The notes under the pieces: model-generated
What the model saw: only the letters and a program-made list of their open reading frames with translations
What the model was told of the DNA's origin: nothing
The model's database searches: none
Shown: positions 1 to 64,000 of the stretch, in pieces
Layout: the number at the start of each line of letters is the position of its first letter
Position numbering within the stretch: the first letter of the stretch is position 1
Assembly (NCBI RefSeq): GCF_937951745.1
Contig: NZ_CALFBQ010000014.1
Location: forward strand, 1-64,000
Source of the DNA: an uncultured Chloroflexus sp.
GTDB taxonomy: Bacteria > Chloroflexota > Chloroflexia > Chloroflexales > Chloroflexaceae
DNA length: 64,000 bases
Direction: 5' to 3'
Made by a program: the position numbers and the translations under genes

Positions 1-142
1 GGAGATGGTGATGCCGGGCGATAACGTGGTGATGACGATTGAGCTGATCGTGCCGGTGGCCATCGAAGAGGGCCTCCGCTTCGCAATCCGCGAGGGTGGT
101 CGCACCGTTGGCGCCGGCGTCGTGACCAAGATCCTTGATTAG
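1..142 (+). CDS. tuf: elongation factor Tu, C-terminal end (partial)
   Basis: The reading frame that enters at base 2 and stops at 140-142 encodes the last 46 residues of EF-Tu, the GTPase that carries aminoacyl-tRNA to the ribosome. The visible part is the end of beta-barrel domain 3, with the family-typical MPGDNV stretch, an RFAIREGG stretch and the end GAGVVTKI. The gene begins outside the window. A tuf gene directly ahead of rpsJ is the usual str-S10 junction. Confidence 0.95.
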
Positions 143-159
143 CAGAATGTGAACCGGAA

Positions 160-187
160 ACGGGGCGTGGTTCTCCCACGTCCCCGT
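160..187 (+). promoter_or_regulatory. strong hairpin between tuf and rpsJ
   Basis: The bases ACGGGGCGTGG (160-170) pair with CCACG, a bulged T and CCCCGT (176-187), leaving a five-base loop. No T-run follows and the rpsJ ribosome binding site begins soon after. It is therefore more likely an attenuator, RNA-processing site or partial terminator at the str/S10 junction than a full terminator. Confidence 0.5.
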
Positions 188-203
188 CGATTGGAGAAAA
201 AAG

Positions 204-512
204 ATGGCTAAGCAAAAGGTTCGTATTCGCCTCAAGGCGTATGATCACAAGATCCTTGACCAATCTGCGCGCCAGATCGTCGAGGCAGCCGAGCGTACCG
301 GCGCACTAGTCGCCGGCCCAGTTCCGCTGCCAACCAAGATCGAGCGTTACAGCGTGATCCGGTCAGGGTTCATCGACAAAGACTCGCAGGAGCAGTTTGA
401 GATTCGCACCCACAAACGATTAATCGATGTGCTCGATCCGAGCCAGCAAACGATTAATGCTCTGATGAAGCTCAATCTGCCGGCTGGTGTCGATATTGAG
501 ATTAAGCTGTAG
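204..512 (+). CDS. rpsJ: 30S ribosomal protein S10
   Basis: At 102 residues this is the usual length for S10, which sits in the head of the small subunit and, in other bacteria, also partners NusB in transcription antitermination. The N-terminus ([18 protein letters not shown]) and the central IERYSVIRS / [10 protein letters not shown] segments are diagnostic. The ATG is preceded by a GGAG ribosome binding site. It opens the S10 operon order that runs on through rplC, rplD, rplW and rplB. Confidence 0.98.
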
Positions 513-625
513 AAGAAAAGCAGGCGTTGCGTACCGCTGACGACGGCTTCGTTCTTGGTCAACGGCGGTGACGCGCGCCGGAAAGGCAGCCGCTGCGCGA
601 ATGACGCATGCTGCGGAGGTACACT

Positions 626-1258
626 ATGATCCACGGATTGTTAGGTCGCAAAATCGGGATGATGCAGTACTTCACTGAGAAGGGCATGGCTATTCCGGTA
701 ACGGTGATCTCGGCCGGCCCCTGCATCGTCACCCAGATCCGCACGCCGGAGCGTGATGGCTATAGTGCGGTGCAGCTTGGCTACGAAGAGGTCGAGCCGC
801 GCAAGCTGACTAAGCCGCAGCAGGGCCATCTCAAGGCAGCAGGTGGTGCAATGCTGCGCTACCTGCGCGAATTTAGTGCTGATGACCCATTAGCCCACAA
901 GCCCGGCGAGGTGGTAACGGTTGAACTGTTTAAGCCCGGCCAGAAGGTCGATATTGCCGGCAACTCGAAGGGACGCGGCTTTGCCGGCGTCGTCAAGCGG
1001 CACGGCTTCCGCGGCGGCCCCAAGACTCACGGCCAAAGTGACCGCCACCGCGCTCCCGGTTCAATCGGCGCCGGTACCACACCCGGTCGCGTGTGGAAGG
1101 GCCAACGCATGGCTGGTCGCATGGGTGGTAAGCGAGTCACGATCCAGAATCTGGAAGTGGTCGAAGTGCTACCCGAACAGAATCTGCTACTGGTGAAGGG
1201 CTCCGTTCCCGGCGCCCGCAATGGCCTGCTTCAGATCCGCAAAGCGGTGAAGGGCTAG
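626..1258 (+). CDS. rplC: 50S ribosomal protein L3
   Basis: This encodes 210 residues of L3, one of the first proteins to join 23S rRNA. The conserved GLLGRKIGM start, the KGRGFAG core and the [18 protein letters not shown] loop that reaches towards the peptidyl transferase centre are all visible. The ATG at 626 is chosen because GGAGGT at 615-620 lies at ideal spacing. An in-frame ATG at 608 would add six residues that have no match to the family. A 113-base spacer separates it from rpsJ. Confidence 0.97.
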
Positions 1259-1270
1259 AGGGGTAAAACG

Positions 1271-1939
1271 ATGCAGGCAACACTCTACAATCAGGCCGGC
1301 GAACAGGTAGGCGCCATTGAGGTGAGCGATTATATCTTCGGCATCGAGCCGAATGTGCCGGTGATGCATCAATATGTGGTGATGCAGAACGCGAACGCCC
1401 GCCTCGGTACGCACAATACGCGCGGTCGCGGCGAGGTTAAGGGTTCGACCCGCAAGCTCTATCGTCAGAAGGGCACTGGTCGCGCCCGCCAAGGTTCGAT
1501 CCGCGCGCCGCATCACAAGGGCGGCGGTATCGCTCACGGCCCCCATCCGCGCTCGTATCGCGTCTCGATGCCGCGCAAGATGCGCCGGCTTGGCGTGCGC
1601 TCAGCATTGTCGGCTAAGTTTGCCGCCGGCCAGATCCGGTTTGTGGATGCGCTGAGCTTCGAGCAGCCGCGCACCAAGGATTTCATCGCCTTCCTCAAGG
1701 CGCACGGCCTCGCCGATACGAAGACGCTGGTCGTGATCGACAGCAAGAGCCCGGCGAATGAGAATCTGCGGCGCTCGGCCAATAATCTGCCGCAGGTGAA
1801 GACGCTGCTGGCCCACTACCTCAATGTGCGCGATCTGTTGGTCTATGACCACATCGTCATGCCCAAAGCGGCGGTTGAGGTGGTCGAGAGTTATCTCGGC
1901 GAACGCACGCGCGTGGCGGCGCCGGCGCAGGAGGATTAA
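1271..1939 (+). CDS. rplD: 50S ribosomal protein L4
   Basis: The 222-residue product has the L4 hallmarks: the KLYRQKGTGRARQGS extended loop (about residues 60-80) that lines the peptide exit tunnel, followed by the GGGIAHGPHPRSY segment. A GAGGGG ribosome binding site lies just upstream, 12 bases after rplC. In enterobacteria L4 represses its own operon, but no recognisable L4 leader is visible here. The acidic Ala/Pro-rich tail (VAAPAQED) is slightly longer than in many homologues. Confidence 0.97.
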   Translation: MQATLYNQAGEQVGAIEVSDYIFGIEPNVPVMHQYVVMQNANARLGTHNTRGRGEVKGSTRKLYRQKGTGRARQGSIRAPHHKGGGIAHGPHPRSYRVSMPRKMRRLGVRSALSAKFAAGQIRFVDALSFEQPRTKDFIAFLKAHGLADTKTLVVIDSKSPANENLRRSANNLPQVKTLLAHYLNVRDLLVYDHIVMPKAAVEVVESYLGERTRVAAPAQED

Positions 1940-1942
1940 ACC

Positions 1943-2227
1943 ATGCTGACGCCGTATGATATTCTGATCCGCCCGCTGATCACCGAGAAGAATACCAGCT
2001 TGATGGAACTCAACAAGTATACGTTTGAGGTCCATCGCGAGGCGACCAAGCCTCAGATCAAGCGCGCGGTTGAGACCATCTTTAATGTGACGGTCACCAA
2101 GGTGCATACGATCAATGTGCGCGGGAAGCGCCGCCGGCGCGGTCAATCGGTTGGTTATACCCGCGATTGGAAGAAGGCGATTGTGACGCTGGCCGAAGGT
2201 GATCGGATCGAGATCTTCGGCGCATAA
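1943..2227 (+). CDS. rplW: 50S ribosomal protein L23
   Basis: L23 (94 residues) sits at the tunnel exit, where trigger factor and SRP dock. The opening ([18 protein letters not shown]) and the [14 protein letters not shown] loop identify it. The ATG follows the rplD stop by three bases, with an AGGAGG site lying inside the end of rplD, so the two are tightly coupled. Confidence 0.97.
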
Positions 2228-2303
2228 CGTCGCTGCTGAACAGAAAGCAGTGACCGGTGCCGGTTCGCACTGATGAGCCGGCGCTGCCAGAGGGAGACAA
2301 CGT

Positions 2304-3128
2304 ATGGGAGTTCGCATTTACAAGCCAACCTCGGCCGGTCGCCGCAATATGTCGGTTTCGACCTTCGAGGAGATTACCAAGAAGCGGCCAGAGCCGGGCT
2401 TGATCGAGCCATTGCGCAAGAAGGCCGGCCGCAATAATCAGGGCCGCATTACCGTGCGCCATCGCGGCGGCGGTCATAAGCGGTTTTATCGCATTATCGA
2501 CTTTAAGCGGAATAAGTTCGGCATTCCGGCCAAGGTGCAGGCGATTGAGTACGATCCCAACCGCAGCGCCCGGATTGCCCTATTGGCCTACGCTGATGGT
2601 GAGAAGCGCTACATTATTGCGCCGCTCGGCCTTAAGGTTGGCGATACGGTGATGAGTGGCCCTGATGCCGAAATTCGCGTTGGTAACGCCCTACCTATCA
2701 GCGCTATTCCGCTCGGTACCCAGATCCACAATATCGAGCTGGAGATTGGGCGCGGTGGCGTGTTGGTGCGCTCGGCTGGTACAGCCGCCCAGTTGATGGC
2801 CAAAGAGGGTGATTACGCCACTGTCCGTATGCCCTCTGGTGAGATGCGCATGATCCACGTGCGGTGTATGGCCACCATTGGGCAAGTGGGCAATGTCGAT
2901 CATCAGAACATTCGGATTGGCAAGGCCGGACGCTCGCGCTGGCTCGGCCGCCGGCCACGCGTGCGTGGAGCGGCGATGAACCCCCGCGACCATCCTCACG
3001 GCGGTGGCGAGGGTCGCGCTCCGCGTGGCATGAGCACGCCGAAGACAAAGTGGGGCAAGCCGGCTCGTGGCGTCAAGACCCGCCACAATCCGCGCTTCGA
3101 TCGCTTTATTGTCCGCCGGCGCAAGTAA
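2304..3128 (+). CDS. rplB: 50S ribosomal protein L2
   Basis: The 274-residue L2 is required for subunit joining and peptidyl transfer. The RNA-binding middle ([20 protein letters not shown]) is clear, as are the conserved C-terminal [16 protein letters not shown] loop with its functionally important His and the RFIVRRRK end. GAGGGAG precedes the ATG. A 76-base spacer separates it from rplW. Confidence 0.98.
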
Positions 3129-3182
3129 GGTTGCTCTGCCGGGTGGTAACCGTAGCCGCCCGGCACCCTATGAGGAGGAACT

Positions 3183-3470
3183 ATGTCCCGCTCGTCGAAG
3201 AAGGGGCCATACGTCGATATTCGATTGCTCGATAAGATTGAGGCGATGAATAAGGCCAATGAGAAGCGGGTGATCCGCACATGGTCGCGCGACTCGACCA
3301 TCTTCCCGCAGATGATTGGCCACACTATCGCCGTCCATGATGGCCGCCGCCACGTGCCCGTCTACATTACTGAAAACATGGTCGGGCACAAGCTGGGTGA
3401 GTTTGCACCGACTCGCTTTTTCCGCGGCCACGGCGGCAAGAAGGCCGATAAGCGCGGGAAAGTCAAGTAG
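3183..3470 (+). CDS. rpsS: 30S ribosomal protein S19
   Basis: S19 (95 residues) binds the head of 16S rRNA next to S13. The start [11 protein letters not shown], the [22 protein letters not shown] core and the [10 protein letters not shown] end are standard. A perfect GAGGAGG ribosome binding site lies six bases ahead of the ATG. Confidence 0.98.
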
Positions 3471-3506
3471 CTCCCGCTTAAGTCCGATGGCATCAGACCA
3501 GAAACG

Positions 3507-3515
3507 TGGTAGAAT
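3507..3515 (+). promoter_or_regulatory. possible extended -10 promoter before rplV
   Basis: TGGTAGAAT in the 89-base rpsS-rplV spacer matches an extended -10 element (TGnTAnnAT). No convincing -35 hexamer lies 17 bases upstream. It may give secondary transcription of the distal S10 operon, but it could be chance. Confidence 0.25.
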
Positions 3516-3559
3516 AGCACGCTTGTGGAGATGCGTCGGGTAGCGATACGAGAAGAGCA

Positions 3560-3901
3560 ATGGAAGCAAAAGCTGTGACCCGCTATGTGCGAATCTCGCC
3601 GCTGAAGGTTCGCCTCGTGATGGATGTTGTGCGCGGCATGCCGGTTGACCGTGCATTGGCCACGTTGCGCTATATGCCGCAAAAGGCGGCTCGCGAGGTG
3701 GCCCGCACCCTCAAGTCGGCAATCGCGAACGCCGAGCACAACTTTGAGATGGATCGCGAAGAGCTGTACATTAAGACCATTTACGCCGATCAAGGCCCGG
3801 TCTTGAAACGGTTTATGCCGCGGGCGCGCGGTATGGCGAATCGCATCCGCAAACCAACCACCCATATCACGGTGGTGGTGGCCGATAAGTCGGAGTACTA
3901 G
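3560..3901 (+). CDS. rplV: 50S ribosomal protein L22
   Basis: L22 (113 residues) contributes the beta-hairpin that narrows the exit tunnel. The conserved [13 protein letters not shown]-like start appears here as [15 protein letters not shown], and the hairpin is seen as [20 protein letters not shown]. Mutations in this hairpin cause macrolide resistance in other bacteria. AGAAGAG precedes the ATG. Confidence 0.97.
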
Positions 3902-3916
3902 TAGAGGGAGGCTCGC

Positions 3917-4639
3917 TTGGGGCGCAAAGTACATCCGATCGGCTTCCGGCTCGGGTATATCAAGGACTGGCAATCGAAGTGGTTCGCCAATGGCGAAGAG
4001 TACACTCGCCAGCTTCATGAAGATATCGAGCTGCGCAAGCTGATCAGCAAGGAATTGCAGAGCGCAGGCGTGTCGCGGATCGAGATCGAACGCTCAGCCA
4101 ATAAGATCGAGATTTCGGTCTATACGGCCAAGCCCGGGATCGTGATCGGCAAACGCGGCACGAATGTCGATACGCTGAAGAGCACGCTAGAGCGCAAAAC
4201 GGGCAAGAAGATAAAGCTGAATATCAAAGAGATTAATCAGCCCGAACTTGATGCCCAGTTGGTAGCCGAGAGCATCGGCGAGCAGATTACCAAGCGTGTC
4301 AGTTACAAACGCGCAATGAAGCAGGCCGTCCAGCGCGCTATGCGGCTGGGGGCGCAAGGTGTCAAGGTGCGCTGCTCGGGCCGTCTGGGCGGCGCCGAAA
4401 TGTCGCGCGTCCACGAAGAAGCTGAGGGCCGCGTACCACGCCATACGCTTCGCGCTGATATCGATTATGCGCAGGTGCATGCCCACACGACCTACGGCCG
4501 CATCGGCGTGAAGGTCTGGATCTATAAGGGAGAGGTCTTCCCGAACCAGACCACGAAGGCGCAGGTCGAACAGCCGGCGGCGCCCGCACCCGAACGGCGT
4601 GAACGCCAGCCGAGGAGGAATAGCAATGCTTCTGCCTAA
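3917..4639 (+). CDS. rpsC: 30S ribosomal protein S3
   Basis: S3 (240 residues) forms part of the mRNA entry channel. The TTG start at 3917 is chosen because the encoded N-terminus ([17 protein letters not shown]) matches the family exactly and GAGGGAG at 3904-3910 is well spaced. The KH domain has the [11 protein letters not shown] loop, with GKRG in place of GxxG. The basic, Pro/Ala-rich tail after about residue 215 is a common variable extension. The end overlaps rplP by 14 bases. Confidence 0.97.
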
Positions 4640-5081
4640 GCGCACGAAGTACCGCAAAATGCAAAAAGGGCGCAGCCCCGGCCTTTCGTACCGCGGCAAT
4701 AATGTCGTGTTTGGCGAGTATGGCCTGATGGCGCTCGAACCGAGCTGGATCTCCAGTCGTCAGATTGAGGCTGCCCGCCGTGCCATCACCAATTATGTGA
4801 AGCGTGGCGGTAAGGTTTGGATCCGGATTTTTCCGGATAAACCCGTTACTCGCAAGCCCGCTGAGACTCGTATGGGTGGCGGTAAGGGTTCGGTTGACCA
4901 CTGGGTGGCGGTAGTTAAGCCCGGCCGGATTATGTTCGAGTTGGGCGGAGTTCGTGAAGAGGTCGCCCACGAGGCCTTGCGCCGCGCAGCGCAAAAGCTG
5001 CCGGTAAAGTGCAAGGTCATCGACCGCGAAGAGCAGGGCACGATGGCTACGGCTGAGGAGGTGAGCAGTGAAAACGAATGA
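4626..5081 (+). CDS. rplP: 50S ribosomal protein L16
   Basis: L16 (151 residues) helps organise the aminoacyl-tRNA site. The [15 protein letters not shown] start and the [22 protein letters not shown] core are diagnostic. The ATG at 4626 follows an in-frame GAGGAG inside the end of rpsC. The protein is about 10-14 residues longer than usual because of an acidic C-terminal tail ([17 protein letters not shown]), whose coding sequence also supplies the start region of rpmC. Confidence 0.96.
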
Positions 5082-5274
5082 GCTGCGCGCCCTCGATGAT
5101 GCCCAACTGCGCGCGAAGCTGGCTGAGTATAAGGTTGAGCTGTTTAATCTGCGCTTCCAAAAGGCGACCGGCAGCTTGACTAATACCGCTCGGCCGCGTC
5201 AGGTTAAGAAGGAGATTGCGCGCATCCTGACCATCCTGCGCGAGCGCGAGTTAGCGCAGGCTGAGCTCGGCTAA
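5068..5274 (+). CDS. rpmC: 50S ribosomal protein L29
   Basis: L29 is a 68-residue, two-helix protein beside L23 at the tunnel exit. The GTG start at 5068 overlaps the last 14 bases of rplP and follows GAGGAG. The motifs [16 protein letters not shown] and [16 protein letters not shown] are typical. Confidence 0.96.
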
Positions 5275-5280
5275 CGGATT

Positions 5281-5562
5281 ATGGAGCAGATCATGATGAC
5301 CGCAGAACAGAAGCGCAAAACGACAAAGCTTGGCCGCGTCGTCAGTGATAAAATGGACAAGACGGTAGTAGTGGCGGTGGATTATCTCAAGCCCCATCCG
5401 CTCTACCGCAAGATTATTCGGCGGACGAAGAAGTTTCACGCCCACGATGAGGAGAACAACTGCAAAGTGGGTGATGTCGTGCGGATCGAAGAGACTCGCC
5501 CGCTGAGCCGCACGAAGCGCTGGCGGGTAGTCGAAATCGTCAAGCGTGGCGAGGAGGAGTAG
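5281..5562 (+). CDS. rpsQ: 30S ribosomal protein S17
   Basis: S17 (93 residues) is an OB-fold primary binder of 16S r[19 protein letters not shown] and [19 protein letters not shown] are family signatures. Two starts are possible, ATG 5281 and ATG 5293. The second would drop MEQI, and neither has a strong ribosome binding site. Confidence 0.95.
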
Positions 5563-5564
5563 CC

Positions 5565-5933
5565 ATGATCCAGCCTCAAACACGGCTAAAGGTCGCCGAT
5601 AATACCGGGGCCAAAGAGATCATGTGCATCCGGGTCCTCGGTGGTTCGCGGGTGCGCTATGGCCGGGTCGGTGACATCATTGTCGCATCGGTAAAGGTGG
5701 CTACGCCCGGCGGTCAGGTCAAAAAGGGTGATGTGGTCAAAGCGGTGATTATCCGCACGGCCAAAGAGTATGGCCGGCCCGACGGTTCACACATCCGCTT
5801 TGATGATAACGCGGCGGTGCTGATTGGGAAAGAGAATAACCCGCGTGGCACCCGTATCTTTGGCCCGGTGGCCCGTGAGTTGCGCGAGAAGCAGTTTATG
5901 CGGATCGTGTCGCTCGCCCCGGAGGTGCTGTGA
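5565..5933 (+). CDS. rplN: 50S ribosomal protein L14
   Basis: L14 (122 residues) forms intersubunit bridges at the 50S/30S interface. [26 protein letters not shown] and the [11 protein letters not shown] stretch near the C-terminal half are unmistakable. The gene starts two bases after rpsQ, with GAGGAG inside the rpsQ end. Confidence 0.98.
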
Positions 5934-6265
5934 TGCATGTGAAGACTGGTGATGAAGTATTGGTGATCGCCGGCAAAGATAAGGGGCGCCGCGGCAAGAT
6001 TAAGCGTGCGCTGCCGGCAGTCAACCGGGTGGTGGTGGAAGGGCTAAATATCGTTAAGCGCCACCAGAAGCCGCGCGGCCCCGGTCGCGCCGGCGGGATT
6101 ATCGAGATGGAAGCGCCACTGCACGCTTCAAATGTGATGCTGATCTGCCCGAGCTGCGGGCGGGCCTCACGCACCGGCAAGCGATTCCTTGAAGAGACCG
6201 ATCATAAAGGCCGTCCGCGCAAGGTGCGCTATTGCAAGGCCTGTGACGCCATTATCGATAAGTAG
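5933..6265 (+). CDS. rplX: 50S ribosomal protein L24 with zinc-ribbon-like tail
   Basis: L24 (110 residues from ATG 5933, or 111 from the adjoining GTG 5930) starts 50S assembly. The KOW motif (VKTGDEVLVIAGKDKGRRGKIKR) occupies the N-terminus. The C-terminal third carries two Cys pairs, CPSC and CKAC, so it could bind zinc like the fuller form of the family. The ATG overlaps the rplN stop (TGATG). Confidence 0.96.
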   Translation: MHVKTGDEVLVIAGKDKGRRGKIKRALPAVNRVVVEGLNIVKRHQKPRGPGRAGGIIEMEAPLHASNVMLICPSCGRASRTGKRFLEETDHKGRPRKVRYCKACDAIIDK

Positions 6266-6321
6266 TCTATTTCAGGGCCGGCGCAGCTTAAGACTGACGC
6301 CAAGCCCCTGGAGAAAGAGCT

Positions 6322-6864
6322 ATGACCGTTCGATTGCGTGAAAAGTATCAGAACGAGGTCGTCCCGGCATTGATGGAGGAGTTTAAGTTCAAGTCCATCA
6401 TGCAGGTGCCGCGCCTTGTCAAAATTGTGGTTAATGTTGGCGTCGGCGAGGCGGTGCAGAATGCCAAGGCGATCGAGGCCGCCATGAATGATCTGGCGAC
6501 GATCACTGGCCAAAAGCCAGTGGTAACGCGGGCCAAGAAGTCGGTGGCGTCGTTTAAGCTGCGCGCCGGGATGCCGATCGGCGCGATGGTAACGCTGCGC
6601 GGCGATCGGATGTACGATTTTCTCGACCGGCTCTGCTCGCTGGCGCTGCCGCGCATCCGCGACTTTCGCGGTGTGAGCCGCAGTTCGTTCGATGGCCGCG
6701 GCAACTATAGCCTTGGTCTGCGCGAGCAGATCGTCTTCCCAGACATCGACTACGACAAGATCGATAAGATTCGTGGATTAGAGGTGGCGATTGTCACCAG
6801 CGCGCCGAATGATGAGCAAGCCTATTCGCTGCTCAAGCGGCTCGGTATGCCATTTCGTGATTAG
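6322..6864 (+). CDS. rplE: 50S ribosomal protein L5
   Basis: L5 (180 residues) binds 5S rRNA and contacts P-site tRNA. The segments [17 protein letters not shown] and [19 protein letters not shown], and the end [13 protein letters not shown], fit the family. A GGAGAAAG ribosome binding site is well placed. It opens the spc-type second half of the cluster after a 56-base spacer. Confidence 0.98.
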
Positions 6865-6921
6865 TTTGAACTAAGAGCGCGCAGTGCGCTGACTGGTTCA
6901 ACGCTTTGAGGAGGTATTCCG

Positions 6922-7107
6922 TTGGCTAAGAAGTCGTTGATCGTGAAGGCTCAGCGGCCACCGAAGTTTCGGGTGCGCGCCTATAATCGCTGCAAGATCT
7001 GCGGCCGGTCGCGAGCCTACATTCGCAAGTTCGGGATGTGCCGTATCTGCTTCCGCGAGCATGCGTTGAAGGGCCTCATTCCGGGCGTCGTCAAGTCGAG
7101 CTGGTGA
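6922..7107 (+). CDS. rpsN: 30S ribosomal protein S14, zinc-binding type
   Basis: This is the short, 61-residue S14 form with two CxxC zinc pairs (CKIC and CRIC, twelve residues apart). The TTG start at 6922 follows GAGGAGG and gives the standard [11 protein letters not shown] beginning. No zinc-independent S14 copy is present in the window. Confidence 0.97.
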
Positions 7108-7162
7108 GTGCTGTGCGGCAATCAGAAACGTTATTGACGCCCGACTTGTGAGGAGGCATACC

Positions 7163-7564
7163 GTGAGTGTGAATGATCCTATCGGCGATATGCTGACACG
7201 CATCCGCAATGCGTGCATGGCCCGCCATACAACGGTGACGATGCCGGCATCGAAGATGAAGATTGCGATTGCCGACATTTTGAAGCGAGAAGGTTTTATT
7301 CGGGATTACACGGTGATCGATGATGGCAAGCCGTACAAGACCATCTCGATTACACTGAAGTATATGTCCGACCGCCGGCCAGCGATTACCGGTCTGCGCC
7401 GGGTGAGTAAGCCGGGGCTGCGCATCTATACCAAGCGCGATGACATTCCGCGGGTGCGCGGCGGCCTCGGGCTGAGCATTCTCTCAACGCCGAAGGGTGT
7501 GCTCGCTGACCACGAGGCTTGGCGCGAGCGCGTCGGTGGCGAAGTGCTCTGCTACGTTTGGTAA
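7163..7564 (+). CDS. rpsH: 30S ribosomal protein S8
   Basis: S8 (133 residues) is a central 16S binder and, in enterobacteria, the translational repressor of the spc operon. The GTG at 7163, placed behind AGGAGG (7151-7156), gives [16 protein letters not shown], the correct N-terminus. A GTG at 7148 would add five unrelated residues. The C-terminal [19 protein letters not shown] block is conserved. Confidence 0.96.
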
Positions 7565-7582
7565 CGCGCACGGAGGAGTATC

Positions 7583-8146
7583 ATGTCGCGAATTGGCAAA
7601 CGACCGATTACCGTGCCGAAGGGCGTTCAGGTTACCATCGGCGAGCAGAACCTCGTGACGGTGAAAGGCCCGAAAGGTACCCTGACCCAACAGTTGCACC
7701 CCGATATGCTGATTAAGCAAGAGGGGGATGTGATTACCGTCCAACGCCCTTCGGACGGGAAGTTGCACCGGGCGCTGCATGGCCTGACGCGTACCCTGCT
7801 CAATAATATGATTATAGGGGTGACGCAGGGCTGGCAGCGGGCGTTAGAAATCAATGGCGTCGGCTACCGTGCCCAGCTTGAGGGCAAGACGCTGGTGCTC
7901 AACCTAGGCTTTTCCCATCAGGTGCGCCTCGATCCGCCGCCAAACATTAGCTATATCGTCGGTGAGCGCAAGTCGGCCAACGACCCGCTGGCGCTGACGG
8001 TGGTCGGGATCGATAAGCAACAGGTGGGTGAAGAGGCAGCGCGCATTCGCAGCCTGCGCCCGCCGGAGCCGTATAAAGGCAAGGGCATCAAGTACGTCGA
8101 AGAGAAGATCCGCCGCAAGGCTGGCAAGGCTGGCAAGGCGAAGTAG
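7583..8146 (+). CDS. rplF: 50S ribosomal protein L6
   Basis: L6 (187 residues) lies near the factor-binding centre. SRIGKRPITVPKGVQV and the C-terminal RPPEPYKGKGIKYVEEKIRRKAGK are diagnostic. GGAGGAG precedes the ATG. A 209-base gap follows, unusually long for this operon. Confidence 0.97.
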   Translation: MSRIGKRPITVPKGVQVTIGEQNLVTVKGPKGTLTQQLHPDMLIKQEGDVITVQRPSDGKLHRALHGLTRTLLNNMIIGVTQGWQRALEINGVGYRAQLEGKTLVLNLGFSHQVRLDPPPNISYIVGERKSANDPLALTVVGIDKQQVGEEAARIRSLRPPEPYKGKGIKYVEEKIRRKAGKAGKAK

Positions 8147-8298
8147 TTCGCTGAAAACGCGGCTAGCGGCAGACGCGGTAGCGATAGGATAGACAATATT
8201 GATGAGCGATGCTTGCCCCCGTCTGAGGCATCTCGCCCCGCTCTATCCAGTCGGAGAAGGGCGGATGCAGGGGCTACAACGCAACTGTTCTATCGTCA

Positions 8299-8328
8299 TT
8301 GAATCAAGCGAGCGACGGGGGATAGAAT
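8299..8328 (+). promoter_or_regulatory. internal promoter candidate before rplR
   Basis: TTGAAT (8299-8304) and TAGAAT (8323-8328) are separated by 18 bases in the 209-base rplF-rplR spacer, 28 bases ahead of rplR. The rest of the spacer shows no gene. This could feed rplR, rpsE, rpmD, rplO and secY separately. Confidence 0.5.
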
Positions 8329-8355
8329 CTCCGTTGCGGCAGTATTGAGGATAGT

Positions 8356-8718
8356 ATGGGAAAACGAACACCACGTGAACTCCGGCTTCGCCGGCACAAT
8401 CGCATCCGCAAGCGCGTGTCGGGCACGCCAGAACGGCCGCGGCTGAATGTGTTCCGCAGCCATGCCCACATCTACGCGCAGGTGATTGATGATACCGTCG
8501 GCCATACGCTGGTTGCCGCTTCCACCATAGAAAAGGGCTGGAACGGCAATCCGGAAATGACCAAGACGCAGGAAGCGGCGCTGGTCGGCAAGTTGATTGC
8601 CGAACGAGCGTTGCAGGCCGGGATTACGAAGGTGGTCTTCGATCGCGGCGGCTATAAGTATCACGGACGGGTGAAAGCGCTGGCCGAAGCGGCCCGCGAA
8701 GCTGGTCTGAACTTCTAG
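8356..8718 (+). CDS. rplR: 50S ribosomal protein L18
   Basis: L18 (120 residues) joins L5 on 5S r[26 protein letters not shown] and the [23 protein letters not shown] end identify it. A GAGGAT ribosome binding site precedes the ATG. Confidence 0.97.
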
Positions 8719-8747
8719 TTGCCCAAGGGCAGCGTAGCGGAGGAACT

Positions 8748-9284
8748 GTGAAACGAGAACGTATCAACCCCGACACGCTGGAGCTCGAGGAGCGAGTCGT
8801 CCAGATCAACCGCGTGTCAAAGGTCGTGAAGGGCGGCCGCCGCTTCAGCTTCAGCACGGTCGTTGTGGTCGGTGATGGCAAAGGCCACGTTGGCATTGGC
8901 ATGGGTAAAGCGGCAGAAGTGCCGGATGCGATTCGCAAGGGGGCCGAAGCAGCCAAGCGTAATCTGATCCGCGTACCGCTGGTGCATTCGACCGTCCCCC
9001 ATGAGGTCGTGACGAAGTATGCTGCCACTAAGGTGATGCTTCGCCCGGCAGCCCCCGGTACCGGCGTCATCGCCGGTCGCGGCGTGCGCCCGGTAGTTGA
9101 GGCGGCTGGTATTAAAGACCTGCTTTCGAAGGTCTATGGCAGCAATAACCCGGTGAATGTTGTGAAGGCAACATTCAAGGCGCTGAGCGAAATGACCTCG
9201 CTACCAGAGATGGCACGCCGGCGCGACATGACGACGCAAGAGCTGATGGAACGCCGGACGCGGCGCGAAACGGAGGCGGCGTGA
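8748..9284 (+). CDS. rpsE: 30S ribosomal protein S5
   Basis: S5 (178 residues) acts in decoding accuracy. It starts at GTG 8748 behind GGAGG. The double-stranded-RNA-binding-like N-terminal domain ([19 protein letters not shown]), the [18 protein letters not shown] loop and the [10 protein letters not shown] end are present. Its stop overlaps the rpmD start. Confidence 0.97.
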
Positions 9285-9481
9285 TGGGTAAGCTGCGCGT
9301 AACGTATGTCAAGAGCGCAATTGGCTATGCGCGCGACCAGAAAGAGACGCTGGCCGCGCTGGGCTTGCGCCGCTTGAATCAGAGTGTGCTCAAACCCGAT
9401 AATCCATCGGTGCGCGGGATGCTGTTTAAGATTCAGCACCTCGTGAAGGTGGAAGAGGTTGAGGACGAGGTGCAGGCATGA
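9284..9481 (+). CDS. rpmD: 50S ribosomal protein L30
   Basis: L30 is 65 residues long from ATG 9284, or 66 from the GTG three bases earlier. The [28 protein letters not shown] layout matches the short bacterial form. The start overlaps the rpsE TGA and the end overlaps rplO by four bases (ATGA), so all three are probably translationally coupled. Confidence 0.95.
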
Positions 9482-9990
9482 AACTTCACGATTTGCGCCC
9501 CGCCGAGGGTTCGCGCCGCAAGAGCAAGCGCATCGGTCGCGGCCACGGCTCGGGCAAAGGTAAGACCGGCGGTAAGGGTATGATGGGCCAGAAGGCTCGT
9601 AGTGGGCCCGGTCCTTACCGCACATTTGAGGGCGGCCAGAACCGGCTGGTGAAGCGCATGCCATTCAAGCGCGGCTTCACTAACAAGTTCCGCGTTGAGT
9701 ATGAAGTGGTGAATATTGGCAGCCTTGCTGATTGGCCGGTTGAGCTGGAAGTGACGCCGGAGTCGCTATTGCATCGCCGGCTGGTGCGCCGCAAGAAGAT
9801 GCCGATCAAGATTCTCGGTGACGGCGAATTGAGCCAGCCGTTGGTGATCAAGGCGCATAAATTTTCGGCCAGCGCCCGCCAGAAGATCGAGGCTGCCGGC
9901 GGAAAGGCGATCGATCTGACGTGGGTCATCGAGCGCCCCTCACGCTCGCGCGGGCCCAATCCGAGCATGCGCAAAGCTCTCCAATCGTAA
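9478..9990 (+). CDS. rplO: 50S ribosomal protein L15
   Basis: L15 (170 residues) is a late assembly protein of the large subunit. The Gly-rich basic stretch [25 protein letters not shown], here followed by the [16 protein letters not shown] motif, is characteristic. The C-terminal [19 protein letters not shown] is about 20 residues longer than in many homologues. Confidence 0.96.
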
Positions 9991-10044
9991 TCGGTCAGCG
10001 CGGCGAGAACCTTGTCGTTCTCGCCGCCCACAGGAAGCATCACC

Positions 10045-11397
10045 ATGCTGCAGGCTGTACTTCGCGCTATTCAGTTGCCTGATCTCCGGCGCCGCATCCT
10101 CTTTACAATTGGGATGCTGTTTCTGTTTCGCCTGATCGCGCATATTCCGGTGCCCAACATCAACCCGGTAACGCTCGAGCAGTTACGGCAGGCGCTGGCA
10201 ACCAACCAACTAGCCCAGTTGCTCAATCTGTTTGCCGGCGGCGCGCTAGAAAACTTTTCCGTGGCGGCAATGGGAGTGTACCCGTATATCACCGCCCAAA
10301 TTATCATGCAGTTGCTGCAACCGCTAATTCCCGCGCTGCAAGAATTGCAGAAAGAGGGCGAACAGGGCCGCCTGCGCCTCAACCGCTACCAGTTGTGGCT
10401 GACCATTCCGCTAGCGTACCTGCAAGCCTACGGCCAAACGCTGACCCTTGAGCGCACGATTAACCCGAACAATGATCCGATTCAGTCATTGTTCCGGACC
10501 CCGTTTGATTTAGGGGCGAATTTCTTGCCGACGTTCACCGTGCTTACCACGATGGTCGCCGGCACGATGTTGCTGATTTGGCTCGGTGAACAGATCAACG
10601 AACGTGGGATCGGCAACGGTATTTCGATTATCATCTTCGGCGGCATTGTTTCGCGATTGCCCGGCTTGATCATTCAGGGCTTCCAGATCAGCCAAGCCGG
10701 TGATTTCAGCACTATTCTTGGCCTGATCGGCTTTATTGCCATTGCCCTGCTGACGATCGTCGGTATTGTGTTGATCCAAGAAGGCCAGCGCCGTATTCGG
10801 GTGCAATATGCGCGGCGGGTGCGCGGGAACAAAGTCTATGGCGGCCAGAGCAGCTTCATTCCGCTGAAGGTGAATTCGGCCGGCATGATCCCGTTGATCT
10901 TCGCGCAAAGCATTATTATCTTCCCCGGCATCGTCGCGTCGTGGTTCTACCGGCCCGGCGCTGAAGGGATCGGGAATGCGATCGCTGGCTTCTTCTACAA
11001 CACGTTCAATCCAACCGGGCAAGGTGGCGGGATCGTCTACATGACGCTCCTCTTCTTATTGACGGTTGGGTTTACCTATTTCTACACAGTGGTAATCTTC
11101 GCCCAGCAAGATCTCGCCGAGAACTTGCAGCGCAATGGTGGGTTCATCCCCGGCATTCGCCCCGGCAAGAAGACGGAGGAGTATCTGATGAAGGTACTTA
11201 ACCGGATCACCCTCGCCGGCGCGCTCTTCCTTGGCTTGATCGCAGTGTTGCCCTTCCTTACCCAGTCAATTACTGGTGTGCAAATTGGGCTAGGTAGCAC
11301 TGCGCTGCTGATTGTGGTCGGTGTGGCAGTCGATACCATGCGCCAGCTTGAGGCGCAGTTGATTATGCGCGACTACGAGGGTTTTTTGACCCGGTAG
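10045..11397 (+). CDS. secY: protein translocase channel subunit SecY
   Basis: SecY is the ten-helix membrane channel for Sec-dependent export. The 450-residue product has the conserved start (LPDLRRRILFTIGMLFLFRLIAHIPVPN), plug and helix 2 region (GALENFSVAAMGVYPYITAQIIMQLL), the cytosolic loop GQSSFIPLKVNSAGMIPLIFA and the basic RPGKKTEEYL loop. ATG 10045 is chosen because AGGAAG lies at good spacing. A GTG at 10012 would add eleven atypical residues. Confidence 0.97.
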   Translation: MLQAVLRAIQLPDLRRRILFTIGMLFLFRLIAHIPVPNINPVTLEQLRQALATNQLAQLLNLFAGGALENFSVAAMGVYPYITAQIIMQLLQPLIPALQELQKEGEQGRLRLNRYQLWLTIPLAYLQAYGQTLTLERTINPNNDPIQSLFRTPFDLGANFLPTFTVLTTMVAGTMLLIWLGEQINERGIGNGISIIIFGGIVSRLPGLIIQGFQISQAGDFSTILGLIGFIAIALLTIVGIVLIQEGQRRIRVQYARRVRGNKVYGGQSSFIPLKVNSAGMIPLIFAQSIIIFPGIVASWFYRPGAEGIGNAIAGFFYNTFNPTGQGGGIVYMTLLFLLTVGFTYFYTVVIFAQQDLAENLQRNGGFIPGIRPGKKTEEYLMKVLNRITLAGALFLGLIAVLPFLTQSITGVQIGLGSTALLIVVGVAVDTMRQLEAQLIMRDYEGFLTR

Positions 11398-11542
11398 GCG
11401 TTGCACACGAACGGCAAAAAGTGTAGTACAATACAAGTCGTTGCTCGCCGGCATGCCGGTTGGGCAGCGTCTTTGTGAGACAGGCAGACGGTCATACCGT
11501 GCAGCGTCCTGTACGGTTCTGAAAATGAGCGAGCGCCGAGTC

Positions 11543-12211
11543 ATGACCAACGTTATCTTGTTAGGACCGCCGGGGGCCGGCAAAGGCACACAGGCAAAAA
11601 CCCTCGCTGATCGGACTGGTTTGACCCATGTCGCCAGCGGCGATCTCTTTCGCGCCGCGTTGCGTGAAGGAACCGAATTGGGCATGCTGGCAAAGTCCTA
11701 TATGGATCGCGGTGAATTGGTACCAGATGAGGTTGTGATTCGGATGATTCTCGAGCGCATCCGGCAGCCGGATTGCGCCTCCGGTGTCATCTTCGACGGT
11801 TTCCCGCGGACCCAAGATCAAGCGCGGGCGCTCGAAGAAGCGCTCGTGGGTGACGGTGCTCGCATCGACGCCGTGCTCTTTTTGGCCGTGCCACAAGACG
11901 TGCTGCTGCGCCGAATTGCCGGTCGGCAGACGTGCCGCACTTGCGGCGCCATCTTCAACATCTATTATTTTCCGTCGCACCGACCGGGTATCTGCGACGC
12001 CTGCGGCGGCAAACTCTATCAACGGAGCGATGATTCGATCGAGACGGCGCAGCACCGGCTGGATGTCTACTTCGCCCAAACAATGCCGCTGATTGAGTAT
12101 TATCAGCGACAGGGCATCCTGCATGAGATCGATGGTCAACGTGAGATCGCGCTCGTGACAGAGGCAATGCTGAAAGCGCTGAGCCCGTATCTGGCGCCGG
12201 CGCAGCCGTAG
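11543..12211 (+). CDS. adk: adenylate kinase, zinc-LID type
   Basis: This enzyme interconverts AMP, ADP and ATP. The 222-residue product begins with the P-loop GPPGAGKGTQAKTL and has the FDGFPRTQDQA AMP-site motif. Its LID carries four Cys (CRTC at the start, CDAC about 26 residues on), the zinc-stabilised form. ATG 11543 gives the standard TNVILLGPPG start. ATG 11525 is an in-frame alternative (SERRV added). The usual secY-map-infA order lacks map (methionine aminopeptidase) here. Confidence 0.95.
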   Translation: MTNVILLGPPGAGKGTQAKTLADRTGLTHVASGDLFRAALREGTELGMLAKSYMDRGELVPDEVVIRMILERIRQPDCASGVIFDGFPRTQDQARALEEALVGDGARIDAVLFLAVPQDVLLRRIAGRQTCRTCGAIFNIYYFPSHRPGICDACGGKLYQRSDDSIETAQHRLDVYFAQTMPLIEYYQRQGILHEIDGQREIALVTEAMLKALSPYLAPAQP

Positions 12212-12223
12212 GTTAGGAGGGAT

Positions 12224-12445
12224 ATGTCGAAGAAGAAGGACGTGATCGAGATGGAGGGCACGATCACCGAGCCATTGCCCAATGCAATGTTCCGGGTGCA
12301 GCTCGATAACGGGCATGAAGTGCTCGCTCACATCTCGGGCAAGATGCGGATGAATTACATCCGGATCTTGAAGGGTGACCGGGTGCTGGTCGAGCTGTCG
12401 CCGTATGACCTGACCCGGGGACGCATTACGTATCGCTATAAGTAG
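12224..12445 (+). CDS. infA: translation initiation factor IF-1
   Basis: IF-1 is a 73-residue OB-fold protein that blocks the ribosomal A site during initiation. [40 protein letters not shown] and the end [11 protein letters not shown] are standard. A strong AGGAGGG site lies upstream, 12 bases after adk. Confidence 0.98.
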
Positions 12446-12492
12446 GGGGCGCGACGCAGCACGGCGGCGTCCGCCGCCGCAAGGAGGCTGAA

Positions 12493-12609
12493 ATGAAAGT
12501 GCGAGCGTCGGTAAAGCCGCGCTGCGAGTATTGCAAGGTGATTAAGCGCAAGGGCGTGATCCGGGTGATCTGCTCACGCACACCGAAGCATAAACAGCGG
12601 CAAGGATAA
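12493..12609 (+). CDS. rpmJ: 50S ribosomal protein L36
   Basis: This small gene encodes 38 residues beginning [14 protein letters not shown] and ending PKHKQRQG. The zinc ligands are Cys11, Cys14, Cys27 and His33, so this is the zinc-binding form. AAGGAGG lies five bases ahead of the ATG. Its place between infA and rpsM is the normal one. Because it is so short it is easily missed by length-limited gene callers. Confidence 0.96.
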
Positions 12610-12703
12610 CGGTAGGCAATATCCGCCCGCTCTGACGGGCCGAGAAGACGCTCCGCCAGCCGCATTCGGTTGGCGGAACCTATCAGTAGCGAAGAGGACA
12701 GGC

Positions 12704-13084
12704 ATGGCACGTATCGCCGGGGTTGATATTCCCCGCAACAAAAAGATCGAGATTGCGATCACCTACATCTATGGGATCGGACGCTCGAATGGCATGGACA
12801 TTCTGCGCAAGGCGAATGTAAATCCCGAGCGCCGAGTACGTGATCTAACCGAGGAAGAGGTTGGCCGGATTCGCGAGATTGTCGATCGCGAGTATCGGGT
12901 CGAGGGTGATTTGCGCCGCGAGGTGCAGTTGAATATCAAGCGCCTGATGGATATTGGTTGTTACCGTGGGCTGCGCCACCGCCGCGGTATGCCGGTGCGT
13001 GGCCAGCGCACGCGCACCAATGCCCGCACTCGCCGCGGGCGGCGCGGTCAGGCGATCGGTATCAAGAAGAAGACCAAGAAGTAG
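12704..13084 (+). CDS. rpsM: 30S ribosomal protein S13
   Basis: S13 (126 residues) contacts P-site tRNA and bridges to the 50S subunit. [25 protein letters not shown] and the C-terminal [14 protein letters not shown] tail are diagnostic. It begins the alpha-type gene group rpsM-rpsK-rpsD-rpoA-rplQ. Confidence 0.98.
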
Positions 13085-13103
13085 TTGTAATAAGGAGTGA
13101 GGC

Positions 13104-13517
13104 ATGCCCGCCAAGGGAAAAGCGACCACGACGACGGCACGCCAGCGTGGCAAGCGCCGCGAACGCAAGAATGTGCCGCGGGGTCAGGCGCATATTCAGA
13201 GCACGTTTAATAATACGATCGTGACGATTACCGATCCACAGGGCGCCGTGATATGTTGGGCAAGCGCCGGCCAGAGCGGTTTCAAAGGCTCGCGCAAGAG
13301 CACCCCCTACGCTGCGCAGGTGGCTGCCGAGAACGCCGCCCGTAAGGCGATGGAAAATGGCATGCGGTCGGTTGAGGTGTTTGTGAAGGGTCCCGGCGCT
13401 GGCCGCGAGGCCGCGATCCGGTCGTTGCAGGCCGCCGGTTTGCAGATCACGGCGATTACCGATGTGACGCCAATTCCGCACAACGGCTGCCGCCCGCCCA
13501 AGCGCCGCCGCGTGTAA
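13104..13517 (+). CDS. rpsK: 30S ribosomal protein S11
   Basis: S11 (137 residues) lies on the 30S platform near the mRNA exit. The [21 protein letters not shown] segment, the [15 protein letters not shown]-like segment and the end [16 protein letters not shown] are conserved. AAGGAG precedes the ATG. The Lys/Arg-rich N-terminal 30 residues are somewhat extended. Confidence 0.97.
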
Positions 13518-13562
13518 GCGCAACCGTTCGGAGACGGGTAGCGAAAGGGTACTAGTTTTGTA

Positions 13563-13692
13563 CTGTGAGACGACCGCAATTGGAACCGGAGGGCATCGTT
13601 CCCGGACGCCCACTGCGGTGGTGCGTGCAAGCAGCAGCACCGGCGCCCATCTCACAGGTGTGAAAAGCGGAACGCAGCGTTTCCCTGCGTTC
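13563..13692 (+). promoter_or_regulatory. structured leader ahead of rpsD
   Basis: The 203-base spacer before rpsD has nested complementarity. CTGTGAG (13563-13569) pairs with CTCACAG (13651-13657), ACCGCA (13573-13578) with TGCGGT (13614-13619), and GGGC (13591-13594) with GCCC (13608-13611). A separate hairpin, GAACGCAG/CTGCGTTC (13670-13692), ends 28 bases before the rpsD ATG. S4 is an autogenous repressor in both E. coli and Bacillus, so an S4-binding leader is a reasonable inference. Confidence 0.5.
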
Positions 13693-13720
13693 GTGATATT
13701 GACAAAGGATAAGGAAGACT

Positions 13721-14341
13721 ATGGCGCGATACACAGGCCCCGTCGGTAAGGTGAGCCGACGGCTGGGGATTGGAATCACCGAAAAAGGACAGCGCATTCT
13801 GAACAAGCGGTCGGATCCGCCGGGGCAGCACGGTGCTGCAGCCCGTCGCCGGCAGTTGTCCGACTATGGTATGCAGTTGCGCGAAAAGCAGAAAGCAAAG
13901 TTTCTGTATGGCGTCCTCGAGCGCCAGTTCCGCCGTCTATTCGAGCAGGCGTCGCGCCGCAGCGGCGTGACCGGTGAGTACCTGCTGAGCTTGCTCGAGC
14001 GCCGGCTCGATAATGTGGTGTACCGGCTTGGGTTTGCCACGACGCGCGCACAGGCTCGCCAATTGGTGAATCACGGGCATATCGTTGTTGATGGTCGCAA
14101 GACAAATATCCCGTCGTATACCGTGAAGGTTGGGCAAGTGATCGCGGTACGCCCACAGAGCCGCAGCCGCACTTATTTCAAGAATCTGGTCGATAGCGGC
14201 GTGCTGAACAAGCACCGCGCCCCCGAATGGCTCCGGCTGAATGCCGCCGACCTTTCGGGCACAGTGGTTTCGCTGCCACGCCGTGAAGATGCTGAGGCCG
14301 GGATCAACGAGCAGTTGATCGTCGAGTTCTATAGCCGGTAG
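13721..14341 (+). CDS. rpsD: 30S ribosomal protein S4 (C-minus type)
   Basis: S4 (206 residues) nucleates 30S assembly. The N-terminus ([18 protein letters not shown]) has no zinc-binding Cys cluster, so this is the C-minus form. The [17 protein letters not shown] segment and the S4 RNA-binding domain ([34 protein letters not shown]) are clear. An AAGGAAG site precedes the ATG. Confidence 0.97.
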
Positions 14342-14385
14342 TAGCTCCCGTCTGCGGGATGCAAACGAAGAAATGGGAGGCAGCC

Positions 14386-15339
14386 GTGCTCGATATCGCT
14401 CAACCAAAGATCGAGGTTGTTGAGACAACCGAGACCTTTGGGCGCTTTAAAATCGAGCCGCTCGATCCGGGCTATGGACACACGCTCGGTAACGCGCTGC
14501 GGCGCGTCCTGCTTACAGCCATTCCCGGATCGGCGATGACACATGTGCGCATTGCCGGTGTCTATCAGGAGAGCGATACCATCCCCGGTGTGACCGAGGA
14601 TGTGGTCGAGATCATTTTGAACCTGAAAGGCATCCATCTGCGTGGCCGCCACGAAGGTACGGCAACCGCGACGATTCGGAAGCAGGGGCCGGGAATAGTG
14701 ACGGCAGCCGATCTGGTCTTGCCAGAGGGGCTGGTGGTCGTCGATCCTGATCACTATATCTGCACCCTCGAACACGCGCAGGCGCAGTTTGAGTTGGTGG
14801 CGACGATTGAGCGCGGTCGCGGCTATCTGTCGGCTGATCAGCGCGGGATTCTCCCGCTGGGTGAGATTCCGATCGACGCGATCTTTACGCCGGTGCCACG
14901 GGTGAACTATGTGGTGGAAAACACCCGTATCGGCCAAGCTACGGACTTCGACCGCCTGATTCTTGAGGTGTGGACCAACGGCACCGTGCGACCGGTCGAT
15001 GCGCTCGACTATGCGGCTCGGGTGTTGGTGCATTATAACACGACAATCGCGAATTTCAACCGGCTGGCCGCTGAACCGGAATCCCAGCCCGAAACGAATG
15101 GGTTGGAGATTCCAGCGAACGTCTATGACACGTCGATCGAGACGTTGGAACTTTCGACCCGCACGTATAACTGCCTGAAGCGGGCCGAAATCACCAAGAT
15201 CGGTCAGGTGTTGCAGATGGATGAGAAGGCACTCTTGTCGGTGCGTAATCTCGGCCAGAAATCGATGGAAGAGATTCGCGATAAATTGATTGAACGGGGT
15301 TATATTCCGCGATTGCCTGCGAATGGGGCGTCGCGCTAA
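14386..15339 (+). CDS. rpoA: RNA polymerase alpha subunit
   Basis: Alpha (317 residues) forms the dimer that seeds RNA polymerase and contacts promoter UP elements and activators. The N-terminal domain has GYGHTLGNALRRVLLTAIPGSA and GEIPIDAIFTPVPRVNYVVE. After an acidic/Gln linker near residue 240, the C-terminal domain shows the helix-hairpin-helix core LLSVRNLGQKSMEEI. GTG 14386 is preferred because GGGAGG (14375-14380) is five bases upstream; ATG 14359 lacks such a site. Confidence 0.96.
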   Translation: MLDIAQPKIEVVETTETFGRFKIEPLDPGYGHTLGNALRRVLLTAIPGSAMTHVRIAGVYQESDTIPGVTEDVVEIILNLKGIHLRGRHEGTATATIRKQGPGIVTAADLVLPEGLVVVDPDHYICTLEHAQAQFELVATIERGRGYLSADQRGILPLGEIPIDAIFTPVPRVNYVVENTRIGQATDFDRLILEVWTNGTVRPVDALDYAARVLVHYNTTIANFNRLAAEPESQPETNGLEIPANVYDTSIETLELSTRTYNCLKRAEITKIGQVLQMDEKALLSVRNLGQKSMEEIRDKLIERGYIPRLPANGASR

Positions 15340-15351
15340 GAGGATACGACC

Positions 15352-15702
15352 ATGCGACATCGACATGCCGGAAAGTTGCTGGGGCGGTCGTATGAGCACC
15401 GCAAGGCGCTTTACCGTAACCTTATGATCGCCCTAATTGAGCACAAGAAGATTAAGACGACGCTGGCCAAGGCGCGCGCGGTCCAGCCTGAAATTGAACA
15501 CCTGCTCTCGATTGCGCGCGAGGACACGCCGCATGCGCGCCGGATGGCGCTCTCGAAGCTGGCCAGCAAGGACGCGATGCGCAAGCTGTTTACCTTTGCG
15601 CCGACCACTTACGGCGGGCGCAATGGTGGCTACACGCGGATCACTAAGCTCGGCCCGCGTCGCGGCGATGGGGCTGAAATGGCTTTGATCGAGTTGGTCT
15701 GA
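15352..15702 (+). CDS. rplQ: 50S ribosomal protein L17
   Basis: L17 (116 residues) is a tunnel-exit protein. [30 protein letters not shown] matches the family start, and the [11 protein letters not shown]-like middle appears here as [15 protein letters not shown]. An AGAGGAT site precedes the ATG. Its TGA overlaps the truA ATG by one base. Confidence 0.97.
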
Positions 15703-16538
15703 TGCGGACGATTGCGCTGCTGCTAGCCTATGACGGCGCCGATTTCGCCGGCTCGCAGTGGCAAACCGACATTCGCACGGTGCAAGGCGCGCTCGAATCG
15801 GCATGGGAGGCGCTTACGCAGGAGCAACGCCGGATAGTGTTGGCTGGACGCACCGATGCCGGTGTTCACGCCTCTGGGCAGGTGGCGCATGTGCAGACGG
15901 CAACCCGCCATTCGCTCGCTACGATCTGGCGTGGCCTGAATGCGCATCTGCCAACCGATCTGACGGTACAGAATGTCGGTGAAGCGACTCGCGATTTTCA
16001 CGCGCGCTTTAGCGCTCTTCAGCGTGAATATCGCTACCTGATCGAGTGTGCGCCGGCGCCATTGCCGCAACTCCGCCATCAGGCGCTGCATTACGCAGGG
16101 ACGCTTGATGTATCGGCAATGACCGCAGCGCTCAGGCTACTGGAGGGAACGCATGATTTTGCCGCCTTCACGACGGCAACGCCAACCCAACGCTCGACTG
16201 TACGGACGATTCATTGGACCCGGATCGTCGAGCGGGAGTGGTTTGACCGGCGGTTATTAGCCATCGAGCTAGCGGCAAATGCATTCCTGCAACATATGGT
16301 GCGGATGATCGTCGGCACGCTCCTGCTCGTTGGGCGTGGGCGGATGAACGTCGATCAGTTTGGTGAGGTATTGGTCAGCCGAGATCGCCGGCTGGCCGGG
16401 CCAACCGCCCCAGCGCACGGGTTGACGCTCACGGCGGTACGCTATCCGCCCGGCCTTATTCGCTGGGCTGAACCATTGGAACGGCAAAATGGCACGACGA
16501 AGGTCCAACAGCCTTCGTCCTACGTACACGAGGAATAG
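15702..16538 (+). CDS. truA: tRNA pseudouridine(38-40) synthase TruA
   Basis: TruA makes pseudouridine at positions 38-40 of the tRNA anticodon arm. The 278-residue protein has the catalytic loop [16 protein letters not shown] with the nucleophile at about Asp52, the [13 protein letters not shown] segment and the [19 protein letters not shown] motif near the C-terminus. It sits between rplQ and rplM, the common bacterial arrangement. The last 20 residues are Gln/Thr-rich and variable. Confidence 0.95.
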
Positions 16539-16543
16539 GTGCG

Positions 16544-16975
16544 GTGAAGACCTATCATCAGAAACCGTCAGAAGTGCAGCGCGACTGGTACGTCATTGAT
16601 GCGAGCGGGAAGGTGCTCGGCCGGTTGGCGACGCAGATCAGTACGCTGCTGCGCGGCAAGCACAAACCAACGTATACCCCGTCGATTGACGGCGGTGATT
16701 TCGTGATTGTGGTTAACGCCGAGAAGATCGTATTGACTGGGCGCAAACCGGATCAGAAGATCTACTATCGGCACACTGGGTATCCGGGTGGCATTAAGGC
16801 CACACCGTACAAGATGATGCTGGCCAAGCATCCGGATCGTATCTTGCGTCTTGCCGTCAAGCGGATGCTGCCGAAGAACCGGATGGGCCGCCGGTTACTG
16901 ACCAAACTGCGCATCTACGCTGGGCCGAACCACCCACATGCTGCGCAGCAGCCCAAGCCTTACATCCCGCGCTAG
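16544..16975 (+). CDS. rplM: 50S ribosomal protein L13
   Basis: L13 (143 residues) is an early assembly protein. It starts at GTG 16544, five bases after truA. The [30 protein letters not shown] block and the [32 protein letters not shown] block are diagnostic. It normally pairs with rpsI, which follows. Confidence 0.97.
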
Positions 16976-17068
16976 CGCAGCGTGGACCGTTGTTATTGCA
17001 AACTCGCGCCCTCGCGCGTTGATCACGAGCACGCGCCATACCCGGCGCACAGGTGGTGAGGAGAAGGA

Positions 17069-17467
17069 ATGGAAGCCAAGCGCTACTATCAGGGTACCGG
17101 CCGCCGCAAGACGGCGGTGGCGCGGGTACGCCTCTTCCCCGGCAGTGGGGATTTTATCGTCAACGGTAAGAAGCCGGAAGACTACTTCGGCAATCGCGAT
17201 CTGTTCCAGCACAACTTGCGGCTGCCGCTGGTGTTGACCAATCATCTCAACACGTTTAACGTCTTGGTGAAGGTCAAGGGGGGCGGCGTATCCGGGCAGG
17301 TTGGTGCGGTACGTCACGGCATTGCTCGCGCGCTGCTCGATTACGATAGCGAGCTGCGCCCAACGCTGAAGCAGGCTGGCCTGCTGACCCGCGACCCGCG
17401 CGCGAAAGAGCGGAAGAAGGTCGGTCTCAAGCGCGCGCGCAAGGCGCCTCAGTACACCAAGCGCTAA
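17069..17467 (+). CDS. rpsI: 30S ribosomal protein S9
   Basis: S9 (132 residues) ends in the basic tail [11 protein letters not shown], whose last residues reach the P-site t[25 protein letters not shown] and [18 protein letters not shown] are standard. A GAGGAGAAGG site precedes the ATG. A 93-base spacer separates it from rplM. Confidence 0.97.
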
Positions 17468-17503
17468 CGCAGACACAAGCAATGATCGCAGCGATGCAAG
17501 CAG

Positions 17504-17531
17504 GCAGACGGTCCGCAACTCGGCCGTCTGC
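17504..17531 (+). terminator. weak hairpin after the rpsI gene
   Basis: GCAGACGG (17504-17511) pairs with CCGTCTGC (17524-17531) between rpsI and rsmD. There is no T-run after it, so any termination would be partial. It may mark the end of the long ribosomal transcript. Confidence 0.3.
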
Positions 17532-17560
17532 TATGCATTATCATTCACCGAGCAGTTGGC

Positions 17561-18139
17561 ATGCGCGTAATAACTGGAAAAGCGAAAGGGCATCGCCTGA
17601 AAGCGCCGAAAGGGCTTGGCACTCGGCCTATGCTGGATCGAGTCAAAGAGGCGCTTTTTTCCGTGCTGGAAGGGTACGGGTCGATTCGCGGCGCTGTACT
17701 TGACCTCTACGCCGGTACCGGATCGCTCGGGATTGAATGCTTGTCACGCGGAGCTGATAGCGCCGATTTTGTCGAGCGCAATGCGCACGTCTGCTCGATC
17801 ATCGCCGAGAACCTGCGCCATACTCGTTTTGATCAGCAAGCGCGTATCCATCACATGCCAGTTGATCGCTTTTTGCACCGTCAGCGCGGCGTTGGACGCT
17901 ATGATATAATCATTATGGACCCGCCGTATGCTGATCCAGCGATCGAGGCGACCATGCAGCTTGTCGCGAGCAGTGGCGTTGGCAAAGAGGGCAGTTTGCT
18001 AATCGTCGGGCATTCACCCCGTGTCGCGCTCGCCGATGCGTATCCCGGTCTGCACCGGATCAAGTTTCGCCGGCTGGGTGATTCCTGTTTTTCGATCTAC
18101 GAACTCACGACCACCGCTACGCCGGAACAAGAAGGGTAA
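17561..18139 (+). CDS. rsmD: 16S rRNA guanine(966)-N2 methyltransferase RsmD
   Basis: RsmD methylates G966 of 16S rRNA using S-adenosylmethionine. The 192-residue protein begins RVITGKAKGHRLKAPKGLGTRP, has the SAM-binding LDLYAGTGSLGIE motif and the base-flipping catalytic DPPY motif (IIIMDPPYADP). The gene immediately precedes coaD, a very widespread pairing. No good ribosome binding site is seen before the ATG, so the start is the best family match rather than certain. Confidence 0.93.
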   Translation: MRVITGKAKGHRLKAPKGLGTRPMLDRVKEALFSVLEGYGSIRGAVLDLYAGTGSLGIECLSRGADSADFVERNAHVCSIIAENLRHTRFDQQARIHHMPVDRFLHRQRGVGRYDIIIMDPPYADPAIEATMQLVASSGVGKEGSLLIVGHSPRVALADAYPGLHRIKFRRLGDSCFSIYELTTTATPEQEG

Positions 18140-18142
18140 GCC

Positions 18143-18628
18143 ATGCGCATCGCCATCTATCCCGGCAGTTTCGATCCGGTCACTTACGCTCACCTTGATA
18201 TCGCCCGCCGCGCCGCGCGTATCTTCGACCGGGTCATCATGGCCGTTTTCGATCGACCACAAAAGCGGCTGCTGTTTTCAACCGAAGAGCGCTTGCAATT
18301 GTTGCGAGCGACGACTGCTGACCTCGCCAATGTCGAAGCGATGAGCTACCACATCCTCACGGTTGAATTCGCGCGTGAGGTTGGCGCATGCGCAATCGTG
18401 CGCGGCCTGCGCGCCGGGAGCGATTTTGAAGCTGAGTTCCAGATGGCGCAGGTCAACCAGACGATCGATCCCGAGATCGAAGTGGTGGTGCTAATGGCCG
18501 GGCGGCCATTTGCGCATATCAGCTCGACGGCTGTACGCGAAATGGCTAGCCTAGGGCGCGATCCAGTGGAATTTGCACCACCGGTGGTCGTAGCGGCCTT
18601 ACGGGAAAAATTCGCGCAGAGGGGGTGA
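18143..18628 (+). CDS. coaD: phosphopantetheine adenylyltransferase
   Basis: CoaD makes dephospho-CoA from phosphopantetheine and ATP. The 161-residue length is typical. The nucleotidyltransferase motif reads [12 protein letters not shown]: the catalytic His is kept, but the Gly usually found before it (TxGH) is Ala. The [19 protein letters not shown] and [10 protein letters not shown] blocks are conserved. AAGGG lies upstream of the ATG. Confidence 0.95.
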
Positions 18629-19059
18629 TCGCCATCGAGCTGGATGATCTGATTGATGAATTGGAAGAGGTGATCGCTGCCGGGGTTCGCTTACCTCTCA
18701 GCGGCGGGCGCACGCTGATTGATGAAGGTCGCGTGCTCGAGATCATCGACCAGATGCGCACAGTCATTCCCGAAGAGATCCGGCGCGCCCGCCGGATTAT
18801 CGCCGAGCAAGAGCAATTGCTCGCTGCTGCACAGGCCCGCGTGCAAGAGGTGCTAAGCGAACGCGGTCTGTTGGCGGCTGTTGAAGCGGAGCGCGCGCGC
18901 TTGCTGCAACAGGCCGAACAGGAAGCCGCTGAGGTACGAGCTGGCGCTGACGCCTACGCTCGGCAAGTATTGGAAGAACTCGATGAGCGGCTGAGCAAGT
19001 TGCTCACGAGCGTTCGGAACGGCTTGCATGCGCTGGATGAGCGCCAACCGGGCGCTTGA
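18625..19059 (+). CDS. conserved coiled-coil protein of unknown function
   Basis: The 144-residue product is nearly all charged helix: an acidic start ([14 protein letters not shown]), then a long Glu/Arg/Gln/Ala stretch (about residues 45-135) typical of a coiled coil, resembling F-type ATP synthase b-subunit or DivIVA-like helices. It has no membrane segment. The GTG start overlaps the coaD stop by four bases. Short coiled-coil genes beside coaD are frequent in Gram-positive-related genomes, but no function can be assigned. Confidence 0.7.
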
Positions 19060-19085
19060 CAACCCGCCACTCTCTCGCCTATAAT
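19056..19085 (+). promoter_or_regulatory. sigma-70-type promoter for DUF177-rpmF
   Basis: TTGACA (19056-19061) and TATAAT (19080-19085), both perfect consensus, are 18 bases apart. The -35 overlaps the stop codon of the preceding gene. Transcription would start about 35 bases ahead of the DUF177 start. Confidence 0.85.
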
Positions 19086-19129
19086 TTGGCGCTTGTGGCG
19101 GGGCCAATGGCGCGCCACAGGTGAAAGTT

Positions 19130-19663
19130 ATGACAGCTCTACGGTTTAATCTCGCGCAACTGCTGCGCGAAGAGATGGGAGCGCGACGCGATATCTCGTT
19201 TACCGAGCCGGCGCTGCGGCTCGATGATAATCTAACGTTGCGCAATATTAGCGGTCGCCTCCGTTTGACCCGCACGGCGGCTGGTGTGTACGCACAGGTG
19301 ACTGCTCACGGCGTTATCACTCTCACATGCGTGCGCTCGCTTGAACAGTTCGATTATGAACTTGATCTCGACTTCAGCGACCAGTTTTACGCTGTAGTCG
19401 ATGTGGTGAATGGGCACCGATTGCCCAAACCGGTGGAAGATGATCCGTTTATGCTCGATGAGCTGCACCACATCGATGTGGGTGAAGCGATTCGCAGCTA
19501 TGCGCTGATCAGCTTGCCGATGAACCCGGTCGCGCCGGCTTACCGCGACCAACCGGTCAACTATACGGTTGAGTCGGAAGGCATTGAGGAAGACGACGCT
19601 CCAGTCGATGAACGCTTCGCTGCGCTGCGTGAATGGGCGGAGCGACAACGGAACCAAAACTGA
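19130..19663 (+). CDS. DUF177 (YceD-type) protein
   Basis: This 177-residue protein (180 if the GTG at 19121 is used) matches the DUF177/YceD family by its layout: an N-terminal beta region with LTCVRSLEQFDYEL (one Cys of the usual cysteine pair retained), an acidic middle, and the DEGEAIRSYALISLPMNP-like segment, here DVGEAIRSYALISLPMNP. The family is nearly always next to rpmF and, in plants, is needed for 23S rRNA processing. The next gene is rpmF. Confidence 0.85.
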   Translation: MTALRFNLAQLLREEMGARRDISFTEPALRLDDNLTLRNISGRLRLTRTAAGVYAQVTAHGVITLTCVRSLEQFDYELDLDFSDQFYAVVDVVNGHRLPKPVEDDPFMLDELHHIDVGEAIRSYALISLPMNPVAPAYRDQPVNYTVESEGIEEDDAPVDERFAALREWAERQRNQN

Positions 19664-19676
19664 GGAGTAACAAATC

Positions 19677-19862
19677 ATGGGTGCAGTACCGAAGCGAAAA
19701 GTATCGCGCCACCGGCGCGGTAACCGGCGGAAACATCTGGCGTTGACACCGCCGGTAATGGTAACCTGCCCGCGCTGTGGCGAATTAATGCGGGCGCATC
19801 GCGCATGCCTGTCGTGCGGTTACTACAAGGGCCGGCAGGTCCTGAAAGTGAACGCTGAGTAA
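19677..19862 (+). CDS. rpmF: 50S ribosomal protein L32
   Basis: L32 (61 residues) begins GAVPKRKVSRHRRGNRRKH and has two zinc Cys pairs, CPRC and CLSC. A GAGGAG site precedes the ATG. DUF177-rpmF-fabH is the conserved order that links ribosome and lipid synthesis genes in many bacteria. Confidence 0.97.
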   Translation: MGAVPKRKVSRHRRGNRRKHLALTPPVMVTCPRCGELMRAHRACLSCGYYKGRQVLKVNAE

Positions 19863-19909
19863 TCAGTGAAGCTCGGATCGCGACACGTGTAGGGTCCACA
19901 GGCATGAAG

Positions 19910-19946
19910 GGGCTGCCTGCCGATCAGATCGGTTTGGCAGCCCTTT
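19910..19946 (+). terminator. hairpin terminator after rpmF
   Basis: GGGCTGCC (19910-19917) pairs with GGCAGCCC (19936-19943), and the inner CCGAT/ATCGG (19920-19932) extends the fold. A short TTT follows. It probably gives partial termination between rpmF and fabH. Confidence 0.6.
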
Positions 19947-19964
19947 ACTGTAGATAGAAAGGTT

Positions 19965-20975
19965 GTGAGGGTGAGCAGGGAACGTTACGCGGCAGTGATC
20001 GGCTGGGGTATGGCCGTCCCCTCTCGCGTGATCACGAATGATGAGCTGGCACAACGGATTGACACCTCTGATGAGTGGATCCGTACCCGTACCGGCATCC
20101 GTGAACGCCGGGTCGCTGGCCTCGGTGAGAGCACCTCAACCTTCGCAACCGCCGCCGGACGCGAGGCGCTGGCAATGGCGGGAGTCGATGCGACGACCAT
20201 TGATACGGTGATTGTCGCTACCTGCACCCCTGATCGACCGTTCCCCGCGACCGCTTGCACGGTGCAGGCAAATTTGCGAATTCCGCGTGCAATTGCGTTT
20301 GATCTAGTAGCAGCCTGTAGTGGTTTCGTCTACGGACTGACCGTCGCCACAAGCCTGATTAAAAGTGGGGTCAGCCGCCGCCTCTTGCTGATCGGGGCCG
20401 ATATCTTTACCCACTATATCAACTGGGATGACCGAAATACCTGCGTTTTGTTTGGCGATGGCGCTGGCGCAGTTGTGCTAGAAGCGACCGATCAGCCGTT
20501 TGGACTGATCGCTTCCAACCTGAGCGCCGATGGTAACCTCGAAGACCTCATGGCGGTCGATGCCGGCGGCACACGTATGCCGCTCACTGCTGAGCTGCTG
20601 GCTGAAGGCCGGCAATATGTCTATATGAATGGGCGTGAGATCTTTAAGCACGCCGTGCGTGAGATGAGCGATTCAGCGATGCAGGTGGTGCAAGCGGCTG
20701 GGTTAACGATCGACGATATCGCGCTAGTGATCCCGCACCAAGCCAATGTGCGGATCATTGATGCGGTCGCGCGCCGGCTCGAAATTCCACCTGAGCGGGT
20801 GATGATCAATCTCGACCGGTATGGCAACACGTCGGCGGCTTCCATTCCGATTGCCTTGTACGAAGCCGCCCAACAGGGCCGGATCGCATCTGGCGACTAT
20901 GTCTTAGTTACCGCATTTGGCGGTGGTTTAACTTGGGGATCGGGAGTGGTACGCTGGGGCCGTCCGGCGCAGTAA
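19965..20975 (+). CDS. fabH: beta-ketoacyl-ACP synthase III
   Basis: FabH condenses acetyl-CoA with malonyl-ACP to start fatty acid chains. The 336-residue protein shows the catalytic triad: Cys118 in VAACSGF, His in IPHQANVRI and Asn in RYGNTSAASIP. The GTG at 19965 is used here; a second in-frame GTG at 19971, better spaced from GAAAGG, would remove two residues. It opens a fabH-fabD-fabG block that lacks acpP and fabF in this window. Confidence 0.95.
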   Translation: MRVSRERYAAVIGWGMAVPSRVITNDELAQRIDTSDEWIRTRTGIRERRVAGLGESTSTFATAAGREALAMAGVDATTIDTVIVATCTPDRPFPATACTVQANLRIPRAIAFDLVAACSGFVYGLTVATSLIKSGVSRRLLLIGADIFTHYINWDDRNTCVLFGDGAGAVVLEATDQPFGLIASNLSADGNLEDLMAVDAGGTRMPLTAELLAEGRQYVYMNGREIFKHAVREMSDSAMQVVQAAGLTIDDIALVIPHQANVRIIDAVARRLEIPPERVMINLDRYGNTSAASIPIALYEAAQQGRIASGDYVLVTAFGGGLTWGSGVVRWGRPAQ

Positions 20976-21107
20976 GAGGTTCGCTGGGCCGCTCGTTACG
21001 GCCCATGAAGATATAGCGACCTAACACGGACGATGAGCGGTCACGCTGGCGCAATAGTCTAGGGGGGAGAGTAAAGCGCCGGCAGGGAAGGAGAAGGCGG
21101 TCAAACC

Positions 21108-22067
21108 ATGAGCATTGCATGGGTCTTTCCGGGTCAGGGATCGCAGGTAGTTGGCATGGGGCGCGATTTGATCACTGCATCCGCAGCAGCGCGCCAAATT
21201 TTTGCCACTGCGGACGAGACGCTTGATTTCGGGTTGAGTGAATTGTGCTTTAGCGGGCCAGAAACCGACCTCACTGCCACAGAGAATGCGCAACCGGCGC
21301 TCCTCACCACCAGCATGGCCCTCTTAGCCGCGATGCGCGAACTATTGGGCGACCGGCTCGAACCACCGATTGCGGTCGCTGGTCACAGCCTTGGTGAATA
21401 CTCAGCCTTGGTTGCAGGCGGTTCATTGGATTTCATCACGGCGTTGCGCCTCGTGCGTCGCCGGGGCGAATTGATGGCCGCCGCTCACGATGGCAGCATG
21501 GCAGCCGTCATCGGGCTTGATACCGGCATCCTTGAACAGATCTGTCAAGAAGTGAGCACAGCACTTCAACACCACAATCAATTGCACGGCACCGTTGTCA
21601 TCGCTAATTACAATGCCCCTGATCAACTCGTGATCAGCGGCAGTGTAGTGGCAGTGGAACATGCCAGCCTACTCGCCAAAAGTCGCGGCGCTAAACGTGT
21701 GATTCCGCTCAAAGTCAGCGCAGCCTTCCATTCCCCCTTGATGGTCGAAGCCGCCGAAGGTATGGCGCAGGCGATTGCCAGCGCGACCGTACACGATCTA
21801 GAAATTCCGCTGATTGCCAATGTCACTGCTAAACCGCTCCGCGATGCCGATGATGTGCGGCGCGAAATGGTCGCGCAAGTGGTAGCGCCGGTGCGTTGGA
21901 TTGCGTCAGTACAGCACATGGTAGCGATGGGGGTCGAAACCTTCGTCGAGATCGGACCGGGAAGAGTATTGACCGGGTTGATTCGCCGGATTGCGCCAGC
22001 AGCGCGCTTGATCAACATTGCCACCTTCGAGGATGTACGGGCATTGACGGCAATGCAACCGGTATAG
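21108..22067 (+). CDS. fabD: malonyl-CoA:ACP transacylase
   Basis: FabD loads malonate onto acyl carrier protein. The 319-residue protein begins with the FPGQGSQVVGMGRDL motif, has the nucleophile Ser in GHSLGEYSAL and the catalytic His in SAAFHSPLM, and ends with EIGPGRVLTGLIRR. AAGGAG lies upstream. The 132-base spacer from fabH holds no gene. Confidence 0.96.
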   Translation: MSIAWVFPGQGSQVVGMGRDLITASAAARQIFATADETLDFGLSELCFSGPETDLTATENAQPALLTTSMALLAAMRELLGDRLEPPIAVAGHSLGEYSALVAGGSLDFITALRLVRRRGELMAAAHDGSMAAVIGLDTGILEQICQEVSTALQHHNQLHGTVVIANYNAPDQLVISGSVVAVEHASLLAKSRGAKRVIPLKVSAAFHSPLMVEAAEGMAQAIASATVHDLEIPLIANVTAKPLRDADDVRREMVAQVVAPVRWIASVQHMVAMGVETFVEIGPGRVLTGLIRRIAPAARLINIATFEDVRALTAMQPV

Positions 22068-22075
22068 AGAATGCT

Positions 22076-22822
22076 ATGGAATTGCAGGGGCAGGTCGCCA
22101 TTATTACCGGTGGCGCGCGTGGAATCGGGCGCGCCACGACCATTGAGCTGGCTGCTGCCGGGGCGCGTGTATTGATCAACTATCAACGCAGCGCCTCGGC
22201 GGCTGAAGCCTTGGCGGCTGAAATGATCGCAAAGGGCAGTGATGCGTTTGCTTTTCAGGCGAACGTTACCGATGAGCAGGCAGTCGAGCGAATGGTACAC
22301 GCGGCGCTGGAACGCTGGGGCCGGATCGATGTGCTAGTGAATAATGCCGGCATCACTGCCGATGCACCACTGGCTCGCCTACGGCCAGAGCAATGGCAAC
22401 AGGTAATTGAAACCGACCTGACCTCAGTGTTTCTCTGTTGCCGCGCTGTCGTACCAATCATGCGCGCCGCTGGCTATGGCCGAATCGTATCAGTCAGTTC
22501 GCTGGCGGCACTGGCTGGCAATGTCGGCCAGACGAATTATGCCGCCGCCAAAGCCGGTATTATCGGTTTGAGCCGCTCGCTCGCTCGTGAAGTCGCTCGT
22601 GATGGCATTACCGTCAATGTCGTCGCTCCCGGTTATATCGAAACCGATATGGTGGAAACCGTGCCGGAAGCATTACGGGCATGGGCGCTGCAAGCGATCG
22701 CGTTGGGACGGTTTGGCCGACCTGAAGAGGTCGCCGCCGCTATCCGGTTTCTCGTCTCTCCACGCGCTTCGTACATTACCGGCCATGTCTTGACCATTGA
22801 CGGAGGTTGGGTGATGCCGTAG
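22076..22822 (+). CDS. fabG: 3-oxoacyl-ACP reductase FabG
   Basis: This is a 248-residue short-chain dehydrogenase of FabG type that reduces 3-oxoacyl-ACP with NADPH. The TGGARGIG cofactor loop, NNAG, the Ser of VSVSSLAAL, and the catalytic YAAAK motif are all intact, as is the C-terminal DGGWVMP. The gene starts eight bases after fabD. It is the active partner of the degenerate paralogue that follows. Confidence 0.93.
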   Translation: MELQGQVAIITGGARGIGRATTIELAAAGARVLINYQRSASAAEALAAEMIAKGSDAFAFQANVTDEQAVERMVHAALERWGRIDVLVNNAGITADAPLARLRPEQWQQVIETDLTSVFLCCRAVVPIMRAAGYGRIVSVSSLAALAGNVGQTNYAAAKAGIIGLSRSLAREVARDGITVNVVAPGYIETDMVETVPEALRAWALQAIALGRFGRPEEVAAAIRFLVSPRASYITGHVLTIDGGWVMP

Positions 22823-22873
22823 GGTTGTTGTTGCGCGGCAATGACAGTACCACGGAACGGGATAGAAGCAACA

Positions 22874-23623
22874 ATGATCGACTTCACCGGACAAGTAGCA
22901 ATCGTTACCGGCGGGTCAGGAGGGATCGGGCAAGCGATTGTGCGCGGCCTCGCCCGGTATGGCGCTCGGGTGTTGGTAGGGTACCATCACGACGAGGCTG
23001 CTGCTGCCAGCATTGTCGCCGTGGCCCAATCGTTTGGCAGCGAAGCCGCAGCACTAGCAATCGATGTCCGCGAAGTTGACAGTGGGCCTGCGTTGGTGAA
23101 TGCAGCCCTCGAGCGGTGGGGCCAACTTGACATCTTGATCAATAGCGCGGGAATTGCCGATTATGGCCCGCTGAGCGAGATGAGCAGCGAGCGCTGGCGA
23201 CAAACGATCCAAACCAACCTGAGTGGGGTCTATCACACCTGCCGCGCAGTCCTACGCCCGATGATGCAACAGCGCTACGGACGGATCATCAATCTGGCTG
23301 CACTGTACGGATCCTCTGGCTTTCCCGGTCAAGCCGACTTTGCCGCAGCAGCCGGCGGGATTATCGGGCTAACACGCGCCTTAGCCCGCGAAGCGGCGCC
23401 GTGGCAGATTACAGTTAATGCGGTCGCACCGGGAATGATCGAGACAGACCTCGTGCAAGCCATTCCGGCAGAAATCCAAGCGTGGAGCGCTAATATCATC
23501 GCGTTACGCCGATTGGGGAAGCCCGAAGAGGTTGCCGCCGCCGTGCTCTTCCTCGCGTCACCGGCAGCATCGTATATCACCGGACAGACGCTGGCCGTCG
23601 ATGGCGGCTGGACGATGGCGTAG
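22874..23623 (+). CDS. FabG-like SDR protein lacking catalytic residues
   Basis: The 249-residue protein is clearly a paralogue of the preceding FabG and keeps the cofactor loop TGGSGGIG and the DGGW end. Aligned to it, however, the catalytic Ser is Ala143, Tyr is Phe156 and Lys is Ala160 ([10 protein letters not shown] in place of QTNYAAAKAG). NNAG is NSAG. It is therefore predicted to be catalytically dead but may still fold, bind NADP(H), or pair with FabG. The frame is intact, so it is not a decayed pseudogene. ATG 22874 gives the family start; an earlier ATG at 22841 is possible. Confidence 0.85.
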
Positions 23624-23655
23624 GAAGATAGTGTTCCTTTCCCGCTATGCCAGCA

Positions 23656-24170
23656 TAAAAACGCAGATGCGGTAGTTGCCTACCGCATCGCGACTAAATG
23701 GATCAACTTAGATACCCGCCTACTTTTTACTTACACCCTCTCGGAACCCAACCACCTCGAGAGTTCATCAGAGCGGCAAGGATGTTCCAAACCACCGTAC
23801 CCTCACAGGTCCTTTAGCTGCTCCGCCTTCAGCAGATTATGCGCCGGGCTAGCTTTTGCTATCGGATTATCTCACCATCTAGCGTGGGACAGCAGCTCTT
23901 TCTTACCCAACGCGGTGAGTTTGTTTGGGAGGCAACCGTACGGCTCGCAGAGCATCCGATTACTCAGCAGTAATCCGGCGCTTGTCTGTTCGTCTCCCCG
24001 ACCCCATCATCATTACTTTTTTCGATGGTGGTCGTTTCCCCGAACTTACGCTGCACCTCTCTCACCTTACCCACACATAACTCTTTACATTAGAGGTGAA
24101 GCGCTTGCCTTCCGGTTGCACGTAAGTGGTTAGTTCCTCCTTCCGATTTCTGATGTTCTCTCGAGGCTAC
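23656..24170 (-). ncRNA. candidate large structured non-coding RNA
   Basis: No credible gene occupies this 700-base gap. On the - strand a promoter and a terminator frame about 515 nt of self-complementary sequence. The strand at 24149-24166 pairs with 23755-23772 (9 bp, an AA/AA internal loop, 7 bp), closing a 412-nt body. Inside are a long hairpin 23988-24045 (5 bp, a GGGAAA/GGGAGA internal loop, then 10 bp with one bulge), a 9-bp hairpin with one bulge at 23956-23978, and a two-part stem 23871-23919. A 7-bp pseudoknot is possible between 23816-23822 and 23891-23897. I see no RNase P, tmRNA, SRP or 6S hallmark motifs. Confidence 0.7.
23657..23692 (-). terminator. intrinsic terminator of the - strand RNA
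   Basis: Read on the - strand, GATGCGGTAG, a GCAA loop and CTACCGCATC (23666-23689) form a perfect 10-bp stem, extended by outer C/G pairs and followed by five U (23657-23661). It ends the ncRNA transcript. It faces the end of the FabG-like gene, so it may also limit read-through from that side. Confidence 0.8.
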
Positions 24171-24176
24171 GGCCTG

Positions 24177-24205
24177 ATCATAGCACCCTGAAGGTCAAAA
24201 ATCAA
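24177..24205 (-). promoter_or_regulatory. promoter of the - strand structured RNA
   Basis: On the - strand TTGATT (24205-24200) and TATGAT (24182-24177) are exactly 17 bases apart, in a visibly AT-rich stretch. The start point would fall near 24170, four bases ahead of the closing helix of the RNA. The 142 bases between this promoter and the upstream desaturase stop contain nothing else I recognise. Confidence 0.75.
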
Positions 24206-24324
24206 GTACTTAATCGTAACTTAACGATGATAAAACACAATTCTTTGTGCTATCAGCCATCGTAGGGTTAAAAAGCTGTTAAAAACCCCGAAGGCATATC
24301 GATAGGAGTGTAAAGCATTTTTAT

Positions 24325-25815
24325 TCACACAGGCATGTCAGCCGCGATCCGGGCAGCCACTGCTTGCCCCGAAAGCAAAACTAGTGGGATACCACCACCG
24401 GGATGGGTGCCGCCACCAACAAAGTATAGGCCGCGCACCCGGCGCGCGCGCAGGGGAGGGCGGGCAAAGGCGGCAAAGGGTGAATTGGAGCTAATGCCAT
24501 AGATTGAGCCAAAAGTGGCGTTGTAACACTGCGCCAGATCGCGCGGCGTCCAATGATAGGTGTAGCGAATAGCGTGACGCAAACCGTGCAGACCCATCGT
24601 CTCAAGTTTGGTGATGATGTGATCGCGGTAGGCCGGCAGCACAGCTTCCCAATCGATCCGGCCATCGTCAACTGGCGCATTCACCAACACAAACAGATTC
24701 ATGTGACCGGGCGGCGCATGGGCAGGGTCGGAACGACATGTCGCGGCGATATACACCGTCGGATCGAGCGCGGGACGGCGATCGCGCACGATGGCCTGAA
24801 ACTCCGCCGGGTAATCGCCGCCAAAGAAGATGTTGTGGTGGACTAATTGCGGAAAATCGCCCTCAACGCCGAGAAAGAGCACCACCCCACTGTATGACGG
24901 TTCAATCCGGGCGAGACGCGCTGCCTCGCGCTGGCCGCCGGGGATCAGCCGCTCGTAAGCGTATTGCGGATCGGCGTTCACCACCGCTGCCGCAGCCGGC
25001 AAGACAGTACCCTCGACCAGCCGCACCCCGCACACCCTGCCATTCTCAACCATGATCTCGGCCACCGGCGCGCGCGTGCGCAGCTCAACCCCTAGCTCCT
25101 CAGCCAAGCGGACCAGCGCCACGGCCAATTGGTACATCCCGCCGCGCACATACCAACCACCTTCCGCCAGCTCAATGTAGGCGATCACATTGAAGGTAGC
25201 TGGTGACAGGTAGGGCGAAGAGCCGTTGTAGGTCGCATAGCGATTAAAGAGCTGGCGTAGATGCGGGCTACGGAAGAACGAGCGCACCGCTGCATCAACA
25301 CTGCGCAGCGCATCAATGCGCAGGGCATGGCGTGCCATCGTTGGCGTGATCAACTCGCGCAGACCATCGAACGGGCGCAGCAGGAAGGGGCCAGCCACCG
25401 CATCATAAATTCGGGATGTGTGAGCCATAAAACGAAAGAAATGGGGCACATCCGCCGGGCTGATGCGCTCGATCTCTTGGATCAACTGGGGTAATCGCTG
25501 CCACGCATCAAAGCGGGCGCCATCGGGCCAGAAATAGCGGCAGGTCGGCTCCACTTGCTCAAGGCAGAGGTAGTCGTCCATGCAGCGATTAGCGGCGGCG
25601 AACAGATCGCGGATCACCCATGGCATTGTCAACAACGAGGGGCCGGTATCGAAGGTATACCCTTCAGCCTGATGGAGGTTCAGCTTGCCGCCTAACCGTT
25701 CGTTCTTTTCACAGAGGATGACACGGCGGCCTTGGGCAGCCAACCGGATTGCCGCCGCTAAACCACCCAAACCACCGCCGATAATGATTATCGGAAGTTG
25801 CGTTGTATGCGCCAT
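24325..25815 (-). CDS. CrtI/CrtD-type carotenoid desaturase or related FAD oxidoreductase
   Basis: This 496-residue flavoprotein starts with the dinucleotide-binding motif [24 protein letters not shown] and has the family-typical GYTFDTGPSLLTMP segment and the C-terminal LYFVGGGTHPGGGIPLVLLSGQAVAARI. These place it with phytoene desaturases, 1-hydroxycarotenoid 3,4-desaturases (CrtD) and carotenoid oxygenases of the CrtI fold, but the exact step cannot be told from sequence alone. A second family member lies at 39745-41226. ATG 25815 is preferred over an upstream TTG at 25827. Confidence 0.88.
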   Translation of the reverse strand: MAHTTQLPIIIIGGGLGGLAAAIRLAAQGRRVILCEKNERLGGKLNLHQAEGYTFDTGPSLLTMPWVIRDLFAAANRCMDDYLCLEQVEPTCRYFWPDGARFDAWQRLPQLIQEIERISPADVPHFFRFMAHTSRIYDAVAGPFLLRPFDGLRELITPTMARHALRIDALRSVDAAVRSFFRSPHLRQLFNRYATYNGSSPYLSPATFNVIAYIELAEGGWYVRGGMYQLAVALVRLAEELGVELRTRAPVAEIMVENGRVCGVRLVEGTVLPAAAAVVNADPQYAYERLIPGGQREAARLARIEPSYSGVVLFLGVEGDFPQLVHHNIFFGGDYPAEFQAIVRDRRPALDPTVYIAATCRSDPAHAPPGHMNLFVLVNAPVDDGRIDWEAVLPAYRDHIITKLETMGLHGLRHAIRYTYHWTPRDLAQCYNATFGSIYGISSNSPFAAFARPPLRARRVRGLYFVGGGTHPGGGIPLVLLSGQAVAARIAADMPV

Positions 25816-25830
25816 AGCGTCACACAAGAT

Positions 25831-25920
25831 AAAAACGCAAAGACACTAAGACGCAAGCGATAAGCGGGCGCTGATCACAAGCTACCCGGCCAACGCGCTG
25901 CGTCTGCGCGTCTTTGCGTT
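25831..25920 (-). terminator. inverted repeat and T-run after cpaF-like gene
   Basis: AACGCAAAGAC (25834-25844) is the exact inverted copy of GTCTTTGCGTT (25910-25920), with imperfect inner repeats of GACGCA type. On the - strand the distal arm is followed by five U. It follows the stop of the secretion ATPase gene and lies just ahead of the desaturase start. The - strand sequence TGCGTTTTTAT is shared with the terminator at 23657. Confidence 0.6.
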
Positions 25921-25931
25921 CCATTCACCGA

Positions 25932-27398
25932 CTAAAACCGGCCCCGCTGGCCCGGAATCTGCGCCCCGAAGATGCTCGGCGGCAGCTTGAAGCCATGAGC
26001 TTCGAGGCGTGGGGTGAACTTGGGCCGCACGCCAGTCGGGCGCAGTTCAGATATGATCTTTCCCTCACCAGTTTTACCGAGGATTTCGAGCTTAAAGATA
26101 TCTTGTAGCACGACGGTATCGCCTTCCATACCCTGCACTTCGGTAATGTAGGCCACTTTACGCGAACCGTCTTCGAGGCGGGTTTGCTGCACGATCAGAT
26201 CGATAGCGGATGCAATCTGCTCGCGAATCACTTTCAGCGGCATATCCATACCAGCCATCAAGGCCATCGTCTCCATACGAGCGATCGCCTCGCGCGGCGC
26301 ATTGGCGTGGAGCGTAGTCAACGAGCCATCGTGACCGGTATTCATCGCCTGCAACATATCGAGCGTCTCACCGCCGCGGCACTCGCCAATCACGATCCGC
26401 TCAGGGCGCATACGCAGCGAGTTAATCACCAGATCGCGGATCGACACCCGGCCAGTACCATCAATCTCCGGTGGTTTCGCCTCGAGGCGGACGACGTGAT
26501 CTTGGGCCAATTGCAATTCGGCACTATCTTCAATCGTTACAATCCGTTCATCTTCAGGGATGAAGTTCGAGAGCACGTTGAGCAAGGTCGTCTTACCGGA
26601 GCCGGTGCCACCAGCGACCACAATATTCAAACGCGAAACGACGCAGGCCCGCAAGAATTCAGCCATTTCGGGCGTCATTGAACCGAAGCGAATCAGATCA
26701 TCGACCTTAAGCTTATTCTTGGTAAACTTACGGATGGTAATCGTCGAGCCATCGATCGCGCAGGGCGGAATGATCGCATTGACACGCGAGCCATCAGGCA
26801 AACGAGCGTCAACCATTGGCCACTTGCGGTCGATGCGGCGACCCAGTGGGCGAATAATGCGGTCGATAATCTTCATCACGTGCTCATCGGAAGCGAAGCG
26901 CACGTCGGTGAGCTTGAGCTTCCCTTTTTGCTCGATGTAGACTTTATATGGCCCGTTGACCATAATTTCCGAGATACTATCATCATCGAGCAACGGCTGG
27001 ATCGGGCCGAAGCCAAATAGCTCATCGCACACCATCGCGAAGAGCTTTTTGACATCTTGATCGGACAAATTGATGTTGGCTTGCTGATAGATGCGGGCAA
27101 ACCGCTCTTGCAACAGCCGTTCAGTCTCAGGAGAGCGTTTAAGTTCGGTCTGATTGCCTAACGAAGCCTGAATCCGGTCTACAATCCAGAGCGACAGATC
27201 GAGCATGCGCTTCTGGTCATTCGCCGGTGTTGCATCTTGCACCGCTGGGCGAGCCGCTGCGGCAGGAACGGCTGCCGGAGCCGGCGGGGGAGGTGCCGGA
27301 GCGACAGTGGCTGCCGGAGCCGGCGGAGGAGGAGTGGCAACAGCCGGCGTAGGCTCGGGCTGAGCAGGATTACCGGTGAGACGTTTGAGCAGCGACAT
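25932..27398 (-). CDS. CpaF/TadA-type secretion ATPase
   Basis: The 488-residue protein is a hexameric motor of the type IV/Tad pilus and type II secretion family, acting at the inner face of the membrane. After a Pro/Ala-rich linker (about residues 10-55) it has the LFGFGPIQPLLDDDSISEIMVNGP N-domain and Walker A GGTGSGKTT with Lys269. An Asp box (VTIEDSAELQL) and a His box (MNTGHDGSLTTLHAN) follow. A strong AAGGAGG lies ahead of the ATG. It is 15 bases downstream of the AAA+ gene, so they form one operon. No pilin or membrane platform gene is present here. Confidence 0.92.
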   Translation of the reverse strand: MSLLKRLTGNPAQPEPTPAVATPPPPAPAATVAPAPPPPAPAAVPAAAARPAVQDATPANDQKRMLDLSLWIVDRIQASLGNQTELKRSPETERLLQERFARIYQQANINLSDQDVKKLFAMVCDELFGFGPIQPLLDDDSISEIMVNGPYKVYIEQKGKLKLTDVRFASDEHVMKIIDRIIRPLGRRIDRKWPMVDARLPDGSRVNAIIPPCAIDGSTITIRKFTKNKLKVDDLIRFGSMTPEMAEFLRACVVSRLNIVVAGGTGSGKTTLLNVLSNFIPEDERIVTIEDSAELQLAQDHVVRLEAKPPEIDGTGRVSIRDLVINSLRMRPERIVIGECRGGETLDMLQAMNTGHDGSLTTLHANAPREAIARMETMALMAGMDMPLKVIREQIASAIDLIVQQTRLEDGSRKVAYITEVQGMEGDTVVLQDIFKLEILGKTGEGKIISELRPTGVRPKFTPRLEAHGFKLPPSIFGAQIPGQRGRF

Positions 27399-27413
27399 AG
27401 TGATCCAACCTCC

Positions 27414-28793
27414 TTAGCCGAGCTTGACGAAATACGCTTCGCAGGCGCGATCGATCAACTCACGAGACATCGCCGGCGGAATACCACGGTACTTCGATTC
27501 ATCCAATATCTGATCGCACAAATCACGGGGATGGCAGGAGCGCAGCTCGCGCCCGACTTTCATATAGTGTTCTTGGATAAGGTAGCGCAAACCATCATCG
27601 CTATAGGGAATGCGTTTTTGTTTGCACACGAGCTGGAAGATCGCCCGAAACTCGGTTGGCGAGGGGTTAGGCACCTCGATCTTATGGCGAATGCGACGCA
27701 AGAACGCATCGTCAACTAGATCTTTGGGGTTGAGATTGGTGGAAAAGACGATCAACACATCAAACGGCACTTGAATCTTCTTGCCAGTTTGTAGCGCAAG
27801 AAAGTCAACCTTTTTTTCGAGCGGCACGATCCAGCGGTTGAGCAGGTCTTGCGGGCGGCACTTCTGGCGGCCAAAATCATCGATCAAGAAGAGGCCGCCA
27901 TTGGCTTTCATCTGGAACGGCGCCTCGTAGACCTTTGAAATCGGGTCGAAGATCAGCTCAAGCTGCTCGAGTTCAAGCTCGCCACCGACCATCACCCGCG
28001 GTCGTTTACAGACCACCCACCGCGCATCGGGATACGTCGTTGCTGGCGCTGCCACCGGGCCGCCAAACGGTGATGGTAGCGGCAGCTCGGCATGGCCGAC
28101 TTCGTTGATCTGCACGACCTGATGGTTGAGCGGGTCGAAGACCTTGATAATCTGGCCATCAACTTCAACGGCGTAGGGAATAATCACCAACCCGCCGAGC
28201 AAATTTGCAATCCCTTCGGCAATCGTCGTTTTCCCATTACCGGGAGGGCCGTACAAGAAGAGCGAGCGGGCGGAATTGGCCGCCGGGCCAATCTTATCGA
28301 GCATCTTCTCGCTGACGACCAGATGGCTAAACGCCTTGCGAATCGTCGCCTGATCGATCACTAGTTCGCCGATACTTTGGCGGAGGGTAATATCAACATA
28401 CTGCTGCAACGGCACCGGAGCGGGGCCGGCGTACTGGTTCCGATCGATCACTTCGTGAACCTTGTTGCGGCCCTTGCCAGTAATGACGTATTGAAACGAG
28501 CGCTCGCTAAAACCGCCTTCAGCTCCGATAATATCAACGTATTCTTCCAGCTTGAGAAACTCAAGCACCTTATCGATCACGCCGAGAAAGGGCAGTTTAA
28601 TCGTCTCTTCCAGCTTCTGGCCGGTGATCGCGCCGGAAAAATAGATTACCTTCAGCACGTGATCGGTCAGAAAGCCCATTGACAGACCCGTCTCAGCGAT
28701 GGTGGCCGGCTGTGGCGGTATTTCAGGCATCCGTTGCGAAGGTGCGCTTGCCGGATTGGCCGCCGGATTCACTTCGTGCAGACGGAAGCTCAT
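27414..28793 (-). CDS. AAA+ ATPase partner of the CpaF-like motor
   Basis: The 459-residue protein has a disordered N-terminus, a helical domain (about residues 35-110) and an AAA+ module with Walker A GPPGNGKTT (Lys188) and a Walker B-like LFLIDDFGRQ. A sensor segment VFSTNLNPKDLVDD and a conserved arginine pair (RRIRHKIEVP) follow. The fold resembles MoxR/ATPase chaperones. Its tight linkage to the secretion ATPase suggests a role in pilus or secretion system assembly; this is an inference from context. Confidence 0.8.
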   Translation of the reverse strand: MSFRLHEVNPAANPASAPSQRMPEIPPQPATIAETGLSMGFLTDHVLKVIYFSGAITGQKLEETIKLPFLGVIDKVLEFLKLEEYVDIIGAEGGFSERSFQYVITGKGRNKVHEVIDRNQYAGPAPVPLQQYVDITLRQSIGELVIDQATIRKAFSHLVVSEKMLDKIGPAANSARSLFLYGPPGNGKTTIAEGIANLLGGLVIIPYAVEVDGQIIKVFDPLNHQVVQINEVGHAELPLPSPFGGPVAAPATTYPDARWVVCKRPRVMVGGELELEQLELIFDPISKVYEAPFQMKANGGLFLIDDFGRQKCRPQDLLNRWIVPLEKKVDFLALQTGKKIQVPFDVLIVFSTNLNPKDLVDDAFLRRIRHKIEVPNPSPTEFRAIFQLVCKQKRIPYSDDGLRYLIQEHYMKVGRELRSCHPRDLCDQILDESKYRGIPPAMSRELIDRACEAYFVKLG

Positions 28794-28879
28794 AACCTAC
28801 CCTTTCTGCCATAGCGCCGGAAAAGCGGGGGGGACGGCAATCTATCAGACCATACGTGAGATGCGCGCCTGCTAAAAGT

Positions 28880-28908
28880 AGTATAGCGATCCACGCGGCG
28901 GAGCGCAA
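28880..28908 (-). promoter_or_regulatory. promoter for the AAA+/cpaF operon
   Basis: On the - strand TTGCGC (28908-28903) and TATACT (28885-28880) are 17 bases apart, about 90 bases ahead of the AAA+ gene start. No other feature is seen in this 164-base gap. Confidence 0.6.
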
Positions 28909-28957
28909 GGGGAAGCCGGCGTCAGGCGACAATGCCACGCTAACGCCGGCGCAGAGG

Positions 28958-29800
28958 TCACTCTTCTAGATGATCATCATCGTCAGCGATATCTTGATCG
29001 ATCTCATCGAGACCAATCTCTTCGTCTTCATCGCCGCCGATAAAGTCCTCCTCAAGGGTTTCGGTCTCTTCAACCAACTCTTCTTCGTCGATCACATCCT
29101 CATACTCATCGAAGCGAAGCGAGGAGAGGACGGTAGCGCCTTCACCAAGCTTACCGGGGAAGGAGACGCGCCCGCGCTGGCTCGGGTCTTGATAAATTTC
29201 GCGGATCAGAATCCGCACATTACGCGAATCCGACTGCACCACCGCAGCGAGATAGCGATTGCCGCCATTTATTAACTCGACGAGGCGATGGCTAAGTTTC
29301 GGTTCGATCCGGCCAATCAGATTGCCATCTAGATCGACGACATACACCATCTTGCCCTCAACGCGCAATTCCACCTTTTCGCCAGTAATGAGAGCATCGA
29401 CGGCGGGACCGCGCTGGACATCCACCAGTGAGGTCAGGGCGGTGCGGCCGGTTTCGGTAATAAACATGCGCATATCGATCTGCTGGCGGGTCGAGCGGGT
29501 CACTGGCGCTTCAGTGATACCACGCGACAGCAGCGACTCGAGGCGAGCGACATTCTTGCGCGCGATCGGATTGGAGGCATTCAGGCGCAGGGCATTCTGA
29601 TAGGCGCGGTGGCTCTCGGTATACTTGCCCAGCTCAAACAACGCCTTTCCCAACCGATTGTACGTCTCGGCATCTTCGCTCACGCGCAACAACTGCTGGT
29701 TCAACTCGACCGCCTCTTGCCAGCGATTCAAGGCAGCCAATTCAATCGCCTTTTCTTGCAGGCGGCGGCGAATCCGCATCTTTTCATCTTGCTTTGACAA
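28958..29800 (-). CDS. TPR protein with acidic tail
   Basis: The 280-residue protein has two to three tetratricopeptide repeats (about residues 10-75, for example RWQEAVELNQQLLRV and YTESHRAYQNALRLN), a middle region of about 150 residues that I do not recognise, and a strongly acidic C-terminus (about 45 residues, mostly Asp/Glu). The TTG start follows AAGGAG at seven bases. It lies 29 bases downstream of miaB and is probably co-transcribed. A protein-binding scaffold role is likely; the partner is unknown. Confidence 0.75.
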   Translation of the reverse strand: MSKQDEKMRIRRRLQEKAIELAALNRWQEAVELNQQLLRVSEDAETYNRLGKALFELGKYTESHRAYQNALRLNASNPIARKNVARLESLLSRGITEAPVTRSTRQQIDMRMFITETGRTALTSLVDVQRGPAVDALITGEKVELRVEGKMVYVVDLDGNLIGRIEPKLSHRLVELINGGNRYLAAVVQSDSRNVRILIREIYQDPSQRGRVSFPGKLGEGATVLSSLRFDEYEDVIDEEELVEETETLEEDFIGGDEDEEIGLDEIDQDIADDDDHLEE

Positions 29801-29829
29801 GGTTGTTCTCCTTGAGTTGGGCACTGAAC

Positions 29830-31185
29830 CTATTGATCGAGTTGCGGTACACCCTGCAACGACCATGGGCTGGTTACAGTAATAGTCACCGGCACCAATT
29901 GGCCAGTTAGATCGGCAGGATGGCTAAAGAAGACCAGCCGATTGCCGGGAGTGCGGCCGCGCCACTTACCTTTGCTCTCGCCTTCGACCAAGACCTCAAC
30001 CGTCTGGCCGAGGAAGCGGGCCATCCGTTCGGTCGCAATCTGTTCTTGCAACTGCTCGAGCCGGCGGCGGCGTTCTTCCTTCACCTCTGGCGGCACGGCG
30101 AGCGCCGGATCCTGTTCTTGTTCAGCAGCGCGGGTGCCGGGACGCGCCGAGAAGGCGGCAATATGCACCTTATCAAACCCAATCTCGGCGCAGAGTTCCA
30201 TCGTTTGGCGAAAATCCTCTTCGGTCTCGCCGGGATGGCCAACGATAATATCGGTCGTCAACGAGATATTGGGAATAGCGGCGCGGATCTTGGCAATCAA
30301 CGTCTTATAGCGCGCTACCGTATAGCCGCGCCGCATCAGCTTGAGCACGCGGTCGGAGCCGGCCTGTACCGGCAGATTGATCTCAGGCTGACAGCGCGGC
30401 AAGCGGGCGACGGTTTCGATCAAGCGATCAGTCATCCACGCCGGATGCGAGGTGAGGAAACGGAGCCGGAGCAAACCGGGGATGGCATCGACTGCCGCCA
30501 GCAGATCGGCCAGCTCAGGCCGGCCGGGGAGATCGTGCCCCCACGAATCGACAATTTGCCCAAGGAGGGTAATTTCCTTGGCGCCGCGCGCGACGATCCG
30601 GCGCACTTCCTCGACAATCTCGGCCAAGGGGCGCGAACGCTCACGGCCCCGGCGCAGTGGAATGACGCAATACGAACAGGTCATATTGCAGCCATACTGG
30701 ATCGGGACATGCACCGAGACCGGTGGATGGCGCCAATCACGCACCGGCAAAGCCGGCTCATCAAGGGTGTAGACCGGGTTGGGGGCAAGGGCGACCACCT
30801 CATCGACCGCGGAAGGCGAGACGAAATGATCGACCATCGGCAACTGCTCGGCGAAGATCGAGCGGTTATTGGGGCCGACCATGCAGCCCCAGAGCACCAC
30901 TTTAGTATCGGGATGGACACGTTTGACCCGCACCAACTCGCCGAGCTTGCCCAGAATCCGCTCTTCAGCAGACGCGCGCACACTGCACGAATTGAGCACA
31001 ATAAAGCTCGCCTCTTCAGGGCGCGCAGCCGGGCTATAGCCCACACCTTGCAACGCCGCTTCCAACCGTTCAGAATCTGAGATATTCATCTGGCACCCAA
31101 CCGTCCAGACGTAATAGCGCCGCTCGCGCGGCGTCTGATCACGATCGGGACGGGGGCGCTGATCGAAAAAGATCACATCCTGCAT
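29830..31185 (-). CDS. miaB: tRNA-2-methylthio-N6-dimethylallyladenosine synthase MiaB
   Basis: MiaB is a radical SAM enzyme that adds a methylthio group to i6A37 of tRNA. The 451-residue protein shows the three auxiliary cluster Cys (Cys31 in TVGCQMN, Cys67, Cys101) and the radical SAM motif CNMTCSYC (Cys166, 170, 173). MiaB-type LPVQAGSDRVLKLMRRGYT and a C-terminal TRAM domain follow. ATG 31185 is preferred; an upstream start would add 29 Arg/Ser-rich residues. It begins seven bases after the preceding gene. Confidence 0.93.
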   Translation of the reverse strand: MQDVIFFDQRPRPDRDQTPRERRYYVWTVGCQMNISDSERLEAALQGVGYSPAARPEEASFIVLNSCSVRASAEERILGKLGELVRVKRVHPDTKVVLWGCMVGPNNRSIFAEQLPMVDHFVSPSAVDEVVALAPNPVYTLDEPALPVRDWRHPPVSVHVPIQYGCNMTCSYCVIPLRRGRERSRPLAEIVEEVRRIVARGAKEITLLGQIVDSWGHDLPGRPELADLLAAVDAIPGLLRLRFLTSHPAWMTDRLIETVARLPRCQPEINLPVQAGSDRVLKLMRRGYTVARYKTLIAKIRAAIPNISLTTDIIVGHPGETEEDFRQTMELCAEIGFDKVHIAAFSARPGTRAAEQEQDPALAVPPEVKEERRRRLEQLQEQIATERMARFLGQTVEVLVEGESKGKWRGRTPGNRLVFFSHPADLTGQLVPVTITVTSPWSLQGVPQLDQ

Positions 31186-31192
31186 GGAACCT

Positions 31193-31813
31193 TTACCAGA
31201 CGATAACCGGCAAACCGCACTCCACGCTCTGGCGCGCCGCTTCGCGGAGCGACTCAAGGCAACGGAAGGCATCGGAGCGCGGCGAGACGCCGGCTCTGAT
31301 CAATTGTGGCGCTAACTCAGACAACTCGCGCAGCAACTGCACCGACGAGCCAAAGAAGGCTTGATCTTCTTCGCCATCCTCGCCCTCAAACGGCAAGTAG
31401 ATCGGATCAGGGAAATCAACCGGCAGGTAATAGCTATTAATCCCCTGCAAGTTGATCAGATGGCGGTACCGGCTAGGCACCAACTCGTCCCAGACATCGG
31501 TCACGGCGCGGTCGAGATCCTCTTCAAGGACGGGGCCATCGGCGATAATCGGGGCCAAATCGTTGCCCCGCTCGAGATGGGCCGCCAGACGGGCCAACTG
31601 GTAGAGGGCACCCATCGTCTCGATCGAGCCTTCCCACACCTCGACACCGGGTTGGCTGAGCAAATCGATATCAATACCATATTCGCGCAGTTGATCCTGC
31701 ACGGCAGCAACACTCTCGTACTGTTCTTCGTACTCGGCGCGATCCTCATCGGGCCGCACCATAATTAACGACGCAACCGCCAGATCAAGTTCGGCGGGAG
31801 CATGAGCAGACAT
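31193..31813 (-). CDS. acidic protein of unknown function upstream of miaB
   Basis: The 206-residue product is acidic, has no signal peptide or membrane segment, and matches no family I recognise. It is mostly helical (DEDRAEYEEQYESVAAVQDQL in the first third), with a central YRHLINLQGINSYYLPVDFP segment rich in aromatic residues. GAGGAG lies seven bases ahead of the ATG. It is the first gene of a three-gene unit with miaB and the TPR protein. Confidence 0.7.
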   Translation of the reverse strand: MSAHAPAELDLAVASLIMVRPDEDRAEYEEQYESVAAVQDQLREYGIDIDLLSQPGVEVWEGSIETMGALYQLARLAAHLERGNDLAPIIADGPVLEEDLDRAVTDVWDELVPSRYRHLINLQGINSYYLPVDFPDPIYLPFEGEDGEEDQAFFGSSVQLLRELSELAPQLIRAGVSPRSDAFRCLESLREAARQSVECGLPVIVW

Positions 31814-31849
31814 AGGGTTTCTCCTCACTGAGCGCAAAACGCACTATAT

Positions 31850-31858
31850 AGTATACCA
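31850..31858 (-). promoter_or_regulatory. extended -10 promoter for the miaB unit
   Basis: On the - strand TGGTATACT (31858-31850) is a good extended -10 element. The hexamer 17 bases upstream (TTAAGT) is poor. It lies 37 bases ahead of the unknown acidic gene, in AT-rich DNA. Confidence 0.55.
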
Positions 31859-31978
31859 TATTGTTTGAAATAACTTAACCAACCGGTTTCTGGGCGCAAG
31901 GTACACTCCTACACCCTCGTGCGTGGAACTCAATATGTTTACCCGTTGCTCACAGGGGAGGCACGCTCCCTTCGCACT

Positions 31979-33211
31979 ATGACTAAGCAGCCTACTTCTC
32001 GACCCAATCACAACCAGCGTTGGATCCAACGCTGGTTCGAGCGAACCCTGTTTGGACTAATAGGAACCATCTTTACAACGCACATTGGCCTCGCTATGTA
32101 CCTTTGGTTGAAACAGCCAGCCGAACCATTCCTCATCGGCGAATGGCTCATCAACTATCAAGGTGGATTTGTGCGCCGTGGCTTGCTCGGCGAGATAATC
32201 ATACAACTCTCACGCCGGATTATGATCGACCCGGTTAAGACAGTCATTGTCGTTCAAATTGGTATCGGTGCGCTCTTTTTGTTACTGACCTACATCCTCC
32301 TCCGCCAAACTAATGTCTCGATCATCACCGCAACACTCTTCTTTTCACCCGCTTTTTTGCGCTTTCTCTTAGTCGCATGGCTTATCGTTGGTGTGCGCAA
32401 AGAAATGCTTTTTAGTATTATCTTTCTTATTCATCTACTTAGCTTGCGAACGAATTACTCTTTTTCTCCAATACTACCGCTATTTATCGGAACTAGTACG
32501 ATCGTTGTTATATTATCACATGAAATGCTCGTGATATTACTGCCATATCTCCTCATAGCTTCGCTTTGTTACGAACGACAATGGGGCAGGATATCCTATG
32601 CGACTGCAATAGCGATCATTCCCGCAAGTATAGTGGCTAGCATCATCATACAAGCGCCACACACAACCATCACTACCATTGACCACTTATGTGCTGCGTT
32701 GGAATCCAATCCTCCGCGCGATTGCATCGATCGCGGTCATCTAGGGGCAATCACGTTCCTTACGAAAACCGTCCTGCAAAGCATACAATTTACCCAATCA
32801 CTCATAACTTCGGAAGCAGTGCAGGTTTACCTAATAACCGGCCTCCTCAGCATCGTTCCACTCATCATCACGATTGTTAGCTACCGACTATGGCAGTTCT
32901 TGCCAAAACAAACACTGATGTGGGTAGGTGGATTGTGGGGATTATCACTCGCCACAACAATACCATTATTTTTCGTGGCCGTTGATTATGGACGCTTCAT
33001 CCACATTCACATTACATGCAGCACGTTCTTACTTGCGTGGTTTCTACAGCTAACCTCAGCCCCTCTCTCAGCAAAGGTACAACACTCAATGCACGGCTGG
33101 AGGGCAAGTGTTCTTCTCGTCTTCTTTATCGGGTTTATTGGGAGCTGGCGTCTACCGGTATGGTTAGGAGACGCAACCTATACGAACGCCTTTCGGTGGA
33201 TATGGCAATAG
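31979..33211 (+). CDS. multi-pass membrane protein of unknown function, AT-rich
   Basis: From ATG 31979 the product has 410 residues with about ten hydrophobic segments (for example near 25-45, 85-115, 125-140, 150-200). A striking polar motif between helices one and two reads WLINYQGGFVRRGLLGEII. I do not know a function; similar polytopic proteins occur with envelope polysaccharide genes. The codon choice and base composition are clearly more AT-rich than its neighbours, a sign of recent acquisition. The ribosome binding site is weak and distant. Confidence 0.75.
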   Translation: MTKQPTSRPNHNQRWIQRWFERTLFGLIGTIFTTHIGLAMYLWLKQPAEPFLIGEWLINYQGGFVRRGLLGEIIIQLSRRIMIDPVKTVIVVQIGIGALFLLLTYILLRQTNVSIITATLFFSPAFLRFLLVAWLIVGVRKEMLFSIIFLIHLLSLRTNYSFSPILPLFIGTSTIVVILSHEMLVILLPYLLIASLCYERQWGRISYATAIAIIPASIVASIIIQAPHTTITTIDHLCAALESNPPRDCIDRGHLGAITFLTKTVLQSIQFTQSLITSEAVQVYLITGLLSIVPLIITIVSYRLWQFLPKQTLMWVGGLWGLSLATTIPLFFVAVDYGRFIHIHITCSTFLLAWFLQLTSAPLSAKVQHSMHGWRASVLLVFFIGFIGSWRLPVWLGDATYTNAFRWIWQ

Positions 33212-33218
33212 GGGGAAC

Positions 33219-33251
33219 AAAAAGCGGCGGTTGCGAAAGGGCAACCGCCGC
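33219..33251 (-). terminator. intrinsic terminator of DUF4342-like gene
   Basis: On the - strand GCGGCGGTTGC (33251-33241), a six-base loop and GCAACCGCCGC (33234-33224) form an 11-bp perfect stem followed by five U (33223-33219). It also lies seven bases after the stop of the convergent membrane protein gene. Confidence 0.85.
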
Positions 33252-33277
33252 CGCTTCAAGACACAAGGCATTTCTAC

Positions 33278-33607
33278 TCAATACCGCTCAAACACCGACT
33301 CAACCACATCGATCGCGCGATCAAACTCCTCATCGGTCTCGGATGCAGGCGCACCAACAGCCTGCTCTAACCCCACATCACGCACAATCTCAATCGTCAC
33401 CCGCGGCATCTCGTCGGCAATCGCCTTGACGGCGGCCAATACTGGGCGAGTGGTAACGCCAGCCAGCATGGCGGGAACCCCGATCTCGATTAGGTCCTCA
33501 CCGTCTTCATTTCGAATGATCAACCGCTGCACGCCCGGCTCAGCAATCAGCTCGCGGATGCGAGCGAGCAAGCGCCAGCCATGAACGAGCTCAATCGCGA
33601 TGTCCAT
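33278..33607 (-). CDS. DUF4342-like small protein
   Basis: The 109-residue product has a short helical start (DIAIELVHGWRLLARIRELI), a beta segment VQRLIIRNEDGEDLIEIGVPAML like the DUF4342 core, and an acidic helical tail. GGAGGGGA lies just ahead of the ATG at 33607. It is monocistronic with its own terminator. The family link is by eye only. Confidence 0.6.
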   Translation of the reverse strand: MDIAIELVHGWRLLARIRELIAEPGVQRLIIRNEDGEDLIEIGVPAMLAGVTTRPVLAAVKAIADEMPRVTIEIVRDVGLEQAVGAPASETDEEFDRAIDVVESVFERY

Positions 33608-33903
33608 GGTCCCCTCCTGCGCCGTGCTGGCGCTCTGTCTGAAATATACTCCGCTACAGTACAGTGTAATTGCAGGCCAGCGCTTTGCATGAAATGAACC
33701 CTTCACCGACAGTACAGATATTTTAATCATCAAATATCGATACTTTTAGTATTACTTTTACGAATGCTATCAGATCGTTAGCACATATATCGTTTTAGGC
33801 CAAACAATAGCTACAAGAACGGATGACCTGCTGCTCATAGCCACAGGCTAGCATCAAAACATGCAGCCATCCTTATTCTGACGCACCTCATCAGGTAAAA
33901 CGT
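33608..33903. other. AT-rich spacer without genes
   Basis: These 296 bases lie between two divergent genes. They are noticeably AT-rich, contain no open frame with a ribosome binding site, and show no strong hairpin. The part next to 33903 leads into the promoter of the secreted protein gene. Confidence 0.6.
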
Positions 33904-33933
33904 TTGACACTTAGGGTTGCGGTAACTTATAAT
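33904..33933 (+). promoter_or_regulatory. consensus promoter for the secreted protein gene
   Basis: Perfect TTGACA (33904-33909) and TATAAT (33928-33933) hexamers are 18 bases apart, 45 bases ahead of the ATG. Confidence 0.88.
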
Positions 33934-33978
33934 GAGGGTGGATTCGTCGCCTTGTAAGCAGAGGAGCCGGCAAGCAGC

Positions 33979-35415
33979 ATGAAACCCTCTGTTCGAACCC
34001 AAAACGTTACTGTTGCATTCGTGTCAACCCTGCTCATTATGCTCCTTGCCCTTCAGCAGTTTTCAGTTGTAGCTGCGCCGGTAGCACAAATCAATTTTAC
34101 GTGGAATCCCATCTCAGCTACTACTTCAAGCCAGCCCGGCCAAACCATATTGGTCAATGCCAACCTCCAAAATCAGGGAGCGACTGACACGTTCAATATT
34201 ACATCCACAGCACCAACCGGATGGACGGTAACAATAGCTCCGAGCACATCGGTGAGCATTAACGCTAACGGTAACCAGTCGTTTACCTTCATCATTATTA
34301 TTCCGGCTACGGCAACTCTGGGCACCTACCAAGTTAATATTTCTGCTGCACGCGCGAGTGCTCCTACGACTACAGCTCTTTTTCCCATCTTAGTAACAGT
34401 CAATCCCGCGCCACCAACGCCAACTCCCGTTCCAACTATTACACCGACTGCAAGTCCTGTCTGTCTCGACGGTTTCGAGCCGGATAATTTCCCGGCAGAG
34501 GCACGACGGATCGATATTCTGATTCCGCAAGAACATGTACTCTGCCCGACTGGCGATGAGGATTGGCTCTTCTTTGGTGGCGTTGCGGGTAAGGTGTACA
34601 CCATCGATGTGCCGGTGATGCGACCGGGGATTGACGTATCACTTGAACTTTTCGACAGCAACTTTAACCGATTGGCGTTCAACGACGATTTCTTTAATCG
34701 CGATCCGGCTAATCCCAATCCCGGTGATATTCGACCACGGATTACCGTGCGCATTCCGGCTGACGGCACCTATTACATCAGAGTGCGCGATGTGGCCGGG
34801 CGAGGCGGGGTCAGTTATGCGTACACGATCGTCTTGCTTGACGAAAGCAATGGCCCCACACCAGCGCCAGTCGAATCAGTGTGCCTTGACATTTTTGAAC
34901 CGGATGGCCTACCCGAACAGGCACGGTTGATAACTTCGAACGAGATACAAGAAAATCGGCGGCTATGCCCAACCGGTGATGCCGACTGGGTAACATTTTT
35001 TGCCAAGGCTGGCAAACGCTACGTCATTTATACTGATACCCGACGCTACCGCGGCCCCAATACGGTCAATGACAGTACAGTAGCCGGTGCTGATACGGTG
35101 CTGGTGCTGACTGATCGTGACGGCGTAAGCATTCTTGATATCAACGATGACATGCCGGGCGGAAATACGCTCGATTCGCAGATCGAGTTCACACCGAAAG
35201 TTGATGGATTCTATTTCGCGCAGGTCAAGAATGTCGGTGATATTGGCAACCAATTTATTCGCTATGATCTTGTGTTGTTGCTCTGTCTACCGGGCCAAAC
35301 CGATTGCCGCCGACCAGATGCGCCACTTCCCGGTTTGCCAGCCAACCCGGCTACCCCGCCGGCAACAGCGGTGCCTATTAATGCGCCCACGCCAACGCCA
35401 ACAACAAAACCTTAG
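33979..35415 (+). CDS. secreted protein with NEW3-like and two pre-peptidase C-terminal domains
   Basis: The 478-residue product has a classic signal peptide (Arg/Lys start, hydrophobic VAFVSTLLIMLLALQQF, cleavage near residue 33). A beta-rich NEW3/CARDB-like domain follows (about 40-140), then a Pro/Thr linker and two pre-peptidase C-terminal type domains (about 155-290 and 305-440). Each has the pattern FEPD.....A, a CPTGDxDW turn and a Y[FY].RV/QVK strand. The Thr/Pro tail could be glycosylated. No protease domain or sortase motif is present, so it may be an adhesin-like or surface-layer accessory. Confidence 0.78.
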   Translation: MKPSVRTQNVTVAFVSTLLIMLLALQQFSVVAAPVAQINFTWNPISATTSSQPGQTILVNANLQNQGATDTFNITSTAPTGWTVTIAPSTSVSINANGNQSFTFIIIIPATATLGTYQVNISAARASAPTTTALFPILVTVNPAPPTPTPVPTITPTASPVCLDGFEPDNFPAEARRIDILIPQEHVLCPTGDEDWLFFGGVAGKVYTIDVPVMRPGIDVSLELFDSNFNRLAFNDDFFNRDPANPNPGDIRPRITVRIPADGTYYIRVRDVAGRGGVSYAYTIVLLDESNGPTPAPVESVCLDIFEPDGLPEQARLITSNEIQENRRLCPTGDADWVTFFAKAGKRYVIYTDTRRYRGPNTVNDSTVAGADTVLVLTDRDGVSILDINDDMPGGNTLDSQIEFTPKVDGFYFAQVKNVGDIGNQFIRYDLVLLLCLPGQTDCRRPDAPLPGLPANPATPPATAVPINAPTPTPTTKP

Positions 35416-35577
35416 AGCCATGGCTAAAAAATGCGCACATGAAGGCAAAACAGCATGGGAATAAGTAGCAAGGTTGGTCTGTGCATCATGCCTCTAGCAT
35501 GCAGCGAACAGTACGGATACAGGCGTAGCGTCCATTCATAACATTGTTCAGACCCTCTTGAGACGAGTAGAGGAGCG

Positions 35578-36726
35578 ATGCCGGTTCGTACATCAGATAG
35601 TGCCGGGGTCTTAGCCGACCTCATCGCACAGCTTGGCCCTCGACAGGCAACATCAACCGCCGAAGCAATTGCGGCAGCTCAGATCAACGCCCGCCTGCGA
35701 CAGGCGGGCTTCAGTGTCGCAACCCATTCCGTGCCTGCCACCGCGCATCCGGGCACCCGGCTCGCACCGGTAGCGATTGGGTTGATGGCGGCGATTGGGT
35801 TGGCAGCTTGGCAGCCAGTATTAGGCATAGCGTTGGGCTTCTGGCTGATGGCGCTGCTGCTGATTGATGGGATTTATGCGCCATTACCACCGCTACGCCA
35901 ACGGGGGATCAGCCAGAATATCATTGCGGTGCGCCCGATCGAGGCATCTGACACCCAAACCCCGCCCCAGCCACGCTGGCGGTTGCTGTTGCTGGCGCCA
36001 CTTGACACGCCGCCGGTTTGGCGCGGCATTGCGCGCTTGATTGCGCCGACCTATGAGGGGTTGCTGGCCCGGCTGGCACTTGGCAGTCTACCATTGGCAA
36101 TCGCCGTCACCGCCACTGCATCGGCGCTGCGCTGGACATTAGCAATCGGCGCCTTCGCCGGGGCCTTGTTGTTATTCTGGGCCTCTCGCCGCCAGCCACC
36201 GCTCATTCAGCCCGATGGCGGGATCGCAGCGTTAGCGACATTGATCACGGTTGCGCAACACCTCCCTCGACTACAACGGGTAGAGGTTTGGGCAGCAGCA
36301 GTGGGGGCGGCCTACTGTGACCACCATAGCGTGCGAACCTTGCTTGCACACTATCCATTCGCGACAACAAATACGTTTATCATTGGTTTAGGACCGCTTG
36401 CCTGCGGGCAATTAGCGATTATCAGCCGTAATGGCATCTTTCGGCACAAAGTGGCTGACCCACTGCTATATCGACTAGCAATGGATGCCGATCAAACCGA
36501 TCCGGTGATTGACCTCGAACCACGCACGCAGGCTGCCAATGATGAACTGCTCTCACCGTTGCAGCAGCGCGGCTTTCGCACCCTCAGCATTCGCGCTATC
36601 GCGGACGGCAATCACGTACTCGATCCATCACTGACCGAACGAGCTGCTCGGCTGATCATAGCCATTATTCACGCACTTGACACCGATAAGACGCATGACA
36701 ATCTATCTGTTTTACGGACCAAATGA
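35578..36726 (+). CDS. M28-peptidase-like membrane protein without metal ligands
   Basis: The 382-residue protein starts like M28-type zinc peptidases (LGPRQATSTAEAIAAAQINARLRQAGF). It has two hydrophobic hairpins (about residues 60-95 and 160-205) and later segments that line up with the M28 core. The HxD position reads APLD, the Glu-Glu position reads VGAAYCD, and the next Asp position reads GLGPLAC. Zinc binding is therefore unlikely and a non-enzymatic role is inferred. GAGGAG precedes the ATG. It overlaps holA by 32 bases. Confidence 0.65.
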   Translation: MPVRTSDSAGVLADLIAQLGPRQATSTAEAIAAAQINARLRQAGFSVATHSVPATAHPGTRLAPVAIGLMAAIGLAAWQPVLGIALGFWLMALLLIDGIYAPLPPLRQRGISQNIIAVRPIEASDTQTPPQPRWRLLLLAPLDTPPVWRGIARLIAPTYEGLLARLALGSLPLAIAVTATASALRWTLAIGAFAGALLLFWASRRQPPLIQPDGGIAALATLITVAQHLPRLQRVEVWAAAVGAAYCDHHSVRTLLAHYPFATTNTFIIGLGPLACGQLAIISRNGIFRHKVADPLLYRLAMDADQTDPVIDLEPRTQAANDELLSPLQQRGFRTLSIRAIADGNHVLDPSLTERAARLIIAIIHALDTDKTHDNLSVLRTK

Positions 36727-37657
36727 ACTGGCGCGCAGCGAAGCGGTCGCTGAATTGCGGGCCAGCTTGCCGGCAGAGGTAGCCGACCTGAATATTAGTG
36801 TGCTTGATGGACGCAAAGTGACCATCGAACAATTAGTCGCCGCCTGTGAAGCGCACCCATTTCTGGCCGATCGGCGGCTGGTGATCGTTTACGATGCGCT
36901 TAAGCATAGCAAAGCCGGCAAAGCACGCGAAGAGCTGCGTGATTATTGCGAACGGGTGCCAACAACATGCGATCTGGTATTTGTGGAACAAGACGAAGTT
37001 GACCGGCGGCACCTGCTCTTTACTTACCTGAGCAAACGCGGCACGGTGCGCGAATTTCCGCTGCTCAGCGGCCAAGAGCTGTTGCGCTGGATCGAACGGC
37101 GGGCGAAATCGCTTGCAGCAACGATCGAGCCTACCGCTGCGCAGCGGTTGGTTGATTTAGCCGGAAATGACAGCCGCGCGCTCGCGAATGAGCTGGCCAA
37201 ACTAGCCACGTATGTGGGCAGGGGCGGCACGATCGATCAAGCAGCAGTTGACCGGCTCGTCACCGATCAACAAGAGCAGAACCTGTTTACCTTCATTGAT
37301 GACTTAGGCACACGCCGGCTAGGTGCGGCGTTGCGTGGCGCGCGGGCATTGATCGAAGACGGCCAAGCGCCGCCGTATGTGTTGTTTATGCTGGCGCGAC
37401 AAATCCGGATCCTCTTGCACGTGAGGCAACTGGTTGCGCAGCGCCGTAGGCCTGACGACATTGCGAGTGAACTGGGATTGAAGCCATTTGTCGCTCGTAA
37501 AGCCGCTGAACAGGCACGCAATTTTACGGCAGCCGAATTGGTCACAGCCCACGACCGGCTACTTGAACTCGACCATGCGATTAAGACGGGGAAAATGCAG
37601 GCGGAAACGGCACTCGAGTTGTTTGTGGTGGAGATGTGCCAAGCGCAGCGAGGGTAG
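36695..37657 (+). CDS. holA: DNA polymerase III delta subunit
   Basis: HolA loads the beta sliding clamp as part of the clamp loader. The 320-residue protein begins TIYLFYGPNELARSEAV (a degenerate P-loop, as is normal for delta). It contains EAHPFLADRRLVIVYDA and the C-terminal collar helices (GKMQAETALELFVVEMC). It overlaps the preceding membrane protein gene by 32 bases. It converges with rpsT, its usual partner in many bacteria. Confidence 0.92.
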   Translation: MTIYLFYGPNELARSEAVAELRASLPAEVADLNISVLDGRKVTIEQLVAACEAHPFLADRRLVIVYDALKHSKAGKAREELRDYCERVPTTCDLVFVEQDEVDRRHLLFTYLSKRGTVREFPLLSGQELLRWIERRAKSLAATIEPTAAQRLVDLAGNDSRALANELAKLATYVGRGGTIDQAAVDRLVTDQQEQNLFTFIDDLGTRRLGAALRGARALIEDGQAPPYVLFMLARQIRILLHVRQLVAQRRRPDDIASELGLKPFVARKAAEQARNFTAAELVTAHDRLLELDHAIKTGKMQAETALELFVVEMCQAQRG

Positions 37658-37674
37658 CGTTATCTAGGGAAGAT

Positions 37675-37699
37675 ACGGGCGGGTTTGAAACCCGCCCGT
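37675..37699. repeat. GC-rich hairpin repeat, copy 1
   Basis: ACGGGCGGGTTTGAAACCCGCCCGT is printed here only by description: a 12-bp inverted repeat around one central G, with CGGGCGGGTTT on the left and its exact reverse complement on the right. It lies between the convergent holA and rpsT genes. A close relative is at 58642-58670, also between convergent genes. There is no T-run, so it may be a REP-like element acting as a two-way terminator or mRNA stabiliser. Confidence 0.7.
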
Positions 37700-37726
37700 G
37701 CCATTTGCCCGCTCTACGGCGTCTGT

Positions 37727-38011
37727 TTATGCAGCTGAACCAGTCTGCGCGGCCAGCGCCACCTTCTTGGCCTTCTGAGCGAGGCGCGACTTCCGGCGAG
37801 CAGCGTTGTTCTTGTGAATAATTCCTTTTACTGCCGCCTTATCGAGCGTGCTATAAGCAAGGCGCAGCGCCATCTCATCGACGACACCGCTGGCCAATGC
37901 CTGTTCAGCTTTCTTGATCATCGTCTTCACCCGCGAGCGGTACGACTGGTTGCGCAGGTGCTTGCGCGCATCGCTCCGAATGCGCTTCTTTGCCGACTTT
38001 GTGTTCGCCAA
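37727..38011 (-). CDS. rpsT: 30S ribosomal protein S20
   Basis: S20 (94 residues) is a primary binder of the 16S 5' and 3' minor domains. [34 protein letters not shown] and [16 protein letters not shown] are standard. The TTG at 38011 is chosen because GAGGAG lies seven bases upstream. The TTG six bases earlier is too close to it. S20 is often autoregulated and uses poor start codons in other bacteria. Confidence 0.95.
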
Positions 38012-38058
38012 GGTCAAACTCCTCGGATATAATTGGCGCGTTATTGCGACACGTGAAA

Positions 38059-38078
38059 CGGCGAGCGCTTGCTCGCCG
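38059..38078 (-). promoter_or_regulatory. leader hairpin of rpsT
   Basis: CGGCGAGC and GCTCGCCG form an 8-bp stem with a four-base loop in the untranslated leader of rpsT, between its promoter and its ribosome binding site. It could take part in autoregulation by S20 or stabilise the leader. Confidence 0.4.
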
Positions 38079-38090
38079 CGCTAGCTCTGA

Positions 38091-38119
38091 AGTATAGCAT
38101 AGGAACGCCAACCGTGCAA
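38091..38119 (-). promoter_or_regulatory. rpsT promoter overlapping the murJ start
   Basis: On the - strand TTGCAC (38119-38114) and TATACT (38096-38091), with TGC before the -10 hexamer, are 17 bases apart. The -35 hexamer covers the GTG start codon proposed for the divergent flippase gene. Confidence 0.6.
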
Positions 38120-39688
38120 CTGAGCGCCGTCTTACGTCGTCTGAGCACCCAGCGTAACAGTCTGATCGTCATGGGCGGCTTCATCTTAAGCCGGCTGACC
38201 GGTCTGATCCGTGATATTGTCGCTTCATACTATTTCGGCACGTCGGCTGAGATGGCAGCGTATGGGGCTGCGATCAGCACCGTTGATCTGCTCTACCTCG
38301 TGATCATCGGCGGGGCGCTGGGCAGCAGTTTTATTCCAGTCTTTATCGAATTGTGGGAGCGAGAACGGCCAGCGCGGGCGTGGGAACTGGCCAGCGCAGT
38401 GGTGACGTGGGCGCTGATTGTGTTGACAATCGCGAGCGCCGGGTTGTTTGTGGTGGCACCATGGTTAGTACCGCTCTTGTATGGCGGGCAGGGATTTACG
38501 GCGGCAACGCTTGAGCTGATTGTGGCTTTGACTCGACTATTCCTGCTCTCGCCGTTGCTACTGGGACTGGGGGGATTGGCGATGGCGGCGCTTAACGCGC
38601 GTGATCGGTTTACGATGCCTGCCTTAGCCCCCAGCATCTACAACCTCGGCATCACCGGCGGCGCACTGCTGGCGCCATGGCTGGGCATTTGGGGCATGGC
38701 ATGGGGAGTTGTCATCGGCGCGTTGGGGTACCTTCTGATCCAATTGCCGGTGCTCTTCACGATCGGAATGCGGTTACGTCCACATCTGGGCCACCATCTG
38801 CCCGAACTAGGCAAGGTAGCGCAAGCAATGGGGCCGCGCGTGATCGGGCAAGCGGCGGCTCACCTCAGCATTGTAGCAACGCTAGCCCTAGCCGCCCGCC
38901 TGCCTGACGGCGACGCCAAGCTGGCCGGATTGCGCTGGGCTTATCAGTTGATGCTGTTACCATACGGCGTCTTTGCGCTGAGTTTGAGCACAGTCGCCTT
39001 TCCACGGCTGGCCCGGCTGGTAGCCGAGGGACGGCTGGCCGAGCTGAGTGACGACGTGCGGACAACACTGGGGCGCATCCTCTGGCTGACCTTGCCGGCG
39101 ACCGCTGGACTGCTCACCTTAGGGCCGGCGCTGGCGCGCATCTTATTTGAGCGAGGCGCGTTTGACAGCCTCTCGCTGAGCTACACTGCCGGCGCCCTAA
39201 CCGGCTATGCGTTCGCCTTGCCGGCCTTTGCCGCGTCAGAAATCATGATCCGCGCCTTCTACGCGATGCAGCGCACATGGCCACCGGTGCTGATTGGGAT
39301 CGGGCAAGTGACGATCAATATTGGGTTAGGCGCGACGCTACTGGTGGGGGGGGGCGATGTGAGTGGGCTAGCGATTGCGTTCAGCATTGCCAACTCGCTC
39401 GAAGCGCTGGCCTTGGCGATTGTATTAGGGCACACGCTGCCGGGCCTTTGGCGAGCGCCGGCGCTGTGGCGACGCTTGCTGATGGCATTGGGCGCCAGTG
39501 TAGCGGTTGGGGTGCTATGGTGGTACGCGCGTGAGCTAATCCCCGGCGGCACACCAGCGGCAGGTTATCGTTGGCCAGACGATCTGGCCGGACTATTGCT
39601 TGGCTTGGTCGGAGCGGGCGGCGTTGGGGTGATAATCTATGCTGCGTTAACAATACTACCGGGTCGCCGTCGCCCAATACAACTATGA
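38114..39688 (+). CDS. murJ: MurJ/MviN-type lipid flippase
   Basis: The 524-residue protein has about 13-14 membrane segments of the MVF branch of the MOP flippases, which move lipid II across the membrane for wall synthesis. The start LSTQRNSLIVMGGFILSRLTGLIRDIVASYYFG, the GGALGSSFIPVF motif and the FAASEIMIRAFYAMQRTWPPV segment are typical. GTG 38114, with AGGA nine bases upstream, is preferred over a TTG-type start at 38069. Confidence 0.85.
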   Translation: MQLSAVLRRLSTQRNSLIVMGGFILSRLTGLIRDIVASYYFGTSAEMAAYGAAISTVDLLYLVIIGGALGSSFIPVFIELWERERPARAWELASAVVTWALIVLTIASAGLFVVAPWLVPLLYGGQGFTAATLELIVALTRLFLLSPLLLGLGGLAMAALNARDRFTMPALAPSIYNLGITGGALLAPWLGIWGMAWGVVIGALGYLLIQLPVLFTIGMRLRPHLGHHLPELGKVAQAMGPRVIGQAAAHLSIVATLALAARLPDGDAKLAGLRWAYQLMLLPYGVFALSLSTVAFPRLARLVAEGRLAELSDDVRTTLGRILWLTLPATAGLLTLGPALARILFERGAFDSLSLSYTAGALTGYAFALPAFAASEIMIRAFYAMQRTWPPVLIGIGQVTINIGLGATLLVGGGDVSGLAIAFSIANSLEALALAIVLGHTLPGLWRAPALWRRLLMALGASVAVGVLWWYARELIPGGTPAAGYRWPDDLAGLLLGLVGAGGVGVIIYAALTILPGRRRPIQL

Positions 39689-39744
39689 AAGACCATTTGC
39701 CCGCCCCGTCGGGGGCGAGCAACTGTTTGTTTAGGGAGCGTGCG

Positions 39745-41226
39745 CTACGCCTCTTGAGCCACCAAATTGGCCACAATCGCGCCGGAAGCGATCACGCCGG
39801 GCAAGCCAGCGCCGGGATGGGTACCGGCGCCGACGAGATACAGATTGTCGATATCCTCCGAGCGGTTATGGGGGCGGAACCAAGCCGACTGGGTGAGGAT
39901 CGGCTGGATAGAAAAGCCTGCGCCGAGATAGCTATTGAGCGCATCGCGATAGTAGCGCGGATCGACCATATGCTCAACCACGATATGACGGCGCAGATCA
40001 GGCATATAGTGCTCTTCGAGGAACGAAAGGATCGCCTCGCGCAACCTTGGCCCAGCCGTCGCCCAATCGATCGGCGCTGCCAGATTAGGCACCGGCGTTA
40101 GGACATACAGCGCCTCGTGACCGGGAGGGGCCAGCGTCGGATCGTTATGGGAGGGCCGATGCAGATAGAGCGAGAAATCGTCAGCCAGCCGCTTACGGTT
40201 GAAGATATCGTCGAGCAAGCCCTTATAGCGTTCGCTGAAGATAATATTGTGCTGCACCAAGCGGCGATCGTCGTAGCGCCGGTTAATGCCGAGATAGATC
40301 ACCGCCAGCGACATACTGTAGCGCATGCGTCGCAGCCGGCGATCGGTCTGCACCTTGCGATAGCGCGGCGGGATCAGACGCATATAGGTCTGGGGCACAT
40401 CAGCATTCGAGACCACAATATCGGCGGGGAAGAGCCGGCCATCTTGGGTGCGCACAGCACGGGCGCGACGGCCATCGATCACAACCTCAACTGCCTTGGC
40501 ATTAAGCTCAAGCTTGCCGCCGAGTTCGGTAAAGAGCTGCACCATCGCCTTGACGATAGTGCCGGTGCCGCCGCGGGCGTGGTAGACACCCCATTTCCGT
40601 TCGAGGTAATGCACCATCGCGTAGATCGAGGTGGAATCAAACGGATTACCGCCGATGAAGAGCGGATGGAACGAGAAACAGCGGCGGAGGAAATCATCTT
40701 GGAAGAACTGAGAAACAAACCGGTAGACGCTCTGATGTGATTTAAGGCGAATGAGGTCAGGAGCCACCCGCAGCATATCGCCGAAATGGAGAAACGGCTT
40801 ATCGATCAGGCTAAATCCCTTCTCAAAGATCGGGCGGGTACTGGCGATAAAGCGCTTATACCCTTCGACATCAGCCGGGTTCCACTGGCGGATCTGATCG
40901 AGCAACGCCTGCTCATCATCACCATACTCAAGGTAACGGCCCTCGTGATTAAAGAGGCGGTAATAGGGCCGGCATGGTTCAAGGGTAAAATAATCTTCGC
41001 GCCGTTTACCAGCTAACTGCCACAGCTCATCAAACATAAACGGCGCCGTAATCACGGTCGGCCCGCTATCAAAGGTATAGCCTTTCGTCTGATACACATA
41101 CGCGCGGCCACCGGGCCGATCGCGCTGTTCGAGGATTGTCACTGCGTGACCTTGGGCTGCCAAGCGGATCGCGGCGCTCAGGCCGCCAAAACCGCTACCA
41201 ATAACCACAATCTGCTTTGATGCCAT
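39745..41226 (-). CDS. crtI: phytoene desaturase CrtI
   Basis: CrtI adds double bonds to phytoene on the way to lycopene, using FAD. The 493-residue protein has the N-terminal [24 protein letters not shown] motif and [21 protein letters not shown]. The [36 protein letters not shown] block and the C-terminal [21 protein letters not shown] signature follow. ATG 41226 gives the family length. It is more CrtI-like than the paralogue at 24325-25815. It lies tail-to-tail with the flippase gene. Confidence 0.9.
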
Positions 41227-41465
41227 ACAACTATCACCTTTTGCGACACAACACGGCGCGCCGGAACGCCGCTCAGGAACCGGCCATGCCGATTGTAGCG
41301 GGGAACCGCCACCCATGCAGAGAGAGTTTGTCGGCGTAGCGTGAAGAGACGATAACCGGGAGCGACGCCGGTCTTACCAACAATTCCGTGCAGCAAGTTC
41401 AACCCAGCGCTAAGGAATTATTTGTATATCGTGTACGTATTCACTGTGAATAGAATGATGAAAAG

Positions 41466-41493
41466 TTGCAAGACCGCAACCATTTGTTATAAC
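41466..41493 (+). promoter_or_regulatory. promoter candidate for the sco-cox operon
   Basis: TTGCAA (41466-41471) and TATAAC (41488-41493), with a TG one base before the -10 hexamer, are 16 bases apart. The 339-base gap between crtI and this operon is AT-rich and otherwise empty. A second TATACT at about 41523 has no partner. Confidence 0.5.
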
Positions 41494-41565
41494 CGCTTTA
41501 CTCCACTACAACCGATCGCTAGGTATACTCGGCTTGCAAGCGATTGTAGCTAGACGGATCGCACC

Positions 41566-42300
41566 ATGCGTTTGTGGATAGCCGAGAGTTCTGGGCAAAC
41601 TCAGCAATGGCACCGCGCCATCACTAAGCACCGTGGTGTGCAGTTATGGGCAGCGCTAGGCATCATCGTCGTCGCTGGCCTGCTGGCAACCTTCTTATGG
41701 TTTGTGATTGCGCGTCCGGTGAAGGTATTGCCACGCGGCGAACAGTTTCCGCCCTTTGCATTGACGGATCAACGGGGCAGCCGGCTACTCGACAGCGACC
41801 TACGCGGGCGAATGGTGTTTGTCAGCCTGATGCATAGCCGATGCGGCGACGAATGTGCCGAGCAGACCAAGCACCTGCTCGAACTGAGGCAAGAGCTGCA
41901 ACGCAGCGGACGGCTCGGCAGTGACGTTCTGTTTCTCACCATTACCCTTGATCCAGCGCATGACACACCAGCCGATTTGTCAGCATTGGCCGGCCAACTC
42001 GGCGTTGACCCGCAAAGCTGGCGGTTTGTCACCGGCGATCCACGCGAAGTCAAGATGGTCGTGGGCGGCGGGTTAGGCGTGTACTACACCGAACCTGATG
42101 CCAACGGCAAGCTGTACGCCGAACGGCGCACGTTTCTGATCGACTCGAGCGGGATGATCCGCACCTCGTACCCAGCCGAAGGCCCACCGCTAGCCATTGC
42201 GCTACGTGACATTGACCTGCTCACCCGTGAAATGGGCAGCCAAGGGGCTATGCGATTAGTGTACGAAGCGTCTCATCTTTTTGTCTGTTATCCGGAATAG
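41566..42300 (+). CDS. SCO1/SenC-family protein lacking the copper His
   Basis: The 244-residue protein has a membrane anchor (about residues 26-48) and a thioredoxin-fold SCO domain facing outside. In the family this domain delivers copper to the Cu-A centre of cytochrome oxidase. The CxxxC motif is present (Cys93, Cys97 in RCGDEC). The third copper ligand, a His six residues before LID in the family, is Ala here (KLYAERRTFLID). It leads the cox genes, so an assembly role is still the best call. Confidence 0.85.
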   Translation: MRLWIAESSGQTQQWHRAITKHRGVQLWAALGIIVVAGLLATFLWFVIARPVKVLPRGEQFPPFALTDQRGSRLLDSDLRGRMVFVSLMHSRCGDECAEQTKHLLELRQELQRSGRLGSDVLFLTITLDPAHDTPADLSALAGQLGVDPQSWRFVTGDPREVKMVVGGGLGVYYTEPDANGKLYAERRTFLIDSSGMIRTSYPAEGPPLAIALRDIDLLTREMGSQGAMRLVYEASHLFVCYPE

Positions 42301-42316
42301 CCTTGAGGAGGAAAGG

Positions 42317-42478
42317 ATGTCAAGCTACCGCCGACCATCGGACGACGAGCACGATGACGATCATGAGCCACCGCGCGGCGCGCTGATGATCACGTTAGGC
42401 TTCTTGCTGGCGATGAGCATTCTGTGGATGCAGGTCTATCTGACCCTGTTGAACAACGGAGGGATACCGGCGTCATGA
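42317..42478 (+). CDS. small ba3-type oxidase subunit (IIa-like)
   Basis: This 53-residue protein has an acidic, His-rich cytosolic start (DDEHDDDHEPPRG) and one membrane helix (about residues 27-47). Thermus ba3 oxidase has a 34-residue subunit IIa that replaces a missing helix of subunit II, and the gene position here (just before coxB) is the same. AGGAGGAAAGG lies directly upstream. Its stop overlaps the coxB start (ATGA). Confidence 0.75.
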   Translation: MSSYRRPSDDEHDDDHEPPRGALMITLGFLLAMSILWMQVYLTLLNNGGIPAS

Positions 42479-42963
42479 AAGACAAGAAGTTTATCAGCTA
42501 TTTGTTTGAAGTGGCGTGGATCCTGCCCAGCGTCGCGATCCCGGTCTCGATGCTGGTTGCGATCCTGATCACCGCCTTTGCGGTTGGTGTACGAGTTCCG
42601 ACGACAGCAGGGCGGGTCAGTGTGAGCGCCGTAGCTGCCGGGGCCGATGCCACCTTCAGTCAGACCGGCCTGCGCGAAATTGCGCCCGGTCGCTATGAAG
42701 CGATCATAACCGCGCAGACCTTTATGTTCACACCGAATAAGATTGAAGTACCAGCCGGATCAAAAGTCACCTTCATTCTCACCAGCAAAGATGTGATCCA
42801 TGGATTCAAGATTGAAGGCGCGCCGATCAACGTGATGGTCATCCCCGGTCAAGTCTCGCGCGTGACTGCCACGTTCGACAAACCGGGCGAATATCTCGTT
42901 GTCTGCCATGAATATTGCGGGGCCGGCCATCATGTAATGTACGGCACGGTTGTCGTCTATTAA
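42475..42963 (+). CDS. coxB: ba3-type cytochrome c oxidase subunit II
   Basis: Subunit II receives electrons from a cytochrome c at its Cu-A centre. The 162-residue, one-helix protein (helix about residues 12-36) is the short B-type form. The cupredoxin domain carries the ligands: His in DVIHGFKIEG, then CHEYCGAGHHVM with two Cys, the Glu carbonyl position, His and Met. Confidence 0.93.
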   Translation: MKDKKFISYLFEVAWILPSVAIPVSMLVAILITAFAVGVRVPTTAGRVSVSAVAAGADATFSQTGLREIAPGRYEAIITAQTFMFTPNKIEVPAGSKVTFILTSKDVIHGFKIEGAPINVMVIPGQVSRVTATFDKPGEYLVVCHEYCGAGHHVMYGTVVVY

Positions 42964-43004
42964 ACAAGGCACTACTTGGCTGGAAATCTAAAGGAGAGAG
43001 TTGC

Positions 43005-44684
43005 ATGGCTAGTATTGCAGCACGCGCCCGCCCGGTGGCGATCAGCACTGATCTCAGTGTTGAGCGCAAGCTTGCCGGGATCAATATCTTCATTGCATTC
43101 GCCGCACTCGCTGTCGGCGGCTTGATGGGTGTGCTCCAGATCCTGCGCTACAACGGGTTGGATCTCTACACTCCATCGAAACCGCTTCTCCCCGGCGGTT
43201 ATTATCAGGGATTGACCATTCACGGTGTGTTGAATGTATTGGTCTTTACAACGTTCTATATTATTGGCTTTTTGACTTACATCTTCACCAAGAGCCTGAA
43301 TCGCCCGCTGGCGAGCAGCCGGCTGGCATGGGCTACACTCTGGGTGATGGTCACGGGTCTCGTGTTGGCGGCGATCCCGTTGTTGACCAACAACGCCACC
43401 GTCATGTTCACCTTCTACCCGCCGCTGAAGGCAGATGCGCTCTTTTACATCGGTCTGACGCTGGTAGTGGCCGGGACGTGGCTGTTGTTGGTGAATATGA
43501 TCATGACACGCAATGCTTGGCTCGCCGACAATCCCGGCCAGCGCACGCCACTGCCGGCCTTCATGGCGATTGTGACCATGCTGATGTGGACGATCTCGAC
43601 CATTGGTGTGGCGAGCGAGATGCTCTTTCTGGTCATTCCGTGGTCGTTAGGGTTGGTCGGCGGCACTGATCCGGTGCTGGCGCGCACCCTGTTCTGGTTT
43701 ACCGGCCACCCGATTGTCTACTTCTGGCTGTTGCCGGCATACATCTCGTGGTACACGCTGGTGCCGGAACAGGCTGGCGGCAAGCTGTTCAGCGATCCAA
43801 TGGCGCGGGTTTCGTTTATTCTCTTCCTGATCCTGTCGCTACCGATTGGGATGCACCATCAAGTGACCGATCCGGGCATTTCCGAGATGTGGAAGCTGGT
43901 GCATGCGATCTTCACCTTTGGCGTGTTCTTCCCCAGCCTGCTCACCTTCTTCAACGTCGTCGCGTCACTAGAGTATGCCGGACGACGGAACGGCGGCGAA
44001 GGCTGGTTAGCGTGGATCTTTAACCTGCCGTGGGGCAAGCCCGAAATCTCGACTCAAATTGTGGCCATGATGCTCTTTGCTTTCGGCGGCATCAGCGGGT
44101 TGGTGAACGCTTCGTACAACGTCAACCTCGTGGTGCATAATACATCGTGGATTTCGGGTCACTTCCACTTGACGGTCGGCACGGCAGTGGCGCTGAGCTT
44201 CATGGGCATCACCTACTGGCTGGTTCCGCACCTCACCGGGCGGAAGCTATGGAGCCGCGGATTGGCGGTGGCGCAGCCATGGCTCTGGTTTGTCGGCATG
44301 GGTCTCTTCTCGCACTTCATGCACGAGCTTGGCCTCCGCGGTATGCCTCGCCGCACCGACATCGGCGGCGCACCCTATGTGCAGGATGAGTGGCGGTTCT
44401 TCCTCTTCTTTGCCATGATCGGCGGTCTGATCATGTTTGTGAGCGCCATTTTCTACTACCTCAACATGATCATGACGCTGACCCGCGGTGAGAAGCTGGC
44501 CGAAGCGCCCGATTTCACCTTCGCCAAGGCGATCTCTGGCCCTGAAGATGCACCCAAGATCCTTGACCGGCTGCTGGTGTGGGTGGCAATCGCAGCGATC
44601 ATTCTGATCATCAATTACGTGCCGACCATCCTTGATATTTTGCGCACGGCTACATTTGACGTACCGGGCCGCAGAGTCTGGTAA
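43005..44684 (+). CDS. coxA: ba3-type cytochrome c oxidase subunit I
   Basis: The 559-residue catalytic subunit reduces oxygen and pumps protons. Ligands seen in order are the low-spin haem His (GLTIHGVLN), the Cu-B His with its cross-linked Tyr in GHPIVYFWLLPAYISWY, the His pair in MHHQVTDPG, and the haem His pair in SGHFHLTVG. The YFWLLPAY form marks the B (ba3) family, which lacks the classical D channel. AAGGAGAGAG precedes the ATG. No subunit III or haem-synthesis gene follows. Confidence 0.95.
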   Translation: MASIAARARPVAISTDLSVERKLAGINIFIAFAALAVGGLMGVLQILRYNGLDLYTPSKPLLPGGYYQGLTIHGVLNVLVFTTFYIIGFLTYIFTKSLNRPLASSRLAWATLWVMVTGLVLAAIPLLTNNATVMFTFYPPLKADALFYIGLTLVVAGTWLLLVNMIMTRNAWLADNPGQRTPLPAFMAIVTMLMWTISTIGVASEMLFLVIPWSLGLVGGTDPVLARTLFWFTGHPIVYFWLLPAYISWYTLVPEQAGGKLFSDPMARVSFILFLILSLPIGMHHQVTDPGISEMWKLVHAIFTFGVFFPSLLTFFNVVASLEYAGRRNGGEGWLAWIFNLPWGKPEISTQIVAMMLFAFGGISGLVNASYNVNLVVHNTSWISGHFHLTVGTAVALSFMGITYWLVPHLTGRKLWSRGLAVAQPWLWFVGMGLFSHFMHELGLRGMPRRTDIGGAPYVQDEWRFFLFFAMIGGLIMFVSAIFYYLNMIMTLTRGEKLAEAPDFTFAKAISGPEDAPKILDRLLVWVAIAAIILIINYVPTILDILRTATFDVPGRRVW

Positions 44685-44729
44685 CAAGGGCGTGTTCGCA
44701 TAACATTGGCCGCCATCGCTGTAAGACCT

Positions 44730-44761
44730 CTATAGCGCCGCACAGCCGTGCGGCGCTATAG
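44730..44761 (+). terminator. hairpin after the cox operon
   Basis: CTATAGCGCCGCAC and GTGCGGCGCTATAG form a perfect 14-bp stem with an AGCC loop, 46 bases after coxA. The following bases (ATTCCTT) are only weakly T-rich. Confidence 0.65.
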
Positions 44762-44766
44762 ATTCC

Positions 44767-44796
44767 TTGACACTGACCGGTTTTCTGTGGTACTAT
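44767..44796 (+). promoter_or_regulatory. promoter for the oligopeptide ATPase genes
   Basis: Perfect TTGACA (44767-44772) and TACTAT (44791-44796), with TG before the -10 hexamer, are 18 bases apart. It starts five bases after the cox terminator hairpin. Confidence 0.75.
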
Positions 44797-44881
44797 CCCC
44801 CTATCCGCACCATCAAAGGTAAACATAACAACGGAATGGCCATGCCCACACACCACTAGGGCAACGAGACAAAGGATCTGT

Positions 44882-45898
44882 ATGGCCCCATTGCTCGAAG
44901 TTCGCGATCTACGCACCTATTTCCATACGCAGGACGGCATCGTCAAAGCGGTCGACGGTGTTTCTTTTTATGTCAATCGAGGCGAAACGCTCGGCATCGT
45001 CGGCGAGTCGGGTTGCGGCAAATCGGTCACGTCACTCTCGATCATGCGACTAATCCCAACCCCGCCGGGCAAGATTGCCGGCGGCCAAATTCTGTTCGAC
45101 GGCGAGGATCTGTTACAAGCCAGCGAAGAGGAGATGCGGACTATTCGCGGCAACCGGATCGCCATGATCTTTCAAGATCCGATGACGTCGCTCAACCCGG
45201 TGTTGACGATTGGCCGGCAGATCACCGAGTCGCTCGAGTTGCACCTCAAATTGACCAAAAAAGAGGCGCGTGATCGTGCGGTCGAACTACTCGACATGGT
45301 GGGCATTCCCTCGGCCAGCAAGCGGCTCGATAATTACCCACACCAGTTTTCGGGCGGGATGCGCCAGCGGGTGATGATTGCGATGGCACTCTCGTGCAAC
45401 CCCGAACTGCTGATCGCCGACGAGCCGACCACCGCGCTCGATGTGACAATTCAGGCCCAGATTCTCGAATTGATCAACCGGTTGCGCGAAGAGTTGGGGA
45501 CGGCGGTGATTTTGATTACGCACGACCTTGGCGTTGTCGCTGGCATGACTGACCGGGTGACAGTGATGTACGCCGGCAAGGTGGTAGAAGAAGGCCCCAC
45601 TAGTGAAATCTTTACCAACCCGCGTATGCCGTATACGATCGGCTTGTTGCGCTCGATTCCGCGGCTCGATGAAGAGCGGGGCCGGCGCTTGACGCCAATC
45701 CGTGGCTTGCCGCCGAATTTGATCGATCTGCCGCCGATCTGCCCCTTCAGCCCGCGCTGTGATTACGCGCGGGAGGAATGCCTCGCCAGCGCGCCAGCAT
45801 TGCGCAGTGTGGGCCAACACCATCGGGCGGCATGCCATTTCGACATCACGATTGAGACTCCGATTCCCCAGCACGTAACGAGCGACATTGCGGCTTGA
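44882..45898 (+). CDS. oligopeptide/dipeptide ABC transporter ATPase (OppD type)
   Basis: The 338-residue cytosolic ATPase powers uptake of peptides or related solutes. Walker A is GESGCGKSV, the signature is FSGGMRQRV, and Walker B is [12 protein letters not shown]. The C-terminal Opp extension has the [14 protein letters not shown] cysteine motif. It pairs with the OppF-type gene downstream. No permease or solute-binding protein gene lies nearby, so the rest of the transporter is encoded elsewhere and the substrate cannot be named. Confidence 0.9.
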
Positions 45899-45914
45899 CG
45901 AGGCGAGGCATTTC

Positions 45915-47024
45915 ATGGCTACGTTGGCACAATCCTCCGGCGAACAGTTGATCGAAGTGAAAGACCTGCGCATGCATTTCCCGGTCACACGGGGGATTAT
46001 TTTTCAGCGGCGCGTAGGCACAGTGAAAGCGGTTGATGGCGTCAGTTTTACGATCAAGCGCGGCGAGACGCTTGGGTTGGTAGGCGAGTCGGGCTGCGGT
46101 AAGAGCACCACTGGGCGGGCGATTTTGCAACTGTACCGTCCCACCAGCGGGCAGGTACTGTTTCAGGGTGTCGATTTGACCACATTGCGCGGCAATGACC
46201 TGCGCCACATGCGCCGCCGGGTGCAGATGATTTTCCAAGACCCGTATGCCTCGCTCAACCCGCGCATGACGGTCGGCGACATTATTGCTGAGCCGATCCG
46301 GGTGCATAAGCTGCGCGAAGGGCGAGCAGTGCGCGAGCGGGTCGAGGAGCTGTTACATCTGGTTGGTCTTAACCCAGCGTTTGCCAATCGCTACCCGCAC
46401 GAGTTTTCCGGCGGCCAACGGCAACGGATCGGGATTGCACGTGCGTTGGCGGTTGAGCCGGATTTTGTCGTTTGTGATGAGCCGGTCTCGGCGCTTGATG
46501 TATCGATTCAGGCGCAAGTGGTCAATTTGCTGGAAGAGTTGCAAGACAAACTCGGTTTGACTTATCTGTTCATTGCACACGACCTCAGCGTCGTTAACCA
46601 CATTTCTGATCGAGTGGCCGTGATGTACCTCGGCAAAGTGGTTGAGTTAGCCGAGGGGCCAAAACTGTATTCGATGCCGCTGCACCCGTACACGCAAGCG
46701 CTGCTCTCGGCGGTTCCGATTCCTGATCCGAAAGTGGAACGGCAACGCCGGCGAATTATTTTAGAGGGCGATGTCCCTAGCCCACTCAACCCGCCGTCAG
46801 GCTGCCATTTCCACACCCGCTGCCCAATTGCCATCCAGAAGTGCCGTGAGGAAGAGCCACCGTTTGTTGATTACGGCAACGGCCACTTTGCCGCTTGTTG
46901 GCGCGCGCGCGAAAGTGCGACGCTGATGCCAGAAGTGGCGCGAAAACAGGCCGAAGCTATTACCGCGCGGATTGCGGCTGATATTGGGCGGGTTAAGAGT
47001 ATTACCCACGAGCAGGATAGTTAA
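45915..47024 (+). CDS. oligopeptide/dipeptide ABC transporter ATPase (OppF type)
   Basis: The 369-residue second ATPase of the pair has Walker [27 protein letters not shown], the signature FSGGQRQRI and [11 protein letters not shown]. Its Opp C-terminal domain contains [14 protein letters not shown]. The start is ATG 45915 behind GAGGCGAGG. A C-terminal helix of about 35 residues extends past the family end. Its TAA overlaps the stop of the convergent pseudokinase gene (TTAA). Confidence 0.9.
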
Positions 47025-47785
47025 GCCATATCTTTGCTCAATGCGCGCACTTGCATGGCAAGGGCAAGCGCAATCGCGGCTGCCGGCGGGCGTCGGGCGG
47101 GATCGGGCACACAGCAGGCGGCCATCAGATCAACGATGTGTGGATCAGCGGGGGTATCGCCAAAGAGATCGCCTATGATCTGGCCAAACGCAAAGATATC
47201 AGCGGCAGGCGAGGGTTCGGCACCGACGCGCCGTTCCGGCGCGATATAACGATTCGGGGTAATGCCGCCAAGCGCTAACGCTTCGCTGCTCAGCCGCCCT
47301 AATGCTAAACCGCTGATGGCCAGCCGCAACCCGGCGCGATACCGCACATCAGGGGTTAAGAGCAAAGCGGCGGGACGGAGATCGCCATGCACCACATGAA
47401 ACCGGTGGGCATACGCTAAGGCCAGCGCTGCCTGTCTGAGCAAATCAAAGAGGACGGCAGGCGGCGCAGACACTCGTCGCAACCATGTCGGCAGCGATCC
47501 AGTCGCCATATACTCGCTGATGATAAAGCCATACCCATGCCATTCACCGCTCTCGCTGATGCGCAGAATGTGCGGATGGCGGAGCGCAGCCGCAATCCGC
47601 GCTTCATAATGGAAGAGCGCGCGTAATTCAGTGGCATGATCGAATGAGGCGCGCCACAAGCGCACGGCGCATGGTTTGCCGCTGAGCAGATCGGTGGCCC
47701 GGTAGACATCACTGTACACCGACGAAGCGATCAGTGCTTCGATATGGGCATGCCCGATGATATCCCCGATCTGTGGTCGCACCAT
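47021..47785 (-). CDS. Ser/Thr protein kinase-like protein, predicted inactive
   Basis: The 254-residue protein has the fold markers of a bacterial Hanks kinase: AALRHPHIL, an active-site loop [11 protein letters not shown], and the YIAPERR segment. Catalytic features are missing. The Gly loop has no Gly (ASSVYSDVY), the VAIK Lys is Arg42, the metal Asn of the loop is Ala, and DFG reads SGL. It is best called a pseudokinase. There is no membrane segment or sensor domain. The start at ATG 47785 is the best family fit. Confidence 0.75.
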
Positions 47786-47913
47786 AGCCCCCCCTCGCTG
47801 GCAACCACACCACGAAGCATTCGCAAACACAAAGTTTATGTATACCGCATACGCACTCACCGCAACCACACACCAAGAAGGCCGAAGACGATTGCCAAGC
47901 TATTCCCGATCAT

Positions 47914-50900
47914 TTACGTTACATACAGCGTCGCTTCTCGTTCGGCCAAGACCGCCCGCGCCTCGGCGATTGCAGCCAGCAAGCGTTGGCGGCCACCGGC
48001 TTCGGCAAGCGCTTGCGCTTCGGCCAGCACAGCGCGCGCCTCGGCTACGGGCAACAGCGGCGCGATCCAAACCCGGATTTGCGCGGCCAGATGACGAGCG
48101 CCAAGGGTATCGGCTTGGGCCAGCGCCGTTGAAAGACAGTGAACAGCGCACGTCGTTTCACCACGGCGAACGGCCACCAAGCCGAGATTAGCCGTTAGAC
48201 TAGCCACCCGTTCAGGAATACCAAGTTGGTTCGCCAAACCCAAGCCTTGTTGGAAGTAGGCTTGCGCGGTGGCGAGATCGCCGTGAGCCAGCGCCACTTC
48301 GCCGGCGGTCGAAAGCAGGTACGGTTGCAACGCCAACAACCCGCGTTCTTCGGCTAACGCCAGTGCGGCGGTAATGATCTCGCCAGCGGCAGCCACCTCA
48401 CCGCGCAACAACCGGTGGTAAGCTTGGTTATTGCGAGCCAGCACGCGCCACGTACTGGCCTCATCCCCCGTCTGGTCAGCAATGCGCTGCGCCGCTTCGT
48501 AACGCGCAATAGCGGTATCAAGATCACCCTGCTGCGCAGCAATATTGCCTAGCTCGAAATGAACCTGCGCCAACGCGGCCTGATCGGCAACCGGACACGA
48601 CAGGAGCACCTGTTCGGCAGCGGTCAAGCGTTCGGCAGCGCGATAGAGATCAGCCCCCTCCAGCGAAAGCGCCGTCCCCCACAAAAAGAGCGCTGTAGCC
48701 TGTTCTTTCGGATGCGCCGCCGGATCGGGCTGGCTCACCAGCGCAATCACATCAGCATAGCGCCCTTGCGGAATAAGCGCAAGGGCCAACGCCAACCGGG
48801 CCACGAGCGCGTCATACGCGGTCGGCGCAGTTGCAATTGCGTCGCGGAAGGCTTCAGCGGCTAGCGCCGCCGCGCCCGATTGCAAGCGTGCCTCACCCAC
48901 TTTCAGCAAGATGAATGAACGCTGCGTTGCTGGCGCACCGGCTAAGGCCTGCGCATAGAACTCGGCAGCTTCAGGCCAAGCCGCCAAGGCCGCGGCTCGT
49001 TCGGCGGCGCGCAAAGCATAGGTCGCGGCTCGTTCCAGCCAGCCACCGGCAGCAAAATGGAACGCGATCTGGCCAGCCAGATCGTCAAGCCGGTCGCGGT
49101 AGACGGTCTCAAGCGCTTCGCCGACCCGCCGGTGCAACATCCGGTAGCGCAATTCGCCCACATCACGGTAGGCAACTTCCATCGTCAAGCTATGGTCAAA
49201 ACAAAACCGGCCATCGGCGCACGGCAACACCAACCGCGCCGCCAACAGCTCATCGAGCGCATCGAGCACCGCCTCTTCCGACAGGGCCGCCGCTTTGGCC
49301 GCGACCGCGAAATCGAAATCGCGACCGACAGCCACTGCTGCATCGAGAAATCGCCGGGCTGGATCGGAAAGCCGGCTGAGACGCGCTTCGATCAGATGGT
49401 ACACCGTCTGCGGCACGACCGGCTGCGCCGAGAGCGTACTTAGATCAACCATCCCATCGGCGGTCAGCCAGCCGGCAGTGCGTGCGTAGCGCACCAGCTC
49501 GGCGATGATATAGGGATTACCTTCGGCGCTCTGTTCAAGCCAATTGGCGAGCGGATGGGCAAAGGTTGGACTGAGACGGCGCGCTATGGCGAGCGTCGCC
49601 TCCGGCGGCAACCGATCGATCGCCAAACGGATCAGCCGCTCTTCACGCACTAATGCACGGATCAAGCCAGCGAGCGGACTGCGCGGTTCGGGCAGACACG
49701 CGGTAGCAACCACCACCAGATCAGCTTCAGTGCTCAGCCGCAGCACATAACCAAGCCAACCCAGCGTACTCACATCGGCCCACTGTAGATCATCGATCAA
49801 GAGACTCAGCGGGGTTTGGCGAGCGATTTCGACCAACAGACGGGTAATAGCTTCCCACAACCGTGCCTCATCGGGCGGTTCGGCAGGCGGCGGGGTCAGA
49901 TCGGGCAACAGGCGGCCCAATTCGCTCCACCAGATCGGAGCGAGGCGCACCTGCGCGCGCAAGACAGGCCACTCTGGACGCGCCACCAGCATAGCCAGTG
50001 CCGCGCTGATCGGATGGTAGGGCAAATTCTGTTCAAGCTCACGAGCGCCTCCGCTGAGAGCCAATCCGCCGCGCCAAGCAAGGAACTCTTCAGCCAGACG
50101 GGTTTTGCCAATGCCGGGCACGCCTTCAATCAGCAATAAGCGACCGGGGCGTGCTTCGGCGCGCAAGCGAGCCAATTCAGCCTCGCGACCGGTAAACGGC
50201 AACAAGCCATTAGCGACCGGCGGGCGGAAGCGCGGCGCGGGGGACACCGCGAGCGTATCGGTAATAATTGCGTCGTACAGCGCCTGCGTTTCGCGCATCG
50301 GCGACACACCCAACTCTTGATCAAGTAGCTCGCGCAACCGCTCAAAGCGCCGGATCGCGCTGACCCGATCGCCGCTCAGGTAGGCCAATCGCATCGCATC
50401 ACGCTGAACGTCCTCTTGGAGTGGATCGATAGCGAGAGCGGCATCGAGCGCCCGCAGCGCATGAACCAGATCGCCGCCTTGTTCATAGAGACGGGCCAAG
50501 CGCAGCCATCCTCTTCCCACGAGCGAACGGGCTTGGATACGGGCACCCTCCAACCAAAACTGAAACGGCTCGCAATCGAGCAGCTCAAAGCCAGCCAACA
50601 ATTCGGCAGAATCGGCAGGTAACACTGACACCAAGGCTGCGGCACTCGCCTGCGGATCGGCCATCACGGCGTACAACGCGCGCAGATCAACGGCAGCCGC
50701 CAGCGCAAGCTGCTCATCATCGGCGATCAAGGCATCGCCAACCGCGCGGCGAATCGTGTAGAGCGCGGAACGAAGAAGCTGTTGGGCCGCGCCACGCTCG
50801 TGATCGGGCCAGAAAAGGGCCAACACCTGTTCACGCCGCACCGGTCGCGCATGCGCAGCCAGATAAAACAGCAATGCCCGGTTCCGCCGGCGCGACAACG

Positions 50901-50958
50901 GCACCGGCTGATCATTACGCAACACACGCGGTGAGCCGAAGAGTTGGACGACGATCAT
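47914..50958 (-). CDS. BTAD-type transcriptional regulator with ATPase and TPR domains
   Basis: This 1014-residue protein starts with a winged-helix OmpR-like DNA-binding domain (about 1-95) and a bacterial transcriptional activation domain (about 95-245, ending ELGVSPMRETQALYDAI). A MalT/STAND ATPase follows, with GREAELARL, Walker A GVPGIGKTR and Walker B LSLLIDDLQWAD. TPR-like repeats fill the last 400 residues. Such proteins sense a ligand through the repeats and activate transcription; the ligand is unknown. The ATG overlaps the phosphoribosyltransferase stop (ATGA). Confidence 0.88.
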   Translation of the reverse strand: MIVVQLFGSPRVLRNDQPVPLSRRRNRALLFYLAAHARPVRREQVLALFWPDHERGAAQQLLRSALYTIRRAVGDALIADDEQLALAAAVDLRALYAVMADPQASAAALVSVLPADSAELLAGFELLDCEPFQFWLEGARIQARSLVGRGWLRLARLYEQGGDLVHALRALDAALAIDPLQEDVQRDAMRLAYLSGDRVSAIRRFERLRELLDQELGVSPMRETQALYDAIITDTLAVSPAPRFRPPVANGLLPFTGREAELARLRAEARPGRLLLIEGVPGIGKTRLAEEFLAWRGGLALSGGARELEQNLPYHPISAALAMLVARPEWPVLRAQVRLAPIWWSELGRLLPDLTPPPAEPPDEARLWEAITRLLVEIARQTPLSLLIDDLQWADVSTLGWLGYVLRLSTEADLVVVATACLPEPRSPLAGLIRALVREERLIRLAIDRLPPEATLAIARRLSPTFAHPLANWLEQSAEGNPYIIAELVRYARTAGWLTADGMVDLSTLSAQPVVPQTVYHLIEARLSRLSDPARRFLDAAVAVGRDFDFAVAAKAAALSEEAVLDALDELLAARLVLPCADGRFCFDHSLTMEVAYRDVGELRYRMLHRRVGEALETVYRDRLDDLAGQIAFHFAAGGWLERAATYALRAAERAAALAAWPEAAEFYAQALAGAPATQRSFILLKVGEARLQSGAAALAAEAFRDAIATAPTAYDALVARLALALALIPQGRYADVIALVSQPDPAAHPKEQATALFLWGTALSLEGADLYRAAERLTAAEQVLLSCPVADQAALAQVHFELGNIAAQQGDLDTAIARYEAAQRIADQTGDEASTWRVLARNNQAYHRLLRGEVAAAGEIITAALALAEERGLLALQPYLLSTAGEVALAHGDLATAQAYFQQGLGLANQLGIPERVASLTANLGLVAVRRGETTCAVHCLSTALAQADTLGARHLAAQIRVWIAPLLPVAEARAVLAEAQALAEAGGRQRLLAAIAEARAVLAEREATLYVT

Positions 50959-51644
50959 GCACCCTCTTCATGCGGCACAGCGCTGGCCGGCAAACTAGCC
51001 TGCAACAACTGCCGCACCTCATCATCACTCGTCTGGCGAAAGTCATCATACCAGTAACTGAGCGCGTAGAACGGTTCGACTGCCAACACCGCAACCACAT
51101 CATCGGCCACGGTGCGCAGATGACGCACGCTCTCGGTACTGGCAACCGGGACTGCCACCGTAATCCAGCGCGGCTGCTGCAAACGCACGCAGTTCACTGC
51201 GGCATGCATCGTCGCGCCGGTGGCCAAGCCATCATCAACAATAATCACCGTCTTGTCGTGCAGCTCTGGCGGCGGGCGCTGGCCACGATAAGCGCGGGCG
51301 CGGCGCTCAATTTCGAGCTGTTCCTGCGCCGTAATTTCTTCGATCACATAGGACGGAATAGCCAAGTCGGCAATGATATCGTGATTGAGCACCCGCGCCC
51401 CCTGTTCGGCAATAGCACCCATTGCCAACTCGGGCTGGCCGGGCACCCCCAACTTGCGCACCAGCAACACATCGAGCGGCGCAGCGAGCGCTTGCGCCAC
51501 TTCGTAGGCGACCGGCACACCACCGCGGGGCAGGGCCAGAACCTGCAGGCGAGTCCGGTCAGCATAATGGCTCAAGGCCCATGCCAAAGCGCGCCCGGCA
51601 GCACGCCGATCAGGAAAGCGATGTGGAATAACCGGTGCTGGCAT
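50955..51644 (-). CDS. phosphoribosyltransferase-domain protein
   Basis: The 229-residue protein has an N-terminal RFPDRRAAGRALAWAL, the loop ALPRGGVPVAYEVA and the PRPP-binding motif VIIVDDGLATGATM. This pattern matches the stand-alone phosphoribosyltransferase family found with dienelactone hydrolase-like domains; the substrate is not known. AAGGGGG precedes the ATG. It is translationally coupled to the BTAD regulator, so it may act in the same pathway. Confidence 0.85.
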   Translation of the reverse strand: MPAPVIPHRFPDRRAAGRALAWALSHYADRTRLQVLALPRGGVPVAYEVAQALAAPLDVLLVRKLGVPGQPELAMGAIAEQGARVLNHDIIADLAIPSYVIEEITAQEQLEIERRARAYRGQRPPPELHDKTVIIVDDGLATGATMHAAVNCVRLQQPRWITVAVPVASTESVRHLRTVADDVVAVLAVEPFYALSYWYDDFRQTSDDEVRQLLQASLPASAVPHEEGA

Positions 51645-51687
51645 AGCGAACCCCCTTTCGAGCATCAAGGGCGAACCGCTGATCACG

Positions 51688-51716
51688 ATCATAACACAGG
51701 CAACGTTGCCCAACAA
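51688..51716 (-). promoter_or_regulatory. promoter for the phosphoribosyltransferase-regulator pair
   Basis: On the - strand TTGTTG (51716-51711) and TATGAT (51693-51688), with TG one base before the -10 hexamer, are 17 bases apart, 44 bases ahead of the start codon. Confidence 0.6.
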
Positions 51717-51727
51717 TAGGAAAACGA

Positions 51728-51756
51728 TTGACGGCAGGGCCGCCTCTTCGTATAAT
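51728..51756 (+). promoter_or_regulatory. promoter for the c-di-AMP-receptor-like gene
   Basis: TTGACG (51728-51733) and TATAAT (51751-51756) are 17 bases apart, 39 bases ahead of the start. It is back-to-back with the promoter of the phosphoribosyltransferase gene. Confidence 0.8.
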
Positions 51757-51794
51757 CTCGGCAGCAAGAGGTGGCAGCATGCGAAAGGGCGGAT

Positions 51795-52037
51795 ATGAAA
51801 TTGATTGTCTTCGTGGTCGAAGATGCGAATGCCGATGCCGGCGTTGACGCGCTGGTCGCCGCCGGGTTTCGAGTGACACGACTGGCGACGACTGGCGGCT
51901 TTTTGCGCCGAGGAAATACAACCCTGCTGGTGGGCGTGGAAGATGCGCAAGTCGATCGCGCGCACGAGATTATGCAACGAGCAGCGCCGGGGACGCTGGC
52001 AATCACGATGGATCTTGAGCGGTACGAGCGGCTGTAG
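51795..52037 (+). CDS. short cyclic-di-AMP receptor-like (DarA/PstA) protein
   Basis: The 80-residue protein matches the PII-like cyclic-di-AMP receptor family in KLIVFVVEDANADAGVDAL and the signature VTRLATTGGFLRRGNTTLLVGVED, which holds the Thr and Asn that bind the nucleotide in Firmicutes proteins. Those proteins are about 109 residues long. Here the long B-loop between the last helix and last strand is missing. GGGCGGAT precedes the ATG. It is six bases ahead of the glycosyltransferase gene. Confidence 0.82.
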   Translation: MKLIVFVVEDANADAGVDALVAAGFRVTRLATTGGFLRRGNTTLLVGVEDAQVDRAHEIMQRAAPGTLAITMDLERYERL

Positions 52038-52043
52038 GCAACT

Positions 52044-53234
52044 GTGCGTATCTTATATCTTGCTTCCGGCATTCCGGTGCCGGGTACATTGGGCGGCAGC
52101 ATTCACACGCTGGAAGTCGCGCGCGGTCTGGCTCAACGCGGCCATGACGTGCATGTGGTGGCAGCCAGTCGTGAGCTGCCGCTCAGCCATCTGCGCTTCC
52201 GGCCAATGATCCGGCTCGCCGGGCAGCCGTACAACGGGTTCACATTGTACCAGCAAGACCTGCCCAAACTGCTGAGCCTGCTCGGCGTGGCAGCAGTTAT
52301 GCGGTTGGCGCGCTCGTTACGGCCCGATCTGGTCATCGAGCGCTACTACAACTTCGCCGGAGCCGGCATGATCGCGGCACGGCAGTTAGGAATTCCAGCA
52401 ATTCTCGAAGTGAATGCATTGATGGTCGATCCGCCTGAAATACCAAAGCGCCGAATCGACGATGCGTTGGGCAGGCCATTCCGGCGCTGGGCCGAGCGGC
52501 AATGCCACTGGGCTGATCGGATTGTGACACCGTTGCACACAACGGTACCAGACAGCATTCCACGAACGAAGATCATTGAATTACCGTGGGGCGCGAACGT
52601 TGAGATGTTCATGCCGCCGGCTGCCCCACCCCCCGGCCCACCCAACATCGTATTTATGGGTTCGTTTCGCGCGTGGCACGGCGTGCAAGACTTCGTGCGC
52701 GCGGCGCGGCTATTGATTGAACGCGGGCACACCTACCGCTTCACGCTGATTGGCGACGGGCCGGAACGAGCCGCCGCCGAGACATTGGCCGCACCATACC
52801 AGCACCATTTCACCTTCACCGGCGCGGTGCCGCACGAACGGCTGCCAGAACTACTGGCGCACGCTCACCTTGGCGTTGCGCCCTTCAACACTGCCCCCCA
52901 TCCGGCCTTACGCACAGCCGGCTTCTTCTGGTCGCCGCTGAAGATTTACGAATACATGGCCGCCGGCTTGCCGGTTGTAACTACAGCGATCCCGCCGCTG
53001 AACACCATCATCCGGGAAGGGACGGAAGGGGCGCTCTTTTGTGAAGGCGATATTGACGATTTGGCCGCCGCCATCGAGCGCGTGCTTGCCGACCCGGCAG
53101 CGGCGTTTGCGATGGGGCAACGGGCCCGCGCCCGCGTTGTCGCCGACTTTTCGTGGCAACGGCACTGCGCCGAGATCGAACAGATTGGCACTATGCTGTT
53201 GCAACAACACCAACAGCGGGTAGCAGCAACCTAG
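52044..53234 (+). CDS. GT4-family glycosyltransferase
   Basis: The 396-residue GT-B glycosyltransferase starts RILYLASGIPVPGTLGGSIHTLEVARGLAQRGHDVHVV and has the donor-site region SPLKIYEYMAAGLPVVTTAIPP. A Pro-rich interdomain linker (PPAAPPPGPPN) lies near residue 195. It probably adds a sugar to an envelope glycan or lipid, but acceptor and donor are unknown. It starts at GTG 52044 and is co-transcribed with the receptor-like gene. Confidence 0.88.
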   Translation: MRILYLASGIPVPGTLGGSIHTLEVARGLAQRGHDVHVVAASRELPLSHLRFRPMIRLAGQPYNGFTLYQQDLPKLLSLLGVAAVMRLARSLRPDLVIERYYNFAGAGMIAARQLGIPAILEVNALMVDPPEIPKRRIDDALGRPFRRWAERQCHWADRIVTPLHTTVPDSIPRTKIIELPWGANVEMFMPPAAPPPGPPNIVFMGSFRAWHGVQDFVRAARLLIERGHTYRFTLIGDGPERAAAETLAAPYQHHFTFTGAVPHERLPELLAHAHLGVAPFNTAPHPALRTAGFFWSPLKIYEYMAAGLPVVTTAIPPLNTIIREGTEGALFCEGDIDDLAAAIERVLADPAAAFAMGQRARARVVADFSWQRHCAEIEQIGTMLLQQHQQRVAAT

Positions 53235-53842
53235 ACAATCTGATCCGGCGCGTTACTTGTTGGCTTCCTAACGAAACTATAGGAACGCGCACGATCAACC
53301 ATCGAATCGCATCGCCGACCCACGCCGCACATTGTTTTCATCGTATTTTCATCGTTTCCCAATTCACTACTGTTAGCACAACCAAACTGGTTGCGCAACC
53401 GTTCACGTGACACATCTCACAACACAGCTTCAGAAGGGAGAAAGCGTATGGTACCACACTCACGCATCGAATGCCGGCTGTATGGTGCCTTTGCGATTCG
53501 TTACGCGCTCGAATGTTTTGGCAACTCGGCGCTTTTTGCGATTGCCAACATCGCATTTGAAGCGCTCTACGAGTCGCCACGGGTTTATGTATGACCCCTA
53601 TATTTTGATTATCAGCAGCATCATCCAGAGCTATCATCTAACCAATTTGCCACCCGTCACGCCATAGCGCCGGCTAGCAGGCAATTTGGTTGGGCCATCA
53701 ATCTATAGCCTTACCGAAATTGTAATTGAAGGCATGCATTTTTGGGACAACCCCAACCATATTGACTATTGGATCTTTGTATTTATCATTGGGGCTGAGC
53801 ACCTTTTTCACCGACATCAGCCATTAATTTGTCGGTATAGTA
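53235..53842. other. 608-base gap with one doubtful small gene
   Basis: The gap between the glycosyltransferase and cyclase genes is more AT-rich than its flanks. Apart from a possible 48-residue frame at 53448 it shows short frames only. One, at 53734, encodes a hydrophobic stretch (DYWIFVFIIGAEHLF), but two stop codons separate the cyclase frame from anything upstream. I see no promoter or terminator that convinces me. Confidence 0.5.
53448..53594 (+). CDS. possible 48-residue small protein
   Basis: ATG 53448 follows a purine-rich AAGGGAGAAAG and opens a 48-codon frame rich in aromatic and Ala residues (YGAFAIRYALECFGNSALFAIANIAFEALY), like a short amphipathic or membrane-associated helix. 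No family is recognised. It could be chance. Confidence 0.3.
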   Translation: MVPHSRIECRLYGAFAIRYALECFGNSALFAIANIAFEALYESPRVYV

Positions 53843-54580
53843 ATGCTCTTTTTCGGGTTTACCATCAGCTTAGCCAACGCCACCGGCCACTACTATCTCC
53901 AATTACTCCGTACCACACCTGAACAACTAAAGGTATTCTCGGAATGGCTGCTCGGCAAAGAGTTATTAAACACCTCTCTCAGCAATCCCGAACAACTCCA
54001 TCAACAGCGCCAACAGCGCGTCATTCTCTTCATGGATATTCGCGGATTTACGCAATGGAGCGAGCAGCATTTACCAGAAGAGACGGTGACACTCCTTGGC
54101 CGCTACTATCAAACCATCGAGCAGGTCTTCCATCAGCACCAAATCATCAAATGGAAGCTATCAGCCGATGAAGTTATGGCCATTTTCGCCCAACCACACG
54201 AAGCACTGAGCGCCGCGCTGCAACGCCAACGCAACGTGAGCGACCTGCTGGCTCGCGAACAACTCGGCGCCGGCATTGGGATACACTATGGTCTTGCGGT
54301 TGAAGGGATCCTTGGCAGCAATGGCATCAAGTTTTACAACGTAATTGGTGATACAGTCAACACCGCCAAGCGGATTGAGAGCGCCGCGCGCAATGGCGAG
54401 ATTTTGGTATCTGAAGAGATGTACCGGGTATGCGCTTCACGTATACTCAAGTTTACCACCCGCACGATCCAAGCCAAAGGCAAATCCCACCCCATCATCA
54501 TCTATGCGCTCAGCGCCAATCCTGCTCACGCTAAAGACGAGCAATGGCAAGCGCAACAACCGCTTGTCAAAACAAGCTAA
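53843..54580 (+). CDS. class III nucleotide cyclase, single domain
   Basis: The 245-residue protein has one hydrophobic N-terminal segment and a class III cyclase domain. The metal Asp residues are Asp65 (FMDIRGFT) and Asp109 (KLSADEVMAIF). Lys105 is the usual base-reading Lys, and VNTAKRIES supplies the transition-state Asn and Arg. The second base-reading residue, normally Asp two residues before the VIG turn, is not Asp here, so ATP specificity is not certain. There is no ribosome binding site, and two stops precede the ATG; the N-terminus may be truncated. It lies just upstream of a larger cyclase. Confidence 0.78.
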   Translation: MLFFGFTISLANATGHYYLQLLRTTPEQLKVFSEWLLGKELLNTSLSNPEQLHQQRQQRVILFMDIRGFTQWSEQHLPEETVTLLGRYYQTIEQVFHQHQIIKWKLSADEVMAIFAQPHEALSAALQRQRNVSDLLAREQLGAGIGIHYGLAVEGILGSNGIKFYNVIGDTVNTAKRIESAARNGEILVSEEMYRVCASRILKFTTRTIQAKGKSHPIIIYALSANPAHAKDEQWQAQQPLVKTS

Positions 54581-54845
54581 GGGCAAAATTCATTGGTCGC
54601 AGCCATATTCTGAGATGGACCCACCCGGAAGGAGGGATAGACGAGCAATCATGCGCCGCAGCAAGATTCACCTCAACCAAGGAGCTTGTGCAGCGCGCCA
54701 ACGCCGTACTTGCGCGACAACCAGCTCTGATCCATAATCAAACAGACCACACAATTGGCACCAACCCAACCGTCCATCACTATTGTATAGCGCAAGCGCC
54801 GTTTGTGAGACGGCAATAGGGATGTAGTATCCATCATTCACTGCC

Positions 54846-57800
54846 ATGATGCTCGCTCACCTCAGCGAATTGGCCTGCTACCTCCCCGGCCTGATCCGGC
54901 GCCGGTTGCAAAACATTAGCGCGGATGGGCGGCTTGAACCAGCCAAGGAGCGCTTTCCGGCAGCCATCCTGTTTGCCGATCTATCGGGATTTACGGCGCT
55001 CACCGAACATCTGACCCACACCAATCCGGCTGGCACTGAAGAGCTGACGCAAATTCTCGAACTCTATTTTGGGCATTTGGTCAGGATCGTCACGGCCCAT
55101 GGCGGGGATGTGATCAAATTTGCCGGCGATGGCCTGCTGGCCCTCTGGTATGGCGACGAGTCATTGGAACAGCTCACGCGCCGCGCCGTGCAGTGCGGTC
55201 TCGCGATCCAGATGATTATGTCACCCGCGGTTTGGAGCACCGCAGTGGTGGATGAAGCGGCGCGGGGGCTACGGGCACGGGTAGGGATTGGGGCTGGCGA
55301 CGTAACGGTGATGCATCTGGGTGGCATTTTTGACCGCTGGGATCTCTTGATCATCGGTGAGGCCGTGCGTGAGGCCGGCGCAGCTGAAGCGACAGCGCCG
55401 CCGGGAGAGGTCGCCTTAACTGCCGCCGCTTGGCAGTTCGTGCAACCATGGTGCAAAGCTGAGCCACTCCCCGGCGGCTACTGGCGGCTCACCGCATTGC
55501 TCGATGACGTACCGATGCAGGCGCTTTCGCCACCCCAGATCGACCTCGAACAAATTGAACTCCTACGCTCGTATGTGCCTAAAGCGATTTTGTCCCGCAT
55601 TGACGCCGGGCAAACCGGGTGGCTCGCCGAACAACGCTATGTGACGGTCTTGTTTGCTCATCTTGGCGATCTAACTGCTGACATCCCATTGCCGGTAGCA
55701 CAGGCGGCGCTGCGCGCTATCCAGACTTGTATTTACCGGTATGAAGGCAGCATCAACCGGCTTGGCACCGATAATAAAGGACCGACGCTGCTAGTAGCGT
55801 TTGGGTTGCCGCCGTTCGCCCATGAAGACGACGCGGAGCGCGGCGTCTTAACTGCCCACGATATTGTCAACACTCTCGCCGATCTGGGGTTTACCTGCAC
55901 GATCGGCGTCACCAGCGGACAAGCGCTCTGTAGTTCGGTCGGAGGGCAAGAGCGGCGCGAATACACCATGATGGGTTCGGTCGTCAATCGTGCTGCGCGG
56001 CTGATGCAAGTGGCTCGGCAGCAAAGCGCGCCCATCTTGTGCGATAGTGAGACAGCGGCAGCTTGCCGCGACCGGATCAGCTTTAACGCCTTACCCCCAC
56101 TGTACCTGCGCGGGATCGCCGATCCGGTTCATATCTTTCAACCGCTGTTAAGCATCACTGATGGATACGATCGACGGTCGCCGATCACCAACCGCTACAC
56201 CAACGCCCTCGTTGGGCGGGCCAACGAAATGGCGCTGCTCAATGATCGCTTCGAGCGATTACGGCAGGGCCAAGGCAACGGCATCGTGATTACCGGCGAA
56301 GTAGGCATCGGTAAATCGCATCTTGTCCAAGCCTTCATTGCCCAAGCGAGCAACCGTGGCGCAATCGTGCTCGCCGGCACGGCCCGGTTAATCGATCGCA
56401 GTCCGTACAATGTGCTACGGGCCGGCCTACCGGGGTTGCTGAATGATCCGCGACTCGGCGATCTGACGGATGCGATTGACACTATCATCCACGAACTCTG
56501 GCCAACTACCCTCATTGGCCAGCCACCTAACTTCGCCGCGCTGGCGCCAACCCATGCCGGACGCCTGCGCGACGGTTTGATTACGCTGCTCGTCAATGTG
56601 GCCGAACGTGCCTCCTTGGTGATCGCAATCGAAGACACGCAATGGCTCGATGAAACGACATGGACGTTACTGGCCGACCTACTCGATCGCCAGCCGCCCA
56701 TCTTGCTTATCCTCACGGGGCGACCACCGCTGAATCAGACCGAAGAGCAGCGCCGGCTGCTCTACCATCCATTGATGGATCAGATCAAATTACAGGGACT
56801 ACCCCCGCTTGCTATTCATGATCTTATTGCCCGGCTCTTTGAAGTTGAGCAAGTCGATGAAGCGATCTGGCGGCTGATTGCCGAGCAGACGCAGGGCCAT
56901 CCCTTTTTTAGTCTTGAACTAGCCAAAGCCCTGCGCGATGCCGGATTGATTATGCGCCAACGCCAAATCTGTCGCTTCGTGCCGGGGGCAGTTAGCACCG
57001 CATTGCGAATGGTTCGTTTACCAGTCACTGTTCAAGGATTAATTACCAGCCGTTTTGACCAATTAACGCTAGAGCAGCAATTGACGTTGAAAGTCGCCAG
57101 CGTGATCGGGGTCGAATTTGATCCGGCGACGTTAGCGGCCATTCACCCCGCTCAGATCAATGAACAACAACTGACCAGTCAGCTTTTCGCCATCCAACAA
57201 GCCGGCTTGATCACCCTTGAGCGGTTTGAACCAACGTTGTCCTATGCCTTCTGGCCAGCGGCGGTGGCGGAAGTGATCTACAACCTGATGAGTTTTGCCC
57301 AGCGGCGACAGGTACATGCCCGCTTAGCCGAGTATCTGGAACAACGCGCCGGCGGCGATCCGCTGCAAGCAACGACCATCGCCTACCACTGGCAAGCTGC
57401 CGGTGAGCCGGTACGGGCACAGCCGTATCTCGACCGAGCAGGCGAACTCGCGCTCCACACCGGTGATTACGCGAGCGCGATCGACCTCTTGAGCAAAGCG
57501 AACCAGATCAACACCGATCAATCAAGCGTTACTATTGGCCGGCGCGAGCGGATGTTGGCTGAAGCGTTTTATTGCCAAGGCCGTCTTGGCGAAAGCTACC
57601 GATTGGTGCAAAACGCCTTTGCCCACCTTGGCCTGCCATTGCCGTCCGATCGCCGGGCCTTGCTCGCCCCAGTGCTGATCGAGAGTGTGCGGCAAATATT
57701 GGCGCTGCTTGGCATTCGCCCCCGCACCATACCAGCAGGGATTGATACGATGGAAATTACGCGCGCGGCAAATCTGCTAGTGCAACTCGACTATTACCAG

Positions 57801-58613
57801 CGCGACCCGCTGACGATGTTGCACAGCTTACTGCGCGCACTGAATCTGGCCGAAGCCGCCGGGTTGCCATTAGCCCGCGCCCGCGCTTATGCGCACATGG
57901 AAGTCGCGTTGAACCGGTTGCCAGTCTGCGCCGCGCTATACCGGCGCAAAGCGATGCGGCTAGCGCACGAACTGGGTGATCCCGCCACCATTGCGTGGGC
58001 CGCCCAAATGCAGGGTCTCGCCGCCTTGGGCCGAGGAGACTGGCAACGGGCGCAGGCAGCCTTGAATCTCGGCTTGACGATTGCCCAGCAGCATGGTGAA
58101 ACCCGCCGTTGGGCCGAATGCCGCGCCCTGCTCTGTATGGCACAGGCGCGGACGGGCAATTTCGCGGCGGCGCTGGTCGGTGCTGCCGAAGTCGTTGCTT
58201 GCGGCGAGCGAACACGTGACCATCAGGTGCAGGTATGGGGCCGTCTCAGCGCGGTTGAGATTCATCTCGCCGCTGGTGATGTGAATGCAGCGATGGCCGA
58301 ATGGCAAGCGGCGAGCAACCTGTTTACCGATTCGAGCCGGATCAGCCGCGCCGATCAGATCTGGCATACGCTGTTGGCAGCGCGGATGGCCCAAATCAGC
58401 GGCGAGCTGCAACAGGCGCACGAGCTGGCCCTGCAAGCCTTGCACCAGATTCACGGCGCGCCGCCGTTGGCGATTTACTTGCTGCGCAGTTATGAAGCGT
58501 TAACCCAGATGCCGTTACCATGGCGGCAACATTGGGAGGCGCGCTTCATTCGTTGGCACGTGGGGTTGATCTTTCCGGTGGTGTTGCGCTCGCGCCAGCA
58601 GCGGCGACGATAG
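54846..58613 (+). CDS. soluble-adenylyl-cyclase-like protein: two cyclase domains, ATPase and TPR
   Basis: This 1255-residue protein has the order of mammalian sAC (ADCY10). C1 (about 38-210) has metal Asp45 and Asp95 and base-reading Lys91 in GGDVIKFAGDGLLALW. C2 (about 255-425) lacks the metal Asp but supplies Asn381 and Arg385 in YTMMGSVVNRAARLM, so the two domains should form one composite active site. An NTPase follows, with Walker A GEVGIGKS (484-491), then alpha-helical repeats to the C-terminus. It has no membrane helix. The family is bicarbonate-stimulated in several bacteria. The start has no clear ribosome binding site. Confidence 0.88.
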   Translation: MMLAHLSELACYLPGLIRRRLQNISADGRLEPAKERFPAAILFADLSGFTALTEHLTHTNPAGTEELTQILELYFGHLVRIVTAHGGDVIKFAGDGLLALWYGDESLEQLTRRAVQCGLAIQMIMSPAVWSTAVVDEAARGLRARVGIGAGDVTVMHLGGIFDRWDLLIIGEAVREAGAAEATAPPGEVALTAAAWQFVQPWCKAEPLPGGYWRLTALLDDVPMQALSPPQIDLEQIELLRSYVPKAILSRIDAGQTGWLAEQRYVTVLFAHLGDLTADIPLPVAQAALRAIQTCIYRYEGSINRLGTDNKGPTLLVAFGLPPFAHEDDAERGVLTAHDIVNTLADLGFTCTIGVTSGQALCSSVGGQERREYTMMGSVVNRAARLMQVARQQSAPILCDSETAAACRDRISFNALPPLYLRGIADPVHIFQPLLSITDGYDRRSPITNRYTNALVGRANEMALLNDRFERLRQGQGNGIVITGEVGIGKSHLVQAFIAQASNRGAIVLAGTARLIDRSPYNVLRAGLPGLLNDPRLGDLTDAIDTIIHELWPTTLIGQPPNFAALAPTHAGRLRDGLITLLVNVAERASLVIAIEDTQWLDETTWTLLADLLDRQPPILLILTGRPPLNQTEEQRRLLYHPLMDQIKLQGLPPLAIHDLIARLFEVEQVDEAIWRLIAEQTQGHPFFSLELAKALRDAGLIMRQRQICRFVPGAVSTALRMVRLPVTVQGLITSRFDQLTLEQQLTLKVASVIGVEFDPATLAAIHPAQINEQQLTSQLFAIQQAGLITLERFEPTLSYAFWPAAVAEVIYNLMSFAQRRQVHARLAEYLEQRAGGDPLQATTIAYHWQAAGEPVRAQPYLDRAGELALHTGDYASAIDLLSKANQINTDQSSVTIGRRERMLAEAFYCQGRLGESYRLVQNAFAHLGLPLPSDRRALLAPVLIESVRQILALLGIRPRTIPAGIDTMEITRAANLLVQLDYYQRDPLTMLHSLLRALNLAEAAGLPLARARAYAHMEVALNRLPVCAALYRRKAMRLAHELGDPATIAWAAQMQGLAALGRGDWQRAQAALNLGLTIAQQHGETRRWAECRALLCMAQARTGNFAAALVGAAEVVACGERTRDHQVQVWGRLSAVEIHLAAGDVNAAMAEWQAASNLFTDSSRISRADQIWHTLLAARMAQISGELQQAHELALQALHQIHGAPPLAIYLLRSYEALTQMPLPWRQHWEARFIRWHVGLIFPVVLRSRQQRRR

Positions 58614-58641
58614 CGTGGGATAGATCGTAGGAGGAGAAGCG

Positions 58642-58670
58642 GTAAGGGCGGGTTGTAAACCCGCCCTTAC
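58642..58670. repeat. GC-rich hairpin repeat, copy 2
   Basis: GTAAGGGCGGGTT (58642-58654) and its exact reverse complement (58658-58670) form a 13-bp stem with a GTA loop between two convergent genes. The core GGGCGGGTT...AACCCGCCC is shared with 37675-37699. Confidence 0.7.
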
Positions 58671-58692
58671 GCTACCGTTGAGAGGGTGCCGA

Positions 58693-60570
58693 TCAGTTGA
58701 CCGTATACTCGCCTTCGACGACGCCATCATCCTTGCGACCACCGCTGCTGCCAGCCCCCGGCGCAGCGCCATCACCGTAGGCAGCCTGCGAGATCTTGAA
58801 CATCGCCTGCTGCAACTCGTTTGAGAGTTGCTGGATGCGGTTGCGATCCTCTTTGGCGATCGCTTCGCGCAGATCCTTGATCAGGCCCTCGATCCGACCG
58901 CGCTCGATGCTGTCAATCTTATCGCCCAGCTCGTTGAGCGACTTCTCGGTCTGATAGGCGAGGCTATCAGCCTGATTCTTCAGCTCAACCAGCTCGCGAC
59001 GCGCCTTGTCTTCGGCGGCATGGAGCTGCGCTTCGCGCACCATACGCTCAACCTCTTCTTTCGAGAGGTTGGTGCTGGCGGTAATCGTGATGCGCTGCTC
59101 TTTGCCCGTCGCCTTATCACGCGCGCTCACATTCAAGATGCCGTTCGCGTCAATATCGAACGTCACCTCAATCTGCGGCACACCGCGTGGCGCCGGCGGG
59201 ATGCCCTCAAGCCGGAAGCGACCGAGCGTGATGTTGTCAGCCGCCATCTCGCGCTCACCCTGCAAGATGTGGATGTCAACCGCCGTCTGGCCATCAGCCG
59301 CAGTCGAGAAGATCTCGGTCTTGCGGGTCGGGATGGTCGTGTTACGCTCGATCAGCTTGGTCATCACACCGCCCAGTGTCTCGACACCGAGCGAGAGCGG
59401 CGTCACGTCGAGCAGCAGCACATCCTTGACTTCACCGCCGAGCACGGCAGCTTGGATCGCCGCGCCGACCGCCACCACCTCATCGGGGTTGACGCTCTTG
59501 TTCGGCTCTTTGCCGAGCATCTTGCGCACCAGCTCTTGCACGACCGGCATACGGGTCGAACCACCGACCAACACCACTTCGTCGATCTGGCTCGGCTGCA
59601 AGCCGGCATCTTTCAGCGCACGCAACACCGGATCGCGCAGGCGCTCGGTCAGATGCGTGGTCAACTGCTCGAACTTGGCCCGCGTCAGCTTCATCGCCAA
59701 GTGCTTGGGGCCGCTGGCGTCAGCCGTGATAAAGGGCAAGTTGATCTCGGTCTCCATCATCGAGCTGAGCTCCATCTTGGCCTTCTCAGCCGCCTCTTTC
59801 AGACGTTGCAGGGCCTGTCGATCCTTGCTCAGGTCGATGCCCTGATCCTTGCGGAACTCATCGATGATCCAGTTGACGATCGCGGCGTCGTAGTCATCAC
59901 CGCCAAGGTGGGTATCGCCGCTGGTCGCCTTGACCTCGATCACGCCATCGCCGACCTCAAGGATGCTCACGTCGAACGTACCGCCACCAAGGTCGAAAAC
60001 GAGGATCGTCTCATCTTTCTTCTTGTCAAGGCCATACGCCAGCGCTGCGGCAGTCGGCTCGTTGATAATGCGCAGCACTTCCAAACCAGCAATCTTACCG
60101 GCGTCTTTGGTTGCCTGCCGCTGGCTATCGTTGAAGTAAGCGGGCACCGTGATCACCGCCTGCGTCACCGGCTCGCCAAGGAAGGCCTCGGCATCAGCTT
60201 TGAGCTTCTGCAACACCATCGCCGAGATCTCTTGCGGCGCATACTCTTTGCCGGTCTGCGGCACGTAAATGCGCACATCGTTGCGCGGGCCCTTCACCAC
60301 CTTAAACGGCACTCGATTGCGCTCTTCAGTCACTTCATCAAAGTTGCGCCCAATAAAGCGCTTCACCGAGTAGAGGGTGTTTTCAGGGTTGATTGTCGCC
60401 TGCCGCTTGGCAGTCTGGCCTACCAGCCGCTCGCCATTCTTGGCAAATGCGACCACTGACGGCGTGGTGCGGTTGCCTTCCGCGTTGGGGATGACGACCA
60501 CATCACCGCCTTCCATAACTGCAATGCACGAGTTAGTCGTGCCAAGGTCAATTCCTACAATTTTGCCCAT
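58693..60570 (-). CDS. dnaK: molecular chaperone DnaK (Hsp70)
   Basis: The 625-residue Hsp70 has the ATPase start [17 protein letters not shown], the [22 protein letters not shown] and [17 protein letters not shown] phosphate loops, [10 protein letters not shown], and the substrate-binding domain [17 protein letters not shown]. The C-terminal lid is followed by a Gly/Ser tail ending VEGEYTVN instead of the EEVD-like DAEFEEV of many homologues. ATG 60570 follows GGAGG. No grpE, dnaJ, hrcA or CIRCE element is adjacent. Confidence 0.97.
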
Positions 60571-60669
60571 AGTGCTGGCCTCCGTTGCAAAATGTTGTTG
60601 TACCCATACGGGCATGTTGTATCTGTGTGTAGTGTACCGGTTTTCTAGCAATGATACACTAGCGGGATG

Positions 60670-61908
60670 TTAGAGGTGTGTTTGAATCTGGCGGTTGCGC
60701 AGGAGGATCGTCCGCGCAGCCCGCCGCCCAGTCTCAAGCGCGCCATGCACGGTCGCAATTTCAGCGCCGGTGACGGTGGCTTCGCCAGCGAAGAACAGCG
60801 GGCCAACCGGTTCGGCGAGCGCAACTCGCGCCGCTGCCGTGCCGGCGGCACTGTAGGTGTACGCGCCCCGGCTCCACGAATCGTGTGACCAATCGACCAA
60901 TCGGCCAGCGCGATAAGCGGCTGCCGCATCAACGCCAAATAACGCGTTGAGTTCGCGCAACGCGACTGCAATCGCTTCGGTTGCACCGAGTTCAGCTACC
61001 GCGAGCGCCTGCCGGCCACCCATATAGCCCATCAAGGTGGGCACGCGGGCGCTCGTCACCGGCCACCACGTTGCGATCACGCCATCAGTACTGAGCACGG
61101 TAAACTCTGGCCAGAATTGGCGATCGAACCAGAGCGCTAGCTTAGTAACATGGCCCCTTGGGATAGCTGCAATGGCGGCTTGCTTGGCCGCTGGGAGCGG
61201 CGGATCAAACGCCGGCTGGCCGGCCTGCAAAAGCGAAACCGGCACCGTTATGACAAGCTGGCGCGCTTGGAATCGGCGGCCATCGGCCAGCTCTACGGCA
61301 ACGTGCTGCTCATCCCAGCGTACCAGCGTGACCGCAGCGTGCAGTTCGATCGCTAACCCGGCACACAGCGGCGCGAGCAGATAGCGATAGCCGCAATCGA
61401 TATGAAAGTTATCCTCGCCGATCGTGCTCAAGCGCCGTTCGCGGGCCAATGCTACCGCACTGAGCCGGTGCAAGTCGGCCCCTTCAATATTGGCTAGCCA
61501 GCGTCCGGCTAGGGTGCGCGCTTCAGATGATGGCGCGAGCCGGTCGAGCAATTCGGCCACTGTCACTTCGGGGCCGCGATACTCGCAGATCTGCTGGTAG
61601 AGCGTATGCACGGCTGCCCCAAGCGGATGATCAGCGGCCAATATTCGTCCGCCGAGCGCGAACTGGCGATCGCGCCCCCAACGCGAAGTGGGTAAGCCGG
61701 CGCGCCTGACCAATTCCCACGTGGCGGCACGGTGGCCGTGAATAAATTCAGCCCCAAACTCGACCGGGCCATACTGCTCGTCCGTCCAAATACGGCCACC
61801 AATCCGATCCCGCGCTTCGAGGACGAGCACCTCATAACCCGCGGCGTGGAGGGCATTTGCCGCCGCTAAGCCGGCTATGCCTGCGCCAATCACTATGACA
61901 TCGTGCAT
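60670..61908 (-). CDS. flavin-dependent amine oxidase family protein
   Basis: The 412-residue flavoprotein has an N-terminal FAD-binding motif VIVIGAGIAGLAAANALHAAGYEVLVLEARDRIGGRIWT. GAEFIHGH, the mid-protein LVITVPVSLLQ and the C-terminal FAGEATVTGAEIATVHGALETGRRAA follow. This is the monoamine oxidase/polyamine oxidase fold. The amine or related substrate cannot be told; the fold is also used by some carotenoid and amino-acid oxidases. ATG 61908 is preferred over the site at 61929. Confidence 0.87.
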   Translation of the reverse strand: MHDVIVIGAGIAGLAAANALHAAGYEVLVLEARDRIGGRIWTDEQYGPVEFGAEFIHGHRAATWELVRRAGLPTSRWGRDRQFALGGRILAADHPLGAAVHTLYQQICEYRGPEVTVAELLDRLAPSSEARTLAGRWLANIEGADLHRLSAVALARERRLSTIGEDNFHIDCGYRYLLAPLCAGLAIELHAAVTLVRWDEQHVAVELADGRRFQARQLVITVPVSLLQAGQPAFDPPLPAAKQAAIAAIPRGHVTKLALWFDRQFWPEFTVLSTDGVIATWWPVTSARVPTLMGYMGGRQALAVAELGATEAIAVALRELNALFGVDAAAAYRAGRLVDWSHDSWSRGAYTYSAAGTAAARVALAEPVGPLFFAGEATVTGAEIATVHGALETGRRAARTILLRNRQIQTHL

Positions 61909-61995
61909 ACAACCTCGGTCATTCTTCAAAAGCCTTGCTTGGCGTAACGACCACCAACCTTAGCCGGGAACCCGGCCCTGAAGGGCTGGGCTATG

Positions 61996-62285
61996 CTTAC
62001 GAAGCCCGCTGCGCGAGCTGGTGGCCCTCACCCTCTACCCCCTCTCCCGGTTGGCCCGTACCCCCCCTTAGTCCCACCTCTGCTAAGGGAGGGGTAAGAC
62101 GGTCCCTCCCGCTGGGGGACGAACGAAAACTTACGAGGCCCGCTGCGCGAGCAAGTGACCTCACCCCCCGGCCCCCTCTCCTGCCGAGCGGGCGGAGAGG
62201 GGAAGTCGCGCGGTGAGCAGGTACGGCACGCGCTCCTCTCCCGCACCAGTGAAAGAGGGGCTAGGGGTGAGGGTGAACCGGTGCA
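61996..62285. repeat. dispersed repeat-like spacer with direct and inverted copies
   Basis: The 457-base spacer 61909-62365 contains two direct copies of a 35-40 base unit (61996-62036 and 62130-62168) that begins CTTACGA, then G[CG]CCCGCTGCGCGAGC, and ends near CCTCACCC. Between and after them are CCTCACCC-type and GGGTGAGG-type runs in inverted orientation (62159 region and 62260-62275). The pattern resembles palindromic intergenic repeats found in many GC-rich genomes. No gene is visible. Confidence 0.6.
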
Positions 62286-62365
62286 TTGCAAAGCCATCAA
62301 CCACACCTACGCTCATGCGTTCTATCCGCCCTTGAACCCCGCTGAGGAGGGGAATGACGGAAGCG

Positions 62366-63292
62366 CTACGTCGCCAACCCCAACCGCAACAACGTCGATC
62401 GGGCCTCGTCACCCAACAATGTCTCGTAGAGCAAATCGACTACGCGGGCCGGCGCTCGTTCGCGCAAGCGGACAAGGTGCCATTCATACGCCAGCGGCTG
62501 CCCGGCCAACGTCACGATCCCCATCCGTTCAAGCCGCGCCGGCAACACACTGGCCGGCAAGAAGGCCAACGCCAACCCCGCCTCCACCGCTGACCGCAGC
62601 AGCAACGGACTGTCGGCTTCAAGCGTCACGCGCAGATCGGCGGCATTGACGCCCCGGCGACGCAAACCATCCTCGATCACACGCCGCAATGGATGTCCCA
62701 CCTGCGGTAAAGCCAACGGGTAGTCACGCAAGACGCCGGGAGGCGCCTGCTCTTGCTGCAAGAGCGGATGACCGGCTCCTGCAGCCAGCGCCAGCCGCTC
62801 ACCGGCCAGCAAGCGCGTCTCAAAACCACGCCGACGCGGCGTATCATTGACAAGCACGACCTCACAGCGCCGCTCGGAGAGGTGTTCCAACAAGCGATCG
62901 GCGCTTTGCACCTCGACCTCAACCGTCACCGCCGGGTATTGGCGTTGCACGATAGCGAGCAGCGCCGGTAGAAACGCTTCGGCGCCACCAGCTAGACAAC
63001 CAATTGTCACCCGCCCGCCAATCTGGCCGCGCAACGCGCTTACCGCTTGCACCGCCCGTTCGGCCATTACTACCAATTCTCGCGCATGGTTCAATAACTG
63101 CTCGCCGGCCAACGTGAGCACCATCTGCTGCCCGCTTCGCCGGAACAAGCGTACCCCACCGACCTGCTCTTCCAGCGCCCGGATCTGCTGGCTGACCGCC
63201 GGCTGCGACATATGCAACCGCTTAGCTGCCGCCGAGAACGAGCCGGTCTCGACGACGGCGAGAAAGGTTTGCAAATGGACGGTATTGAGCAT
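62366..63292 (-). CDS. LysR-family transcriptional regulator
   Basis: The 308-residue protein has the LysR helix-turn-helix at the N-terminus (LQTFLAVVETGSFSAAAKRLHMSQPAVSQQIRALEEQ) and a LysR substrate-binding domain (about 90-300). In the family it acts as a tetramer on a nearby promoter, usually with a small-molecule inducer. Here it follows terC by six bases, so they are likely one transcript. Target genes are not visible. Confidence 0.92.
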   Translation of the reverse strand: MLNTVHLQTFLAVVETGSFSAAAKRLHMSQPAVSQQIRALEEQVGGVRLFRRSGQQMVLTLAGEQLLNHARELVVMAERAVQAVSALRGQIGGRVTIGCLAGGAEAFLPALLAIVQRQYPAVTVEVEVQSADRLLEHLSERRCEVVLVNDTPRRRGFETRLLAGERLALAAGAGHPLLQQEQAPPGVLRDYPLALPQVGHPLRRVIEDGLRRRGVNAADLRVTLEADSPLLLRSAVEAGLALAFLPASVLPARLERMGIVTLAGQPLAYEWHLVRLRERAPARVVDLLYETLLGDEARSTLLRLGLAT

Positions 63293-63298
63293 AGGGGG

Positions 63299-64000
63299 CT
63301 AACGACTTAGTTTCGTCGTATCGTAACGTTGGTGCAACTGCACCGGCTGTCGCGCCTTGGCCTTTGCGGCTACTCGCAGATTGAGTACCTCAACCAGTAC
63401 CGAGAAGCCCATCGCAAAGTAGATGTAGCCCTTGGGGATGTGCAGCTCAAACCCTTCGGCCACTAGCGAGAAGCCGATCAGCAACAAAAAGCTGAGCGCC
63501 AGCATTTTCACCGTTGGGTGATCATTAACAAACTTGGCAATCCCTTCGGCTAAGAAAAGCATGACGCCTACGGCAATGATAACCGCTGTCATCATGACCC
63601 ACAACTCGTTCGCCATACCAACTGCAGTTATCACCGAATCGAGCGAAAAGACAATATCGAGCAAGATGATCTGCACCACCACCGTTTGCGTTGTCGTTAC
63701 TGCCGCTGATCGCTCGGTATGCTCAGCACCTTCTAGCTTCTCGTGAATCTCGGTTGTGGCTTTGTAGATCAGGAACAGACCGCCACTGAACATAATCAGG
63801 CTGCGCCCGGTGATATGCCACGACCCCAGCTCGAAGAGCGGCTGGGTAAGACTAGCGATCCAACTGATCGAAAAGAGCAGCAACAGGCGTGTGATCAGCG
63901 CGAGACTGAGGCCAATCTGCCGAGTCGGACGCTGCTGCGCTAGAGGCAGCTTACCGGCCAGAATGCTGATGAAGATGATGTTGTCAATCCCTAACACGAT
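63299..64000 (-). CDS. TerC-family membrane protein (N-terminus outside window)
   Basis: The visible 233 residues, entering at the right edge, contain the TerC signature VLGIDNIIFISILAGKLP, the loop IILLDIVFSLDSVITAVGMAN with its conserved acidic residues, and a C-terminal membrane pair ending KGYIYFAMGFSVLVEVLNLR. Members are implicated in metal ion handling (Mn) and were first linked to tellurite resistance. The first 20-30 residues are missing from the window. Confidence 0.9.
   Translation of the reverse strand: MVLGIDNIIFISILAGKLPLAQQRPTRQIGLSLALITRLLLLFSISWIASLTQPLFELGSWHITGRSLIMFSGGLFLIYKATTEIHEKLEGAEHTERSAAVTTTQTVVVQIILLDIVFSLDSVITAVGMANELWVMMTAVIIAVGVMLFLAEGIAKFVNDHPTVKMLALSFLLLIGFSLVAEGFELHIPKGYIYFAMGFSVLVEVLNLRVAAKAKARQPVQLHQRYDTTKLSR

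Follow-up and report, generated by a model that had tools for sequence, protein, structure and literature searches.

What is encoded by the approximately 700-base gap that lies, on the minus strand, between the genes for a FabG-like short-chain dehydrogenase (positions 22841-23623, plus strand) and a crtI-type phytoene desaturase (positions 24325-25827, minus strand)? The original prediction, made from the window (the whole stretch of 64,000 nucleotides that was analyzed), placed here a large, ornate RNA of an unknown class. This proposal was supported by covariation, by a conserved promoter and terminator and by the lack of any Rfam match, and the gap was shown, on comparative grounds, to be the site of a gene for a structured, noncoding and conserved RNA. 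We regard it as a new RNA family of the Chloroflexales.

The RNA gene and its transcription signals

The inferred transcript, predicted from the positions of the promoter and terminator and from conservation, spans approximately 515 nt (23656-24170, minus strand). As judged by alignment and folding, it contains a conserved body of approximately 420 nt (23751-24170, minus strand; approximately 340-480 nt in relatives), and the remaining approximately 95 nt comprise a lineage-specific tail plus the terminator. Both neighboring genes lie outside the RNA: the desaturase gene, whose linkage is conserved, is located upstream, and the dehydrogenase gene is convergent. The latter belongs to a region (19965-23623) in which fabH-, fabD- and two fabG-like genes follow one another and converge on the RNA gene.

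The gap had been described as devoid of genes, and indeed no ORF within the RNA region is conserved among the relatives. A hidden protein or leader peptide was rejected, since the place and length of the ORFs vary between species and the alignment contains frame-breaking indels. The RNA gene is present in a single copy in its own genome, and a repetitive element was therefore also rejected.

The predicted promoter (24177-24205, minus strand) consists of a -35 box (TTGATT), a 17-nt spacer and an extended -10 box (TG-C-TATGAT). The TTGATT-17-TATGAT arrangement was thus found as first proposed, with the addition of the extended TG, and the sequence TGCTATnAT is kept in nearly all relatives. Located 7-11 nt upstream of the -35 box in all lineages is a dyad, ATCGTTAAGTTACGAT (24213-24228, minus strand; consensus ATCGTnAAnnnnCGAT), the presumed site of an activator or other regulator. 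The genome contains its exact sequence only once, so that a transcription factor binding it would apparently have a single target; one-mismatch matches are at chance level (13 vs 13 in the control), and a broader dyad regulon was rejected. When 158 genomes of the class were scanned with the composite dyad/-35/-10 pattern, exactly one match was obtained in each of 48 genomes, and the reversed-pattern control gave none in the class genomes. All but one of these matches precede this RNA; the exception, in genome G072, has no RNA downstream and was judged to be due to chance. This pattern of occurrence implies either a regulator devoted to this gene or a promoter element of very high specificity.

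At the opposite end, the putative intrinsic terminator (23656-23689, minus strand) is formed by a 10-bp stem with a GCAA loop (23689-23666), followed by the U tract TGCGTTTTT, in agreement with the terminator originally proposed. It is conserved within the genus, and the other families have their own terminators immediately after the closing helix P1. The positions of the promoter and terminator are conserved among relatives, and independent transcription of the RNA, predicted to start at approximately 24170, is implied. In several genera of the Chloroflexaceae, tandem repeats of approximately 28-30 nt (ACGTTCGGTAACCTAGCGGAAACTGTACGC) follow the closing helix and precede the terminator (e.g. 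L059:1888-2002 and L066:1198-1279), which would give the RNA a 3′ tail made of repeats.

Secondary structure and covariation

The body had been described as highly self-complementary, which was confirmed by folding: the minimum free energy of the minus strand is -193.3 kcal/mol, compared with -167.4 ± 6.1 kcal/mol for shuffled sequences (z = -4.28), and none of the 100 shuffles folded as well. RNAalifold analysis of 16 full-length sequences yielded 79 base pairs, 46 of which have changed on both sides with pairing kept. In the alignment of the core domain (31 sequences), 93.9% of the pair cells are paired, vs 75.5% after shuffling and 32-41% with slid partners; both sides have changed in 34 of the 39 pairs, and the covariation score is 0.576 vs 0.213. 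The same picture was obtained with 41 sequences, including those of family f2 and the paralogues described below. Over the 31-41 divergent sequences 92-94% of the core cells are paired (shuffled, 71-75%; slid, 31-41%), percentages that are somewhat inflated, since the core alignments were fitted to a covariance model. The compensatory changes do not depend on this fitting alone, because they are also seen in the first MAFFT alignment.

We also applied a tree-aware G-test, in which substitutions are simulated on a FastTree tree in an R-scape-like manner. Without restriction it identified three significant pairs, all nested and within the predicted fold, and within the structure set 10 of 99 pairs were significant. 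Compensatory changes therefore exceed the relatedness controls, as expected of a structured RNA, and they are abundant in both elements for which covariation had been proposed as a check, i.e. the closing helix and the purine-loop hairpin. A possible pseudoknot, suggested at the outset, found no such support, the significant pairs of the unrestricted test being nested only.

The closing helix P1 is formed by GCCTCGAGAG (24158-24167, minus strand; 5′ strand) and CTCTCGAGGT (23754-23763, minus strand; 3′ strand). By a direct complementarity search it was recovered from 31-33 of the 33 members of the family, and it is present across the order. The helix was originally drawn as 9 bp, an AA/AA loop and 7 bp, which is exact for this sequence; its outer 10 bp are compensated order-wide, but the inner 7 bp are well supported only within the genus.

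Within P1 lies the conserved core domain (23931-24121, minus strand), on which the covariance models R1-R3 are based. Its stem is closed by 24113-24121/23931-23938, and the arm, closed by H4/H5, bears three hairpins: H6/H7, H8/H9 and H10. The second of these (23984-24049, minus strand) has the sequence GUUCG-[GGGAAA]-CGACC ... GGUCG-[GGGAGA]-CGAAC, with a symmetric 6×6 purine internal loop between the covarying helices H8 and H9. This hairpin was recovered exactly as predicted: its two helices have 96.6% and 90.2% of their cells paired (z = -4.95 for the hairpin), 20 of 41 sequences have exactly this loop and most of the others differ from it slightly, and it is present in the paralogues too. 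Consecutive G.A and A.G pairs could form in this loop. The most conserved segment of the RNA is hairpin H10, AAGCGCCGGATTACTG... (23951-23982, minus strand), with 99.2%/93.1% of cells paired and compensation at most pairs. The 3′ domain (23799-23930, minus strand) comprises H11-H17 and includes a near-invariant GCAAAAGCTGGC hairpin at approximately 23843-23866.

Unpaired positions are not enriched in letters conserved at the 95% level (26 of 220, vs 55 of 198 paired positions), and the alignment contains no long conserved unpaired stretch.

Distribution, genomic context and a paralogue

A blastn search revealed full-length copies, 80-94% identical, in all 7 other members of the genus examined, and matches to part of the RNA in further genera of the family; the proposed comparison with Chloroflexota genomes thus traced the RNA in full length throughout the genus and in divergent form in further families. 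The core covariance model R1 gave matches in 44 of 82 genomes of the order, and R2, built from more members, in 49 of 158 genomes of the class, all of them inside the order. Two further genomes (G034 and G057) were added with R3, which gave no match outside the order in a search of 400 genomes of the phylum, under strict filters that may miss distant members. The promoter-pattern search contributed two divergent members from family f3: G032 (model E value 7e-5) and G060 (E value 0.18), the latter having the promoter, the core GACGTAAGTTC..GAAAG..GTGAACA, the closing helix and a terminator.

Homologues were thus identified in 53 of the 82 Chloroflexales genomes, including the two weak ones of f3, and none in the sampled genomes of other orders of the class and phylum. 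The RNA family appears to be ancestral to the Chloroflexales. No copy was detected in genus g20 (Herpetosiphon-like), in g21 or in several further genomes, which indicates that the RNA is not universally essential; its function is probably important. There is usually one copy per genome. A second, weak match in G025 (C2), which has no promoter box, was judged to be due to chance. Genomes G002, G004 and G030 are those which we take to be Chloroflexus aurantiacus J-10-fl, C. aggregans and Roseiflexus RS-1, respectively. The RNA therefore appears to be present in complete genomes of these bacteria, which makes direct expression, pull-down and cryo-EM tests possible.

The genomes of the Roseiflexus type (g23 and g27) contain a second, shorter copy of the RNA (approximately 340 nt). 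This paralogue has (i) its own promoter, CTTGTAAA..TATACT, (ii) a different upstream element, TTGCACArCAAACTGCA.., and (iii) its own P1, and it is located between genes for a short-chain dehydrogenase and for an M50-peptidase/cNMP-binding protein. Its loci are L115:4230-4810 (plus strand), L116, L117, L118, L119, L120 and L125. In genome G068 the paralogue is the only copy.

In 45 of the 52 main-copy loci (families f1, f4 and f2) a gene for a crtI-type desaturase is located directly upstream of the RNA, on the same strand. In G025 it is approximately 2 kb away, in G018, G056 and f3 it is not upstream of the RNA, and in G042 the contig ends at this point. The linkage is a weak hint that the RNA might act in the physiology of membranes or isoprenoids. 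An RNA specific for phototrophy was rejected: 11 carriers have no reaction-centre (PF00124) match over the cut-off, and many phototrophs, e.g. g21, do not have the RNA. A mobile or phage-borne RNA was also rejected, since the synteny is conserved and no match was found in collections of phage, plasmid, E. coli and viral sequences.

A location directly downstream of crtI in so many loci would be expected of a cis-acting element, i.e. of a 3′ part of the crtI mRNA that stabilizes or regulates this message. Such an element is very improbable, as a strongly conserved promoter stands between crtI and the RNA, and the RNA occurs both without crtI in the genomes of f3 and as a paralogue elsewhere. 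The same linkage could be accounted for by a base-pairing regulatory RNA, a large sRNA whose fold would display a seed against mRNAs, perhaps those of the neighboring carotenoid or fatty-acid genes; the separate promoter, preceded by a conserved dyad, is also reminiscent of condition-responsive sRNAs. However, this RNA is far longer than typical sRNAs, its structure is more conserved, it offers no long unpaired conserved stretch that might act as a seed, and it persists without an adjoining crtI in G018, G056, G057, G060 and G032. We consider a role of this kind unlikely.

Possible function and relation to known RNAs

The features described above are best accommodated by an independent gene whose product is a structured noncoding RNA that would act in trans. 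On balance, and as far as the pattern of conservation can indicate, we favor the view that a ribonucleoprotein, or a similar particle dependent on tertiary structure, has this RNA as its core. The RNA would be transcribed from approximately 24170, its synthesis would be set by a dedicated regulator acting at the upstream dyad, and it would work in trans as a folded object. A ribonucleoprotein core is likelier than an antisense-type regulator, because the unpaired letters that are most conserved sit in short stretches within hairpins and internal loops, rather than in a single long seed that is exposed.

The size and complexity of the RNA and the conservation of its internal loops also resemble those of large ribozymes, and its usually single copy and strong conservation at the level of the order would suit a ribozyme as well. 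The conserved core and the purine loop would then constitute a catalytic centre, processing the RNA itself or another RNA. There is no resemblance to any ribozyme family of Rfam, and the predicted ends coincide with the promoter and terminator, so that there is no sign of self-cleavage; a ribozyme is accordingly rather improbable. A broader formulation, which we consider likely, is that of a new class of large natural RNA, ancestral to the Chloroflexales, whose action depends on tertiary structure, be it as a ribonucleoprotein core, as a ribozyme or as an assembly of RNA alone. A regulator of its own would bind the dyad, which the genome contains nowhere else, and the paralogue in genomes of the Roseiflexus type would be controlled differently. 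Few large structured RNAs of bacteria lack an assigned function, and close study of such RNAs has brought new RNA biology to light. The definition of the present one is unusually clear, extending from its promoter and ends to its secondary structure, its distribution over the order and a paralogue.

The original prediction recognized no known RNA class in this sequence, and a search with Rfam 15 (4227 families, including OLE, GOLLD, ROOL, HEARO, 6S, group II intron and Chloroflexi-1) bore this out. No family matched within the window (in the RNA region none up to an E value of 5), and none reached its gathering score in ten relatives; two relatives gave chance-level fragments only. OLE genes are located among isoprenoid genes, and this RNA, likewise large, elaborate and limited to certain lineages, adjoins a carotenoid gene; the Rfam OLE model does not match it, and the phylum, size and secondary structure differ. 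OLE RNA of the Bacillota (approximately 600 nt) is elaborate, has interspersed highly conserved nucleotides, is restricted to limited lineages and has an unresolved biochemical function (PMC9723947, PMC12265935). GOLLD and ROOL are also large ornate RNAs of unknown function, shown by cryo-EM to form RNA homo-oligomers (PMC12286853). They resemble this RNA in being large and ornate, but their Rfam models do not match it, and it is chromosomal, has conserved synteny and matches nothing in the searched collections of phages, plasmids and viruses. The likeness to OLE, GOLLD and ROOL is loose, and by the tests made the RNA belongs to none of the three. Chloroflexi-1 RNA (RF01698), a candidate motif reported from Chloroflexus aggregans (PMC2864571), differs in that its Rfam model gives no match here. 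We found no earlier report of this RNA in open-access full texts; subscription journals may hold one.

Several other candidates were rejected. 6S RNA is a hairpin of approximately 180-200 nt with a central bubble, unlike the branched architecture of approximately 420 nt found here, which has no Rfam match. A tmRNA gene scores over the cut-off on contig C7 and none is present in the window, where there is no conserved ORF. The resemblance of GAGCCGTACGGTT to domain V of group II introns is superficial; a scan of genomes with a 17-nt pattern for this likeness returned scattered loci in unrelated taxa.

One of the large RNAs already known (RNase P, tmRNA, SRP, 6S, group II intron, HEARO/omega RNA or OLE) could in principle, in a diverged form, escape such models, given that search tools are reported to recognize RNase P RNA only in part in Chloroflexus and Roseiflexus (PMC2996960). 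This explanation is scarcely probable, as RNase P RNA and tmRNA are encoded elsewhere in the genome, and there is no Rfam match at an E value of 5, nor any at gathering scores in the relatives. Type A RNase P RNA (RF00010) is similar in its length (approximately 400 nt) and terminal closing helix; its family model does not match at this locus and matches in full length on contig C41 (E value 2.5e-25), where the AACAGAGA and GGTAAGGG elements are present. This RNase P RNA (G000, C41:59439-59873; L052) covers the whole model with 82.7 bits, compared with an Rfam cut-off of 100, and annotation pipelines may therefore miss RNase P RNA in this group.
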